Shown here one piece after another: positions 1 to 64,000 of a DNA stretch of 64,000 nt. Every line of letters begins with the position of its first letter. Position 1 is the first letter of the stretch. The stretch lies in the NCBI RefSeq assembly GCF_025399195.1, contig NW_026252142.1, positions 1-64,000 on the forward strand, in the 5' to 3' direction. The notes below the pieces were generated by a model, which worked only from the letters and a program-made list of their open reading frames with translations, made no database searches and was not told the DNA's origin. Source of the DNA: Umbelopsis ramanniana AG. Lineage: Eukaryota; Mucoromycota; Umbelopsidomycetes; Umbelopsidales; Umbelopsidaceae. The position numbers and the translations under genes were made by a program.

Positions 1-5
1 TACTT

Positions 6-363
6 TTCTTTCTTCTCCTCCTCCATACCCCCACTTTCCTTGTCCTCCTCTCTTCCGATCTCTTACTCTGCCGTGCAACGAGGCTTCCTCGCTTCGCTCG
101 CGCGCAGAATACTTTAGTATATGTTATTGCGACGCGTTACTCGCTGACGCTCGTAACCCTTTCGCAATAAAAGATTCCTCAAAGTTCTTTCTTCTCCTTC
201 TCCATACCCCCACTTTCCTTGTCCTCCTCTCTTCCGATCTCTTACTCTGCCGTGCAACGAGGCTTCCTCGCTTCGCTCGCGCGCAGAGTACTTTAGTATA
301 TGTTATTGCGACGCGTTACTCGCTGACGCTCGTAACCCTTTCGCAATAAAAGATTCCTTAAAG
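6..363. repeat. Two tandem copies of a 179-bp repeat
   Basis: Two nearly identical copies lie head to tail with a 179-bp period. For example, ACTTTAGTATATG starts at 111 and again at 290. Each unit has a pyrimidine-rich half, then GCTTCGCTCGCGCGC, then an imperfect palindrome around GTTACTCGCTGACGCTCGTAAC. The few differences are single bases. The array touches the window edge and may continue upstream. A diverged copy of the second half lies at 4749-4855, so this is a dispersed family. No coding content is apparent. Confidence 0.93.
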
Positions 364-1105
364 TCCATTAAGTCGTGCACAACCAACTGAAGTTAAGCAA
401 TATCCGTCATTGCAAGTATTGCTGCAACAATCTCCATCAGTGGTACATACATTGCCGTCAGGAAGACAGCAGCTGCCGGCATTGCAAACTTGGTTTGTTT
501 CTGTACATGCTGAGCAGGTGTTTTGTCCTAAATTTCCATTTGTGCAAGCAACGTCAACATTGGGGCAGGTGCATACACCATTAGAACATATTGAGTTTTG
601 GGATGCGCCACCCTGTGTGCAGTCGGTGCAAATGCCATTATTTCTACAAGCGGTCTGGGTGTTAGGGCATATGCTGGCCGTTGATGTGGTAGTTGGCGTT
701 ATTGTAGTTTCCGAGACGGTGGATGAAGCTGAGTTAGCAATAGAGGAAGACTCAGGAGATGGAGAGGGGAAAAGTGAAGGAAATGCAATGGGAATAAAGC
801 CGTTGACATCAACGATAGAACCGGCTCCCAAGCAGGGAATGGCATAGGTGCTAGATCCAATCAGGATGGAAACCGAACGGGTAGCACATTCATCGCTTCT
901 GTGGCCACCTTTGCCACCCTGGCCGCCCTTGTGGTCGACTTCACCGTCGTCATCACTCTTGATTTCGGACCAAAGTTGTTGAGGTTTGGCATCCCTGACG
1001 ATACCTTTCTCAACTAAAGCATTTTCTTCCTCTGAGATGAGTGTGGCGTCAGCAGCGCTAAGTGCATACAAGCAGCATATTTAGAATGGGAATGGCTGAC
1101 CGCAT
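358..1105 (-). CDS. Cysteine-rich secreted protein, frame broken at the signal peptide
   Basis: The open frame from about 1071 to 358 has no in-frame ATG. It encodes an acidic segment, a Gly/His-rich stretch, a Ser/Thr/Pro linker and about 100 C-terminal residues with more than 20 cysteines. The last part has a C-x6-C-x5-CC-x3-C-x4-C spacing like small disulfide-knot modules. An ATG at 1105 on the same strand opens a hydrophobic leader (MRSAIPILNMLLV) in another frame that stops after 15 codons. One base too many or too few near 1065-1070 would join a classic signal peptide to the mature part. It may be a young pseudogene or a sequence error. Its 3' end abuts the tandem repeat. The function is unknown; secretion or a wall location is inferred from composition only. 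Confidence 0.55.
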
Positions 1106-2281
1106 TTGCAATATGCCGAATAAATGTTGAGAATGTGAGATTAATATCGAGCATTATATATGAAATTTGAAAGTAGGGTTGCGCAGAAGGTAACTTTATG
1201 ATACCATTAGATTAATGATACAGCGAGCATCAGATGTTGCTAATTTGATATCAAGTAAACCTAGGGGTTAAACATGCAGGTAGCTTCCCCATGTCTTCCA
1301 ATTGGTCGATTATTATCCTTTATTCAATGCTTTATACTTTTTTGGTAAGTGACAATGATATTGTTTGATGTGTTGTGATCAGAGTTTCTAAGTTTAATAT
1401 CCATTCATCTTTAGTATAGATTCCTTAATTATATATCTTTATAGCAATCGCAAGACAATTACTACTTCATCATCATTCTCGCTCGTCATTGCAAAGGAAG
1501 TGCTTATTCTGCTTTGACGTAAATGCTAGTTGACAAAAGAACCTTGAAAAGAATTTTAGAATATCATATTCATTAATTTACGAGGCATATAAATGACAAT
1601 TAATATGGTTCTAACGTTATGGGATATCACAAGGGCTAATCACCTCACATATCCAAGCGGTCCTACATATCTCAAGGAATCTGAGCGTGCCATATTTAAT
1701 ATATATTAGAAAGCTAAAAGTAATGTATACTTCTCTTTATTATAGGTACCTTCTAGTAAATTTAAGAAGATAATGACACTAATGACTGAACAGAGAAGGC
1801 TGTATAGTGTTATAACCTACGTTTCCAAAGATGTGACCCGCCACTACAATGCAGCTCAATCTGAACAATGGGTGTACCGCATCTTACTTTGACTCGCTGC
1901 AAATTCTTCCTTACCGCAGATAAAAAATATGGTGTTAGAATTGCCATTGTTCAATTGCCCATAGATACCGACGATTTTGCAACCATCGTATCCCTAAGAA
2001 GGAGGTTATTTGCAGATACTGTGTGTAAACAATATACCAAAAAAAAGAAAGCGCTACTAGCATGATTATCTTTCAAAGAGACTGTAAGGCTCATTATTTG
2101 TGCTAGAGGTATATACTGTGAAAATAAGTAGAACAAAATAGGAGAACAAAATTGCACAACGATTGTTTGTCGCTTCGCTGCGGTGATTAGACTGGCTTGT
2201 GCTCGCTTCTTCAGACGGTTTATCTTCTCGAAAGAATAGTTTTGATGACGCCTGCGATAACCAGACTGTCTATATGTAATA
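1106..2281. other. AT-rich intergenic stretch, no gene seen
   Basis: Only short ORFs occur (for example 1868-2065 +, 65 codons, Lys-rich end). None has recognisable domains or a credible splice structure. The stretch ends at the left TIR of the transposon. Confidence 0.6.
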
Positions 2282-2283
2282 TA

Positions 2284-4746
2284 TAGGAGACGTTGAATAA
2301 CAGCGTGATTCTAAAATTTTCCTGCGGCCCTCTGATATTATTCTATATGTCCCCATCCCGTTAATCACTGCATCTTTTTGCATTCTGTTCGTAGGATCAG
2401 AGTGGTCGATGACCACTCAGTAGTTCTCTCTCAGTCAGTATGTTTGTCATTATATCAGCCTACGCTTTTGAACAAATTCTTCGACAGGCTTCAAGAACGG
2501 TGAATTGGTAGTTAAGTATAGACATTTATGACCTCTAGCCTCAACTAAATCTCCAACTGCAATTGAAGCATAGATGGGGAATTGTCCGTTATCAGATAAT
2601 AGCCGTTGGTATTGTTTTTATGCAACACACCCATAGCATTGCACATTATATTACTTAGTGTTCTGTACGGGTGCAAATTCTACCGTTAATGTCATACACC
2701 AACCTCCCATCCACTTTCTTCTTACTAAACGTTACAACAGCCTGTAGCTTTTTCAATGACATGTCTATGACTCTTGCTTCTGGTGAGGTACCCAATGCAA
2801 TACGCTGAAAACGCCATCATTTTGCCGGTCTGCCTTTTGGGGAGGGTTTACCTAAAAAAAAGGCCATGGTGCCTTGGAGTATACGAATTAGTCTCTGCTT
2901 CATCAGTGAAAACGCATCTGGTAGAGAAAACAAGTCTGATGTCTCTTCCGCTTTTCTACTCACTCCTTTCGCATTTTTATAAATGGATCAGTAATTCTTG
3001 CTAAAGGTATTATTTCCAGCTTTTCAACGTAGGTTCGTTTTGCCCTCTCGACAAGTGCCTATGTAATGCTGAGACCAATATAGATAATCCTTCAAATGCC
3101 TCTCGTAGCTTCTGTCTGGTGTCAGCAAGCACAGACGATGGATGTCTACCGATATAGTCTATCAGAAATTGTGAATGTGCTTCTTGTCAGCTTGCCCGTA
3201 TTTTCTGGATATTACCTTTTTATTGCCGAAGGTTAGATGCTGGTCTTCGTCGTCATTATACTTTAGTATTGAGCAGTTTCTATGCCTAATAACAGTGATG
3301 AAGGTAACCTCTTTGCAGTCTTACCTTGTTTTCTATAATATATGTTGATCTGCAGTAAGTGTAAAGAAAATTTGTTGTACAGAGTCGATATTTCATTTAC
3401 GAATGTTAGCTGACTGATGAAATTTCAATTTCATGTTTTGAAGTTTACATTTTGCATTCTGGACACAATGAACCAAATTTGAAAGTGTTTTCTTCACACT
3501 TTCTGTAAATTTGTATTTCTGAACAATAATTCGTTGAAACCATAGATAATATGAGGTATATTTCTCTAATTTGCTGGCGTTCACACTCTTCATAGCGGAT
3601 ATGGTTCTAAGGATGGATGCTTTCATTTTTTCATAGATGACCATTTTTAGCCGACATTTCGAAATTCATTTGTTGAATGCGAGCATAAAGTACCGTATCT
3701 CTTTAGACATGAAGCAGCTCACTATAGCCAAGTTGGGCTTGTAAAGTTGCTTTTTATGGAAATTCACGTATTTATGTCATAAAAACAAATGGCATACGTC
3801 TTCCTGTACCTTTTACACCAAATGCTCCAATCGGCTATCCAAGGCAACAGCAGTATACTATAGAGCGCGTAGATGTCGCAGGGCGAGTTTGAGTCTATAT
3901 AACTTAGGCATTCACCCGAGAAAATGAACATTAATGCTCGTCACTAAGGTCGATGTTATCATCCATAGCCGAAAGTCAGCTTACTTGGTCCTGGCGTTCA
4001 AATGAGCTATCACTGCGAAGGACAAATCGATTGGTTGAGTTGATGCCGCATAGGAATTGTCGAGTTTAAATCGATTATATCTGACGATGGCGATTATGAA
4101 ATAGTGGGAAAATATGACATAAGAAAATAAAATGGTGTAGAAATGGACTGAAGGTGGAAGTAAACGGAATGGAGTTGGGTAAGGGTGGAATGTAGAACGA
4201 CATTCATGTCCTTCTCGATGAATTCGAGGTTCTGAGGAATATTTGAAAGTCCGCTGGCATCAAGATTTTGCTGGCCCTGATAGCATTTAAGGAAACTTTT
4301 ATTGCATAATGGAACGAACGTTAGCGAGAGACATAGCGCGGGAGGGACGATAGGATTTAAATGTAAAGGGGTTGCCGATTTAACCATTGTTACTGATGAA
4401 GCAATTGTAATGGTTCGAGAGGGACATTAGGATCATGCTTTCACAAACAGCGTAAATCCATTTATTGGTATGTTAAATCTGGCAGGACTCGGAGGTACCT
4501 AGTAAACACATCACATTCTGCGTCCACCACTGAGGCTGTGATACTGTTACTGCGCTCAGAAATAATAAAATGATCATAACTCTGATTCTACAAACAGAAT
4601 GCAAAAAATTGTAGTGGTTACGGTGGAAGGAACACTTGAATAACAGTGGGAAGTGCAAAAGGATTTCAGCCGGCTCCTTCCATACAGGTTTACGGAGTTT
4701 TTTGGCAGTAAAATGTTTGAATCACGCTGTTATTCAACGTCTCCTA
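2284..4746 (-). mobile_element. Degenerate Tc1/IS630-type DNA transposon with 28-bp TIRs
   Basis: A perfect 28-bp inverted repeat begins TAGGAGACGTTG at 2284 and is found reverse-complemented at 4719-4746. Weaker similarity extends roughly 15 bp further inward. Both ends are flanked by TA (2282-2283 and 4747-4748), the target duplication expected for Tc1/mariner elements. The minus strand between them carries a broken DDE transposase (2440-3290). At 2463 bp the element is longer than a typical 1.3-1.8 kb copy, so an internal insertion or a long non-coding arm is likely; 3300-4700 has no recognisable coding content. Perfect TIRs with a shredded ORF suggest mobilisation in trans or recent immobilisation. 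Confidence 0.85.
2440..3290 (-). pseudogene. Tc1/IS630-like DDE transposase pseudogene
   Basis: Reading the minus strand across frames gives pieces in the expected order. LIDYIGRHPSSV plus ADTRQKLREAFEG (about 3080-3170) resembles the helix-turn-helix linker. VFTDEA (about 2900) is followed by a TPRHHG motif and KGRPAK. Next comes FQRIALGT (about 2790), then SDNGQFP (about 2590). Last is TTNSPFLKPVEEF (about 2480-2510), the counterpart of the family's SPFLNPIEEFW block. Several stops and frameshifts separate the pieces, so no functional enzyme can be made. The order of the three acidic blocks (VFTDEA, DNG, PVEEF) matches the DDD/E catalytic core of the IS630-Tc1-mariner superfamily. Confidence 0.75.
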
Positions 4747-4748
4747 TA

Positions 4749-4855
4749 TTGGCTTTTCGTTTCGCTCAGGCGCAAATCATTCTAGTATATGCTATTGCGA
4801 TGCGTTACTCGCTAACGCTCGTAACCCTTTTCGCAAATAAAAGTTCCTTAATCAA
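4749..4855. repeat. Diverged solo copy of the 179-bp repeat
   Basis: This matches the second half of the unit at 6-363 (TTCGCTC, TAGTATATGCTATTGCGATG, CGTTACTCGCTAACGCTCG, then TCGCAAATAAAAG) with scattered substitutions. It starts exactly beside the right TIR and TA of the transposon, so the element appears to have inserted at or near this repeat. Confidence 0.85.
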
Positions 4856-5564
4856 TAGGGGATCAGTGAGATTTCGCATATCGATGCGAAGTTACTACCA
4901 AATAATATGTTGGGTGGAAATTTCCCTCTCTGTTTAGTAGAAGTAAATATAAAGAGCATACTAAATGGGAATTCATTTACGTTTCTTTGTATACGAGAAT
5001 TTAGAATATCTTTTTCTATCTGCCATTAGTGCTTTATGTTTATGGAGAACTTGTATTGATGGCTTTCTTTTTCAGTAGCAAATGAGTGGATAAAATCAAG
5101 AGGAACAAATGTAATCAAGCAAAGTATGAAATAATCTGCGTAAGTAGGTTGCAAGTAATTATCCGCTAAAGAATTTGGTACAATAATATCGAAAGCGAAA
5201 TGGGTTTTGGCATCGGTTTGCAACAGTCGAAATCAGCAGAAAGTGAACAGTTCCTCTGTTAATTCAAATGACTTTTGTTCGAAGAGAATACTTGCAACCC
5301 AATCTGAACATATTGAGCAGCGCAATTAGTTCTGATGACATACCAAGCTGAATTTCTTAATATCTGACCAGCTTTGACGTCCAAGTAGGTGATGCTTGAA
5401 ATAAATGACGCTATCCCTTGTGCAACCGTAGCGCGCTTATGTAGCACTTACGGAGTATAAAATGTACATGACCGTCACGCAAAGTTGCTGACACAAAGCA
5501 AGTTTTGCCCATTCTGATGAGTGAGAAGAGCTTTGTGAGAAATTTCCCTCTCTACTTGTTCAAT
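4856..5564. other. Intergenic region upstream of the hydrolase
   Basis: No gene is recognised. Short ORFs on both strands are not supported. The downstream part should contain the promoter of the hydrolase at 5565. An in-frame ATG at 5505 would add 20 residues to that protein, but the HSL-like N-terminus fits the start at 5565 better. Confidence 0.5.
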
Positions 5565-6698
5565 ATGTCTTTGAAATTATTGTCCCCCGAACAAATTGAC
5601 GCTCTTACAGCTCTTCCTGCTCCAGATTTGAGAGCCAAGCTCGCTGGCTTCCGAATGGATGCTTTGAGCAAGCTCCCACCGGCCCCACTGGATGAGCCAG
5701 CCAAAATAGAGAACTCTTCATTCAAAGGCCCTGAGACTGATATTCCTGTTCGTATCTATACTCCAGAAGGTCAGTTTTAAGAGTAGTTTGGCAGGTTAAT
5801 TCAGTAATGCCCTGCTGCTTTGACTAATCAAGGATATACGACCGCTAGGCACTGGGCCTTTTCCAGCTGTTGTATATTTCCATGGCGGTGGTTGGGTTAT
5901 TGGCACTCTTGACTCATACGACGGTCTGTGTCGTGAAATGTGCGTTGCTGTTGGTGCTACCATTATCTCGGTAGACTACCGTTTGGCTCCCGAAGCCAAG
6001 TTCCCTGCTGCTACAGAGGACTGCTATGCGGCCGTTGTGTAAGTATCCACTGCGACTCTTAGCGCGCAAGAAGTAACCCGCTCGATGTATTGAATGAAAT
6101 CATTTGAACTAGTCATGTACAGGATAATGCTGAAAGGTACAATATCGACCCCGCTCGTATTGCTGTTGGAGGTGATTCTGCAGGCGGAAACCTTGCGCTG
6201 GTAGCTTCGATAATGGCGCGTGAACGCAAAGGTCCCAGCATCAAATATCAATCCCTTATCTACCCTTCCTGTGATATGACCATGAACGGACCACATAAGC
6301 AGTCCAATCCCAGTGCTGTCTTAATCCCACAAATAATGAACTAGTAAGTGGTGATTATTTGTCCCAGTTCACCAGAGTATCGAGCACTAAAAATTCTGCT
6401 TAGCTTCGCCGATTCCTATCTCAATGGACCCGAAGATATGGAGAATCCTCACTGCTCCCCTTTGAAGGCCGACTTGACGGGTCTTCCGCCGGCATTTGTG
6501 TTAACATGTGAGCACGATGCTTTGTTGGAGGAAGGTGCTGAGCTCGCTCGTAGATTGGAAGAAGTTGGTGTCCCATGCGAATATGTGAATGCACCGGGTT
6601 TGGACCACGGTTTCTTTCATACTAGTAGACATCACTTCCCTGCTGTTGGCCCATACCAAACAGCCGCCTATGAAGGTTTGAAGAAGGCTTTGTTCTAG
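5565..6698 (+). CDS. HSL-family alpha/beta hydrolase (esterase/lipase)
   Basis: Four exons (5565-5769, 5849-6038, 6113-6343, 6404-6698) encode 306 aa, typical for the hormone-sensitive-lipase/arylacetamide-deacetylase family. The protein shows the oxyanion-hole HGGGW motif, the nucleophile elbow GDSAGG, the block SVDYRLAPE, and a C-terminal acid and base in EHDALLEEG and LDHGFF. It is expected to hydrolyse carboxyl esters; the substrate cannot be read from sequence. Exon 3 starts at the AG before TCATGTACAG, because the later CAG breaks the VQDNAE frame. There is no signal peptide or membrane segment, so it is probably cytosolic. Confidence 0.92.
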
Positions 6699-6946
6699 AT
6701 TTTTATATTATATCTGAATTAGATTATTGAAATCCACAACACGGAGACAAAGAAGTGTGCAGATTTAAAAGCTTATGTTTCCTCAATTAATGCTTATGTA
6801 GCTTTAATTATTTTACCAAAAATAAGCTTGCAGGTAGTAGTGACCTGTATATTTAATATTCACAGAAAATACAATATAAAGTCCGACAAAACCATTCCAT
6901 CATCTAGAGGTAGAAATTTTGACGACTGCATTGCAACACTTCTTTC

Positions 6947-7513
6947 ATGTCTCAAATACAGCAAAGTATTGCTAAAGAACATCCAGTAAGTAACAAATAT
7001 CATTTATAATAGCATAATTTACCGTCATTCAAAAATTACGACAGGAATGGATTCTACCAAAAGTTTGCCAACAAAATGCCTATAAAACTGGGATATACAG
7101 TGGCAGTAAGCACGTTTCGAAAATGTGAAAAAGAAATAGCAAATGCCATTTCACTAACAGTCATGCAGTTTTTATGGGCATCTTGTCAGGCAAGTATACA
7201 TTTAAAACCTTAGCAAATATACTCACGCATACTGATATGTGGAATACTGTTAGTTCCTATCTCGCAACGAGCAGGGCTCGATAAAAATCGCATGACACTG
7301 GCGACCATGTGTAAGTACAAATTCACATATGAATTGAGTCTACCGTGAAATGACTTACCATATGGCTCCTCAGCCGTAGCCATTATTACCGGCTACTTTG
7401 TATCCCGTTTTGCGTATCAAAGCTGCATCACTAGTGAAGGATTCTTAAGTGGCATGCGGCACATTGACACCAGTAAATCTTCAGCAGATGGCAGAGAGAA
7501 GGAACTTCACTGA
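6947..7513 (+). CDS. Small two-helix membrane protein, OCIA-domain-like
   Basis: Five small exons (6947-6985, 7045-7105, 7161-7184, 7254-7310, 7374-7513) join in frame to 106 aa. Every intron has GT...AG ends. Two hydrophobic segments are visible, GIMQFLWASF and SVAIITGYFVSRFAY, separated by a short KNRM turn and followed by a polar tail. The layout (N-terminal polar helix with one Cys, two helices, GYF then AY..C) resembles OCIA-domain proteins of mitochondria and endosomes, which I offer only as a resemblance. The 24-nt third exon uses donor GTCAGG; the stronger-looking GCAAGT three bases downstream would break the frame. The gene lies 167 bp upstream of TRS65 on the same strand. Confidence 0.6.
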
Positions 7514-7680
7514 AGATAAAGATGCATATATACATTTCTTGCGGTAGTGCATGTCACTAGACTTGGCATATAAATTCAGTCATTTGCTGGCTTTTTTGCC
7601 TTCCCCCATTTCGTTGTTAGAAAGTAGTTCTAAGCGGAGCATCAATTACGTTTTTCCCCTGATACTCGATTTCACTCTTG

Positions 7681-10221
7681 ATGTCTTTGGATGCAGTGGC
7701 AGAACCTGCATCGCTAGAACATTGGCTCAATGAAGCTTCGCTACAGATTCACATTCCCAATCTTGATAAAACACACTCTAAAACGCAGCAACAGATCTTG
7801 AATACAGCTCAAAGAGAATTCGCATTTTATGGTAAGGAATGCTGATTCGGATCCATCTGCAACAACCTTAGCAGCCCATGTGGACAATCTGGCTAATATT
7901 CTATTCGCTTTCCATTCCACTTCTTCAGACGAACATCTGGACGTCTATTTAGTGGTTCGAATACCGTACACTGTGGCTGGCCGCGATCAAGCTGCCGAAG
8001 CAAAAACTCTGTTTGAACAACTCGATATTCATGTAGAAGCTGCTATTCTAGATTCTACCAACAATACATCTCCTCCCCGTACCTTCGGGATTTCATCCGA
8101 TACGTCATTGCCAAAGCAGATTGCGCATAAAAGAGAATCTACCCGCGGTCCCATAGAAAACCCAGCCTACTATACACAATCCTTTAATGCTCGCCAGAAG
8201 GAAGATGGCCCCGAGATCTTATCTGACGAAGATACCCACTGCTGTCTTTACCAGATGTCTATCCCTGTTGGTATGTGATATTATAACTATTAATTCTAAC
8301 GAAGAAATGGCCTCATGTTTTCTAATGTTGTACGTACACCGAATTGCTCTCTTTTGGGGTGAACTTAGTTTATATGAAGACGCGCTCTACTTCTCCATGT
8401 TTGGCCATAACAACCACTACTACATACCGGCCTTTACAAGATTCTTCGGACACAGAATCTGTCAGCGATGAGAGCGAATATGATATCGATTCATTTGCCA
8501 CCATTAACTTACTGCAAGGCTTAAACGAAGGTAAGTGATGTGAAAAGCGGAAGCATCATAGTCACTTCGGATGTAAACCAAACAATGACATCTTATAACA
8601 CCTAGGCTTACTGGGTAACAAAGATACATTGCAGCAGCGATTCCCCACAGAAGATCAGCTCCGACGTTCTATGAACCAAGGATTTACCCAGTCAGTCACA
8701 AGGCAAGCAAGCACTCAAGTGCTTACAGTTAAGCGAAGTGTCAGAACGTTACTACCCGTTAGAGCAGGCGTTAGTGTTAAGATGAGGACTACGAATGCCT
8801 CGATGGCCGATAAAGTCATCACAATGTCAGTAGATCTCGAAAACGAAGAAAGTTCAGGATGTCCGTTTGAAATCGAAAAGGTGGAAGTGCAAGTCGCCAA
8901 TGCTGTGGTTGCGCTGGCATATACAAAAGAGGTATTTTGAATGATAGAATGATTACAGGGTATGAAGCAACAGAAATTATAATATCATTGCTCATCAAAT
9001 ACAACATCGACCTAGGATATTTTCCCAATGACTTTGGAAACTCTTGATCAAATGGTCTTACTCTATCGAGTCACGCTTTTGGCTGATGGAACTGCAAAGC
9101 CTGCTGAACCCACTCGAAAGTTTCAATCACGATATACACCAGGACCTGCCCCAGTTACACCACAGCAGCCTGTATTGGATGAACGTCTTCAACCGCAGCG
9201 AGTTTCGATTCATGTGCTTGGAGCACCAATCATCGACGGTGTTCGTGTAGCCACCATGCACTCTAAATGGAACACAGTTTTGGACGTGTCCAGTATGAGG
9301 CAGCGACGAGAGGACAATGTTGTTTCGGTACCAAGGCTAAGCTCTGTCTTACCGGGTAGTAGTGGAATGCAAACACCTGTGTCATCCAAAGGCACACATA
9401 CACCTAAATCAAACAGTGTGTCGATTGGTGGTGTAAAATCTGATAACAGCCCAGCTCCAACGCCAATACCTGGTGGTGATGCAAGTCAACGTCGACGCAT
9501 GGTGATGAGCTTACCCCCGCCAACTTCCACTGCTTCTGCCAACGTTCCACCGACGCTGCGAAGGCCGCCAGAAATTGAAGTCAGTGATGGCATTGTTGTT
9601 TCATTCACAGTAGCAGGCACCATACAAGTGGGAAGGATCTTTACTTTACAAATCTTTTTGGTTAACTTATCTAAACATACTCGCCGATTTCAAGTCATTG
9701 TGCCAAATCGCAAGCGCAATTATTCTGACGTTATGAACTTGCAGTCCCAAGGTGGACGACTAGGCAATCCATTAAAAGATTTGCCTATTGAACCGTATCT
9801 CGAAGATACAGGTAAGCAGTTTCATTCTAGAGCAGAAATGGGTGTGGTGGAAAGACGCTATACTCCATTAAATTTACATTCATTCTGTTGCAATTCTTAC
9901 CTGTTCCTCTCAATAGAGTTTATACGGCAATTCCTAGAGAATGAAACGCAAGAAGCTGATATTGTTGCTGTAGAGAGCAACGTTCGATTGAGGTAGGTTT
10001 AGCTCACAGGGTGATTCCTTCCCTCTGGCCACATAAACTAACGATCTTTCAAATGATTTAGCCCTCTTGAACCGTCAACGTCGCAAACCGTGAGCATAAG
10101 GTTTATTGCAGTCAAGGATGCTTTGCACACCATTGACAATATACAACTGGTGGATCTCGATACTGGATTTGTTACAAATCTTCGTAATGTACTTGAAATT
10201 TATGTGGAGAGTTCTACGTAA
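7681..10221 (+). CDS. TRS65: TRAPPII complex subunit Trs65-like
   Basis: Seven exons (7681-7831, 7872-8270, 8369-8530, 8606-8931, 9016-9811, 9917-9992, 10062-10221) encode 689 aa. TRAPPII activates Rab GTPases at the Golgi, and Trs65 is its fungal-type peripheral subunit. The assignment rests on the overall layout. There is an N-terminal alpha/beta part (LANILFAF, LVVRIPY), then a beta-sandwich beginning LLPVRAGVSVKMRT and DLENEESS. A Ser/Pro-rich low-complexity linker of about 130 residues follows, and a final beta-sandwich ends LVDLDTGFVTNLR. The first intron is only 40 nt. The start at 7681 is the first ATG giving an open spliced frame. It is tail to tail with MRPL21. Family assignment is fairly secure; orthology to yeast Trs65 is inferred. 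Confidence 0.72.
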
Positions 10222-10340
10222 ACGAATAAACAAAGGCATAGGAAGGAGATGCAGAGGGAGAGTCTATATTTTTATTTTGGATTACTTTTTTGTTTTATAC
10301 AAAGTTTTATGTGAGGACATTAATGGCACGAGATTTTTCT

Positions 10341-10978
10341 TTAATCCAACTTGTTCACATCAACATTGGAGATTCTAAGAACAGTATGAGTCTGCTTGTG
10401 GGTGACTGTACGCTTGTAATTCTTTCTTCTCTTCTTCTTGGTAATGCTGATCATCTTACTCTTGGTCTGTTCTATAACAGTAGCCTGTATGTTGAATAAG
10501 TCTTCATTGACATATGGCTGACCGCGTAGCACATAATCTTTACTGCCGATTTCTCGCACTTTATCCAAAGTAAGCACATCGCCTACTGACACATCCTTTA
10601 AACGGTGAACAGTGACAAGGTCATTCTTAGTGATGAGCAATGGGCGACCTGCCACCTCTGCTATGGCATAGAAACGAAGTTGATCTCGAAGTTTGTTGAC
10701 GGCCTGTTTTGTCGCGTCATCAACGCTGTTGGTATGAACAAACCGAAGGAATGAAGCTATCAAAGAAAGAATGAGCGTGGTCGTTTAAAGTCGACAATGG
10801 CCGATATATAAGTTACTTACAGGGTTGTTGTGGTATTTGGCGTGAGATAACAGCTAAAATGAGAACAACATTAGAAGGTCGTTTCTATCACTAGTCCACA
10901 GTGACTTGACATTACGTTACCTTTTGCTAATGTTGAAGGAGTACTCAATACCCGTCGTACTAGTGAAGCGGCTAACAT
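10341..10978 (-). CDS. MRPL21: Mitochondrial ribosomal protein bL21m
   Basis: Three exons on the minus strand (10978-10921, 10853-10821, 10756-10341) encode 168 aa. The first 35 residues are rich in Arg, Ser and Ala with no acidic residue (MLAASLVRRVLSTPST), a good mitochondrial presequence. The rest is a complete L21 fold: FYAIAEVAGRPLLI, DVLTLDKVREIG, then KKKRRKNYKRT and VLRISNV. It is a component of the mitochondrial large subunit that binds 23S-type rRNA. It converges on TRS65, leaving 119 bp between the stop codons. The 33-nt middle exon supplies part of the presequence. Confidence 0.88.
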
Positions 10979-12898
10979 TTTCAAGACCTTGTCAAAAATA
11001 TCAGGCAAAGACTGCTAGACTTGGTTTATCCCAACCCCCAATGCTGTGGCTTGTGAAGCATTGCCTTTCACAGGCAGTCACTATAAGTGAAGAAAAAAAT
11101 TTTCTGAGCAATTATAAAAGCCTCCTGGTCAATCGTGTTGTTTTCCTTTACTTCTTCTTTAACGTAAGTTTCCACATTTCAAATACTTTTCAGTTCAATA
11201 TGTAGCAATATGATGTTTGCTTGTCGCCCCAGGCGGAAGATACTATGTCGAGAAAACATACAGCAATACCCTTTTATCTGATACAGCTACATTACCTACC
11301 CTTCCTTACTATCAAATTTTTGAAAGTATACAAAGCTAACAAACTACGCGCTTTTCAACAGGTTGAAGATGGCATATGCTATTGATGTGACAATACGGTC
11401 AAGTAAGATAATGGTAAGCATATGATTCTATATTTATCAGATAGCTTGCCTGCAACAGAGTCCAGGAGGATCGTTATGATGCATCAAAATATTCTATGCT
11501 AAAACAGACAAAAACAATGGCGAAAATTACTCTCTGAACTGATCCTCCCATACTCAAGATGAAAATCGCAGCAAGCTAGCATTGTTCCTCAAATAGTTTG
11601 ACTAATTGATTACTGTTTGTGTAGGTATATAATTGGGATGTTGAACATTGGTTTGTATGTGATGAAGAGGTGCTAAGTTCACTGATGTGGACTGGCCCAT
11701 CTCGAATCATCTATCAATCACAATTTCACATACTTAGGGATATTTTTTTGAAGTTGAATAAAATTGGCATCTCGTACGAGTGCATCAAACTCATTTTTAT
11801 GGAATTGCATTGTTATTATAGTTTGACAATTTCTGTTTAGTATACAAAAATGTGTTCAATCCCGTAGAGTGGAAGCAGTCTTTTCATGGTAAGTACGAAT
11901 TCGTAATATCAGAATTGATATCGAATTGCAAGTATCTCTCATATGGACTTCACTGTTGCGCCTGCACTGGTGTTTCTTCAACCTTAGTTTGCTTCATTGT
12001 GGTAATATCCCCATTTCTTATTCCAGTTCTTTTCGTCCTAGCGCCCATCGTTATGGCCCAATCGTGCTTATCTTCCTTGTTCCAGTCCTTTCGCTGGCCA
12101 TCATGGTTCAACCCTGCACATGCAATGATCAATATCTACATTTTGTATTAAATTATGCCTTTCACCTTGTCCTATGTTTTGTTGTACTCGTAATCAGTAT
12201 ATTTTCAGTATGAGGACAGCTTTGTAAGGAGATCTAATCTACCCACCTGTGTACACCAACCATTTCATACAGTCTAGACGTTTGAAAGATTGTGTAAATT
12301 ACTAATTTCTCGCACTTTGTATGATCTGCCCTCCTTTTTTCAGCCGACCAAGGGTAAACATTTTACTAAAGTTCATTTATTCAATATTTTTTAATTCACT
12401 GTTGCTAACATCGTATATTAATGGTGGAAGTTTCTGAAAGGGAATTATCTACAGTATGGCATGTGCCCAAACTTATTGTTGTAGTGAAAAATATAAGCGA
12501 GAAGAAAATGGTTTTTTGCAGGTTACGAAAGCAACTTCCAACATAGCTGACATTAAAGTGCATATTGTGTTTACTGAAGTTGCAAGTGACCAGAACTATT
12601 ATTTGTAAGTACATATCCTCAAGATAGGGCAATAAGCTATCATAGCATGGTATGACATTTTGCAATTGGCTGCTAGGTGGGCCATGTTTAGAGGGCATAC
12701 CCAACTTTATATATCCATTTGTTCAAGCACATCTTGACCAACATAGTTGGATACATTTTTACAATAATACCGGCATTTCATCAGTAGAAGCCGAGCCTAC
12801 GATCGACCACCAGCAGTTTGAATGCTTCGAAATTTATTAATCGATGTGAAAATGAAGCATGACACCATCACCGATATCTTGATTACAATTTAACTTCC
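10979..12898. other. 1.9-kb intergenic region, no gene recognised
   Basis: Several ORFs of 60-100 codons occur on both strands (11852-12213 +, 12405-12704 -, 12652-12840 +). None gave a recognisable domain or a splice model. The bases just above 10978 should hold the MRPL21 promoter and those below 12899 the 3' end of the oxidoreductase. Fragments of an old inserted element are possible but not demonstrated. Confidence 0.5.
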
Positions 12899-14317
12899 TC
12901 AAGTGGTTGATTGCATATGTTTTTCAATATACTCCTGGACATCAACTACACTGCTTGTATGACGAGCATGCTCCGCAGCAAACACAAAAAGATGAGAAGT
13001 GAAAGATTCTCGAATAGGAGGAATGTATTTCTGAGCCGTTGAACGATCACCTCTCTTGTACGCATCGACAGCCAATATGAAGGCCCGTGTAATTCCCATG
13101 TCTGAACCTCCATGTCCACCAACAACTTGTGTACTATTATAAGGATTGATGCTTCTGGTTTGCCTGGTACTAAAATTTGTAATCTTGATCTTCGCATTTT
13201 CTTCATCAGCCTCAATGTCTCCGTTAGAACACCAAATCCGTACTTTTCGCTCGCAAAGAGCATTTGAGGTTGCAATCATAGTCAGTGTAGCTGTCGGTGT
13301 AGTGTGGTCTCCTTTTTCAAATTGTATATTAACAACCTGATTGTCGCAAACATCGTTATCCATTTCGTAAACACATCTTCCATATGGCCCTGATTTAACT
13401 GCATCCTCTATGTCGGTAAGCTTTCCTGAAGGTGCTAGTACGGATGTATGCCATCTATTCTTCAGGTAGACGGTTTTTGCTGAATATGGGCAGGTGTCCT
13501 GTAATTTGCAATCCAGGCATTTTTTAGCATCTCCAGCTTCTTTCGGTTTGTTCTCCTGCTTGAACCATGTCAATGATCCAAAAGAACTGACTTTGGCAAA
13601 CGGCAGTCCAGTCCACCAACGTAACAAATCAACATCGTGGCAGCACTTGGCCATAAGAGAAAATGTAGAATTTCTTTCTTTGTGCCAGTTTCCTCGAACA
13701 TAAGAGTGTGCAAAATGATACCACCCGACTGGTTCTACATGCTGTATGTTGAGAATTTCTCCCAGCTCTTTGGTGTCTAAAATTTCCTTGATCTTCCTAT
13801 GAAACGGACTGTACCGCAAAACATGACCGACGGCGCAGACAGTACCAGCTTTCTCTAAAGCATCCGTAATCTTGGCGCATTCTTCAATATTGATGGACAT
13901 GGGCTTTTCCAAAAATATGTGATATTTTAAAGAGGCAAATGCTATGGCTGGTTCGTAGTGTTGGTCGTCCAAAGTACAAATAAACACGACGTCTGCAATT
14001 TTTCCCTTGGCAGCCAGCGGCCTCCAATCGTCAAAGATATTTTCTGGAGAGATATTGTGAGCGGTCGCAAACAAATTTCTCTTTTCGTCATTTGGTTCCG
14101 CAACACCAATGATTTTCATCCAAGAAGGCTTGACTTTCGCGACATCAGCATATCCTCGGCCGCGACTGCCTGCTCCAACAACCACAGCAGTTACAGTTTC
14201 CTGTACGTTATCGTCATCCATCATAACTGCTTTGAGGGCATCTTGCGTCTCTTGAATTTTTCTGGCATCCCTGTCGCTGTTTCTAAAGAGAGGGTTGAGA
14301 ACTTTTTGGAAGTTCAT
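12899..14317 (-). CDS. Gfo/Idh/MocA-family NAD(P)-dependent oxidoreductase
   Basis: A single exon encodes 472 aa. The Rossmann fold opens with VVVGAGSRGRGYADVAK at about residues 40-57. The family's catalytic EKPMS motif and the HDVDLLRWW motif follow, so both halves (NAD-binding and C-terminal substrate domain) are present. A cluster of four cysteines (CLDCKLQDTC then CVYE) in the C-terminal half could bind a metal. Members oxidise or reduce sugars and inositols; the substrate here is unknown. The start at MNFQK is chosen because the upstream in-frame extension to 14422 has only a GTG and lies in a duplicated promoter-like region. There is no signal peptide. Confidence 0.88.
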   Translation of the reverse strand: MNFQKVLNPLFRNSDRDARKIQETQDALKAVMMDDDNVQETVTAVVVGAGSRGRGYADVAKVKPSWMKIIGVAEPNDEKRNLFATAHNISPENIFDDWRPLAAKGKIADVVFICTLDDQHYEPAIAFASLKYHIFLEKPMSINIEECAKITDALEKAGTVCAVGHVLRYSPFHRKIKEILDTKELGEILNIQHVEPVGWYHFAHSYVRGNWHKERNSTFSLMAKCCHDVDLLRWWTGLPFAKVSSFGSLTWFKQENKPKEAGDAKKCLDCKLQDTCPYSAKTVYLKNRWHTSVLAPSGKLTDIEDAVKSGPYGRCVYEMDNDVCDNQVVNIQFEKGDHTTPTATLTMIATSNALCERKVRIWCSNGDIEADEENAKIKITNFSTRQTRSINPYNSTQVVGGHGGSDMGITRAFILAVDAYKRGDRSTAQKYIPPIRESFTSHLFVFAAEHARHTSSVVDVQEYIEKHMQSTT

Positions 14318-14413
14318 TTTTAAGGGTAGAAGATCGGGTGCTATGAATATTTTGGGTGAGGGTTTAAATATACTGCTGCGAACCACAAAGCATAACGTGA
14401 CCACTTCAACCCT

Positions 14414-14634
14414 GAGTACCACCGCTCCAAACTTAATTTAGCCGGATTTAAGCGTTGCTCGCTCAATTCAAGTGAAGGGTTACAAGAACATGGCCGCCTT
14501 GGTTGACTGCTGAGAACCACAGTAGGAAGGGGACATTTTAACGTGAGTACCACCGCTTCGAAAACAATTTAGCCCAGATTTAAGATCTGCCCTTGAAAGC
14601 TTGGTAAATCCTATTGATGACAAGAACGTGGCCG
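14414..14634. repeat. Diverged ~131-bp direct duplication upstream of the oxidoreductase
   Basis: GAGTACCACCGCT begins at 14414 and again at 14545. Each copy continues with AATTTAGCC...GATTTAAG and ends with ACAAGAACATGGCCGC (14481) or GACAAGAACGTGGCCGC (about 14620). The copies have diverged by substitutions and small indels. The position just 5' of the minus-strand gene suggests a duplicated upstream regulatory block. Confidence 0.7.
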
Positions 14635-15957
14635 CTTATGGTCAGTTTAACCTGCACTTCTCTTGATTTCATATTGCATGTCGGATCATTTTACGTGACA
14701 CTGTATGTAACATTTACACAATATCATTGACAAGCTCATAGTGAAGCGTTCCCTTGCTTGTTTGAGTCAGACGGAATTCTTTCTGTTTTTTCTAAACGTA
14801 TTTACATGTTGTCTACCGCAGCAGTTGATACAAGGTTTAGACCTACGTTGACTGGATTATACTATGTGAACCATTTTGTTTTGCTCCAATCAGCAATCAA
14901 TTAGGTGTCTGCGGGCCATTATCAGAATTGCAAACAGCCGCAGAAATGATAGATTAATGTCTTGCCACCAACTGAGAAAGCTACACATCAAGGCAGGTTC
15001 GACTTTTGAAAAAAGCAATGAAAATATGACCTGATTGGGTAAGAACGGTACTTTCCAAATAATACTGCGCCATTGCTTAAAACGTAGCACCACGTCGTTT
15101 TTCTCCAGGGTTCAGGAAACCAATTATGTCCAGGTTCTTTGGATCAGAACTGAGCATTCTCTTTTAGAGGAAGTCTAGTATTAAAATATTCACAATGCAC
15201 GACAAAAGGCGTGTGAAGGTGCTTTCACACCTCTTCTCATTTTATTCTATCTTAGTTTATTTAAAACGTCCGATTTCCACCTAGGAACATTGACTAAGCG
15301 CCATAAGTACCAGTGGAGTGAAAGATAAAGGTCTAGGAGTTACCGAACAGTCGTAATAGTCACCAACTAGTACGGTCTTCTTTAAGGGACCGCAAGCTCA
15401 CTGTTATCGATGGCTTGAAATTCAGAATCTCAATCTTCACAATTAGCTAGCATGACTGTGTGTCAATTTCGCCCCCACAGCTAAAGAAAAAAGATGTGCT
15501 CGGCGGCATGTTTTACCTGAGAAGAAAGTGAAAAAATTTACCACCATGAGTAGATGTAGTTTAGTCAAGTTTGAGCAGAAATAGATAGGTAGACTGCGAA
15601 AACCTGAAAGGTATGCTAAATAGTCTCTTTAAATGCGATTATATTTTGTTTTGCACGACCTGGCGTCAGGCAAAAATCACGGAAATGTATCAGTTAAAGT
15701 TCCATAAGAATGCTTGAGCGTCGCTTATGAGCATTCGAGAAATTTAAAAATGTAGTATGTAGGAAACAAACAATGGTGGTTGCAGCAAGCGACCAGAGTT
15801 GACTGGCTAACGGCATCGCAGGAAAAACGGTCGGGGAACAAAGCACCCGCCACAGAGGATGTTGGTGTTGGGTAAACTCCACAGACATGTGACTGTAGGA
15901 TTCTTTATAACTGACTGATATTTCTCGTTGAATCCCAATAACCTACTTTTTCGCAAC
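14635..15957. other. Intergenic region between divergent genes
   Basis: No gene was recognised. The region separates the minus-strand oxidoreductase from the plus-strand S1P lyase and should contain both promoters. ORFs at 14890-15093 and 15694-16064 on the minus strand are unsupported; the latter overlaps S1P lyase exon 1 in antisense. Confidence 0.5.
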
Positions 15958-18158
15958 ATGTCTCTCGTAGCCAAGCCAGCGGCATTGTTGCAGCAGCTAG
16001 AGACAGCTCTCAACCAACCTCGCCTTGCTCGTCTTAAGAATGCCATCTTCGTTCTTGTCCTCATTCATTACTGGTCTCGACTTTACTCAAAGGTCGTCGT
16101 ACGTGGTCCGACTCGAGCCGCCAAGGACGCCTATGCGTACTGTCTGAAAGTAAGTCCCACACCATTTAACAAAACTGACATCGCTGAACATACCAACGGT
16201 ATTCATTTTATCTTATCTATAGCTCTTCTTCAAACAATTGCGCCGTCTTCCCTCAGTTCAAGCAAAAATTGACGCTGAACTCTCCAAGACATTGAAGGAT
16301 CTTGAACACTCTGTTTTATCTCGAGAAGGTAACACAAAGCGATACCTTGCTCTACCCAAGGAAGGAATGTCAAAAGACGAACTTCGAGAGAATTTGAAGA
16401 GGTGAGTTCGCATGGTGTCTACTTCTTTTTTTATCGGTGTCACGACGACTGTGCTTAAAAATTTGGTGTCTTAGATTCCAAGCTATGGAAGACGTCGATT
16501 GGGCAGGTGGCCGCGTGTCAGGCGCAATCTACCATGGTGGAGACGAATTGAGCGATTTATGCACTGAAGCCTACCGTATGTTTTCTGTGTCCAACCCATT
16601 GCATCCCGAAGTATTCCCTGGTGTTCGTCGCATGGAAGCTGAATGTGTAGCTATGGTACTCAACATGTATAACGCTCCCAAGACTGGATGCGGTGTCATG
16701 ACCAGCGGTGGTACTGAAAGTATTATCATGGCTTGCAAAGCTTATCGAGATATGGCCAAAGATTTGAAAGGAATCGTAGACCCAGAGATGTAAGTTTGGG
16801 AGTACAAGTGGGTTTGAAAGCAGTGGAGATGACAGTGGGAAAGCCCTGTAATCAGTCAGAATTGCGCGCGGTGTAAGCGCTCCGATTAGCTGCCTCCCAA
16901 AAAAATATACATGTTTGTAAATTTTCTAATCTCTTGTACTTCCTTGGCAATACTTTAGGGTTATCCCAGAAACTGCTCATGCTGCCTTCATGAAAGCTGC
17001 AGGTTATTTCAACATCAAGCTCATCGCTGTCCCTGTAAATCCTGTGACCATGAAAGCGGACATTACACGCATGGGACGCGCCATCAACCGTAACACTATT
17101 ATGATCGTGGGTTCCGCTGTCAACTTCCCTCACGGTATTGCTGACGACATTGTTGCACTCGGAAAGCTTGCTAAGCGCCACAAGATTGGCCTTCACGTTG
17201 ACTGTTGTCTTGGCAGCTTTGTCATGCCATTCCTTGAGAAGGCTGGCCTTCCCACCACCCGTTTTGACTTTAGAGTCGATGGAGTAACATCTATTTCATG
17301 TGACACTCACAAGGTAAGGTACACAAGTGTAGCTATGCAATTGGAATCACCATGACTGATAAAATTCAATTGCGTATGACATATAGTATGGTTTTGCTCC
17401 CAAAGGCTCCTCCGTTGTTATGTATAGACACCCTGCCATCCGTAAGTACCAATACTTCTTGTGTGCTGACTGGACTGGTGGCATCTATGCTTCTCCTAGC
17501 GTGGCCGGTTCTCGGTATGTAGTTTTGTCAAGTGGATGGAAATGCAATAACATTTTGCAAGCACGGAAACCTGTTAACCTTTCAAATTCTAATTTAGCCC
17601 TGGAGCATTGATTGCTGGTTGTTGGACGGCTTTGATGACCATTGGCGAAGCTGGGTACTTGGAAACCTGCAAAAAGATTGTCGGTGCTCGACGTGAAATT
17701 CAGACAGGGTGAGTATATTTTACTATTGTATAACAGCACCACTGTGTTATTTCTTCTGACAGCAAGAAATCTTTTTATTCTTTTTTTCACCTAACCTTAG
17801 CATTGCTGGGATTCCTGAGCTAACCGTCCTTGGCGATCCTGTTGGTCCTGTTGTATCATTTGGTGCCAAGGAACCCATCAATGTCTACGATGTGGGTGAC
17901 AAGATGTCCAAGAAGGGTTGGAACATCAGTGCTCTCCAGAACCCTCCTGCTCTTCATGTATCGGTTACCTTGTTGTGGGTTCCTAGTGCTAAGCAGTTCG
18001 TTGTGGATTTGAAGGATGTTGTGGCTGGTTTGGTTGCCGACCCTAAGTCCGGCAATGGTAATACTGCAGCTATGTATGGTACTGCAGCTACCATCCCTGA
18101 TAAGACCATTATTGAAGACGTTGCAGCAGGATTTGTGGATCTGTTGTATAAAGCTTAA
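15958..18158 (+). CDS. DPL1: Sphingosine-1-phosphate lyase
   Basis: Seven exons (15958-16149, 16223-16401, 16475-16789, 16959-17313, 17387-17514, 17598-17708, 17801-18158) encode 545 aa, the usual length. The enzyme is PLP-dependent and cleaves long-chain-base phosphates to a fatty aldehyde and phosphoethanolamine, the exit step of sphingolipid breakdown. An N-terminal membrane anchor ([14 protein letters not shown]) fits an ER location facing the cytosol. Family blocks include [41 protein letters not shown] and [15 protein letters not shown], where the Lys of DTHK is the Schiff-base residue. It appears intact. Introns are 56-169 nt. Confidence 0.95.
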
Positions 18159-18344
18159 TGTATGTGATCTACACTATGAATTCAATAAAAAGATATGCCA
18201 ATAATATCACTGGAAATTTTACCAAAATGATATACCACGTGCTGAACGTCCAACCTAAGCGCAAATTACTTTAGCTTTGGATATTTTTTCGCCGTTGGCT
18301 TCACTTAATCTTTGGACCGATCCTCTCCCAGTGACCTCGGCGAT

Positions 18345-21310
18345 ATGGAAAACCTTATAGAACTCACTAACAAGATTCAAGATGTGTTTTCAACCATTAG
18401 CTCCAGCGATGCCCTGGACCTTCCTCAAATTGTCGTGGTCGGAAGTCAATCAGCCGGCAAATCCAGTGTGCTAGAGAATATCGTTCAGCGCGACTTTTTA
18501 CCGCGTGGAAGTGGCATTGTAACGAGGCGACCCCTTGTTTTACAGCTCATTACGCTGAGAGATCCTGCAGCACAGGATTACGCCGAATTTCTACATCTCG
18601 ATAAGACCATTTACGACTTTGCTGAAGTAAGAGCAGAAATCGAAAAGGAAACAGCCAGGTTGGCTGGCCAAAACAAGGGTATATCCCGCATGCCCATCCA
18701 CCTCAAGATATACTCTCCAAAAGTGCTGAGCCTCACGCTTGTTGACCTTCCAGGACTTACAAAGGTACAGTGCTGAGTTATATAAGAAAAAGCTACCTTC
18801 ACAGCCCCCAATTCTAATCTCATTTTTTCCAGATACCCATCGGTAAGATCACAGTCCCCTTGTTGTAGCGACGAGGAGCGTTATGGTGTATCAACATTGA
18901 CTAAGACATCCATGCCATTTTTTATAGGTGATCAGCCTACCGATATTGAGAAGCAGATTCGAAGCCTTGTCGTGGATTATATCTCAAAACCTAATAGGTA
19001 AACGGATCATCGGAAATATACCGTCATTCCTTGAAAATCAAACACGTCCAACGCTAACATCTCGTATTTCAATGTAGTATTATATTAGCTATCACACCAG
19101 CAAACATAGATTTGGTAAACTCTGATAGTCTTAAGCTTGCGCGCCAGGTTGACCCTGAAGGTAGGAACAGTTTAGAGAGAGCTGGTGCGGAGAGACCTCA
19201 GTCGCAGCTGTAGGGATGCCAAATATCGGTCGCGGACTTTTTCCCCAAATGATGCCTTAATGACCATACTCATTTTTTTATGGTCGAATTTCCGCTTATA
19301 GGAAAACGAACACTTGGCGTCCTTACGAAGCTGGACTTGATGGATGCTGGCACCAATGCATTGGACATTTTGACCGGTAGAGCATACCCGTTGCGACTAG
19401 GGTTTGTTGGTACTGTGAACCGTAGTCAGCAAGATATCCTGACCAACAAGGCCATGAAAGACGCATTAAAAGCTGAAGAAGACTTTTTCAATCAACATCC
19501 CGCTTACAGAAGGATTTCCATTCGATGTGGAACCGATTTTCTTAGCAAGCAATTGAATTCTGTAAGTAGGAAACGCAATATGAGAGCATTCAAAGACTTT
19601 GTTATCGTTGCCGTGAGTTGAACCAACCGTTGTAATCCATATTAGCTGCTGTTGAATCACATTAAGGAGAAGTTACCGGAAATGCGATCCAAATTGAATG
19701 CATTGATCCACTCCACCGAACAGGAATTACAGCAATACGGCGACCCGGCCATGGTTGCTGCTAATGTACAAGGAGGACCCCTTGTACTTCGGCTGTTAAC
19801 CAACTTTTCATCGGAATTTGTTTCTGCTATAGACGGCACTTCTCCCAATATATCTACTAAGCAATTGTAAGTGAAACGACCATGCTTATGATCGAAAACC
19901 TTTTTTCACTAAACCTGACAATTTCTTTTCTTGGCGTAATCAGATATGGAGGAGCTCGTATTTATTATATCTTCAATAATGTATTCGGACAAGCATTGGA
20001 CACCATTGCGCCTTGTTCACAACTCAGCAATCATGATATCCGTACCGCCATTCGCAACTCCACAGGACCACGACCATCGTTATTTGTGCCTGAAATTGCA
20101 TTTGATTTATTGATCAAACCTCAAATCAAGCTTTTGGAGCCACCAAGTTTGAAGTGCGTCGAATTAGTGTACGAAGAGCTTATGAAGATATGTCATAATT
20201 GTGGATCTAAGGTAAGGACAGTGGCAGAGATAAGAGAAGGGTCGTCGGCATGGAACAAATGCTCAACTTCACCTTGATGCGAGTTCTATGACTGAATGTA
20301 TACATCTTATTTATTTATTGTGATAGGAATTGCAACGCTATCCACGACTATTTGCAAGAATGGCAGAGGTAGTCTCGGAGCTTCTAAGAGAACATCTAAG
20401 CCCCACAGTGACCTATGTGGCTAGTCTCATTGCCATTCAGCGAGCTTATATCAATACCAATCATCCCGAGTTCCTTGGTGCGGCTGGAGCCATGGCCAGC
20501 CTCGAGAGCGAAGGCAAAAGGAAGAAGCGGTCGGAAAAGAAGAGGGTAAGTGATGGAACATTTTTGCGGGAGGGGAGGCCAGGCTAAGCTAGTAAACTTA
20601 TCAATGTATATGCACAGAATTTATCTATCAACTCTGCAGCATCCAATGCTAGCAACAGCCCAATGATGCGACCACAGCAAGAAGGTGCTCCAATGGTCAA
20701 TGGCGTTCATATTCCCAAATTACATGAAGAATTCTCTGGCTTAGGAGACGATGGGTCCCAAAAAGACTCGTTCTTGAACTATTTCTTTGGTGGAGCCAGC
20801 AAGCAGGACCGACCTGCCCTTGGACCCCAGGACCTTATATCTAACGCACAATATGTACCACCACTGTCGATGAATAACATCATTGAAGCTGAACTTGAGA
20901 AGAAATTAGAAGAAGTGAGCATGGATGGAGGAGACGACTGGGTTGCTCCACACGGCACCCAAAACCGAGAGGATATTGAAACTCAACTTATTCGTAAGCA
21001 GACTTGGGAATGTTCACCGTGCGTAGTTTCACGTGCTGATAGCGTTTCTTTTACAGGTTCATTGATTACTTCGTATTTTAATATTACAAGAAAGACCATT
21101 CGAGACAGCGTACCCAAGGCCATTATGCACTTATTGGTCAATAGTTGTCGGGAGGCGGTACAGAATCGATTGGTGACGGAATTGTACAGAGACGACTTGT
21201 TCAGTGAACTCCTACAAGAAGACGAAACGCTTGCAGCTGAACGACAAAAGTGTTTGGCCATGCTGGATGTGTACAAACGAGCGTTCGGCATGATCAACGA
21301 TGCTTTGTAA
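18345..21310 (+). CDS. DNM1: Dynamin-related GTPase (mitochondrial/peroxisomal fission)
   Basis: Ten exons encode 726 aa: 18345-18764, 18833-18842, 18928-18997, 19078-19160, 19302-19561, 19646-19866, 19944-20211, 20327-20545, 20618-20993, 21057-21310. The GTPase domain has the P-loop GSQSAGKS (33-40), [20 protein letters not shown] and TKLDLMD. The middle domain, a variable KKRSEKKR-rich insert and a C-terminal effector domain ([18 protein letters not shown]) follow; there is no PH or proline-rich domain. The blocks [13 protein letters not shown] and [18 protein letters not shown] are Dnm1/Drp1-like rather than Vps1-like. Exon 2 is a 10-nt microexon coding IPI plus one base in the DLPGLTK-IPIGDQ loop. 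Confidence 0.92.
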
Positions 21311-21459
21311 AAGATACATGGAGTCAAAAAAAGGTGTATGTAATAAAAAATAATTCATCCCAATCCAATCCAAAGGACTGGTGAACCCCGGTTCACCCAA
21401 TCACAAGTATTTATTTTTTTTAGTTGTTGGGCTTTGATAATTTTTATTTTTGCTTAAAG

Positions 21460-21484
21460 GAAAGAAAAAAAAAAAAAAAAAAAC
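21460..21484 (+). repeat. Poly(A) tract in the HEM3 5' region
   Basis: An A-rich run interrupted once by GG/G bases lies about 30-55 nt upstream of the HEM3 ATG. It could be a nucleosome-excluding promoter tract or part of the 5' leader. Function is inferred from position only. Confidence 0.5.
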
Positions 21485-21514
21485 CTCTTTCCCCACTCAT
21501 CTCACAAAGTAATC

Positions 21515-22501
21515 ATGGCTCCAACTGGAGATCCTTCACCCGATGCTCTCACCATCACTCTGGGTACTCGAAAATCCCAGCTGGCTATGGTGCAAACTTA
21601 CCATGTTCGCGATGCCTTGCAAAGGCTCTATCCCAAGTACCACTTTCCCATCGTCCCCATGTCCACCACAGGAGACAAAATCCTAGATGTAGCCTTGTTC
21701 AAGATTGGTGAAAAGTCCGTCTTCACTAAGGAATTGGAGTTGGCATTGCATGAAAAAAAGGTCGACTTGGTGGTACATAGTTTGAAAGATCTGCCCACCA
21801 CTCTTCCCCCTGGCATGTTGTTAGGAGCGGTGATGGAGAGAGAAAATCCTCATGATGCTGTGGTTTTCAATGCAAAGTTCAAGGACCATACCCTTGAATC
21901 TCTTCCGGCCGGTAGTGTCATTGGTACCAGCAGTGTTCGTCGCATTGCTCAGTTGAAACGCAGATTCCCTACTTTGGAGTTCCAAGATATTCGTGGTAAC
22001 CTTAACACTCGCCTCGCCAAATTGGATGCCGATGACAGTCCTTTTGCTGGTATTGTCCTCGCTGTGGCTGGATTGAATCGCATTGATATGGGTCATCGTA
22101 TCTCTCAAATTCTGGACCCTTCCTTGTCTCTCCACGCTGTCTCTCAGGGAGCCTTGGGCGTAGAGTGTCGTGAAGCTGATACTCGTATCATTGAACTGCT
22201 CGCTCCTCTTAACCACTTTGAAACTCGTGTTCGATGCACCAGCGAGCGAAGTTTGATGCGTACTCTCGAAGGTGGCTGCAGTGTCCCTATCGGAGTCAAC
22301 TCCCGTTTCGAAGGCAGGACCCTTCATTTGCGTGGCCTGGTCGCTAGCGTTGATGGTAAACAGGTGGCTGAAGACGATGCCGATATCGAAATACCCGACG
22401 ACGCCAGTGCTGAGACGTATGCTAATGAATTGGGCGAATTAGTCGCTAAGAAGTTGTTGGACTTGGGAGCTCGTGAAATCCTCGATCAGATCCACCACTG
22501 A
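21515..22501 (+). CDS. HEM3: Hydroxymethylbilane synthase (porphobilinogen deaminase)
   Basis: A single intronless exon encodes 328 aa, normal for the family. The enzyme polymerises four porphobilinogens into hydroxymethylbilane in haem synthesis and is cytosolic. Conserved blocks are GTRKSQLAMVQT, VHSLKDLPT, GTSSVRRIAQLKRRFP, IRGNLNTRL and EGGCSVPIGV. The Cys of the last block is the attachment site of the dipyrromethane cofactor. The intron-free structure stands out among its multi-exon neighbours. It converges on the choline-transporter-like gene. Confidence 0.97.
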   Translation: MAPTGDPSPDALTITLGTRKSQLAMVQTYHVRDALQRLYPKYHFPIVPMSTTGDKILDVALFKIGEKSVFTKELELALHEKKVDLVVHSLKDLPTTLPPGMLLGAVMERENPHDAVVFNAKFKDHTLESLPAGSVIGTSSVRRIAQLKRRFPTLEFQDIRGNLNTRLAKLDADDSPFAGIVLAVAGLNRIDMGHRISQILDPSLSLHAVSQGALGVECREADTRIIELLAPLNHFETRVRCTSERSLMRTLEGGCSVPIGVNSRFEGRTLHLRGLVASVDGKQVAEDDADIEIPDDASAETYANELGELVAKKLLDLGAREILDQIHH

Positions 22502-22964
22502 TATACCACACCGTTTTCCTTTCTTTTTCCCTGTGTACGCCTTGTGTTTCTTTTTTTTATTGTACCTTTCTCTTTAAAAATTACTTTCTTTCTACATATC
22601 ATCCATATTTAACCTTTTTTCTTCTTCATTTGATGTACCATAACGCTACTTAGAAACAGAAAGACCATCAACGACAAGAAAAAAAGGTGGGACTTCACAC
22701 ACGCATACACACACCCCGCTATGGAATTTAGTTTTGCTTTTCACCGCCTTGTTTAATAGTGGTAGCCCTAGTTATGAATCATTTATTATGGGGGTGAACG
22801 AAAATTATAAAATAAAATGGATTCGACTTTAGAAGTAACATGGAGTTTTGAATTCGAAATAACAAAAAGAGTGTACATCGATGCCTATGAAACAATAGCA
22901 CAAAGGAGACCAGGAAAAACGGATGACATGATGCGGTAGAGTCCTATGTACGGCTTTTCCGTGT
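22502..22964. other. Convergent 3' region between HEM3 and the CTL gene
   Basis: T-rich stretches follow the HEM3 stop, with A-rich ones nearer the CTL stop. They are consistent with two 3' UTRs facing each other. No coding content is seen. Confidence 0.6.
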
Positions 22965-24874
22965 CTATACGCTCTGAACGACACGTGGCCATGTTTGACG
23001 AATCTAAAGACACAGCAAGAAATAGAAAAAAAAATGGGTAGGTGACAAAGAGTATGTTAGTAACCATCTTACGGCATACACAAATACTCGTATTTCCCAC
23101 TTACTCTCTCATATAGTTCTGGCTTTGTTCTAGAGAGCAAAGAAAACAGATCAAAAAATAATTCATTAGCATACACTTGAGAATAACCCCTGTCGACAAT
23201 GAAATGTCCATATACAGTACCTTCGCAGAGCATCTGGGTCCTCAGCAAGACAGACAAAGGTGGTAGCCACGCCGCTGGTGATGACAGTGGCGATGGACGA
23301 AAACATGGAGAGACCAATGATGAAGCATACCATGACAACAATAGGCGTTGCTGTGCCATACTGGTTAAAGACCGGCCGGGCAACCGCCATGTAGATGTAT
23401 CCAAACAGCGACGTGATGACACCAACGAGCAACCCGCCCATAAACAAAACGTTGCCGATCAAACTGTCATTAATCAACGCTTCCACACCTCTGTCTGTAA
23501 TCATTCGCCATGTATGCTTGGCAGATTCTATGAAGCTTCGTCCATAAATGGCCACGCCGCTGAATGCGTAGTAGTTGAACCATTCCTAGTATTTGGAGGT
23601 TAGGCATAAGAGAATAGGTTTCCCTGTACGTATACCTTCCACGCTGTGTAAAATTTTCCACTTACCATGGCACCTTGTATACAGTTGACAATACATTGTA
23701 CGAAGCAAAGAATGATAGTACAACAGACATTGTCCGACTCTGTACGAGCAATAGCAATCATAGCACGGATCAGGTTCATAAAGGCCATGAGAAGGGCGCC
23801 AAAGCAGATACTACCAAAGCTAGTGGTCAAAGCACGCTTAGCACTTCCCCAAGCGGGGCTTTTTGCCGAATCCCCCAAGAAATAGACAGAAGCAAATATA
23901 CCGGAGATCGTCACATGACAGACATACGAGATCACTTGAGAGGTCCAGTAAAAGCTGAAAACAAGGAACACCATGATACCTGTCAAGGCACTATTGCCAC
24001 CACTACTACTATAGTAAGCTTCATAGACGCCGATAACCACCAAAGAAAACCAGATAGAATATGCAGTCTGCACGATCAAGGTAATAATACCAACGAAAAT
24101 TGTGCTAGGGTATTTTGACGTAATTGACGTGATGGTTTCCAACATGACTATGGAAGAAGCGGAAAAAATAACGATTGGGTTAGGGGGCGGGGCGGACGGC
24201 CATTTTGGTGATTTCATTTACTTACCTGTCGCAAAAGGAATACGACTCTTCCAAGCAAACCACATGAAGGCATATAAGCATGAGAAGATCAAGAACACAA
24301 TGGCAGCAGAATAATAGTGTACGGCAAAATAGTAAAATGTGACACCAAAATAGAAGAGGATGCTCAAGATAAAGGTGACCTTGATGAGCGGTCTAGGGAA
24401 CTTGTTGGCCAGCAAAAAGTAGAATAAGCTGAGACCGAAACCAATGACAATAGCCAAACCAAAGATGAAAAACGCTGTTGTGTCGAACGTAATTCCTGAA
24501 GATGGTGTTTGCGAAGGAATGCCTCCATACGACCCGCTGCTTCTACTGTATGCTCTTAAGCCGACGACGGACAGGCCAATGAAGGCTCCCATATTACACA
24601 GCCAAGCTATGGTTGCCCATACGTCTTGGAATCCACTGGACGGCTGAACCTTTGCATCGCTACCACTGGCCATGGGCGCCACTTGCTGTGGAGGCAGTCC
24701 ATAGTGACCATACGTTGCAGCCTCTGGATCATAGGTTTGCTGATTGGAGTTGTACTGAGGTGGAACAGCCGTGTAGGGTTGAGCAGGAGGTGGATAAGCT
24801 GTCTGTTGAGAGTAATGGTTCTGAACCGGCGGTGGGGGGTAATAGTTATTATTGCTGATATCAGGACCGCTCAT
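22965..24874 (-). CDS. PNS1: Choline-transporter-like (CTL/SLC44, Pns1-type) membrane protein
   Basis: Five exons on the minus strand (24874-24226, 24147-23666, 23585-23221, 23129-23105, 23003-22965) encode 519 aa. A Pro/Tyr/Gln-rich cytosolic N-terminus of about 100 residues is followed by about ten hydrophobic segments. The family-type blocks GSICFGALLMAFMNL and EWFNYYAFSGVAIYG are present, as is the C-terminal FVCLAEDPDALRR. The last two exons are tiny (25 and 39 nt) and restore the ending LYERIRQTWPRVVQSV. Without them the protein would appear truncated. SLC44 proteins sit in the plasma membrane or organelle membranes; choline transport is established for some members only. Confidence 0.9.
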
Positions 24875-25122
24875 CTTGGGCAGAGTAAAGCAATGGAAAA
24901 GAGAGAAACAAAAATAAGAAAAGAGATCGGGGGTCCTGCTTTTGTCTCTCAACGTCAACAAATTGCATGAACAATGTAGAAATATTGAGACTCCGTCCGG
25001 TATGGAAAACTTTTCCAAGTGATTGTGTCAGATAGAGGGTTTTTAGTTTGGTAAGAAATATGTAAAGACGGTATGTACAAGCAGAAAAATGGCAAGAAAA
25101 AAATAATTATAGGATGCGACCA

Positions 25123-27863
25123 TTATTGCGGTGTGTCGTCTAAAACGAAAAGGTCTAATGGGATTTCCTGAAGATAGTCAAAGTTCATATGTTGCTGTAG
25201 CATGTTGGTGTCAAACTCAGAGAGACCAAATTCCATAGCCAGTGTGTTGGCATCAAGGTTAGCCAGATCCGAAAAATCTCCAGCGTCTACAAGAGGCGAA
25301 TCTGTGGTTTGCTGATGATAAAAGTTCTGGTTGGATGCCTGGGAGAATTGATTGTTATGGAAGGGGGCTTCCATGTCCATCATGGTTTCAAACATGGTGG
25401 GTTGTTGCTGAAAGTTAGCTTGGTAGGGGGATTCATGTGAGTCCATGTTGAGTTGTTCTTCTGGGAAATCGTCAAAAGATAAAGGACTAGTCGCAAAACC
25501 ATCTTCAGTCGAAGCAGCATCCGACTCAAATACGCCGCTAGAGGCTCCAGGAGACATGGACATTAATTGTACGATGTTTCCATACGTTGTGTTGGGCGGA
25601 GGTGTAGGATAAAAAGCTAAAATGTCAGCAGTTGGAACGCGTTCATTGGCCTTCGTAGCCGTGGAGGGTGGCTGTGATGAAGAGGTGTTGGTTTGGTTCC
25701 AAGCGTCCAATGTATGCTGAATACGCATTTGCAGCCGCTTGATATCGTCCTGTGAGTTATACACATTGGAGATTTCAAGCAATTTCAAGATTTTTTCAAG
25801 AGACATGACCGCCTGCGGTACATTAGTTTGCTTTTGCATTTGAATCATAAGAATCAGGCTGCTGGTCTCCAATCCGTCTTGAATGATCCAGCCAGGTGCT
25901 TTCTGTAGCAAGTCGGATTTTCCTTCTCTCTTGTCCAAAAATGCTGCGGTCTTGTTAACGAGCTCTATAGCCTGGGGGAATACTGCTTCCATAACTTCGT
26001 CTTCAATAGAGCTTGCATCCATGCTAGATGTTCGGTCAAGCAAGTCAGTTCCCGGTGGAAGTTTGGTGACCACTTCAAAATCGTCGAATCTTGAATAGAC
26101 ATTTCTCATGGCCGATACATAGCACATGGTTTCAGAGCTATCCATTTCTTCCTTCATGAAATGAGCATGGATGAACAGGACATATTTTGCCATGTCCAAA
26201 TGGTAAACTTGCTGCTCACTCAGGTTCTTTTGTTGCGCGGTAATAAATGCCTCAAAGTCACCCAGGAGATCCAGTATTTGCTCACGGACCTTTTTGCGCT
26301 CTAACTCCGGAGGACAATTAGCCGCCTGGGAGACGGTAGGATTGATCCTGAACATATTACGGTCAGGTTCTGGAAGGATTCGCCAGATTTTGGCCAGTAA
26401 ATCCGATACAGCCGATGCTACAAAGAAACATTCGTAGATGTGATTATATGCGATGAACATGGATGTATTTCCAGTCGACTTGTCCAGTTGATACGATTCA
26501 GACTCCTCGCAGTTACGCTTTGGGAAGGGTATATCTCTTGGCAAAATGGCATCACGTGGGACTTGGCCGACTAAAACCGAAGGCAAAAAATGGAAGCAAC
26601 GATATAAAGGTTTAGATATCGGTAGCATCGTAATGTGGCAACATCCATAGTCAACTTACATTCGATGGTGCCAATCACCGTATTGTTGTAGATGCACCAC
26701 CATGCGTTGCGCACTAATTCTCGTTGCAATGAGCCCAGACCCGCCAAATGTTTGTCCCTAAAGTCCACGGTTTGGGCAAGTTTACCGAGCATGACATAAG
26801 ACAGAGCAGTCAAGGTAGTGCCTTTCTTTGGGTGTCCATAGGTAATTTCAAAATAGCTGAGCAGCGTTACAGCTTGAAATTTGGCCACCGTGGTTTTGGC
26901 CGAGGTCTCTCCCAAAATGGTGTGAGCGTAATTTAAAAATTCATTTCTATCTCCTCTACGAACAACGGTAGAAAAGACCACGCCTTCTGACATTTGCTTT
27001 GCAAAATATTTGGCTATACCGAAAATGACGGACAATAGCAATGGATCGCCTTCATCAGTGAAGTATTCTTGCAATATTTGGGTTCGGTTGAGAATAAATG
27101 GGGCCCAAGGATGAACGGAAAAAAATACATCCGTGTATTGTAGAGCTTGTTGTGGGGTCAAACTCTTAAGGGGGTTTTGACGAACGGTGGCAGTGAAAGT
27201 AGGTGTTCTATGCCGTTCAAAATACCGATCACTACGGTCCGATCTCAAGAGATGCCCATAGACATTGAGGTCTCTAAAGTTGGTCAATTTGAGGTCGCTG
27301 CATCTGGCCACCAAGTTGCTGACACCTTCACTTGCCAACCAAGAATAGTGTTGCTTTAAATCGAATAACTGGAAAATTGATTCGGATTTATCCACCAGTA
27401 CAGTGTTTTCTTCCGTTGTTATGGTTGGTGTTTCTAATTCATCAAATCGAAGACCGGCCCCAAAGTAAACGGAGAAGATGCCGGATATGTAGTCCGACAA
27501 CTTGGCACCATCATCAGCAAAGTGATCACGGTGAGAGGGAGTGGTGAAAATTTTGCTGTAGTCACTCAACCCACATAGAGTAAGATTCTCATAGACAAAT
27601 TGTTGCTTCTGTGAGTCGGTGGTTTGAGAGAGAAGCACCATTTTGTTGACCACAGCATTCTTGGCAGGGCGGCCAACAGGACCACTTGTTTGTGCGTACA
27701 CACATTCGCTTGCCTTTCCTTTCAAAAGACACTTTGCACAGGGTTTTTGACCGTCGCACTTTGTCTTTCTGGCTCGGCAAGATAGGCAGCTTATTTTTCT
27801 CTTTTTGGCGATGGGAGCGGCCATTGACTTTAAAGTGTCAGTAGACATTTGAGTTGAAATCAT
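25123..27863 (-). CDS. Zn2Cys6 transcription factor with fungal-specific domain
   Basis: Two exons on the minus strand (27863-26660, 26570-25123) encode 883 aa. The binuclear cluster near residues 20-50 fits C-x2-C-x6-C-x5-C-x2-C-x8-C (CLSCRARKTKC, then CAKC, then C). After a short linker comes the middle homology region (TDVFFSVHPWAPFILNRTQI, LVRNAWWCIYNN, LPRDIPFPKRNCEE). The C-terminus is Gln/Asn/Asp-rich with many Met and Phe residues, like an activation domain. The layout recalls XlnR/xylanolytic-type regulators, but targets cannot be inferred. The start at 27863 is the first ATG; upstream in-frame codons begin with GTG only. It is divergent from RAS, sharing 240 bp. Confidence 0.9.
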
Positions 27864-28103
27864 TGGAATGGTTTGGCGCACTTGGGTGCTAAAGGGATGG
27901 ATGAATGTGAAAGCAATGGAGCAAGTGAGAGTTCTTATGGGGCTGGGACGATCGGGTTGCACTGGGTTTAGCCTTTATGCTTGAAACTTGGGAACGGGAT
28001 AAAAATCTCTGTGACGTGCATAAATTTCACTTCCGGTGGCAAAGGCCAGCCCATATTGGCAGCCCGCATCCTGCATCCCAAAGAGAACTCTTCCCGTACG
28101 ACA
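27864..28103. promoter_or_regulatory. Shared bidirectional promoter of the Zn2Cys6 factor and RAS
   Basis: Only 240 bp separate two divergent start codons, so both core promoters and 5' leaders must lie here. No specific factor site is claimed. Confidence 0.55.
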
Positions 28104-29002
<899 letters not shown>

Positions 29003-29731
29003 TCTGTTCTACTCATTCGTTTTTTCTATATACCAGCCTGACAGTACAATACATTGTAATACACACTCATTTTCGTGATTGCAGGCGATAATCTTGACCG
29101 TTGATCTCTGAAAAAGTGAATTTTTCCAATATAGGATGATTTTGCCTCCTAGTACGACCCTTGTGAAGGGTTCATTGATGAACGTTTTGCCTGCGATAGT
29201 GGCTGTATCGAGTAGTTTCGAGAGAGGCTGGAGGGAAGCATCGGATGAAATAACTCTAAATTTCAAAGTAATTCTGGTCCAGAACGCTAAATTTGAATGA
29301 CGAGTGTAATATGTTACCCAGTTTAGGTATATTCAATTGAGGCTATGGCATCGAAAGTTCAGTCAACGTGGCAAATCGTGGTACAACTTGGCTATCCTTT
29401 GTAACAAGCACAAAGTGATGACATAGGTTTTTACCTTGTTTAGGGTAAATATGCTGGTTGACAGACCTCATAATTTTATAAAATTTTAGTCTATTATGAA
29501 TGGGATGCTGTTGTTTGAATCCACCTATTTTTGATTTCAATTTCAGGAGAACTTAAACCGATGAATGATTGAAATTATTATGACTGAATTAAATTTTAGA
29601 AGGTATATGACATCAGCAAGTTTGAGCGCTTTGGTTAGTTTTCAATGGCCGCGTAAAAAAAATTCCAAACAGTAAAAAAAAAATCTAGTCGACCGCAGTG
29701 CGTGGTGAATTTCGTATCTTAACTTAGCATC
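29003..29731. other. Intergenic region between RAS and eIF3i
   Basis: No gene is recognised. Short ORFs on the minus strand (29009-29266, 29343-29540) lack domains. The last 100 bp should contain the eIF3i promoter. Confidence 0.55.
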
Positions 29732-31189
29732 ATGAGACCCATATTATTGCAAGGTCACACTCGTTCTTTGACACAGATCAAGTACAATCGTGAAGGTGAT
29801 CTTCTCTTCTCTGTCTCCAAGGACAAGATTGTCAACGTTTGGTACTCTCATAATGGCGAACGTCTTGGAAGTTATTCCGGCCATCAAGGTGCTGTCTGGA
29901 CTGTAGATGTCAACTGTGAGTAGAATCTTTACATTATGAATCGGAAATCTCAGGCACTGTGGATCTTACGACGAAGGAAATACATACGAATGGAGAACGC
30001 CTTCAATGATTCGATATACTTGTACATACAACAGATCAATCGAGCCATCAGAAAGAAAGAAAAAAAGAGGAATCTCGAATTCATTAGCAGATTACTACTA
30101 GCAAACACCAGTCGATCAGTATATACCTTCAACTGCACACCAGAAATTACACCTGTATTTGAACCACTGCACCCAGCCTAGACTTTTGCCTGATTTCCGC
30201 CACCCTATTACATTTAACTGACCCACCCCCTTTCTTTCTTTAGCAACCAGCACTATGGCTATCACTGGATCCGCAGATAACACAGCAATGTTGTGGAATG
30301 TTCAGACCGGAAAGTGCCTCAAGACCTGGGAGTTCAAGACCGCTGTTAAGCGAGTTGAATTCAACGAAGATGATGATATGGCTTTGTGCGTCACTGAGGA
30401 ACGTATGGGTTACCCAGGCACTGTCACAGTTATCAGCATTAACCCTGATCTCGAAGCTGCACGTAAGCAAGCACACTCTTGTACGAATGGCTTTTTGATG
30501 TTTGTTACCAGGAGACTAACATTTTTTTTGTAGAATCCGATGAGCCCGTTGCCACTATCGTCAACGATGGCGGCCCCAAGGCTGTCGTCGCCGGCTGGAC
30601 ATACCTCAACAAATTCATCATTTGCGGACATGTTGATGGAAGCATTACTCAATGGGATTGGAAGGCAAACGAAAAGCTCAACACCATTAAGCCACACTCT
30701 GAATCATTGACTGATATTCAGTTCAGCACTGACCGCTCATACTTCATCACCTCATCCAAGGACAAATCTGCAAAGATATTTGATACCATCACTTTGGACG
30801 AACTCAAGAAGTATGAGACTGATACACCCCTCAACTCTGCATCCATCACCCCCAAGTTCCAAGAGTTTGTTATTGTCGGTGGTGGTCAAGATGCCATGAA
30901 CGTCACAACCACTTCTGCACGAGCAGGAAAGTTCGAGTGCAGATTCTGGCACAAGATCCTCGAAGAGGAATGTGGTAGAGTCAGAGGTCACTTTGGTCCT
31001 ATTAATACCATCGCTGTGCATCCAGATGGCAAGGGGTGAGTGGATATTCGATTTTTTGGATGGACAGCTTACTTTTTGCAGTTTACTGACCATATATGAC
31101 ATTGCAGCTTCTCAAGTGGTGGTGAAGATGGTTATGTTCGCGTTCACACTTTCGATTCTGATTACTTCAAGTTCAAGAGCGATCATTAG
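29732..31189 (+). CDS. TIF34: Translation initiation factor eIF3 subunit i
   Basis: Four exons (29732-29915, 30244-30462, 30534-31035, 31108-31189) encode 328 aa, a seven-bladed WD40 propeller. The N-terminus [19 protein letters not shown] is diagnostic. It is followed by [49 protein letters not shown] and the C-terminal [14 protein letters not shown] with [13 protein letters not shown]. eIF3i is a scaffold subunit of eIF3 on the 40S ribosome. Intron 1, at 328 nt, is the longest intron in the window and contains an accidental 81-codon ORF. Confidence 0.96.
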
Positions 31190-32163
31190 ACCTTGGAATA
31201 CTATTTCTTCGTTAATGTTAGAATTCTTCATCTCCCACTGGCCCCACGTCTACCAGAAAAGAAAATCATCACCCTTAAAAAAAAAAAAACCAAAGTAACT
31301 CCAAATTTACAGTGTACATTTCCGTTTTTCTTTTACAAAACCCTATTTTTTTTTCCCCTTTCTCATGTTCAAATACAACTGGAAAACCGAGAATTGACAA
31401 AGTGTGTGTGTTATAAGCTGGGCCCAATGTTATGAATTCTTGCGTGAGTGCATTCTACGGCAGCTGAGACATGAATTTGAAGATGATGCTCTTTATGGCG
31501 AACTAGGCCTAGTCCTTGATGGTGACATACCATGCACCACATTGATCCAAACGCTATGTTTTTTTGTCGACATTGCTTAAGCAGCTGCCATATAACTTTC
31601 CATATCATTCCGCTATCAGTCGAGCACCAAGACCGTTATATCGTTTTAAAAATGTTTATTAGCTAATGAAAGTCAAAAGGGCTACATAGTAATTTGAAGA
31701 CTGAAGTAAAAACTATGGCTGTCTTTGTCCAGAACGATACTTTTATACTGTCAGGAATTACTATATAGCATGTAGACATTCTGACAAGAAACAATAATGA
31801 ATCGTAGTATGGTAACACTCTCCAATAAGCTCAGACATCCGTAAATCATATTAATAAGAACTCTTCTACAGAGCATATGCTGGTTGAACGTTATTGAAAC
31901 CGGGGTAGCAATGGAGTAGTCTCTAATAATCACCGCAAGCATGCATTACGAACATCTTTGAGCAAGCCAAGTAAACTGTGATAAAGGTGGTCTGATTCCA
32001 GTCTGCTGGAAGTTGGGTCATTCCGTTCCTCATTGATGCTCCGCTTCACGGGACTGCGAAATTTCCCGAAAGCATTCGTTCTCTGTCTTCCAGAAAAGGC
32101 TGACCTTGTACCTCTTCTTTGCTTTCTTTGTACTTACTATCCAAGGGATACTCATATCCTCCC
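31190..32163. other. Intergenic region, no gene seen
   Basis: The first 100 bp are the probable eIF3i 3' UTR, with A and T runs. No supported ORF occurs in the remainder; short minus-strand ORFs at 31411-31608 and 31751-31942 have no recognisable content. Confidence 0.55.
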
Positions 32164-33810
32164 ATGGCTACCTTCAAACACAGAGCTTCCTCAGGAAAGA
32201 TCGCTGGCGTTGAACCGCCCGCACCGGAAAAACCGCAACCGACCTCGGTTTTCGACTCAAAGACCTACACACCTTACATAATATATCTCAGCACTTCGCT
32301 CTTGCTGACTGTAATCATTTACGTAGCAGCTTTTTGGAATACCCAATGGAGCGACCTGTTCAATTCACATCCTGCTCGAGGAGAAATGGGCCTGGGGAAA
32401 TTTATCATCAAAGGCGTTCGATTCGATGAAGGTGAGTGCGATGGAAATATATTCCATGATGAGTGCGACCATGGCTGGCTTTTTTTTCTTTTTCATCGGC
32501 CGCTACGTCAACCATCTTCGATCGTGAAGTATTCGGGTACTTACTTTGTAATATCTTGATAGCTGGAGTCCGAACCGCTTTTGCATACCCGTGGCGGCTG
32601 GCAACCACAACATCAGCCGCTCGCATCTCAACCTGGCTGGGCTATGCTGTCCATCAGCTTGGTCAATTTTATATCTTGGCCAATGTACAATGGCTCTCTA
32701 GGACAGGGCAAATCAAAGCCAAATGGTCTTCACAATACCAATGGTGGAATTGGCAAATGCTTTATCTGAACGTAGCTATGGTGCTGTATAAATGCATTCA
32801 AGGTCACATATGGTACGAAGGATTGGCTGTGGATGTCCCGGAAGGAACAGCTATGGGTGCTGTCATAGCCATTCTGATCGGTGCCATCATCATTGAAATA
32901 CCTTAGTAAGTTGTGCCTCGAGCAAGTGGATAAAAAGTTTGAGTGAGGTAACTGAATGAATTTTATAGCCGTGGACTCTTCTTTGGCCGGTGCAAGCGCC
33001 TTCCTGTTCCTCATTTCAACGACGTTATCACCTTTGCAAAACGATATCACGGTTACATGATCAGCTTTGGCATTGTCTATGATTTCCACTATCATCCTAT
33101 GGTAAGCAAATTGAGTTGAGGGGTACAGTGCACTAGAGATAATGGCTCCTAAGTAAATGTATGGATTTTCAGGAGGCAACAGTAGGGCATCTTGGCGGGT
33201 TCTTTTATCAGTTTCTGCTATTTTGGCAGTCCACCTCCTTTCTACACTATGTAAGTTGTGCGGCTTTCCCAAATTTCTCTAGACCCATTAGCATACTAAC
33301 GACACATTGTTTCCTCCATTCAATAACATTGCTTAGTCTCATCGCAACAAAAACTGGACCTTGTTGCTTGAAGTCTGGGTACTGATTCATGGGACCATAA
33401 CAGCATTAAGTCAACCTGGGGTTGGCTGGCAAATTTTCTTGTTCGGGTTCTCTGTCATTTTCCTAGTCAACCAAATTTGGGGTATCCCGGCCATTCGCAA
33501 GCTGTCCGTGCGCAGTCGAACCATTACTATCACCGCAGCATACGCAGCTTTCATCGCTCTGGCCTACTACGGCTTCCGGGAGAACAAGGCATACTATCGA
33601 ATGACCTTCATCCCTGTCACCGAGTTTGCCTTCGCTATCGTGGTTATTCTCATGGGCTCGGCTACAGCGGCTATCGTCAAGCGACTTCAAAACATTTGGG
33701 TCATTGGCTCTCTCATTGCCAGTGTGTACATGCTAGCCGATGGATTTATGATTTACACTTTAGCTCTTATCCTCAGTGGCGGCGTGGTTACGGTATATAA
33801 TGACTACTGA
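32164..33810 (+). CDS. Multipass membrane protein of unknown function
   Basis: Five exons (32164-32431, 32530-32905, 32969-33101, 33173-33250, 33337-33810) encode about 442 aa with roughly ten hydrophobic segments. The N-terminal tail is Pro/Lys-rich. A striking block reads IVYDFHYHPM-EATVGHLGG, then FFYQFLLFWQST, with several His residues at a predicted membrane boundary, suggesting metal or haem binding. I do not recognise the family. The acceptor of exon 2 is uncertain: 32563 is equally in frame and would remove 11 residues (VFGYLLCNILI). No signal peptide is seen. It stands alone between eIF3i and a pseudogene pair. Confidence 0.8.
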
Positions 33811-34390
33811 AGGGTTTCAATCCACTGAGTCTGGCTAGGAATGCTAGATGACGTTAATACCAATACTTAAAATTGTTGCTCCTCCATAATACTCCAAGCC
33901 GAGAGGAGCATGCAAGCTCCCTTGTATTATGATTATTTTATTGGCATAGACAATAAAAAAAAGCGTTTAATAACATAAGATCAATATTATGGCATACTGA
34001 CAAGAGGCAATATCATGAACGGGTATGGTCACTACCAATGATTGACGAAATGGAGAGCGCACGCATACAATATGAGAGACATCCTTTCAGCTGATGTGTT
34101 GGACTTGCGACCAATATATGTACTGTGTTCGCAGTTCCTGGTTTGATTCACAAAACCATTTATAAACATTGCAGGACTTTGGACTAACAACGTGACTGAC
34201 ATGCGCAGTGAACGGATTTAGCACGATTCAAAGTAATAACAAACAACAAAACTGTACCGTTCGGTCTCATTGGAAGCCAAACGGGTCACACCCAATGAAA
34301 AGAAAAGGTGGTTAACGGGACACATTTGTTTGTAGCCACTTTGGCGTAGTTTTATGCCGTAGCTGGTTGTCCTTCATGTCAGAAGACCTG
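33811..34390. other. Intergenic region, no gene seen
   Basis: AT-rich sequence with no supported ORF; the start of the protease relic is unclear around 34400. Confidence 0.5.
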
Positions 34391-34399
34391 AAATCTTCA

Positions 34400-34860
34400 G
34401 TAGAGAAAATCCGTTTATTTGCGCAGTTGTGGCAAGATTTGGTTCCATTCATAGGTAATCTCGAAATACTATGGAACATAAATGTGATCAATTTACTGTG
34501 CACTGTGCTGATTCCATCCTCGATGCCGAAATCATGATTACTGCAGCGCATTGTTTTTACATAGGAGATCCTCTTAGTCCTGTGAAACCTTGAGACGTTA
34601 AAGTATACTACGGTAGCATAGCGAACATGACAGACTATCCTGCTGTGGGTGCAACCCAAATCATTATTGAAATGATTATGACGACGGTAAAGAAGACAAC
34701 GACATCGCTGTCATCAAGATCGGTAATGGTCAACATCCGATCGGTACAGCCGATGTAAATCGTATCCCTTTGTCGTCGAGAAATATAGTTGAAGGTGCTG
34801 TTTTAATTGTTGTTGAATGGGGAGAGACTAAATCTGATGAAGAATCATCATCCTCTCATA
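34400..34860 (+). pseudogene. Trypsin-like (S1) serine protease pseudogene
   Basis: Translated fragments line up with the trypsin fold. FTVHCADSILDAE precedes MITAAHCF, where the His of AAHC is the catalytic base. After a TGA stop comes VKVYYGS. Then, in another frame, YDDGKEDNDIAVIKIG carries the catalytic Asp motif, and GAVLIVVEWGET matches the block after it. At least one stop and one frameshift break the reading frame. The half carrying the catalytic Ser is missing, replaced at about 34850 by the tail of the opposing pseudogene. Not functional. Confidence 0.8.
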
Positions 34861-35683
34861 AGAGATTGTTTTATGCTTTCCAGGTAATGGATGATGGTGA
34901 TTCTGTCGTTCAATTTGCAGAAATCGAGTGCATTAATCTGATAGACATCTTCGCCCGGATCTGGATACCTTTTGGACCTTCATATATTCATGAACAGGAT
35001 AAGCTCTTAACGTTTCTTTGATGTATTTTGGAATGACGGTTGCTTTGTAGAAAGTGAACAACGTGCCAATGACCCTCACGGCATATATGATTTGTGCTTG
35101 AGTGACTCTGAGATTATGTGCAGCAACGAATATCTCCCCCATGACTTCATTTTCTTTCCAGTGATTGCCGTAAGAAGCGTTCTTCATGGTTTTGTCGTCA
35201 ATAATGATCATCATGTTGGATTCGTAGCTAGACACAACAAAGTCTGGACTCGCAACCACTTTGATTTCATCGCTCTTGACCTTGATCTCATACTTGCGTT
35301 GCGCATTAATATGGAGAGGAAATGAATGGAAGTGCATATTGTATAGCAAGGTATCGACAAAGCCATTGATATATGCTTTGTAAAGACGATTTTTAGCATC
35401 GAAAACATCCTTCACCTCTCTCACTAAAGTCTTTAAGGTGTTGTCAATAGGGAGAGAATGGATATCTATATTTGTTTCCCACATAGTGTCGGGGATACTT
35501 TGCAAATACAGTTCATTTTCATTCTGAATGGATGAGACTTCGAAAATAGATTCTGTGTATATGTCGATGTGCATCAACTCAGTCAAATTCTTTTTCCAAC
35601 TGTACGTCTTGCCCTTCGTCTGAATCATCCGTTGATGAGTGAGAGTCTTCATGGTAGTTCACGGTAATTCTTTTCGTCTTCAT
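34848..35683 (-). pseudogene. PD-(D/E)XK nuclease-like protein, two frameshifts
   Basis: The central frame (35652-34933) shows a nuclease-fold signature: ASPDFVV, then about 15 residues later MIIIDDKT, then NASYGNHWKENEVMGE and IYAVRVIGTLFTFYKAT. An acidic N-terminus beginning MKTKRITVNYHED (ATG at 35683) lies in another frame and stops at about 35580. A plausible C-terminus (INALDFCKLNDRITIIHY) lies in a third frame after about 34985 and ends at 34848. Two frameshifts therefore separate three parts that belong together. The remaining ATG at 35652 could still give a 239-aa product. I associate this type with expanded hypothetical families of Mucoromycota; that is recollection, not a search. 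Confidence 0.65.
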
Positions 35684-35931
35684 AGGTATACTACCAACAC
35701 GCGTAAGGGATGTTTGCACAGTTTTCTGAGTTTTAAACACGCAGTATGAGTCACGTGACAATAGGAGATTGAAAACTATAGAAATAGCTTGCAGTTACTT
35801 TGCGAAAAGCTATGTGTGCAAAAAATGGGATAGTAAAAAATCAACAAATTGTACCATTTACTACGCAGCCCACCGCTATAAATGAAAGCATCGAGACAAA
35901 CATTTTCCCACCTAAGAAACACCTTACCCTT

Positions 35932-37665
35932 ATGTCCTGGATTAAGATTGGACTGCTTGTGCTTGGCGCGTACGTCTATTCGGCAGCAAGTCAAGAGAGA
36001 CGTTGCCGCTGCTTGTCCACTGACCCATGCTGGCCGTCCCTGGACACCTGGAATCAGTTGGACGCCTCTCTGACAGGTGGACTGGTGCCTGTGTATCCTC
36101 CTGCCAAGCCTTGCCATGGCGATAACATTAATCAAACGGAATGCCAAATTGTTCATGACCGGTGGTTTGACGGCTACTGGCGAAGTGACCAGCCGGGAGC
36201 TTTGATCTCCATGAATTTTGAAATCCTGCCTAATGAGACTTGGGGATGCCAGCTCAATGTCAGTTCGTCTTGGCCTTGTTCTCAAGGCAACTTGCCAACG
36301 TTTGCAGCCAATGTATCCAATGTGGCTGACGTGCAAAAGGCTGTCCAATTTGCTTCTGAGCATAATTTACGGCTGGTGATTAAAAATTCTGGTCACGACT
36401 ACATTGGTCGAAGTACGGCTGCTGATGCCTTCAGTATCTGGACTCGCCATCTTAATGACATAACTCTGCATGATGCCTTTGTGCCAAATAACACCAATGC
36501 CGCCCCTACCACTGCTGTTACTGTTCAAACAGGCGTTCGGCTGATCGACCTGTATGAAGCCACCGCGCATAAAGATTTGGTTGTCGTGGCTGGCGCTGCT
36601 ATCACCGTTGCTGCTGGTGGTGGTTATATTGGAGGAGGTGGTCATTCTCCTATTTCACCGATCTATGGTCTAGCCGTTGATAATGCCTTGCAATTCACTG
36701 TTGTGCTTGCTAACGGGGAAGTGGTCATTGCCAACGATGCTATGAACCCAGACCTTTTCTGGGCACTGCGAGGTGGAGGAGCAGGTACGTGGGGGGTGGT
36801 GATTGATGTGACACTACGCACCTTCCCTGCTCCAAACGTCATGTCTAGCGTCCTATTCATTGCTGCCCACAATGATACCAAGTCGTTCACGTCGGTCATG
36901 ACCAAGTTCATTGAACTTCAACCTCAAATGTCAAAAGATAACTTTACTGGCTACTGGTATGGGTTTAACAAAACTCTTGCCTTTTTATACATTGGTTATG
37001 ACCTCAACAAGACGGAAGCCACTACCCGCATGACTCCATTCTTGAACTTCACCGCTTCCGTGTCTGGACCGCCTCCACAATACATAGTGACGGAATTCCC
37101 CAGCTGGGCGGCGTTTTTGGAAACAACTTGGTGTCCTGGCGGGACATGTCCTTCAGAGGGTGGCCAAACTGCTCTCCTGGCATCTCGCTTGATTCCCCTC
37201 GATTCTTTTGATCAACCCGATGCGCTTGGTTCATTGCTTGTGGACATAAGTAGTGACCTCGACGTCACTGGCGATACCATGCTTGGGCACCTTGTGGCGG
37301 GCGGAGAAGTCGTCAGAAAGGACCCAGATAGCGTGGGTGTAAACCCTGCTTGGCGCAAAGCCCTCTGGCATGTTGTACTCACTGGTGCACAGTTTGAATT
37401 CAATGCCACAGCCGCTCAACGAAAGAAAGCCGGCGACCGTGTCACAAAATTGAACAGCAAGCTGATTGATTTCACACCTGGTTCGGGAGCGTATCTCAAT
37501 GAAGCGGATATCCAAGAACCCAACTGGCAACAATCGTTCTTTGGATCGCATTATGATCGCTTGAAGCAGATAAAGAACAAGGTGGATCCACACCACCTGT
37601 TTATTTGTCACCATTGTGTTGGCAGCGAAGACTGGGATGCCTCATTGAATTGTCCGGCAAAGTGA
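35932..37665 (+). CDS. Secreted FAD-linked oxidase, BBE type
   Basis: A single exon encodes 577 aa. Residues 1-20 form a signal peptide (MSWIKIGLLVLGAYVYSAAS), and the in-frame extension upstream to 35800 starts with TTG only. The FAD_binding_4 domain shows IKNSGHDYIGRS, whose His155 is the usual covalent FAD site, then GGGGHSPISPIYGLAVDN and DLFWALRGGGAGTWGVV. The C-terminal berberine-bridge segment is NKVDPHHLFICHHCVG. Many N-glycosylation sequons and paired cysteines support secretion. Such enzymes oxidise sugars, alcohols or secondary metabolites; the substrate is unknown. No biosynthetic cluster surrounds it. Confidence 0.93.
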   Translation: MSWIKIGLLVLGAYVYSAASQERRCRCLSTDPCWPSLDTWNQLDASLTGGLVPVYPPAKPCHGDNINQTECQIVHDRWFDGYWRSDQPGALISMNFEILPNETWGCQLNVSSSWPCSQGNLPTFAANVSNVADVQKAVQFASEHNLRLVIKNSGHDYIGRSTAADAFSIWTRHLNDITLHDAFVPNNTNAAPTTAVTVQTGVRLIDLYEATAHKDLVVVAGAAITVAAGGGYIGGGGHSPISPIYGLAVDNALQFTVVLANGEVVIANDAMNPDLFWALRGGGAGTWGVVIDVTLRTFPAPNVMSSVLFIAAHNDTKSFTSVMTKFIELQPQMSKDNFTGYWYGFNKTLAFLYIGYDLNKTEATTRMTPFLNFTASVSGPPPQYIVTEFPSWAAFLETTWCPGGTCPSEGGQTALLASRLIPLDSFDQPDALGSLLVDISSDLDVTGDTMLGHLVAGGEVVRKDPDSVGVNPAWRKALWHVVLTGAQFEFNATAAQRKKAGDRVTKLNSKLIDFTPGSGAYLNEADIQEPNWQQSFFGSHYDRLKQIKNKVDPHHLFICHHCVGSEDWDASLNCPAK

Positions 37666-38312
37666 AACCATGTTTTCAGAGTAATTTGGAAGCTCTGAGA
37701 TGTGAGAGGTTGCTGCCACGCGTGGTGTACCTTATTTGTGAACACGCAACGACGCATTACTAGGATAACGTTTTTTTTTATCAAGTCAATAAATTTTTTT
37801 CATATTATAATAAAATTCTCATAGGTCACCATGTTTGTCACATCATACATTCGTCCGGTTATGCTAATGGCATATGTTTTTGTACGTCAACTCTGGCTTT
37901 TATAGCCATGGTATCCATGTCTAGCCCCCCAAGCGGGGCGCCCCTGCCTCAGGACACTATCAATGATGAAGGTGCTAAGGTGCCTTTGCCATGTCATGCC
38001 ATTGGCACGGCAAGTTTTATTTTGTTTGCAATAGAATAGTATAACCTGACAGTGGGGAGAGAACCGCTAGGATTCGAGCAGTCATGGTACGCACGAAAAA
38101 TGGGGGGGGGGACAGTAACAACAGCATGAAAGGAACGGTGGGAGAAACATTATGAACGTGAGGGAGGGAGTACATGATATGACTGACAGTAAAGAAAAAA
38201 CGCGAGAGGGTAATAGCCAAAAAGGTCAGCAAAAATCAAAACATTCGCATTTTGTTAGGATAGCACGTAGAATAGGCGGGAATTTTGGGGGGGGGGGAGA
38301 CCTCCGATGGTA
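37666..38312. other. Convergent 3' region with G-runs and a GC hairpin
   Basis: No gene is seen. A short GC hairpin (CCCCAAGCGGGG) lies near 37928. Pure G-runs occur at about 38101-38110 and 38287-38297, close to the 3' end of the minus-strand GTPase. Confidence 0.6.
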
Positions 38313-39052
38313 TCAAAGGATAAGGCACTTGAACTTCTTTTTGCTCTTATCTCTGGCTGGCATCTGTCGATTAATCTGTCTGACAAGATCGTAAAACACT
38401 TCATCAACGTTGATCTTTTGTCTGGCTGACGTTTCATAAAACGGTTTACCGCCCCATTGTTGTGAGAGCATCATGCCTTGTTCTCGGGACACCATGCGCT
38501 CGTCTTCCAAATCGCACTTGTTACCAACCAGCACCAGCGGAACCTAAGTGAAGCAGGCAGGGGTGAGTGGTCAAGAAGAAGAAAAACAGCGCGGCACTAC
38601 GTATACAGAGGTTATTCAAAATAAAGATGTCAACTCACGTTGTCAGTATCTTTGACCCGCAAAATCTGCTCTCGTAATTCATACAGATCGTTCATAGTCA
38701 CCATACTTGTGATGGAGAATACAAGTATGAAGCCTTGGCCGTTTTTCATGTACAAGTCTCTCATAGCGGTAAATTGTTCGGTACCAGCCGTATCCAAAAT
38801 CTCCAGCATGCACTGCTGTCCATCCACCTCGACTTGTTTTCTATACGAGTCTTCGATCGTTGGATCATACTTTTCCACAAATATTGATTGAACAAACTGG
38901 ACGGTCTGCAGGAGAGATGAGTGTGAGATTAGAGTAGAGTCGGAGATGGCAGCGATATCATGAAAGACGCGGTGAAGAGATGGAAAACGACGTACCAATG
39001 CTGACTTTCCAACACCACCAGATCCGAGGACGACGAGTTTATATTCCCTCAT
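38313..39052 (-). CDS. RSR1: Rap/Rsr1-type Ras-family GTPase
   Basis: Three exons on the minus strand (39052-38996, 38905-38639, 38543-38313) encode 184 aa. Motifs are the P-loop [10 protein letters not shown], the effector loop [38 protein letters not shown] and [14 protein letters not shown]. The Thr after DTAG (where Ras has Gln) is the hallmark of Rap/Rsr1 proteins. The tail [12 protein letters not shown] ends in a CaaX box with Leu, predicting geranylgeranylation, next to a polybasic patch. Rsr1/Bud1 directs polarity-site selection in yeasts and hyphal guidance. It is the second Ras-family member in this window. Confidence 0.93.
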
Positions 39053-39493
39053 GCTTGCACTAAGAGGATGATGGGCGGAGCTTTGACAAAAGAACAAGGA
39101 GAGACTCAAATATGAAATTGGGATGGGCCAGAAAACTGGTCTGAGTGGCTTTGGTGGAGTCTATCCCCCCCCCATACTTTTTTCACAATGACGCGTATAT
39201 CCTTTTCTTTGAGTGAATGTATTAAAAAAAAAAAAAAAGACAGAAGCGATATAAAATAAACGTTTCCAAAAAAACACACAACATCTACTGGAGAAAAACA
39301 TACAAGAAAGAAAAAAATGGTGAGCCAAACAACCGAATGTCCTCGCGAAACATATAATAGGGACATGGCATTCTAGTGAACCGGCATGAAAGCATGCTGA
39401 AAAGCTAGAATGGGGATTTTGATAAAAAGAATAAATAGAATTCAATTTGGGATGGTGTCTGATCAACTTTTTGGGATATTTTTTCGTTTCTTT
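39053..39493. other. RSR1 upstream region / PAT1 3' region
   Basis: This contains a C-run (about 39166-39174), a poly(A) run (about 39224-39238), the RSR1 promoter and the PAT1 3' UTR. No coding content is seen. Confidence 0.55.
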
Positions 39494-42400
39494 TTACACA
39501 GGCAAGGTGACTTGGGAAGCATCCAAGCCAAGAGCATGTAGGAATAGGTTGACATTGGATATCTTGTGTGCGGCTTGTTCAGCAGGAAGGCGGTTACTGG
39601 ATGCCATTACGATATCTTCCATGACGCGATCTCTGATCTCAGTGACCAGCGAATGTTGCTGCTCCATGGAGGCACCCACGGCAATAGCAGCCAAGAACTG
39701 CCATACATAAGTATCATCCGCGTTGTTAGCAAGATGGACAGCATTGATAGCTTGGTTGTTGCCAGGGAGTATCACAGGTGGTGGGAAGAACATGAGGAAA
39801 TGGTCATGCAATTTCTCATACAGTTGCTGGTATAGCATATCCCATCGTTCCAGTTCTTCAGGAGTGCATTGAGCAAGACCTTGCAAGGCACCTCCACCTT
39901 GCTTGAGGATCTCCGCTCGCGACAAGAACATGGTCATCAAGGACAAGCCAGCCTGGGATATAGTTAGCAAAACGCAAGTCTCATACCAATGAATAAAAAA
40001 ATAAAATGAAGTCGTACCTTGCTCTTGCCAACATACATAAGGTCGTTTCGCTGCATCATCAATTGAATCAGGTCACACACCGTGCTGAAGGGAGCTTCGG
40101 CGACATAGGCCACCATGGGAGGGATAACGGTGTTCATGAACAATTCGACATCCTCCAAGCTGACGAAATCGTATTGATCTTGACCTTGAGAAGGTGTGTT
40201 GCTGGTGGCCATCTGACACACCTTGAGGGAGTCAAAGTGAGCAACAACCAATTTGAGCATAGAATAGATTTTCTCTGGGCTGCAGTGTCGTGCTATACGA
40301 GGAATGAGCTTTTTGCCCTTATGGACAGACAAGATGGAAATGAAAGGATGTTGATTGATATCTTCATCTTCTTCAATTCGAAGTTCACTCCACATTTTGC
40401 TAATGGCGTCGGCATAGTCCGTGTTCCATCGGTCAATAGAGTCCTGATGTTCTTTTTCGTAACCAGGTCTCGCAACAGGCGAAGGAGCTTCTCTGCGCAA
40501 CTGTTCCAACTTGAGCACGGTCATGTAGAGGTCTTCAATCAGTCTCAACACCTTCTTCTTATCATTGAGCACCTTGCGAGGAGGGGAAGATTTCTATGGG
40601 CACAATAAGTCAGCATTCAATTTAAATTGTGGGGAGGAAGCGCGCTAAGACTAACCTCGGATCGATCCTCAGGACTGGTTTGTTCGCTGGAGTCATGAGC
40701 AGAAACGCTGGATGCCTTTCTGTCACTGACTTGCAACAGTTGTCTTGGGTTTCTGACAGAATGTGTGGTAATTTTACCCAAAGCACCTTCCAAAGACACT
40801 ACAAGGGAGATGGATATGTTAAAAAGGGCCACGATCCAAACAAAATGTTGCTTAAACACTCACATTGAGTTTGCTTGGGACGTCTCTTAGCGTCATTGAC
40901 GATACGTTGAACCTGCTGTTGCATTTTGTGCATGGCATTCTCTTCGCGTCGGTTAGATCGCTTGCCTCTGTCACCACTTTCTCTTAGCTTGGCTTCCATC
41001 ATGGGATCCTTGTTGGAACCCGGGGGAGGAAGTCCGGCTCTCTGTCTGATGGCTGAGTAGACTTGATAGTAGAAATCATCAGCAAAAGGATCTCCAGAAG
41101 CAAGTTGCTGAAGTTGAATGCGATTGATGAAATCCTTGTCACGAGTAGTCATCAACTTGTCATAGCGCGACTAGAAAAACGCAGGAAACACGGGTCAATA
41201 TCACATTCATGAACGATCACTAGCTTTTCCCTTCAGTCCTCACCTTCTCAGCTTGCTGACGCATTTGCTCACGTCTCTTAAGCTCCTTCTCCGCTGACAT
41301 TTGTTCCAAAAGCTCTTGCTGTTGTCTAAGGGCCATCATTTGAGCTGGATCAACATTTCCGTAACCAAACTGGGGTTGTTGCTGTTGCTGCTGAGGGTAC
41401 GGCATATTGGGGCTGGGGACACCTCCTTTAGCTAACATAGCAGCTTCCACTTCCGCCATAGTAAGCATTTTCTTTCCAGGAAGTTGGTTGCCGCCAAGCA
41501 TGTTGGACTGATCGCTAGGAGGCATTTGACCATGGTAGTTGGCCGTACGGTGTAACTCGGCCTCAATTTCATCAAACGTCTGTCCTCTTTGGTGGCCAGG
41601 CACAAGTCCATAAGGCTGCTGTTGACCAAGGTAAGGCTGCTGCTGCTGCTTGGCTCCTTGAGCATGCAAGGCTGCGGCGTACGATTGGTCTGTCAAAAAA
41701 CACAGAACTGTCAGCTATGACCATGATTGACACTTAGTGTACAGTATTGCTTACCATGAGGCGAACCGAAATCTCCCCAAATAGAGCTAGAAGCCATAGC
41801 TGGTGACGAGTCATCCAAACCACGGCTGCTGGCAGAATGACCACGGCTTAGAGCAGAGGTGTAACGCAGCTGATTGTCCTCAAAGTTATTCTTAGGAGGA
41901 ACCCAAGGGTTGAGAAAACCTGCCTGTTGCTGACCATGACGGGCTGCTATATGAAAGGAGCATGACTTAGAAATGGCACTAGAAGGACGCAAAGCAATGC
42001 ATGTTTAGTAGCTTACGTTGCTGGTTCTGATTTGGCTTTCCACTAATGAAAAAAGCTTCATCTTCACTGATTCTAGTGTTGTTGAAGTTTTCAGTGTTGG
42101 AAACAAAATCAAAGTCAGGACCTACGAAAAGCAAGCAGTTTAGTGAACCGAATCTGAGGGCATTCACTACTATATCAATCCTCAAGCTTACCATCTTTTC
42201 TGACATCGACAGAGAATGTGACATCATTGAGATCGTCGTTCTCTTCTATGAGTTGATCAGCCAAACCATCATCTTCCTCAAGCTCCTGTCTCAGACCACC
42301 AAAATCGTAGATCTCAAGGTCTTCGCCAGCTCTTGCAGCGTAGTTCTTGATTTTGGAGTTGACGTCGCCGGAGCCTTCAAATATCTCATCGTCATAACCT

Positions 42401-42583
42401 CCTCCTCCTACAACACCACCACGTGGTCTATCGCGGTCTCCTAGTGGAGGTAAACTGGTATTGAAACTATAGATCCAAAAAGAAGAGTGAGGTCAGCGTG
42501 GGGGGTTCGATTAGAGAAGATTGGACATGAAGTGACCATTTCTCGTAAACTGAATCGCCTTACCCAAAAAAAGAATCTCCCAT
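39494..42583 (-). CDS. PAT1: PAT1-like mRNA decapping activator
   Basis: Nine exons on the minus strand encode 840 aa: 42583-42564, 42466-42192, 42121-42017, 41946-41755, 41689-41244, 41170-40864, 40798-40656, 40593-40018, 39952-39494. Pat1 links deadenylation to decapping by binding Lsm1-7 and Dcp2 in P-bodies. The N-terminus MGDSFFGFNTSLP and a downstream FGGLRQELEEDDGL are the conserved Dhh1-binding region. The Gln-rich middle carries FDEIEAELHR and MTMAEVEA-like blocks. A linker reads SRYDKLMTTRDKDFINRIQL, and the alpha-helical C-terminal domain reads KKVLRLIEDLYMTVLKLEQ and RIARHCSPEKI. The first exon has only 20 coding bases. Confidence 0.93.
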
Positions 42584-43232
42584 TTGTCGTATTTAAGCTG
42601 TCGACAAATGCTTTGCTGATCAGGATACGCTCTTCCTGGTAACTTTTACGTCTAGATTCAAAGTGGTAAAGAAGAGCGATTAGATGCTGCGTAATCAGTG
42701 ACCACCATGCTTTACCCACTGCGACATTTTCGCTGGATCAGGTTAGAGGGGGATGAATAGGTATGTGTGTTGAAATGCGTACCCGTTGATACTACTTCAC
42801 CTAGTGGACGCTTTGGTAAAGTGCTGTGAGAGTATCTGCAGTGTTTGTTGCTGAGGTTTTTACCAAACAAGTTCCAAAGATTACAGGCCAATCAGAGCTC
42901 CGGATTTTTCAACATCAGCTCTGCCGTGGCTATCCCGCAACATTTAAAAGACTCTGATAACTGAAAGATGGGAACCTACAAAAGCACTGTGTTGATGTTG
43001 TTCGATGATAATAGCTTGATCGTTGTTATTATTGTTCAGAAAATACGTTTTGACTCATAAGGGCACGCTACGTCCGCGATATAGAATGTGATGATGATAC
43101 AGTATGTATATTAAACACGGCATGAACGACCTTCATGCCTATGGTCATTTCTTTTGAAGCTATTACGTATTTTCTAAGCAGTCTAATAAGTAAATGGAGA
43201 TTTTCAATACGTGCAGTTTGACACCGTTGGCT
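42584..43232. other. PAT1 promoter region / APC4 3' region
   Basis: No gene is seen. The PAT1 upstream region lies next to 42584 and the APC4 3' UTR next to 43232. Palindromic or repeated structure is not evident. Confidence 0.5.
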
Positions 43233-46200
43233 CTAGTCGTCGTTGCCTATCTGTTCGTCATCATCCTCGTCAGCATCATCAGCTTCACCCTCATCCATTT
43301 CCAGAACTAATATTTTTCCACTATCATCCACGACGCTCAGTATTCTGCGGCGCTGTCTACCATTGCTTCCAAGAATGACATTTTCCATGTCTTTTAGTTC
43401 CATGTATCTATTCAGCACAAGGTTCTCCGTAGCGCGCTAGAAGCTGTTAGGTTATGTGTACTGAAATAGGGTGTAAATGGGATGAAAAGCTTACTGTTGC
43501 TGAGGTTGCCCTAACCGTTTCCACATCAACATTGCTGTATTCTATTTCAGGATATGCAACAGTGGCAATGTAGGTCCTTCCTTCTGCTGAGGTATTGTTC
43601 AGACACTTCATCCACGCCACCACACGTAAACGCCTTGTATTCAAACGTACCTGTAGGGTCCACCAGGATCATGCCTAATTCTTGGTCATCAAACATCTCC
43701 ATGTCGGACACAATGACATCCTGAACATCGAAGCGCGCAACCTTGATGTCACCGGCCGTCATTGTTGAGCCTTTGAATTGCATGGCCAAGTTCAGCATAT
43801 ACACTGTACCAAGATATGTCAGAATGAATACATCGGTCAATGAGTTAGACTTCTATCAACTTACATTTTCGCCTGCCTTTCTCCACAATGACAAAGCCAG
43901 CATACTGTTGATGGATAGCACCCTGTAGTAACATCCAGTTAATCACACTATCAACAGCTATACAAGCAACTCATGCCATGCGCTAATTCTGTACCTCTGT
44001 AATGATCCTGACTGTGGTGTTTCGGTTGATGGATCCATACAATGGTGTCTTCCCTTGATGCTCAATTCCTTCATACGGACAGAGAGGGAAACATTTAACG
44101 ACTTTTAAGTGACGCTGTAGACTTTGGGCAGGTGTAGCGAAGATTTCCTCGATGGTTTGATTGAGTTTATCCAAGAATTCAAACAGGCTTGGACGGTGAA
44201 TGTCAGATGGTAGCGACAACGGCAGCTTGAAGCGGAAAGGGTATGCAGGTGGTAGGAAAGGCTGATCACCAAAATTAACGGACGGCAAGAAAGGTTCAAA
44301 CGAAGCTGACTCGTTCATGACAAAGAAGTTGGAAATTCGATCGGATATCAACGAATTCTCCAAAAAGTCGACAATCAGCAACGGACGCGAGCAGGCACTT
44401 CTACCAGTTGAGCCAGGATCCACTACATGTTGCACCACTGGCAGAAAATTTTATCACCTCATTAGCTCGGTTTGCAGTTCTTAACCCACAAATCAAGGTA
44501 TACTCACTATAGCGTGCCCAAGCGATGAACTCTTGAAAACTCTCAGATGTCTTTTTCAATGCCACAATTAACTCTTGATATCTACCATGGAATGCGCCGA
44601 CCAAAGATATCGCCGTACATGTCAGACCTTCGCTCACCAAGTCGTCGTAATTTTCTCTCCTACCATGAGTCGTTAGTACAAATTGAAAGTTATACGTAGT
44701 AGTCTCTCCTGATCATCAACCTACCAACGGCTATAGGCGTTCAGATCATTGAGTAAGCAAAGTAGTCGATCGCAAGCTGGCTGGATATATTCACAGATAA
44801 TGCGCAGCATTGACTGAAAACCAGCATTCGCTTCCTTCTCCCACTTCCTGATTTGCTAAAAGATGTTGCGTGCACTGATAAGTATGAAGATCATGCATCT
44901 TCTTTCATCTCCAGTCATGACGTACCTGTTCCGTGAGAACCTGCTCCAAGTAATAGTGTAATGGTTGACTGGTCATACCAGTGGCAAGCAATCCCAGAAA
45001 TTCCACAATAGGGGTTGCATTGGATTCTTTAACACATCGATGAGCACAACAGAGATCTGCAAGTGGTAACGTGGATTGCACGGCTTACCTTCATGATCCA
45101 ACAAAACCTGCTCAAACTTCTTCAGATTGGACGAAGATAGACCTGCTATTCCTCGATATTGTTTGGCCAAAGCATCATTGCATATTGAAATGTACTTTAA
45201 GCATGCTCGTATATGGAAGCTCTTTTTGGCAATGTTGGCTAGTTGACTGGCTCGTTGGTTCAAAATACTGGTGTCTATAATAACCCAACAAAGAGTTTCA
45301 GCGTCTTGTTCTGCTATCGTTTCCGTAGTTGTGCCTTCTATTCGCGCCTTTGCCATTAAGGACATGCTTTGTAAATCAGACGACACGACGGATTGCAACA
45401 CGACTGCATCCTGAATCGAAACATGGGTTGTAAACTCACTGCCGAAACCCGTCAACTTCCAATCACATTACAATTGCCTACCTGTAGACCATGAGCAAGT
45501 AGTGGGATAGTGCTAGCAAAGTATCGGCCCGAAGCGCTATTATAAATGTTCAGTATGCGCAACTCCAGCTGTATCCTCGTCTTTGATCTTATACCTACCA
45601 AAAGTGTATATTACCCTCACTATCACATATCGTCAGTATATCAATTTGATGGGTCTCATCTGGAAGTTCACTATCCAATTCGCCTTCACTGACGTTTCTT
45701 GCGTCAATTCCAAGCCTGTTAACGATACATGTCAACAAAATTATACCGTGTTACGACTGTGGTTGATACTAGATTCTTACTCTGACGGAGCGGTAATGAG
45801 CGAGCTGATCTCTGGCAATACAAGGTTGGGTGAGAGAACCAAAGGGTCGATGCCGAAGGGCTATAAGGAAAGAGTGAGCATTTCGCGTCGCAGTTATTAT
45901 TCGGAGTAGCAGACACTTGCCAGTTTCTCTTTGGAGGCCACCGAGTCATAGTCATTCCAATTGAGGCTGGTGATAGAAATACCTTGCGAAATGGAGCGCC
46001 AAACGATAGTTGAACTCGGGTAAGGTAGAGCCATGTTGAAAACCCGAACCAAACCAGACTCAAAACCGACCGCCAGCTCCTTTCCTACCACGGGCAAAAG
46101 GTTAGCCAGACGCACTGAGGCTTTGCTGTTTCGTCCGCACTTACCGTCTGGTCGCCATGCCATGGACATGACATCAGCTTCTCCGAGCCAACTCCAGACT

Positions 46201-46373
46201 GTGTGAACACCGTTTCGGCAAATGGACAAAGAGCCGCCTTTGTGAGCTATGGCGAGTAGATCTGCAATGGGACACCAGAGTGTCATGCGAACGTCCGTGT
46301 CGTCTGTCAGCAGCTTTTCTTCATACTGAGGGAATGTAAAAGAAAAGTTTGTCGGTTGGCCACAGTCCAACAT
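43233..46373 (-). CDS. APC4: Anaphase-promoting complex subunit 4
   Basis: Fourteen exons on the minus strand encode 776 aa: 46373-46145, 46084-45921, 45860-45781, 45715-45599, 45536-45482, 45410-45089, 45056-44926, 44855-44725, 44659-44508, 44437-43995, 43922-43865, 43803-43651, 43586-43495, 43436-43233. The N-terminal propeller reads LWCPIADLLAIAHKGGSL then MAWRPDGKELAVGFESGLV. The helical long domain reads ATPIVEFLGLLATGM, IRKWEKEANAGFQSML and PACDRLLCLLNDLNAYSRW. An acidic tail ends the protein. APC4 is a scaffold of the APC/C ubiquitin ligase platform. Intron 2 uses a GC donor (GCAAGT at 45920-45915), forced by reading frame. Confidence 0.88.
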
Positions 46374-46921
46374 GGATTAAACGTAGCTTGATCCAGGTAC
46401 TGAATCTACAACAGTTAAAAGTGGATTCGGGTTGGCAGCCGGCGATGAATTCCAGCTTTGTGACCGCTGCCTTCAGACACCCATATTCTTCGACTAACGC
46501 GATTTTTGATCGAATGATTCGTTCATATATTTGCTGCTCATTAAGGACCATCATAAGATATCCAATTGATAGTTCTAATGGACATACCTTGCATAATTGC
46601 TTTGATATTATATTAATGCGGTGAGCGACGCGCAAATACCTTTGTCTGATTTACTCCAAAAGGAAGAACATGAGTGCTAGTAAGATGGACTATATTTTCT
46701 CATATCGAGTTTCATTGGTATTACAGAGCATTGATATATTTTGTATATAATAATGTGAACGTAGAATAAGTGATAAGATGGAATATTTGGCTTGATGAGA
46801 AATGAAATTTTAGGAAGCTAGCTGTCAAACATTGGCTGTTGGAGGGATTAATTATAAATTATAATAAAACAAAAAAAAAAAAAGCATACCTACACCTCGT
46901 TGGTTATGCTCCTACTACATC
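46374..46921. other. APC4 5' region with overlapping upstream ORF
   Basis: A minus-strand ORF begins with tandem ATGs near 46555 (MMVLNEQQIYERIIRSK). It runs into the APC4 start region in another frame and ends at 46321. It may be an upstream ORF in the APC4 leader. A poly(A) run on the plus strand at about 46869-46881 marks the 3' side of the next gene. Confidence 0.35.
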
Positions 46922-49216
46922 TCAAAAAAAGCTATTACGAGGCTGTATGGCACCAGGATATGCTCCATTAATGATTGCACGTCCTCCATCGATATACCTG
47001 GCAGTCTCATTTCGCTTGATTAATCTGTTTTGGGTGTGCCAAATATCAACATCCTTCACAGTATTGGGCCGAGCATATCTGATTTTGTCCACATCCATAG
47101 ACCACGACGCCTTCCATGATTTGCGAAGTTTTCCAAGCTGGTTCGGTAAAGTAATGAGACTGGTCTTCCTTTGCCAATTTGGAGTGTCGTAATCACACTC
47201 TGTAGCAACGATATATCCAGCAGCTAATAGGACTTTGTTTGTTATAGGCAAGATAATCCTAGTTGCTCCTTCCAGCTTGTAGCCAAGATAACACGCCTGA
47301 TCTGAGCTCAGTAACCTGGTGGCTAGTTCTTTATCATCTCTTAAATAGCGGATAAATCCAGGAAGGCTGATTCCCCACTTTAAAAGCTGTTTGGCATCTA
47401 TTTCGTAAACGACTTTTTCTCCTTTAAAAAATTCCCACCAGGTCATATCTTTTGCCGCAATAGATATGTAGCCATGGAGGATCAACGTCAATACGACACT
47501 AACAAGAGAAGTAAGGGAGGTAGGGTCGATCCCATTGGGTCGTATATAAGCATTGTATGTAATTGCTAATGTCATAGTCAAACATACAGTGGCGAGATAA
47601 AGCAGACATAAAGTCATGTGTAAAAACCGAACGTCTACAATAAATCCGCCGCGTCTTTCTACAATTCGAGAAAACTGATCCCAAGGCCGATAGTCTACGC
47701 TGGGAGCCAGTATGACCATTTGATCATAAATAATAGTCGAAACGTTCGGTAATATAGGTACTTCTAAACCACAAATTGGAATGAGAGTATCACTTCTCAG
47801 TACCGCTCGTTTTAATTGCGAGTGGAAATGTCTGTGAGGTACCCTGATGCGGGCCAAGAAAGCTCGTCCATAAGCATTTGCCATGGCAGATCGCTGCTCC
47901 TTTGTCATCGGATCCGGCTCAAACGGCTTGGTGAATATGTAATACTTTGAATCAAAAGCCACTTTGGTATGCATAATATTGGACTGATCGTCATCTTCCC
48001 AGAATTGAGAAAGATGCAAAAGCGATAGAATTTTTACTTGCGTTAGAGTGTGCGTTGCCATGTAACCCGATACAAGTTTCCAATTCTCGTTTGGATTATG
48101 TATCGTCTGCGTCAACACTTTATGATAAGCTTGAAGCGGTCCTTGCATCTTACATAATTGTAAAATTGTTCGACACACACTGAGCTTGTGGACGATTTGC
48201 TGGCATTGTTCTAGTCGTACTACAGATGTATCGACAAACCACGCATCAAATGTACTGCTGTGCCTCTGATTGTGACATGTGAAACACAAGCTTCGTACGA
48301 TTTCCTCTACACAATGTTTGATGGCCATGACTCTCTCGCTATTGATTCTGTCAGACATCTTGACAGTCGAAGTTGAGAACTTGAGGCTCTGCACCATGTA
48401 GCCCAGGCGACAGAGGCTAATAACGTTCAAACAGCATGAAATTTGACGTAAAACTTGTCGTGCTTCCGCAGTTTCGTATACTTCCAAGCTAATAGCCATT
48501 TCTATGACTTCCCGAATGACATCCTTCAACTTTCCAGAAGGTTTGATCCATGCAAAACCACTAGTGGTATCAAATATCTGCTTGGTAATTTCCATGTCGC
48601 TGTTCAATATCCGCTGACCTAGATCGTCCCACGCTCTCATTTTGTCACCGTTTCTGTTGCGTGATCGAAAACCGTTGCTGTAGTAACTCGTTTTCCACAT
48701 TCTGTATTTTAAAAGTATAAATTGAATCCCAACGAAAATGACTTGCGATATGTATAACCGTGTTAGTGACCACTGTTGCCTAATATATGTGGTTTGTTCG
48801 TTCACATAATCTTGCGACATGAAAAAGCCAGAGGGAGCAGTTAACGAAATGCTTTGGAATGTTCTGATGTTCGACGAAAAAGTGCTGGTGTTGCCTATAT
48901 CAAGGCTCGTATTGCTGTCGACAAGAGTAAAGCTATCACTAAAGGAACTATGGTGGCTGCGAGGAAGATCTTCCAGTGGCATGGTGATTGAATGTGTAGT
49001 TCTGTATTTGATAACAAACTCGTTTTTTAGCTCTTGCCAATTGGAATGATCTCTAAGCAATAGCCAATCGCGGACTTTGTCTGTAACCCTGGAGTAAAAA
49101 GCAATTTCCTTTTGTCGATCACTCCATTTCTTCAGTGTAGCTTGCCTCTCTATGCCCTGAATCCATATATCCGGATCTTGATTTTCAGAATAGGGTGGAA
49201 TTTGTTCACACTCCAT
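46922..49216 (-). CDS. Gag-like N-terminus fused to a three-helix membrane protein
   Basis: One uninterrupted exon encodes 764 aa. Residues 8-72 resemble the capsid-like Retrotrans_gag domain of Ty3/gypsy elements: PPYSENQDPDIWIQGIER, WSDRQKEIAFYSR, VRDWLLL and NWQELKNEFVIKY. A Ser/Thr-rich linker follows. A hydrophobic helix lies at about 151-170 (LYISQVIFVGIQFILL). A 350-residue soluble region with many Cys and His follows, then two helices at about 531-553 and 568-588 and a 175-residue C-terminal part. I do not recognise the non-Gag portion. No protease, reverse transcriptase, integrase or LTR was seen nearby. The intact long ORF suggests selection and host use; both are inference. Confidence 0.7.
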   Translation of the reverse strand: MECEQIPPYSENQDPDIWIQGIERQATLKKWSDRQKEIAFYSRVTDKVRDWLLLRDHSNWQELKNEFVIKYRTTHSITMPLEDLPRSHHSSFSDSFTLVDSNTSLDIGNTSTFSSNIRTFQSISLTAPSGFFMSQDYVNEQTTYIRQQWSLTRLYISQVIFVGIQFILLKYRMWKTSYYSNGFRSRNRNGDKMRAWDDLGQRILNSDMEITKQIFDTTSGFAWIKPSGKLKDVIREVIEMAISLEVYETAEARQVLRQISCCLNVISLCRLGYMVQSLKFSTSTVKMSDRINSERVMAIKHCVEEIVRSLCFTCHNQRHSSTFDAWFVDTSVVRLEQCQQIVHKLSVCRTILQLCKMQGPLQAYHKVLTQTIHNPNENWKLVSGYMATHTLTQVKILSLLHLSQFWEDDDQSNIMHTKVAFDSKYYIFTKPFEPDPMTKEQRSAMANAYGRAFLARIRVPHRHFHSQLKRAVLRSDTLIPICGLEVPILPNVSTIIYDQMVILAPSVDYRPWDQFSRIVERRGGFIVDVRFLHMTLCLLYLATVCLTMTLAITYNAYIRPNGIDPTSLTSLVSVVLTLILHGYISIAAKDMTWWEFFKGEKVVYEIDAKQLLKWGISLPGFIRYLRDDKELATRLLSSDQACYLGYKLEGATRIILPITNKVLLAAGYIVATECDYDTPNWQRKTSLITLPNQLGKLRKSWKASWSMDVDKIRYARPNTVKDVDIWHTQNRLIKRNETARYIDGGRAIINGAYPGAIQPRNSFF

Positions 49217-51082
49217 GGCGTTGTGTTGTCCAGTGGTAGAATGGAGGTTAATTGACGTTATGATAGTAGTGCTAGTTCGATTGTTTCCAATTGTAACAAC
49301 GTGGATGTTCAGATTGTTTGGGTAGTGTAATAGGAATGGGGGTTTCCACAAAGCAGAATAAGGACGCTTAATTTATCTTCCACACCTCGATAGCTTTGGT
49401 GGTTCCGGTATGAAAGAGAGAGATCAGAATCATGGGCGCAGCATTTGTTGTATATCCGCCTTGTTGTGTCACATGCGGTGTATCTGTGACAGAAGTTTCC
49501 ATTCAACAGCTCAAAGGGAATACGAGAGTGGACAGGCAGCAAAGCCGAAAGTTTATCTGTATTCAAAGATAGTGATTTGATTCAAATATTGATAAATTCC
49601 CCTTTCCTTCATGTCGCATATTAAATGTATGGTTGTTGCCATAACAAAGCGAGAGACCTGTTGCTTTGTAAGGCAACGCGGTTTGGCATCCAAGCCAAAA
49701 TGTCCGCCATAAATCCCAAATGTTTGACAACCATCATGACCTACCAATATGTCTTCCAACATAAAGCGCTGGCATGCGTGAACCATTCGCTATCATCCAC
49801 CGAGACATAGGGAATGCGCAGGCGCTTCCTATAACATGATTAAATGTTTATTGTTGCAATTGGTTCTATAAAAGGTAAATAATGGTATATGTAGGATCAG
49901 TTCGGTTGGCATTACATCTCTTCTTGCCTGCGTTGATCGAGCTATACGGACTTGGGGTCTGCACCTTTAAAAATTTATTAAAGGATAGTCAACTGTCTAT
50001 AACAAAAATTACGTTGGTCGGTTAAGCCAGTCCCAAATCAATTGTGGCATAAGTCAGTTGGGTTACGCACTCACATGACCTGTGACGATTGTGGTAGCCA
50101 CAACAAAACGAACAACACATTACAATTCCTGTGAACGGCCGAATACTACTTTCGAAAGTCACATTAAATCATGCCATTTGGTTCCTTTTCAGTTCTAGAA
50201 TATCGATGTATTCCAGAACGAACTTGGAAGATGTAAGCTTTTTATCATCGCGGCGAAAAAGCTGGCTGCTGGGCAGAGACCAGGCGTACTATTTTTCAGG
50301 AAGAAACACAGTATGATATTTGAGCTTCTACCGTAATACCTATGTCCAGTGTAAATGCACGACAATGAGACGTGTAGCTGCTGGCATGTTCGATAGGTAG
50401 TATCTTTGCTCACGGACGGTTGCCATGCCTCCTATTTTGCTCATTTGGTAACAATCCGATTGCGGAATCTGAAGTGGTTGGAGAAGGGCCGTGTCTGTTT
50501 GTATCGACGACGTAAATGGTATGCCGAACACTCTGCGGAATACCAGGCTAGTAAAACGCAATATACATCATGATGTTCGGGCCTGGCTACTACTGAACTT
50601 GAACAAGTTGCATAGCGGCTTGAGTGCAAAGTAATGGAAGTACAAATGATACCCATATCGTCGACTACGGGAATGTATAACGAATTGACTTCTTGAAGGA
50701 CTGCCTCTGAAGTTTACTTCACAAATATCAGATTCCTCTCCCAAATGAAAATTTGATACCAGTGTCAGTCCATCTACTGGCCTCGAATGGGCAACCACTT
50801 CCTCCGAACTGAACAATGTTAAGATGGAGCACTAGTGATGATGCCCGAATGATTACAATCCATATGGTGTACAGTTGCTTTTATCTTTGCTATCGCCAGG
50901 GTATCTAACCCGTTTACTAGTGTGCTTAAGGCTAATCTGCTTACAGAACAGCACATAATGTTTCAATGCAAACTACAACGAATGCTAAATCTGTAGGATG
51001 TTATTTTATTTTCAGCGTTAATGAGCCAGCACCTTTACACTTGCGTTTCTCATGTATGCACTGTTTCCCTTCTATTACATTT
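49217..51082. other. 1.9-kb region without a supported gene
   Basis: Many ORFs of 60-85 codons occur on the minus strand (49309-49566, 49553-49786, 50340-50561, 50568-50816), with none recognisable. It is a possible upstream leader of the Gag-like gene plus decayed sequence. I saw no LTR pair. Confidence 0.45.
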
Positions 51083-52824
51083 TTACAATTTGGCCTTGGG
51101 AGAGTTTTTCTGCTTGTTGGCAGCTTCGCTCATCTTGACTCGAGACACCTTGCCAGTAGCAGTCTTCTGCATTTCCTTAACAACATAAATTCGCTTGGGG
51201 ATTTTGAATTTAGCCAGCTTAGCAGATGCGAACTCTTGCATCTCCTTTTCGATTTTCTTGGGATCTTCATTCTCATTGGCTTTCTTGAGAACAACCGCAG
51301 CATGGACTTCTTGTCCATACATTTCGTCGTCGACACCAAAACAGATGGCCTCAGCTGCCTTGGGGAAGGCAAGCAAGACACCATCGATTTCCAAGGGAGA
51401 GATCTTTTCTCCTCCGCGGTTGATGAGCTCCTTAATGCGTCCGGTCAAAATAAGGTATCCGTCTTTGTCCTTCTTTCCTTGATCACCAGTGCGGAACCAA
51501 CCATCAGCAGTAAAAGAACTCTGGTTGGCCTGAGGGTTGTTGAGATAACCCTTGGTCACATTGGCTCCCTTAATGCACACTTCACCTTCCGCAACATGCT
51601 TGCCATTGCTATCCAAAATAGCAATCTCAACACCTTGGCCAAGACCAACGGAGCCAGGCTTATGGGCGGCAGGAGGGAGGGGGTTGGAAGTCATTTGATG
51701 GGCAGCTTCAGTCATGGCATAGGCTTCCAAAACGGGGGCCTTGAAGGTTTCTTCCAAGGCATGGAATGTGGGAGGGGCCAAACTAGAGGAGCATGATCGG
51801 ATAAATCGAATGTTGGGGATTTCCTTGGGAGGATGGAGCAAAAGGATTTGATGCATAGTGGGGACTAGAATTTCATAGAAGAAAAAAAAACCATGGTTAA
51901 ACTTGATTGCTCCATGCTACGCCGATGATTCGAAAAAATGAAGGGCTTACCAGCTGTGTACCAGTTACACTTGTTTTCAATAAAGTCCTTCCAGAAGACA
52001 CCAGCCGAGAACTTTTGAGGAACGACTGCACTTCCACCCGATAACAACGTAGCAAGCAAACCACAAATCAAGCCATGAACGTGGAACAATGGCATGACCA
52101 AATAGGTACGATCTGCAGGCGTAAGCTTATATGTGTTGATGATGTTCTGCATGGTGGTAGCAATGTTCAGATGGGTGAGAGGCACACCTGCAAGCAAAGG
52201 TAGAATTAGCCCGAAAGTCCTTCAATCCTACTATACCATTCCATTCCATGCCATGCTCTCTCACTTACCCTTGGGTCGGCCAGTTGTGCCGCTGGTGTGT
52301 AGCAAAAGAGCCACATCGTCGGGTTGTGGGCGGACTTTACTAGGGTTGAATCCTCCTTTGGATTTATCCTTTCCAGGCACGGTCAGCTCGACTTGGATCT
52401 GATTGTTAGCCCACTCGATCTCTACGACAGCAACTCCAAAAGACTTTGCAGCCCGAACAACGGGGCTGTTGCTTTGAGTTGAACCCTTCGGAACAATGAT
52501 AGCGTGAGACTGAGAATCTTCAAGATAAAACTTGAATTCATCTTCGGTGTAAGCGGCATTGAGGGGAGCAGAGACCAATCTCATGTATCCAGTAGCCAAG
52601 AAAGCAATAATGAACTCGAGTGAGTTTGGATAAGCAATGGAAATAGCATGGCCAGGCTTGAAAGTGGAAGCAGGAAGTACGGCGGCAAGTTTTCCCGAGA
52701 AATCCGCAATGACTTGCAGTAATTGTTTGAATGTAAGGTGGACGGGGGTGGGAGCTGACGAAGGGATTATGACAGCTGTGTTGTTGTTGTTGTTACGCTC
52801 GAATACGGAGAAGAGAGTCGACAT
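51083..52824 (-). CDS. PCS60: Peroxisomal acyl/oxalyl-CoA synthetase (Pcs60-like)
   Basis: Three exons on the minus strand (52824-52269, 52187-51951, 51864-51083) encode 524 aa. The ANL-superfamily adenylation motif LLLHTSGTTGRPKG lies near residue 180. Further motifs are VMPLFHVHGL, YAMTEAAHQM, GWFRTGDQG, GRIKELINRGGEKISP and the catalytic Lys region KTATGKVSR. The protein ends AKL, a type 1 peroxisomal targeting signal. Length and motif spacing match Pcs60/AAE3 enzymes, which activate oxalate in yeast and plants. Substrate identity here is an inference. Intron 1 splits the GRPKG motif. Confidence 0.92.
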
Positions 52825-53677
52825 TGGAGGAGATGAAAGGGTAATGTTGAAAGGATTAACGGCTGGTTTTTATATAAGTTCTCATTGTGCCGGCGAAATC
52901 GATGAGGATCAACAGTCACGCAATGCAGATTTGCTCACACAAGCGATTGTGTCATTTTGCGTGCTCAGCACAAAATCACATAATTTGTGCGCGCTGCCTT
53001 TGCCATACCGCCCAAATCGCTTGTCCAAGCCAGGCCAAGCCAAGCGCGCAATCACTCTGCCTATCCATCTAAAATTCTGCGGTGTACACCGATGCCTTTT
53101 GAAAAGGATGCACTGGAACAAATATTTGCCTAAATAATTTTTACGTCGTGTTGGCGCAGTGTTTCATTTATGGAAGAAAGTAACCGTCTCGTAATACTGC
53201 CGGATGGAAATGTAAAGTGCCGGCAGAAGGACAATGTACATTTAAAATCAATCAAGCGTATGTTCATGGTTGTTGACGTCTTATCGCACAGTCCACTATC
53301 TCTGTGCTGACAATGCTTGCCTAATTTTGTCGGCAAGCAGTGCCTAAAAACGTGGTTGACGTATCCCTGCAGCTGCCATTCGGAAGAAATAAACTTACTC
53401 CGGGGTGGAACTTGGCTGACCAGGTCAACTCAGCCCGGCTTTATATTAAGATTACAGAGAGTGACACAGCGGTCTGTTTTATTCAATTAACATTGCGTGC
53501 AAATATGAACAATACAAGGTGAGGAGAGGTGTCTAGGAGGAGACAACTCAACCGTAAGATAGAGGATAGAAAAGATTCGGGGTGAGGAGATTATGGGGAC
53601 AAATAAGAAAAAAAAGGGAAATCGCAACAATTTAAACGTGACATGTACATGGTGGAGATAAGCAGGTGAAAAAACTT
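52825..53677. other. Intergenic region between PCS60 and the second Zn2Cys6 gene
   Basis: The PCS60 promoter lies next to 52825. The 3' UTR of the Zn2Cys6 gene precedes 53678. ORFs such as 52637-53137 (+) are antisense or unsupported. Confidence 0.5.
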
Positions 53678-56600
53678 TCAAGTAGTGGATCGGTCGCGTG
53701 CAAGGCCGTTCACTGTATTCTCATTGGCAACCACGACGTTGCCATGGTGAGTTAATATGACGGGCCGTACGCTGTTATTTCGATCATCCGTGGCCATAAA
53801 GTGCTGGCGAATAACATCGGTGTGGTGTTGATGAGCTGACGCATACACACCTAAACCGATGTTCATGTACTGAGGTTGCTGCGGTGGTACATTGAGTCGA
53901 GATTGCTCATCGTTTCGCTGTTGCTGAGGAGGAGATCGATCAAATATGGTTTGTGATGACAACCATTTGTCATTATCTTGCGCTGGCCATGTATCGTTGG
54001 AGGCTGCTGCGGCTGCAATAGAGTAAAGTAAAGGATCATCCCGATTGTCGAATCCGTTCGTTGTATGGGGTGGATTATCCCAACCCCGGTCACCAACATT
54101 GCCTGTGGCAGGATCCGCAGGGTGATGCGACTCCATAGCGTTTTGGCTTGGATGTGGATCGTGCTGTTGCATAGGGTCTGAAACAAGAGTAACCATATGG
54201 TTACTGTGATCACGTTGATGCTTTGACGACATATTATAGGAATTAAACTGTGGATTGGGATGAGATGGGGATTGACCGTTGGCCTGAGGTGACAACCCGT
54301 GCGGGAAAGTGGCAGGGTGGGGGACCACAGCATGCTGTGACAGGGTAGCCGTGGAAGAGGTTGTTGGCCAATGATCTCCCATGACGAGATTAATAGCATA
54401 GTTTTCTTCCTGAGTTGGATTTTGACCACTCGTATACCGTAAAGAAGATTGTCTTTGATTGGAATTAGAAGAGATATGTTGCTGGGAAGGAAATGCGTAG
54501 GTCAAGACTTCGGCTGCACGCTGCTCGTCACCATTGAGAACAATGTGATTTGCTTGCATGGATGAACGTTGATTTGGTGGAGATTGTCTGTCCGAGTACG
54601 ATCGTTTCTGCCCAGCCCGATGCGGTTCATTGTAACCCAGCGACCTATCCGATCTTGATTCCTCCTCCGAATGGATACCGTTGACTTGCTGATGATAGTT
54701 GTTACCATTGTTTTGACCACGACGTGGTTGGGGAGAGTTTCCAGCGTGATGCGGGCTGGAGGACGAGGAGCTGGAGGTGGCATCATGGGCAAGTGAATTT
54801 TGTAATGAGATAGCAAACTGCTCAACGGAAGGGAGGGATCTATGTTGTAAGAGGTCACGTAGGATTTTCAGAGACGCCTGCAGTAATTGCTTTGGGTGAT
54901 TGTTTGATTTATATGAAAAATCACCCAACCCATTCATATGTACAACCGATGCACGCATAAGAGCAGAGGCCAAGAATCGGTAAGTTGCAATAAAGTCTCG
55001 ACGTTGGTATAGGAAGGTAGCAAGCTGGGTGACATTTTCCGCTACAGTATGGCATCGATGCTGAATCAACTTGTTGGTGGAGTTGGCGTAAGGTTTCAAT
55101 ACAGACAATTCAATGACGTTATACACTAGGTGGATGTGGGAGACAATGGCGTTGGCTGGTGGATGAGGAGCGGTTGCGTTGGCTTGGGTAGGTAGAGGCG
55201 TCCATTGTAAATGAGGTGGAAGGGATCGCAGCCAGTTGATCAAATCGTTGTTGAAGCTAAGAAGCATTTGTTCGTGCTCTCTTGTGCGTACCATGGTCTG
55301 CTTGACCTGAAAAGATTCAAAATGCATAACTCTTTCCGCAATCTGCATCAACTTGATATAGGCGACAAATCCTTCCAACGTTTCATGTTCGGTTGCAAAA
55401 TCGGCGGTTTGAAAGACCGGCATATCGATTTCAAAATCCTCTGATCGTATCATCCAAGCGCCATCGGTATCAATACTCTGCAGCTTGTCCAGACAATAGC
55501 AACCCCAAAATACTCGCTTTCGCAACTCAATATCGTTGTTGGTCATACGATCACCAATAGTGTAGGATCGACACATTCCGAGGTCATAACAGAGCCTAAA
55601 AGCCACGCCACTGTATACGGAAGATCGACAGAAGCGGGATTGTTGAGGATCTTGGAACTCATACAATGATAACAGACACAGTGCGATGACCGTACTAATA
55701 CGAGGGATATCCAGAAAGTCGTCGATGAGTTGTTTTGCACGGTTAAAGTAAACATTTGCAGGTTCGCATAAGTCAGCATCTTCTTCGTTTAAGTTTATAG
55801 CAGCGTGGGCGTACATGGCGTTCAGTAGAAGCGGAGTAATAAGGTAGCCTTTGACTGAGAGTTGCTGCATCAACATTCTGCGTGGCATGACAGGAAACAC
55901 ATTATGTCGCTTTTCAAAGTAAGTCCTTATCAGACGCTCTTGAGTGGCTTTGGGTGGCATGGTCAGCGGGCCACTGTAGACAGTGGGGAGTGGTGGTTCG
56001 GGCTCCCAGGTATGCGATGATCCTTGTGAGCCAAACAAGGACGTATCCGAAGTTAGCTTAAAGCTATGAAGTTCCCTTTTACCACCCGGTATTTCAATGG
56101 CGTTATTACACAACGAGTCCAGTATTTCTTGGGTGCGAGTCAGACTCGCTGGCACTGTCTTCTGAGCTGTGCCGTTGGTGTTGACACCATCCCAACTGAA
56201 CAAAAAGTCTTCTGTGTTTTCCGGCCGTTCATCCCTAGGTCTTTCTCGGCTAGGTCGTGGTGACTTGTATGAGTCTGGATGTGCGACAGTCGATTCACTC
56301 GACCGCTCATCGTGGGTGCTGAGATAGGGCGTATCGGAGCCGGCGTTACTATCGAGATCGTCATCTGCATCTTGTGTAGGACCTTCTTTTGAAAAAGTAC
56401 ATGGTCGTCTTCTCGCTATTGAAATAGACAAGGTTCACTATTGGCTCCAAGACAAGCCAAAATATATTTGGGCGCTCCGCCAAGGTTACTTACCTTTACA
56501 CTACCAGACCAAAGATGATAGTCGCCAAAGCATTGTCGTTAGCCACAATGATCCGCCAACGAACACCCTTACAATTTCATACCCGATTTTAACATACCTG

Positions 56601-56914
56601 CATACATGGTTGTACTCCATCGCACTGAAAGTTTGAAACAACCAAAAAAAAAAAAAAAAGGTTAATAATCGAACGGTGGTATCGATTAAAAAAAAAAGCC
56701 CAGGTCGAGCAAGTGGCATGCTATAGCCATCACAGGCGGACATGGGTATTGACTAAAGATGCATTACCTTGATCTTTTTCTGACGACATGTGAAGCATGC
56801 TCGTCCAACTTTGAGACGCTTGATACGAGCCTCATGGGATGCTTTTGATTTAGTTGTGGATCTCGGAGAGGATGAGTGGCCATGCTGGCTTAATATAGGA
56901 GAGTGAGAAGCCAT
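53678..56914 (-). CDS. Zn2Cys6 transcription factor with a microexon-split zinc cluster
   Basis: Four exons on the minus strand (56914-56768, 56624-56598, 56500-56494, 56415-53678) encode 972 aa. Splicing assembles the cluster C-x2-C-x6-C-x5-C-x2-C-x6-C from all four exons. Exon 1 gives CFTCRQKKIK, exon 2 CDGVQPCMQ, the 7-nt exon 3 CK plus one base, and exon 4 ARRRPC. The fungal-specific middle domain follows (TYFEKRHNVFPVMPRR, RFCRSSVYSGVAFRLCYDLG, ELRKRVFWGCYCLDK). The tail is long and rich in Gln, His, Asn and Ser. Without exons 1-3 a start inside exon 4 would lack DNA binding. Targets are unknown. Confidence 0.9.
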
Positions 56915-57313
56915 GAGCTGGCATTCAAGAGATGAGAGATGTGACTATGGATGGAGAGTGATGAAGAATGAAATGGAGCAAAGTTGAAATGAGGATGTAA
57001 AGCAGCTTCCTCTTTTTTTTTTTCTGAAAACGTCGTAGTTTGATCACAAACTGAGGAACAAATTTTGCAGGGTCCACTTAAGCTTCTGGCTTGCGCTCAT
57101 TCAACTTCGTAACACCAGTGGCTCTTTTTCTGTGGACCGTTCGTTCCGGCGTTCAACACCCACTCTCTTCCATTTTATTTTCTTTCCCTCACGCTACTAA
57201 GTCATCGTATTCAATGTCATTTACTTCAATAGTATCATCCAGTCGTTTTCTGCCTACAGTTGGAATAGATAACTGAAAGATAATGTAGTTTGAGTGATAG
57301 GGGAATGTGATTT
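56915..57313. other. Zn2Cys6 gene promoter and Kelch gene 3' end
   Basis: No gene is seen. There is a T-rich run near 57014-57022. Both adjacent genes are on the minus strand, so the stretch is an upstream region for one and a 3' UTR for the other. Confidence 0.5.
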
Positions 57314-59818
57314 TCATAAACAGGGTTGTTGTGCAACTTCTTTCTCGGTTTGGGAAAGCGCCGCCATTCGATTTGCAATAGGGTCTTGGTTACCTTCCGT
57401 TTGTATCGCACTGACATCGTCATTTGATTGTTTAACCGATAGCCGTTCTTTACCTTTAGGTGTAGAAGAAGTGAGGGCGGAGGGGTCGACGGAGTCAGGT
57501 ATGTCATCCACGGCGCTTTCACTGACGGGACTCATCATTCTTTCATCTCCGCCACCCATTAAGATAAACTCTTCCCCGTCAAATGTGCTATAGGGTCGGT
57601 CTATCTTAGCCGTTGTCGCTACCAAACCAGCTGGTTGCTGCCCGATATGTAAAATTTGAGGTACTTTGGCTTCTACGGTTGCCTCATGTAGCTCTTCTAA
57701 AGGTGAATCCGGCGACAGTATTTCCAGATGGTGGCTATCTCTCTTTGAGTGAGGTAAATCGTTCATATTGGGCGTAGAAAAGAATCGATGAAATGAAGTG
57801 GGCGATGTGGGGTTGTACACGCCATCTGTAAAATTTCGCTTGATTCGTTTTCCGCCTCTCCTGGCTAAGGTAATGGGCGATATAGTAGTATCAGACAGGC
57901 TAGACAGAACGTCGCCATAGTTGGACTCGTCCCTTTCCGCCATGTTATACACTTCATGTAGGCTGTTGGTCTCTTTCGCCAGGGACTCGTCGTCATCGTT
58001 GTGCTTCTGATTATATCGACGATTACACAGATGAAGAGCTATTAGTAAGATGCAGAACAGAGCTGCTAAACCTGCAACCGCTCCAACAATCACGCCCGGA
58101 GAGGGTCCACTCATCAACTCCGTATGTTGGCCTTTCGTGATATCGCTACTTGTATTAAACACAGATCGCCAGCTCCATGTGCTTACATCCAGATTTTCGA
58201 TATCAGAGAGAATAGACAATGAAGTTGATACCCCTAGTGACCACAAATTGAGTTATTCGGGGTGTACAAGAACCCTGGATGATAATAAATAAGTATCAAG
58301 GCTTGCCTGTGAACCCGAATGCCACTATCATGTTTGTGCCAATAAGTGTTGCTTGAAATGGGTATTGCCGTTAGTATCACTTTCACAAAATTATATCAGC
58401 TCTGCAGGTTGTGGAACCATGCTCACCAGAGTGCTATCAGAAGCAACAGTACATGAAAATTATTAGTGCTTTTTTGGATAGCTACAAGGCAGTAAAAATT
58501 CAATCGGTACTCACGTCTGCTCGACCTTGTACATTGGCAGTTGTACTTTTCACTTCCCATGTCCATGTATCGGTATGTAAAATGGCAACGTCGTTGAAGA
58601 CATTGTAGCCATCGTATCCACCATATCTACAAATGAAATGATGTGTAACAAATGACGATTAAGAGGCGAGAGAAAAAAAATGCGTGATTATTTTGGGCCC
58701 ACTTACATGACAATAGATTTCCCATCAGCCATGAGTACGGCTGAATGACTGCTTCTTGCTGCCGGCCTGCCGTCGGGATTGAGACCAGCTTGTATATTTG
58801 TCCAGGTGCTGGTGGATATATCAAACAACCAGACATCACCTAAAGATGTAGGCGTACCAGATATACCGTCGAACCCTCCAAGCACAACGATAATAGTATC
58901 GTTTATGATGGTTTGGGAGTGAGAATAGCGCAAATTGGGCATTTCATTTCCATTGGGGGTCACCAGCGAGGAGTCGCTTGGATTGGTACAGTTGAGTCTA
59001 TACACTAGTTGAGGCAGATTGGGTGGTATTGATGCTGGCGATGATGGGGGATTTTCTGGTGGCTTCTCTTGTCGAAGCGCCAATGCATTCATAAATAGTT
59101 CTCCAGCGATAGTCTTTCCTCCCCATAGCTGTCATCAGGGAATTAACAAGCAGAATTAAACAATTTTTGGCAATTAGTATTAGTTTATTTCCCCTGACTT
59201 AGAGTCAAATCAATAGTATATTGAGAAATACTTACATAGGCTTGGCCGTTGGATGTGGTTGAGACAGCTGCTCCTTGTCTATGTACAACGTCTGGATCGG
59301 GTAAACTTAATTGAGTCCACTGCCGGCGAGCTGCATCATACATATATGCCGAGTTATTATTTTGAGATTGGGCCGACGGGGTTATACCGCCAACAATAAG
59401 CATTTGTTTGCTGCCATGATTGTCTGAGAAACCCACATGGTAGTATACACTGGGACCGCCTAATATGCTTTGCGTTCCTGAAATAGGGCTCCAGTTTGGT
59501 TGTTGTAATGGAAAAGATCCTGACAGGTTAAGGACTGCAAGATCAGATAGCCACAGTGGTGTTCTCGTAGATGCCGTGATCGAACTATCACCGCCATAAA
59601 AGTATATACTAAAATGGGGTTTTTTTTCAGATATTTTTGGTACCTTGACGTCTCAATGTCTTTTATATTTACCTGTTATCCATCAACACTGCTGAGTGTC
59701 CATATCGTCCGACAGAAGTGTAGCAGCTTACGGGCACATATAAAACCAACAGGTGGACAAGGAAAAAAACACTCCATATTGGTATAGCATTCTGCGATGG
59801 TAGAAGTATTCGAAACAT
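57314..59818 (-). CDS. Kelch-repeat type I membrane protein
   Basis: Seven exons on the minus strand (59818-59673, 59608-59236, 59128-58707, 58626-58515, 58433-58427, 58351-58307, 58233-57314) encode 674 aa. A signal peptide (WSVFFLVHLLVLYVPVSC) leads into Kelch motifs: GRYGHSAVLMDN, IYFYGGDSS, MLIVGGITPS, VVLGGFDG, RSSHSAVLMADG, IYGGYDGYNVFNDV and RADHSATLIGTNMIVAFGFTG. One transmembrane helix (GVIVGAVAGLAALFCILLIAL) and a Ser/Pro-rich cytosolic tail of about 240 residues follow. Exon 5 is a 7-nt microexon inside a Kelch motif. Intron 6 starts with GC (GCAAGC). It looks like a surface receptor or adhesion protein; the ligand is unknown. Confidence 0.88.
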
Positions 59819-60909
59819 AGTTTTTATGAATACCAGACGGTCATAGATTTATGCGAGATATGGTTTACAAGATATTGAACATAAGTATATGCTGGCAAAT
59901 TTGCGAAAAAGTAGTGGGCAGGAAGGGAAGAGAGATTTTATCACATAGAGGCCTTGATGGCAGCAAAAATATATCACACGTTGATGCGAGTAGCAACTGC
60001 TTTTAGGTTCTTACACACAACCAGTTGACTGTTACGATCCCCTAGCCGTCAATTTTAAAATTTACAATTTCAAAAGCTAGCCCATCGTCATGAGAACTAA
60101 GCACCCATCAAAACCATTGAATACTTAATCCTGCTATTTGTGTCTTATTTGTATGGTAATAAATATTCGGTTCATAATGCATCCAGACAATATTCATTGA
60201 ACCAGGAATAATGTGCGGTTTTAACAAAAAATGGTTTTGCCGATGTAAAAAGCACGACATAAAATGTGAGCTTCAAAGCCGTTCTTTATAAAATAGATGG
60301 GACAGTAAAAATAATTAGTGTCCTTTTTTATTTTATTATTCGGCTTGTCACCAATTGCAAGCAAATGATGGGGCAGCGATCCCGAGAGCATATTGATGCA
60401 TGGGCTGACGAAACAGAATTCAAAGAGCGTGACAACCAGCCTACAAAGATAAGAGCCAGCACAGATGCTCTGTAACATTTGCTATACAAGACACCGTTCA
60501 GATTTTTCTTATATTGCCTCATGTAACGGCCAAGTTGTTTGCAACGGTTTATGACTGTGTTGAAGTGGGGATTTTCAGCCTCATTGAAGCACGGTCAATA
60601 TGCAATTGAATAATCCATCTACCTGCACAATTTATACCATTCAAAAACACCTGGTGAATAACAATTTGTGATATTTTATTCTGCTTCCGTTTGCCTTAGA
60701 CAACGCTCAGCAGAAAATTGCAAATTTAAATAGCTTACCAATATTGCAACGAGCAATATTCCCACTTTCAACGCAGGTGTCGATGGACCCATAAATTTTC
60801 CAGCGTTCGTTCCAACGTAGCCAAAAAAGACAAAAAAAAAATATGGCAGACATCGTACCTTGTAATAGATGTTGAAATAATGTTGGTCAGCTATGAGTCC
60901 CATCCACTC
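59819..60909. other. Intergenic region beside the Fanzor-like relic
   Basis: The Kelch gene promoter lies near 59819. A minus-strand ORF at 60676-60903 (75 codons, hydrophobic) is unsupported. If the relic at 60910-61380 carried a guide RNA downstream of its 3' end, this is where remnants would lie; none could be recognised by eye. Confidence 0.45.
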
Positions 60910-61380
60910 CTACTGAACGAGCTGACTAACCCGGATCTTTCCCTGGTCCGCGGTTTTTGTCGGCATTGTCGGTTGGCCTATGAACGGATCCGGCCGCTCA
61001 TTATTATGCGTAGCCATGTTTTGAAAAACGCATAGAATGTTGTTCGCAGCTATCTCATCCCAATTTCATACGATGCATAGGTGGTACCTGAGCACCGCAT
61101 GTATGGTCGTGATCGCCGTATTTGTTGCACTATATTCTTTTGGTCTAAAGCTTCTTCGCTTCATCTTGATTAGAGCCTTTCTATGACATTCGCCACAAAC
61201 TTTTGAGGTGTTAAATTCGTCGATGATGGCAACTAAGGCAAACCAATTTCTCTTTACCACCTTCAGCAGGGGGTTTTTAACTCGCTTGACTGGTGCACGC
61301 ACTTTTCCCTTCATGTCACCAAAGGCACCGTTCCGTATGTCAACCGACGGTAAATTTCATCCAGACCTTTCTGCCTTCCT
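60910..61380 (-). pseudogene. Fanzor/TnpB-like (IS200/IS605 OrfB-type) nuclease relic
   Basis: The open segment 61314-61069 reads GDMKGKVRAPVKRVKNP, then a hydrophobic strand FALVAIIDEF, then TSKVCGECHRK. This is the C-terminal RuvC/zinc-ribbon arrangement of TnpB and its eukaryotic Fanzor relatives (usual form E-x-TSK-x-C-x2-C). After HAVLRYHLC comes a TGA at 61066-61068. In the same frame WDEIAANNIL then follows, the counterpart of the final W-N-R-D-x-N-A-A-x-N-I catalytic motif, and the frame continues to 60910. The RD pair is altered, the second zinc knuckle has one Cys only, and the N-terminal two-thirds are missing. It is dead. Confidence 0.72.
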
Positions 61381-61855
61381 TGGTAATTCTCATATATAGC
61401 TTTCTAAATCTACGGCAGGCGTCGTTCCTCATCGTCATTTCATTTTCTACTATAGTGTTATGATATCATAAAATATATCATACGAATGCTGTTGTGTTCC
61501 ATGTTGTTTGTTCTTTATAATCCGTTCGTCTAGAGAATTTTCAATTTACGGTGGGACCAAAAAATCACCAACCCTGGTGCCAATCTGTTTCAAGAAACAC
61601 TGGTGGTCTTCGTCTCCTATATTTAAGTGACTGTTGATAACGTATAATGGTTCTTATTACAAACGCTAACTTGTATTCATCCAAATTACTACCATGCGCT
61701 ATGCGAAAGTATTTCACGAATATCCAATAAATTTGCTTGACCACTGATGAAAGATCTCGGGGACTGCGTTTTCCACCATGACGGGAATGGAAAAAGAAAC
61801 CCCAACGTAACCAGATCACCCAACACTGTACTTTTTGATCAATTTGTAGACTAGA
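61381..61855. other. Intergenic region upstream of RPE1
   Basis: No gene is seen. It contains the RPE1 promoter; AT-rich around 61440-61500. Any N-terminal Fanzor sequence is too decayed to read. Confidence 0.5.
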
Positions 61856-62984
61856 ATGCCTGAAGCCAAGATTGCTCCCTCCATGCTTTCCTCCGATTTC
61901 GCCAACTTGGCCGTCGAAGCCAAGCGCATGGTCAAGAATGGTGCCGATTGGCTTCATTTGGGTAAGAAACAGTCCGGATTCCAACAGGCAGACTTCGCAG
62001 CATACTATTCATAGACCACTGACTTACAAACTACCGTTCTATGATAATCTTCTCTCCTCGAAAAATGCGTTGTTTTCCGACGTAGACGTCATGGACGGGT
62101 AAGAAGAGTTCTTCGAGCTTCGGCAATCATGCATGTCCGAGCATTTGATTGACCCTATGCATATCTCTTCCGCAGCCACTTTGTTCCTAACCTGACTATG
62201 GGAGCACCCATCATCTCCTGCTTACGCAAACATACAGATGCATTCTTCGGTAGGTGTTGATTGAATAGAAAGACGGTATTTTTAGGTGAACGTCATGCAG
62301 ACAATTAATTGTTATTTGGCGGCCCGTCGTACAGATTGCCATATGATGGTGGCCAAGCCTGAACAATGGGTGGACGACATCGCCAAGGCTGGAGGAGAGA
62401 TGTATACGTTCCACATTGAGGCCACCAAGGAGCCTGTCGCCCTCATCAAGCAAATCCACGCCGCTGGTATGAAGGCTGGTGTTGCCATTAAGCCTAAGAC
62501 TCCCGCCGAAGTGGTGATTGGCGAGGTTGGCGAGCTTGCTGATATGGTCTTGGTCATGACAGTTGAACCGGGTTTCGGAGGACAGCGATTTATGGCCGAA
62601 TGTATGCCCAAGGTAAAAAAAAATAATGATTCGAGAATGTTTTATTAGCGCGCTGGCGGGATTATAGGATGCAACTTGAGTGGCGTGCACTGAGTTTTCT
62701 GTCATCATCTAGAAGCGGCCTGTTTATGCAATCCAGGTACTTATATTCACAATTATGTAAACCTATAGGTTGAATTACTCCGCTCCAAATATCCCAATCT
62801 TGATATCGAAGTGGATGGCGGTCTGTCTTTGGAAACTATTGATGCATCTGCTGATGCTGGAGCCAATGTCATTGTAGCTGGAACCGGTGTATTCAAGGCT
62901 GAAGACCCAAGCCAAGTCATTGGTACTTTCCGCGAAAAAGTAAACACTGCACAGGCCAAGATTGCTTCTGCCGCACAGCAGTAA
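61856..62984 (+). CDS. RPE1: Ribulose-phosphate 3-epimerase
   Basis: Five exons (61856-61961, 62086-62098, 62176-62249, 62335-62612, 62769-62984) encode 228 aa, the usual length. The TIM-barrel enzyme interconverts ribulose-5-phosphate and xylulose-5-phosphate in the pentose phosphate pathway. Blocks are [55 protein letters not shown], and IEVDGGLS. Catalytic Asp residues sit in DVMDG and EVDGG, and metal-binding His in DGHF and DCHMM. Exon 2 is only 13 nt and codes DVMDG, so the catalytic and metal-binding Asp of this motif depends on a microexon. Confidence 0.95.
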
Positions 62985-63088
62985 ATGCCATACTGTTTAT
63001 TGCATGTTCGGCTGATATAGAGCGCTTGAGCCAAAGTAAAAATAAAACAAATTGGGGTATACTGTCTACAATGCATCCACTCGCAACT

Positions 63089-63355
63089 TCAGCCAGGGAA
63101 CTCTTCAATGCCTAGGCGTTGGTTCAGCGTGGTATTACGTTTTGACGGGGCCGGCTTTGAATCAAAGCTGGTCCTAACTTTCTTGTCGGGAGTTGGTGGT
63201 TGCGCAAATGTAAAGCCATCAATCTTCGCCTGTTGAGGAGTGACGCGACCTTTTCCCTTTTTGATACTATTCTTAATCTCTAGTTCCTCAAGTTGATCGA
63301 ATTCCTCCAGATCCTCTGCTTTTAGAGTGATGGCTGATGGGGTGCGATTGAACAT
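63089..63355 (-). CDS. CDC26: APC/C subunit CDC26-like
   Basis: This single coding exon gives 88 aa, close to the length of animal CDC26. The N-terminus MFNRTPSAITLKAEDLEEFDQ follows the conserved CDC26 pattern (Met, basic/Pro, then L-x-LK-x-D-D/L-x-EF), the region that inserts into the Cdc16/APC6 TPR groove. The remainder is charged and disordered-looking, ending NQRLGIEEFPG. A CAG acceptor with a pyrimidine tract directly precedes the ATG, so an intron in the 5' UTR is likely. It shares a 228-bp promoter with the divergent glycosyltransferase-like gene. Confidence 0.72.
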   Translation of the reverse strand: MFNRTPSAITLKAEDLEEFDQLEELEIKNSIKKGKGRVTPQQAKIDGFTFAQPPTPDKKVRTSFDSKPAPSKRNTTLNQRLGIEEFPG

Positions 63356-63583
63356 CTGTGGGTGGAAAAAACAGGTAAAATCGTGACGGCGAAAGATGGG
63401 AAGATCTTTGGGGGGGGGAGGGAAAAATCTAGCGGGGTCAATATTGAAAGTTTCAATCAAACTTCCCCCCGCCAAGACCAAAGGCCGCTAAATGGATTAA
63501 AAAAAAAAAAGTTGGTTAAAACATCATCGTCATATTCTTCTTCTTCTCTTCTTGTTTTTACCACTTGTTGTCTTTACCTGCTC
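63356..63583. promoter_or_regulatory. Shared bidirectional promoter of CDC26 and the glycosyltransferase-like gene
   Basis: 228 bp separate two divergent ATGs. The region contains a G-run (about 63411-63419), a poly(A) run (about 63499-63510) and a TC-rich stretch before 63584. Confidence 0.5.
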
Positions 63584-64000
63584 ATGATTTCAATACGGCG
63601 GTCGCAGACCTTGATTCTAACTGCCGCCATCACTTTGATTTTGCTGACGTTTCTTTCATGGAACGATTCAGATTATGTCCCCTATTTGTCAACGCCCGCG
63701 GATAGCAGCTACCAGGAAGAGGATGCCATAAGAGCAATTGATCAGCGGTATTGCGGTGGTCCTTGTAAATTCCTATTGCCGGTCTTCATTGTCGAACAAG
63801 GTAAGAGCAACAAAATGAATGGGTCCAGTCATATCACGCCATATCTGACACCGGTTTAATGAACTTTTAGAGTCAAAGGCCCAGATGCATTTCCGACAAT
63901 TGGCTTTCACAGCCGGTCTTGTAAACCGCACCATAGTACTCCCAAACGTTGGTAACTCTCGTCTGGGAGCTTGTAACGGACATGAATTTGCATTTTACTA
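63584..64000 (+). CDS. Type II membrane glycosyltransferase-like protein (partial)
   Basis: Exon 1 (63584-63800) and the start of exon 2 (63871 onward, cut by the window end) are visible. A short basic N-terminus is followed by a signal-anchor helix (TLILTAAITLILLTFLSW), then a lumenal stem with CGGPCKFLLPVFIVEQE. Exon 2 continues KAQMHFRQLAFTAGLVNRTI and VLPNVGNSRLGAC. The block with LxNRTIVLPNV recalls nucleotide-sugar-dependent transferases such as O-fucosyltransferase-like proteins; that is a resemblance only. A Golgi or ER location is likely. Confidence 0.7.

Follow-up and report, generated by a model that had tools for sequence, protein, structure and literature searches.

An intact Umbelopsis ramanniana gene joins a Ty3/gypsy-type Gag capsid N-terminal lobe to a probable membrane hairpin protein

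The window analyzed here, i.e., the first 64,000 nucleotides of contig NW_026252142.1 of Umbelopsis ramanniana AG (contig C56, 167,670 bases, of an assembly of 22.8 Mb), contains on its minus strand a single-exon open reading frame of 764 amino acids (46922..49216). In agreement with the initial annotation, this frame runs unbroken from the ATG at 49216 to the TGA at 46922-46924. Upstream it remains open to 49372 for 52 codons without an ATG, so that residue 1 corresponds to the first ATG. A genome search found the gene as a single copy. Its neighbor on the same strand encodes an anaphase-promoting-complex subunit 4 WD40 domain (45900-46373). Elsewhere in the window, an orphan frame of 241 codons on the minus strand (34936-35658) appears nuclease-like by eye, its only Pfam match (DUF927, E 0.06) being below the threshold.

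The product (all coordinates on the minus strand) begins with a capsid N-terminal lobe at residues 1-75 (48992..49216), delimited by profile comparison and modeled fold, followed by a poorly conserved linker at residues 76-135 (48812..48991) with no structure and low model confidence, and by a hydrophobic helix at residues 151-169 (48710..48766), which hydropathy and an insertion score rate as a marginal membrane span. The subsequent core, residues 176-533 (47618..48691), contains no recognized domain according to domain searches and is modeled with a pLDDT below 50. Two predicted membrane helices, at residues 534-552 (47561..47617) and 570-588 (47453..47509), make up the arms of a hairpin, each with a counterpart in all five paralogs described below, and the turn between them carries the family motif GIDPTSLTSLV (residues 562-572; 47501..47533). 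A C-terminal tail, residues 589-764 (46925..47452), completes the protein.

The first 75 residues had initially been read as Gag-like, an assignment with which profile comparison and the modeled fold agree while curated family models are silent. Pfam gave no Gag match for residues 1-89 or for the whole protein, the curated Retrotrans_gag and Ty3_capsid models did not match the target, and no sequence match to the lobe was found in the PDB. A genome search with residues 1-80 returned, besides the target itself, two places only, on contigs C6 and C95, whose Gags are 25% (E 0.001) and 21% (E 0.02) identical to the lobe in this single-sequence search. Both places overlap matches to Retrotrans_gag, of which the whole genome holds at least six, none of them on the contig of the target; the C6 match lies above the curated cut-off and the C95 match below it. 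When open frames were scanned, the C6 and C95 frames each reached E 0.003 against Retrotrans_gag, which is below the cut-off, and their Ty3_capsid matches also stayed below the cut-off, at E 0.002 for C6 and at E 2e-6 and 27.7 bits (cut-off 29.1) for C95. In the reverse search, the C95 Gag recovered, besides itself and the C6 locus, two C29 pieces and the target. The alignment with the target (E 0.014) covered Gag residues 8-95 only.

In a profile-profile comparison, the lobe aligned with the C6 and C95 Gags over 70 columns at a probability of 93-94 (93.7) and a score of 41.8, and with the C95 Gag alone at a probability of 72 and a score of 29.7. None of 200 column-shuffled lobes reached 41.8 (best 23.6), the reversed lobe profile scored 9.6 against the Gags, and 21 other ortholog windows (columns 81-560) scored 12.9 or less. 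The shuffle control used alignment A6 without its third row (the L007 piece), with which the score is 40.6. Within the alignment, the first Met of the target meets a Met in both Gags, which is compatible with a captured piece that began at the 5' end of the gag coding sequence, if these residues are read as the Gag start codons.

Modeled alone, the lobe folds into four helices (residues 15-29, 33-43, 46-54, and 60-74) with a mean pLDDT of 79.8. Capsid domains account for 46 of the 50 matches listed when this model was compared with the PDB by Foldseek and for all 50 matches listed by VIA, so that the proposed structural likeness to Gag capsid folds is borne out at the level of the model. In the full-length model, residues 73-764 fall below a pLDDT of 50 and we therefore make no claim about the fold of this part. 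Among the 50 of 74 Foldseek matches listed for the full-length model, nine correspond to domains of capsids or of Arc (probability 0.44-0.91), and the other 41 have a probability of 0.08 or less. Taken together, profile comparison and modeled fold identify residues 1-75 as a Ty3/gypsy-type Gag capsid N-terminal lobe.

A second capsid lobe was not found: 31 windows spanning residues 76-764, compared with the portion of the C95 Gag that corresponds to the second lobe, gave probabilities of at most 2.6, and the first-lobe part, serving as positive comparison, gave 72. The 21-window comparison mentioned above is uninformative on this point, as the Gag profile used there has little past the first lobe. 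Since no second lobe was found after residue 75, Arc-like self-assembly is unlikely, and the capsid-forming role raised at first is, judged by the sequence, not supported. A capsid-forming protein was accordingly rejected as an explanation.

The remaining approximately 630 residues had been described as unlike any known retroelement protein, and they indeed belong to a dispersed Umbelopsis family of six genes without known domain. According to genome searches, this family comprises single-frame genes on contigs C1, C21, C25, C26 and C108 in addition to the target (L025:3837-5684, L026:4356-6179, L027:3742-5637, L028:3446-5566, L029:4202-6283, and window 46922-49216), of which the C26 and C108 members are weakly linked, with matches to no members but C1 and C21 (E 0.0004 to 0.013). 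The hairpin at the C terminus is common to all six; their N-terminal parts differ strongly. The hairpin turn D-x-T-S is common to the family (DPTS in four of the six), and a [ST]-W-[YWF] stretch stands behind the second helix in five members, C25 being the one that differs. The target itself has the two-helix hairpin, the D-x-T-S turn and sequence matches to other members. A lobe profile was searched against the five paralog loci (9.5-9.9 kb each, all frames of at least 40 codons) and against the proteins P0005, P0006, and P0007, with nothing better than E 0.6; P0006 and P0007 are two more relatives of the paralogs. With the same profile the target scores 5e-43, but it is itself part of that profile. 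A wider search, limited to candidates with most words in common, missed the four orthologs and leaves the family known from Umbelopsis, and viral contigs contained no relative of the target or its family. Beside the C26 paralog lie two open frames without Pfam match, L029:3-1067 (355 codons), which by eye resembles a GIY-YIG nuclease, and L029:1306-2358 (351 codons).

Searches of the core against Pfam, NCBIfam, and PHROGs produced only weak stray matches (NgoFVII nuclease, E 0.032; phrog_32880, E 0.021), so that a known domain was rejected, and a CFTR match at residues 649-751 (E 0.025) was attributed to chance. The Cys/His-richness ascribed to the core turned out to be weak, with Cys and His making up 2.0% and 2.5% of the protein; nine Cys/His residues in columns 176-520 are kept in all four ortholog models. 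The two C-terminal helices placed near residues 540 and 578 were recovered as the hydrophobic helices at 534-552 and 570-588, and their predicted hairpin is the only membrane element that is convincing and shared by the whole family. The proposed helix near residue 160 was retained as a hydrophobic helix (151-169; mean hydropathy 1.71, five K/R behind it) but not as a confident membrane span, as it reached about +2.8 in a rough, home-made insertion score. The hairpin of the target is preceded by four K/R and two D/E and followed by three K/R and four D/E, with a charge-poor turn; by the positive-inside rule, these flank charges weakly favor a cytosolic core and tail. If residues 151-169 spanned the membrane, lobe and core would end up on opposite sides of it, which would argue against contact with cytosolic Gag. 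We take this helix to be non-spanning.

A search of 5.8 billion proteins yielded four proteins, the target included. P0002 (JGI record; 766 amino acids) is 77% identical to the target over its whole length, P0003 (Umbelopsis sp. AD052; 633 amino acids) 84% over the aligned part, its model beginning at the position of target residue 133. For P0004 (Umbelopsis sp. PMI_123; 526 amino acids), whose model departs after residue 521, the identity over the aligned part is 50%. The shortening of the P0003 model at its start and of the P0004 model at its end may reflect annotation error or real loss. The lobe is present in three of the four models, the target included, and the fusion is thus found in the target, in Umbelopsis sp. 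PMI_123 (P0004) and in the JGI record P0002. A lobe-only search of the large protein set returned the target and P0002 only; since it missed P0004, which carries the lobe, this search is insensitive.

Compared with its most distant ortholog, P0004, the target is identical at 51 of 75 lobe positions (68%), 14 of 60 linker positions (23%; 50% against P0002) and 195 of 385 core positions (51%), with p = 0.008 for lobe versus core and p = 3e-7 for lobe versus linker. No core window of 75 positions out of 311 reached 51 identities (best 50). The contrast is weaker between P0002 and P0004 (lobe 48/75, core 203/385, p = 0.08). Between the target and P0002, lobe and core are 77% and 75% identical, and residues 522-764, comprising hairpin and tail, are best kept at 87% (89% against P0003). 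Positions invariant in the three lobe-bearing orthologs amount to 8/15 in helix 1, 8/11 in helix 2, 7/9 in helix 3 and 10/15 in helix 4. Of the 26 polar invariant positions, 14 are located in helices 2-4, i.e., the helices named in the lobe-lobe model of RTL8:PEG10 in the available text of PMC11684626, which suggests that a surface has been kept as well as a fold. At the level of protein comparison, the lobe shows conservation and not rapid change, and since the relatives share the fusion joint and keep the lobe well, the host has probably adopted it for a function of its own.

The surroundings of the gene do not look like those of a retroelement. No direct or inverted repeats of at least 30 bp were present in 43000-53500, a search that diverged or solo LTRs could escape, and none of at least 28 matches to reverse transcriptase (RVT_1) in the whole genome lies on the target contig. 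The stop-riddled element remnants noted elsewhere in the window thus have no counterpart among these matches or among those to Retrotrans_gag. With the single copy, this disposes of the concern that the frame might occur only beside LTRs, and a retrotransposon gene was rejected. Internal stops interrupt 11 of 28 RVT_1 and three of six Retrotrans_gag matches, which points to a small and partly decayed retroelement set. The Gag locus on C6 contains an internal stop and is preceded by a frame that is integrase-like by eye. On C95, an open Gag frame of 227 codons is followed by a frame with a CCHC-like knuckle, again by eye, and this contig has no RVT_1 match. The C29 Gag consists of two pieces in two frames. 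A reverse transcriptase match located 1.2 kb away resembles the Ty3/gypsy type by eye, but the intervening stretch contains a LINE-like reverse transcriptase piece, so that this gag-pol link is suggestive, not clean. All three loci thus look incomplete.

According to these observations, the gene is an intact gag-derived frame kept between species outside an element, which is what is expected from a domesticated gag. The initial proposal of a domesticated, membrane-tethered Gag therefore stands in so far as a Gag lobe is fused to a probable membrane protein that is intact, lies outside an element and has orthologs; capsid formation is the part that falls away. On balance, we favor the reading that the half-capsid lobe has been exapted as a cytosolic interaction module on a membrane-anchored host protein, a reading that we consider somewhat probable. 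The two-helix hairpin would probably anchor the product in the membrane, with core and capsid lobe on the cytosolic side, and the lobe would most likely act as a compact module through the lobe-lobe or peptide-binding surfaces typical of capsid N-lobes. In this way it could cluster the target protein or recruit a partner at the membrane. The available text of PMC11684626 likens the binding of RTL8 to PEG10 to lobe-lobe contacts in capsids, and the titles of structures of Arc N-lobe peptide complexes give a precedent for an N-lobe as binding module.

A more specialized version, in which the lobe serves as a sensing or clustering head, recognizes retroelement or other capsid-type surfaces, and the anchored orphan core acts on the result, appears doubtful. 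If true, such an anchored receptor or trap for capsid-type surfaces would be an architecture not described for domesticated Gags in the literature examined. Equally unlikely is a membrane-tethered restriction factor, whose lobe would bind Gag N-lobes and hold them at the membrane or spoil their assembly. The half-capsid nature of the target fits this idea, as RTL8, which resembles the N-terminal capsid domain, is described as binding the PEG10 N-lobe and lowering particle abundance in the accessible part of PMC11684626, and truncated Ty1 Gags act likewise: p22 is a truncated Ty1 Gag and DRT2 a domesticated yeast Gag piece restricting Ty1' in what is available of PMC10951436. The genome also holds few related Gag loci, although few elements may have other causes. 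On the other hand, an identity of 25% and 21% to the C6 and C95 Gags is far for co-assembly, and the lobe is not fast-changing. A six-frame search for a full-length Gag partner in the possibly incomplete assembly found only distant, incomplete-looking loci. Distance and apparent incompleteness of the resident Gags argue mildly against an anti-retroelement role, which is possible but unsupported.

The lobe might also be a passenger that is translated and folded with no selected role, function residing wholly in the family core. Its absence from the searches at all five paralog loci and from the P0003 model would agree with this, as would the comparison with P0002, in which lobe and core are conserved to a similar degree. 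With 68% identity in the lobe against 23% in the adjoining linker relative to the most distant ortholog, however, we regard a mere passenger as improbable. It is very unlikely that the lobe is an unrelated small helical domain resembling a capsid lobe by convergence, since the silence of curated models and PDB sequences and the ease with which small helical bundles attain middling fold scores are set against the Gag profile match with its collinear start, 200 shuffles none of which did as well, and fold matches listed that are nearly all capsids. Finally, the Gag-derived N terminus could belong to an unusual gag-membrane gene carried by a retroelement, which is barely credible for a single-copy gene without flanking repeats of at least 30 bp (diverged or solo LTRs aside), on a contig with none of the 28 RVT_1 matches, whose remainder belongs to a dispersed, lobe-less family.

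Domesticated capsid genes are best known from mammals; the SCAN domain is an interaction module on zinc-finger proteins. Going by a reference title, this domain is a homolog of the capsid C-terminal domain, whereas the target lobe is N-terminal. Domesticated gag genes as such are already known, and the accessible parts of PMC11011659 and PMC7231272 describe half-capsids and, in Drosophila, a gag product that evolves in the direction of a membrane segment, respectively. In the partly searched open-access literature, no report was found of an early-diverging fungus in which a half-capsid is fused to a dispersed family unrelated to it; PMC10085805, in its available part, deals with transposases and not with gag. 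Arc possesses both lobes and assembles into capsid-like structures (PMC6525542, in part), in contrast to the target, in which one lobe was found, on a membrane hairpin protein. Closer are RTL8 and the mammalian "half-CA" genes, which, like the target, place an N-lobe fold beside unrelated sequence in the account available from PMC11011659. RTL8 is presented as a truncated Gag regulating PEG10 in the consulted part of PMC11684626, however, whereas the target lobe is joined to approximately 630 residues of a host family. Gagr of Drosophila is a domesticated gag whose product is said to have evolved towards a transmembrane domain (PMC7231272, in part); there, the gag product itself gained a segment, whereas here a gag piece was joined to a separate family. 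The only fungal domesticated gag found in the literature searched is the Ty1' relic of yeast, as far as PMC10951436 is available. Its DRT2, a domesticated gag piece in Saccharomyces cerevisiae and in this respect like the target, is an intact stretch in the Ty1' gag relic and spans the C-terminal capsid domain (PMC10951436, in part), whereas the target is of the Ty3/gypsy type, N-terminal and fused to another family. Next to these systems, the Umbelopsis gene would represent another route of capsid reuse, with a half-capsid as add-on domain on an unrelated probable membrane protein family, in a simple fungus suited for asking whether a lone N-lobe is an interaction module or a restriction factor.
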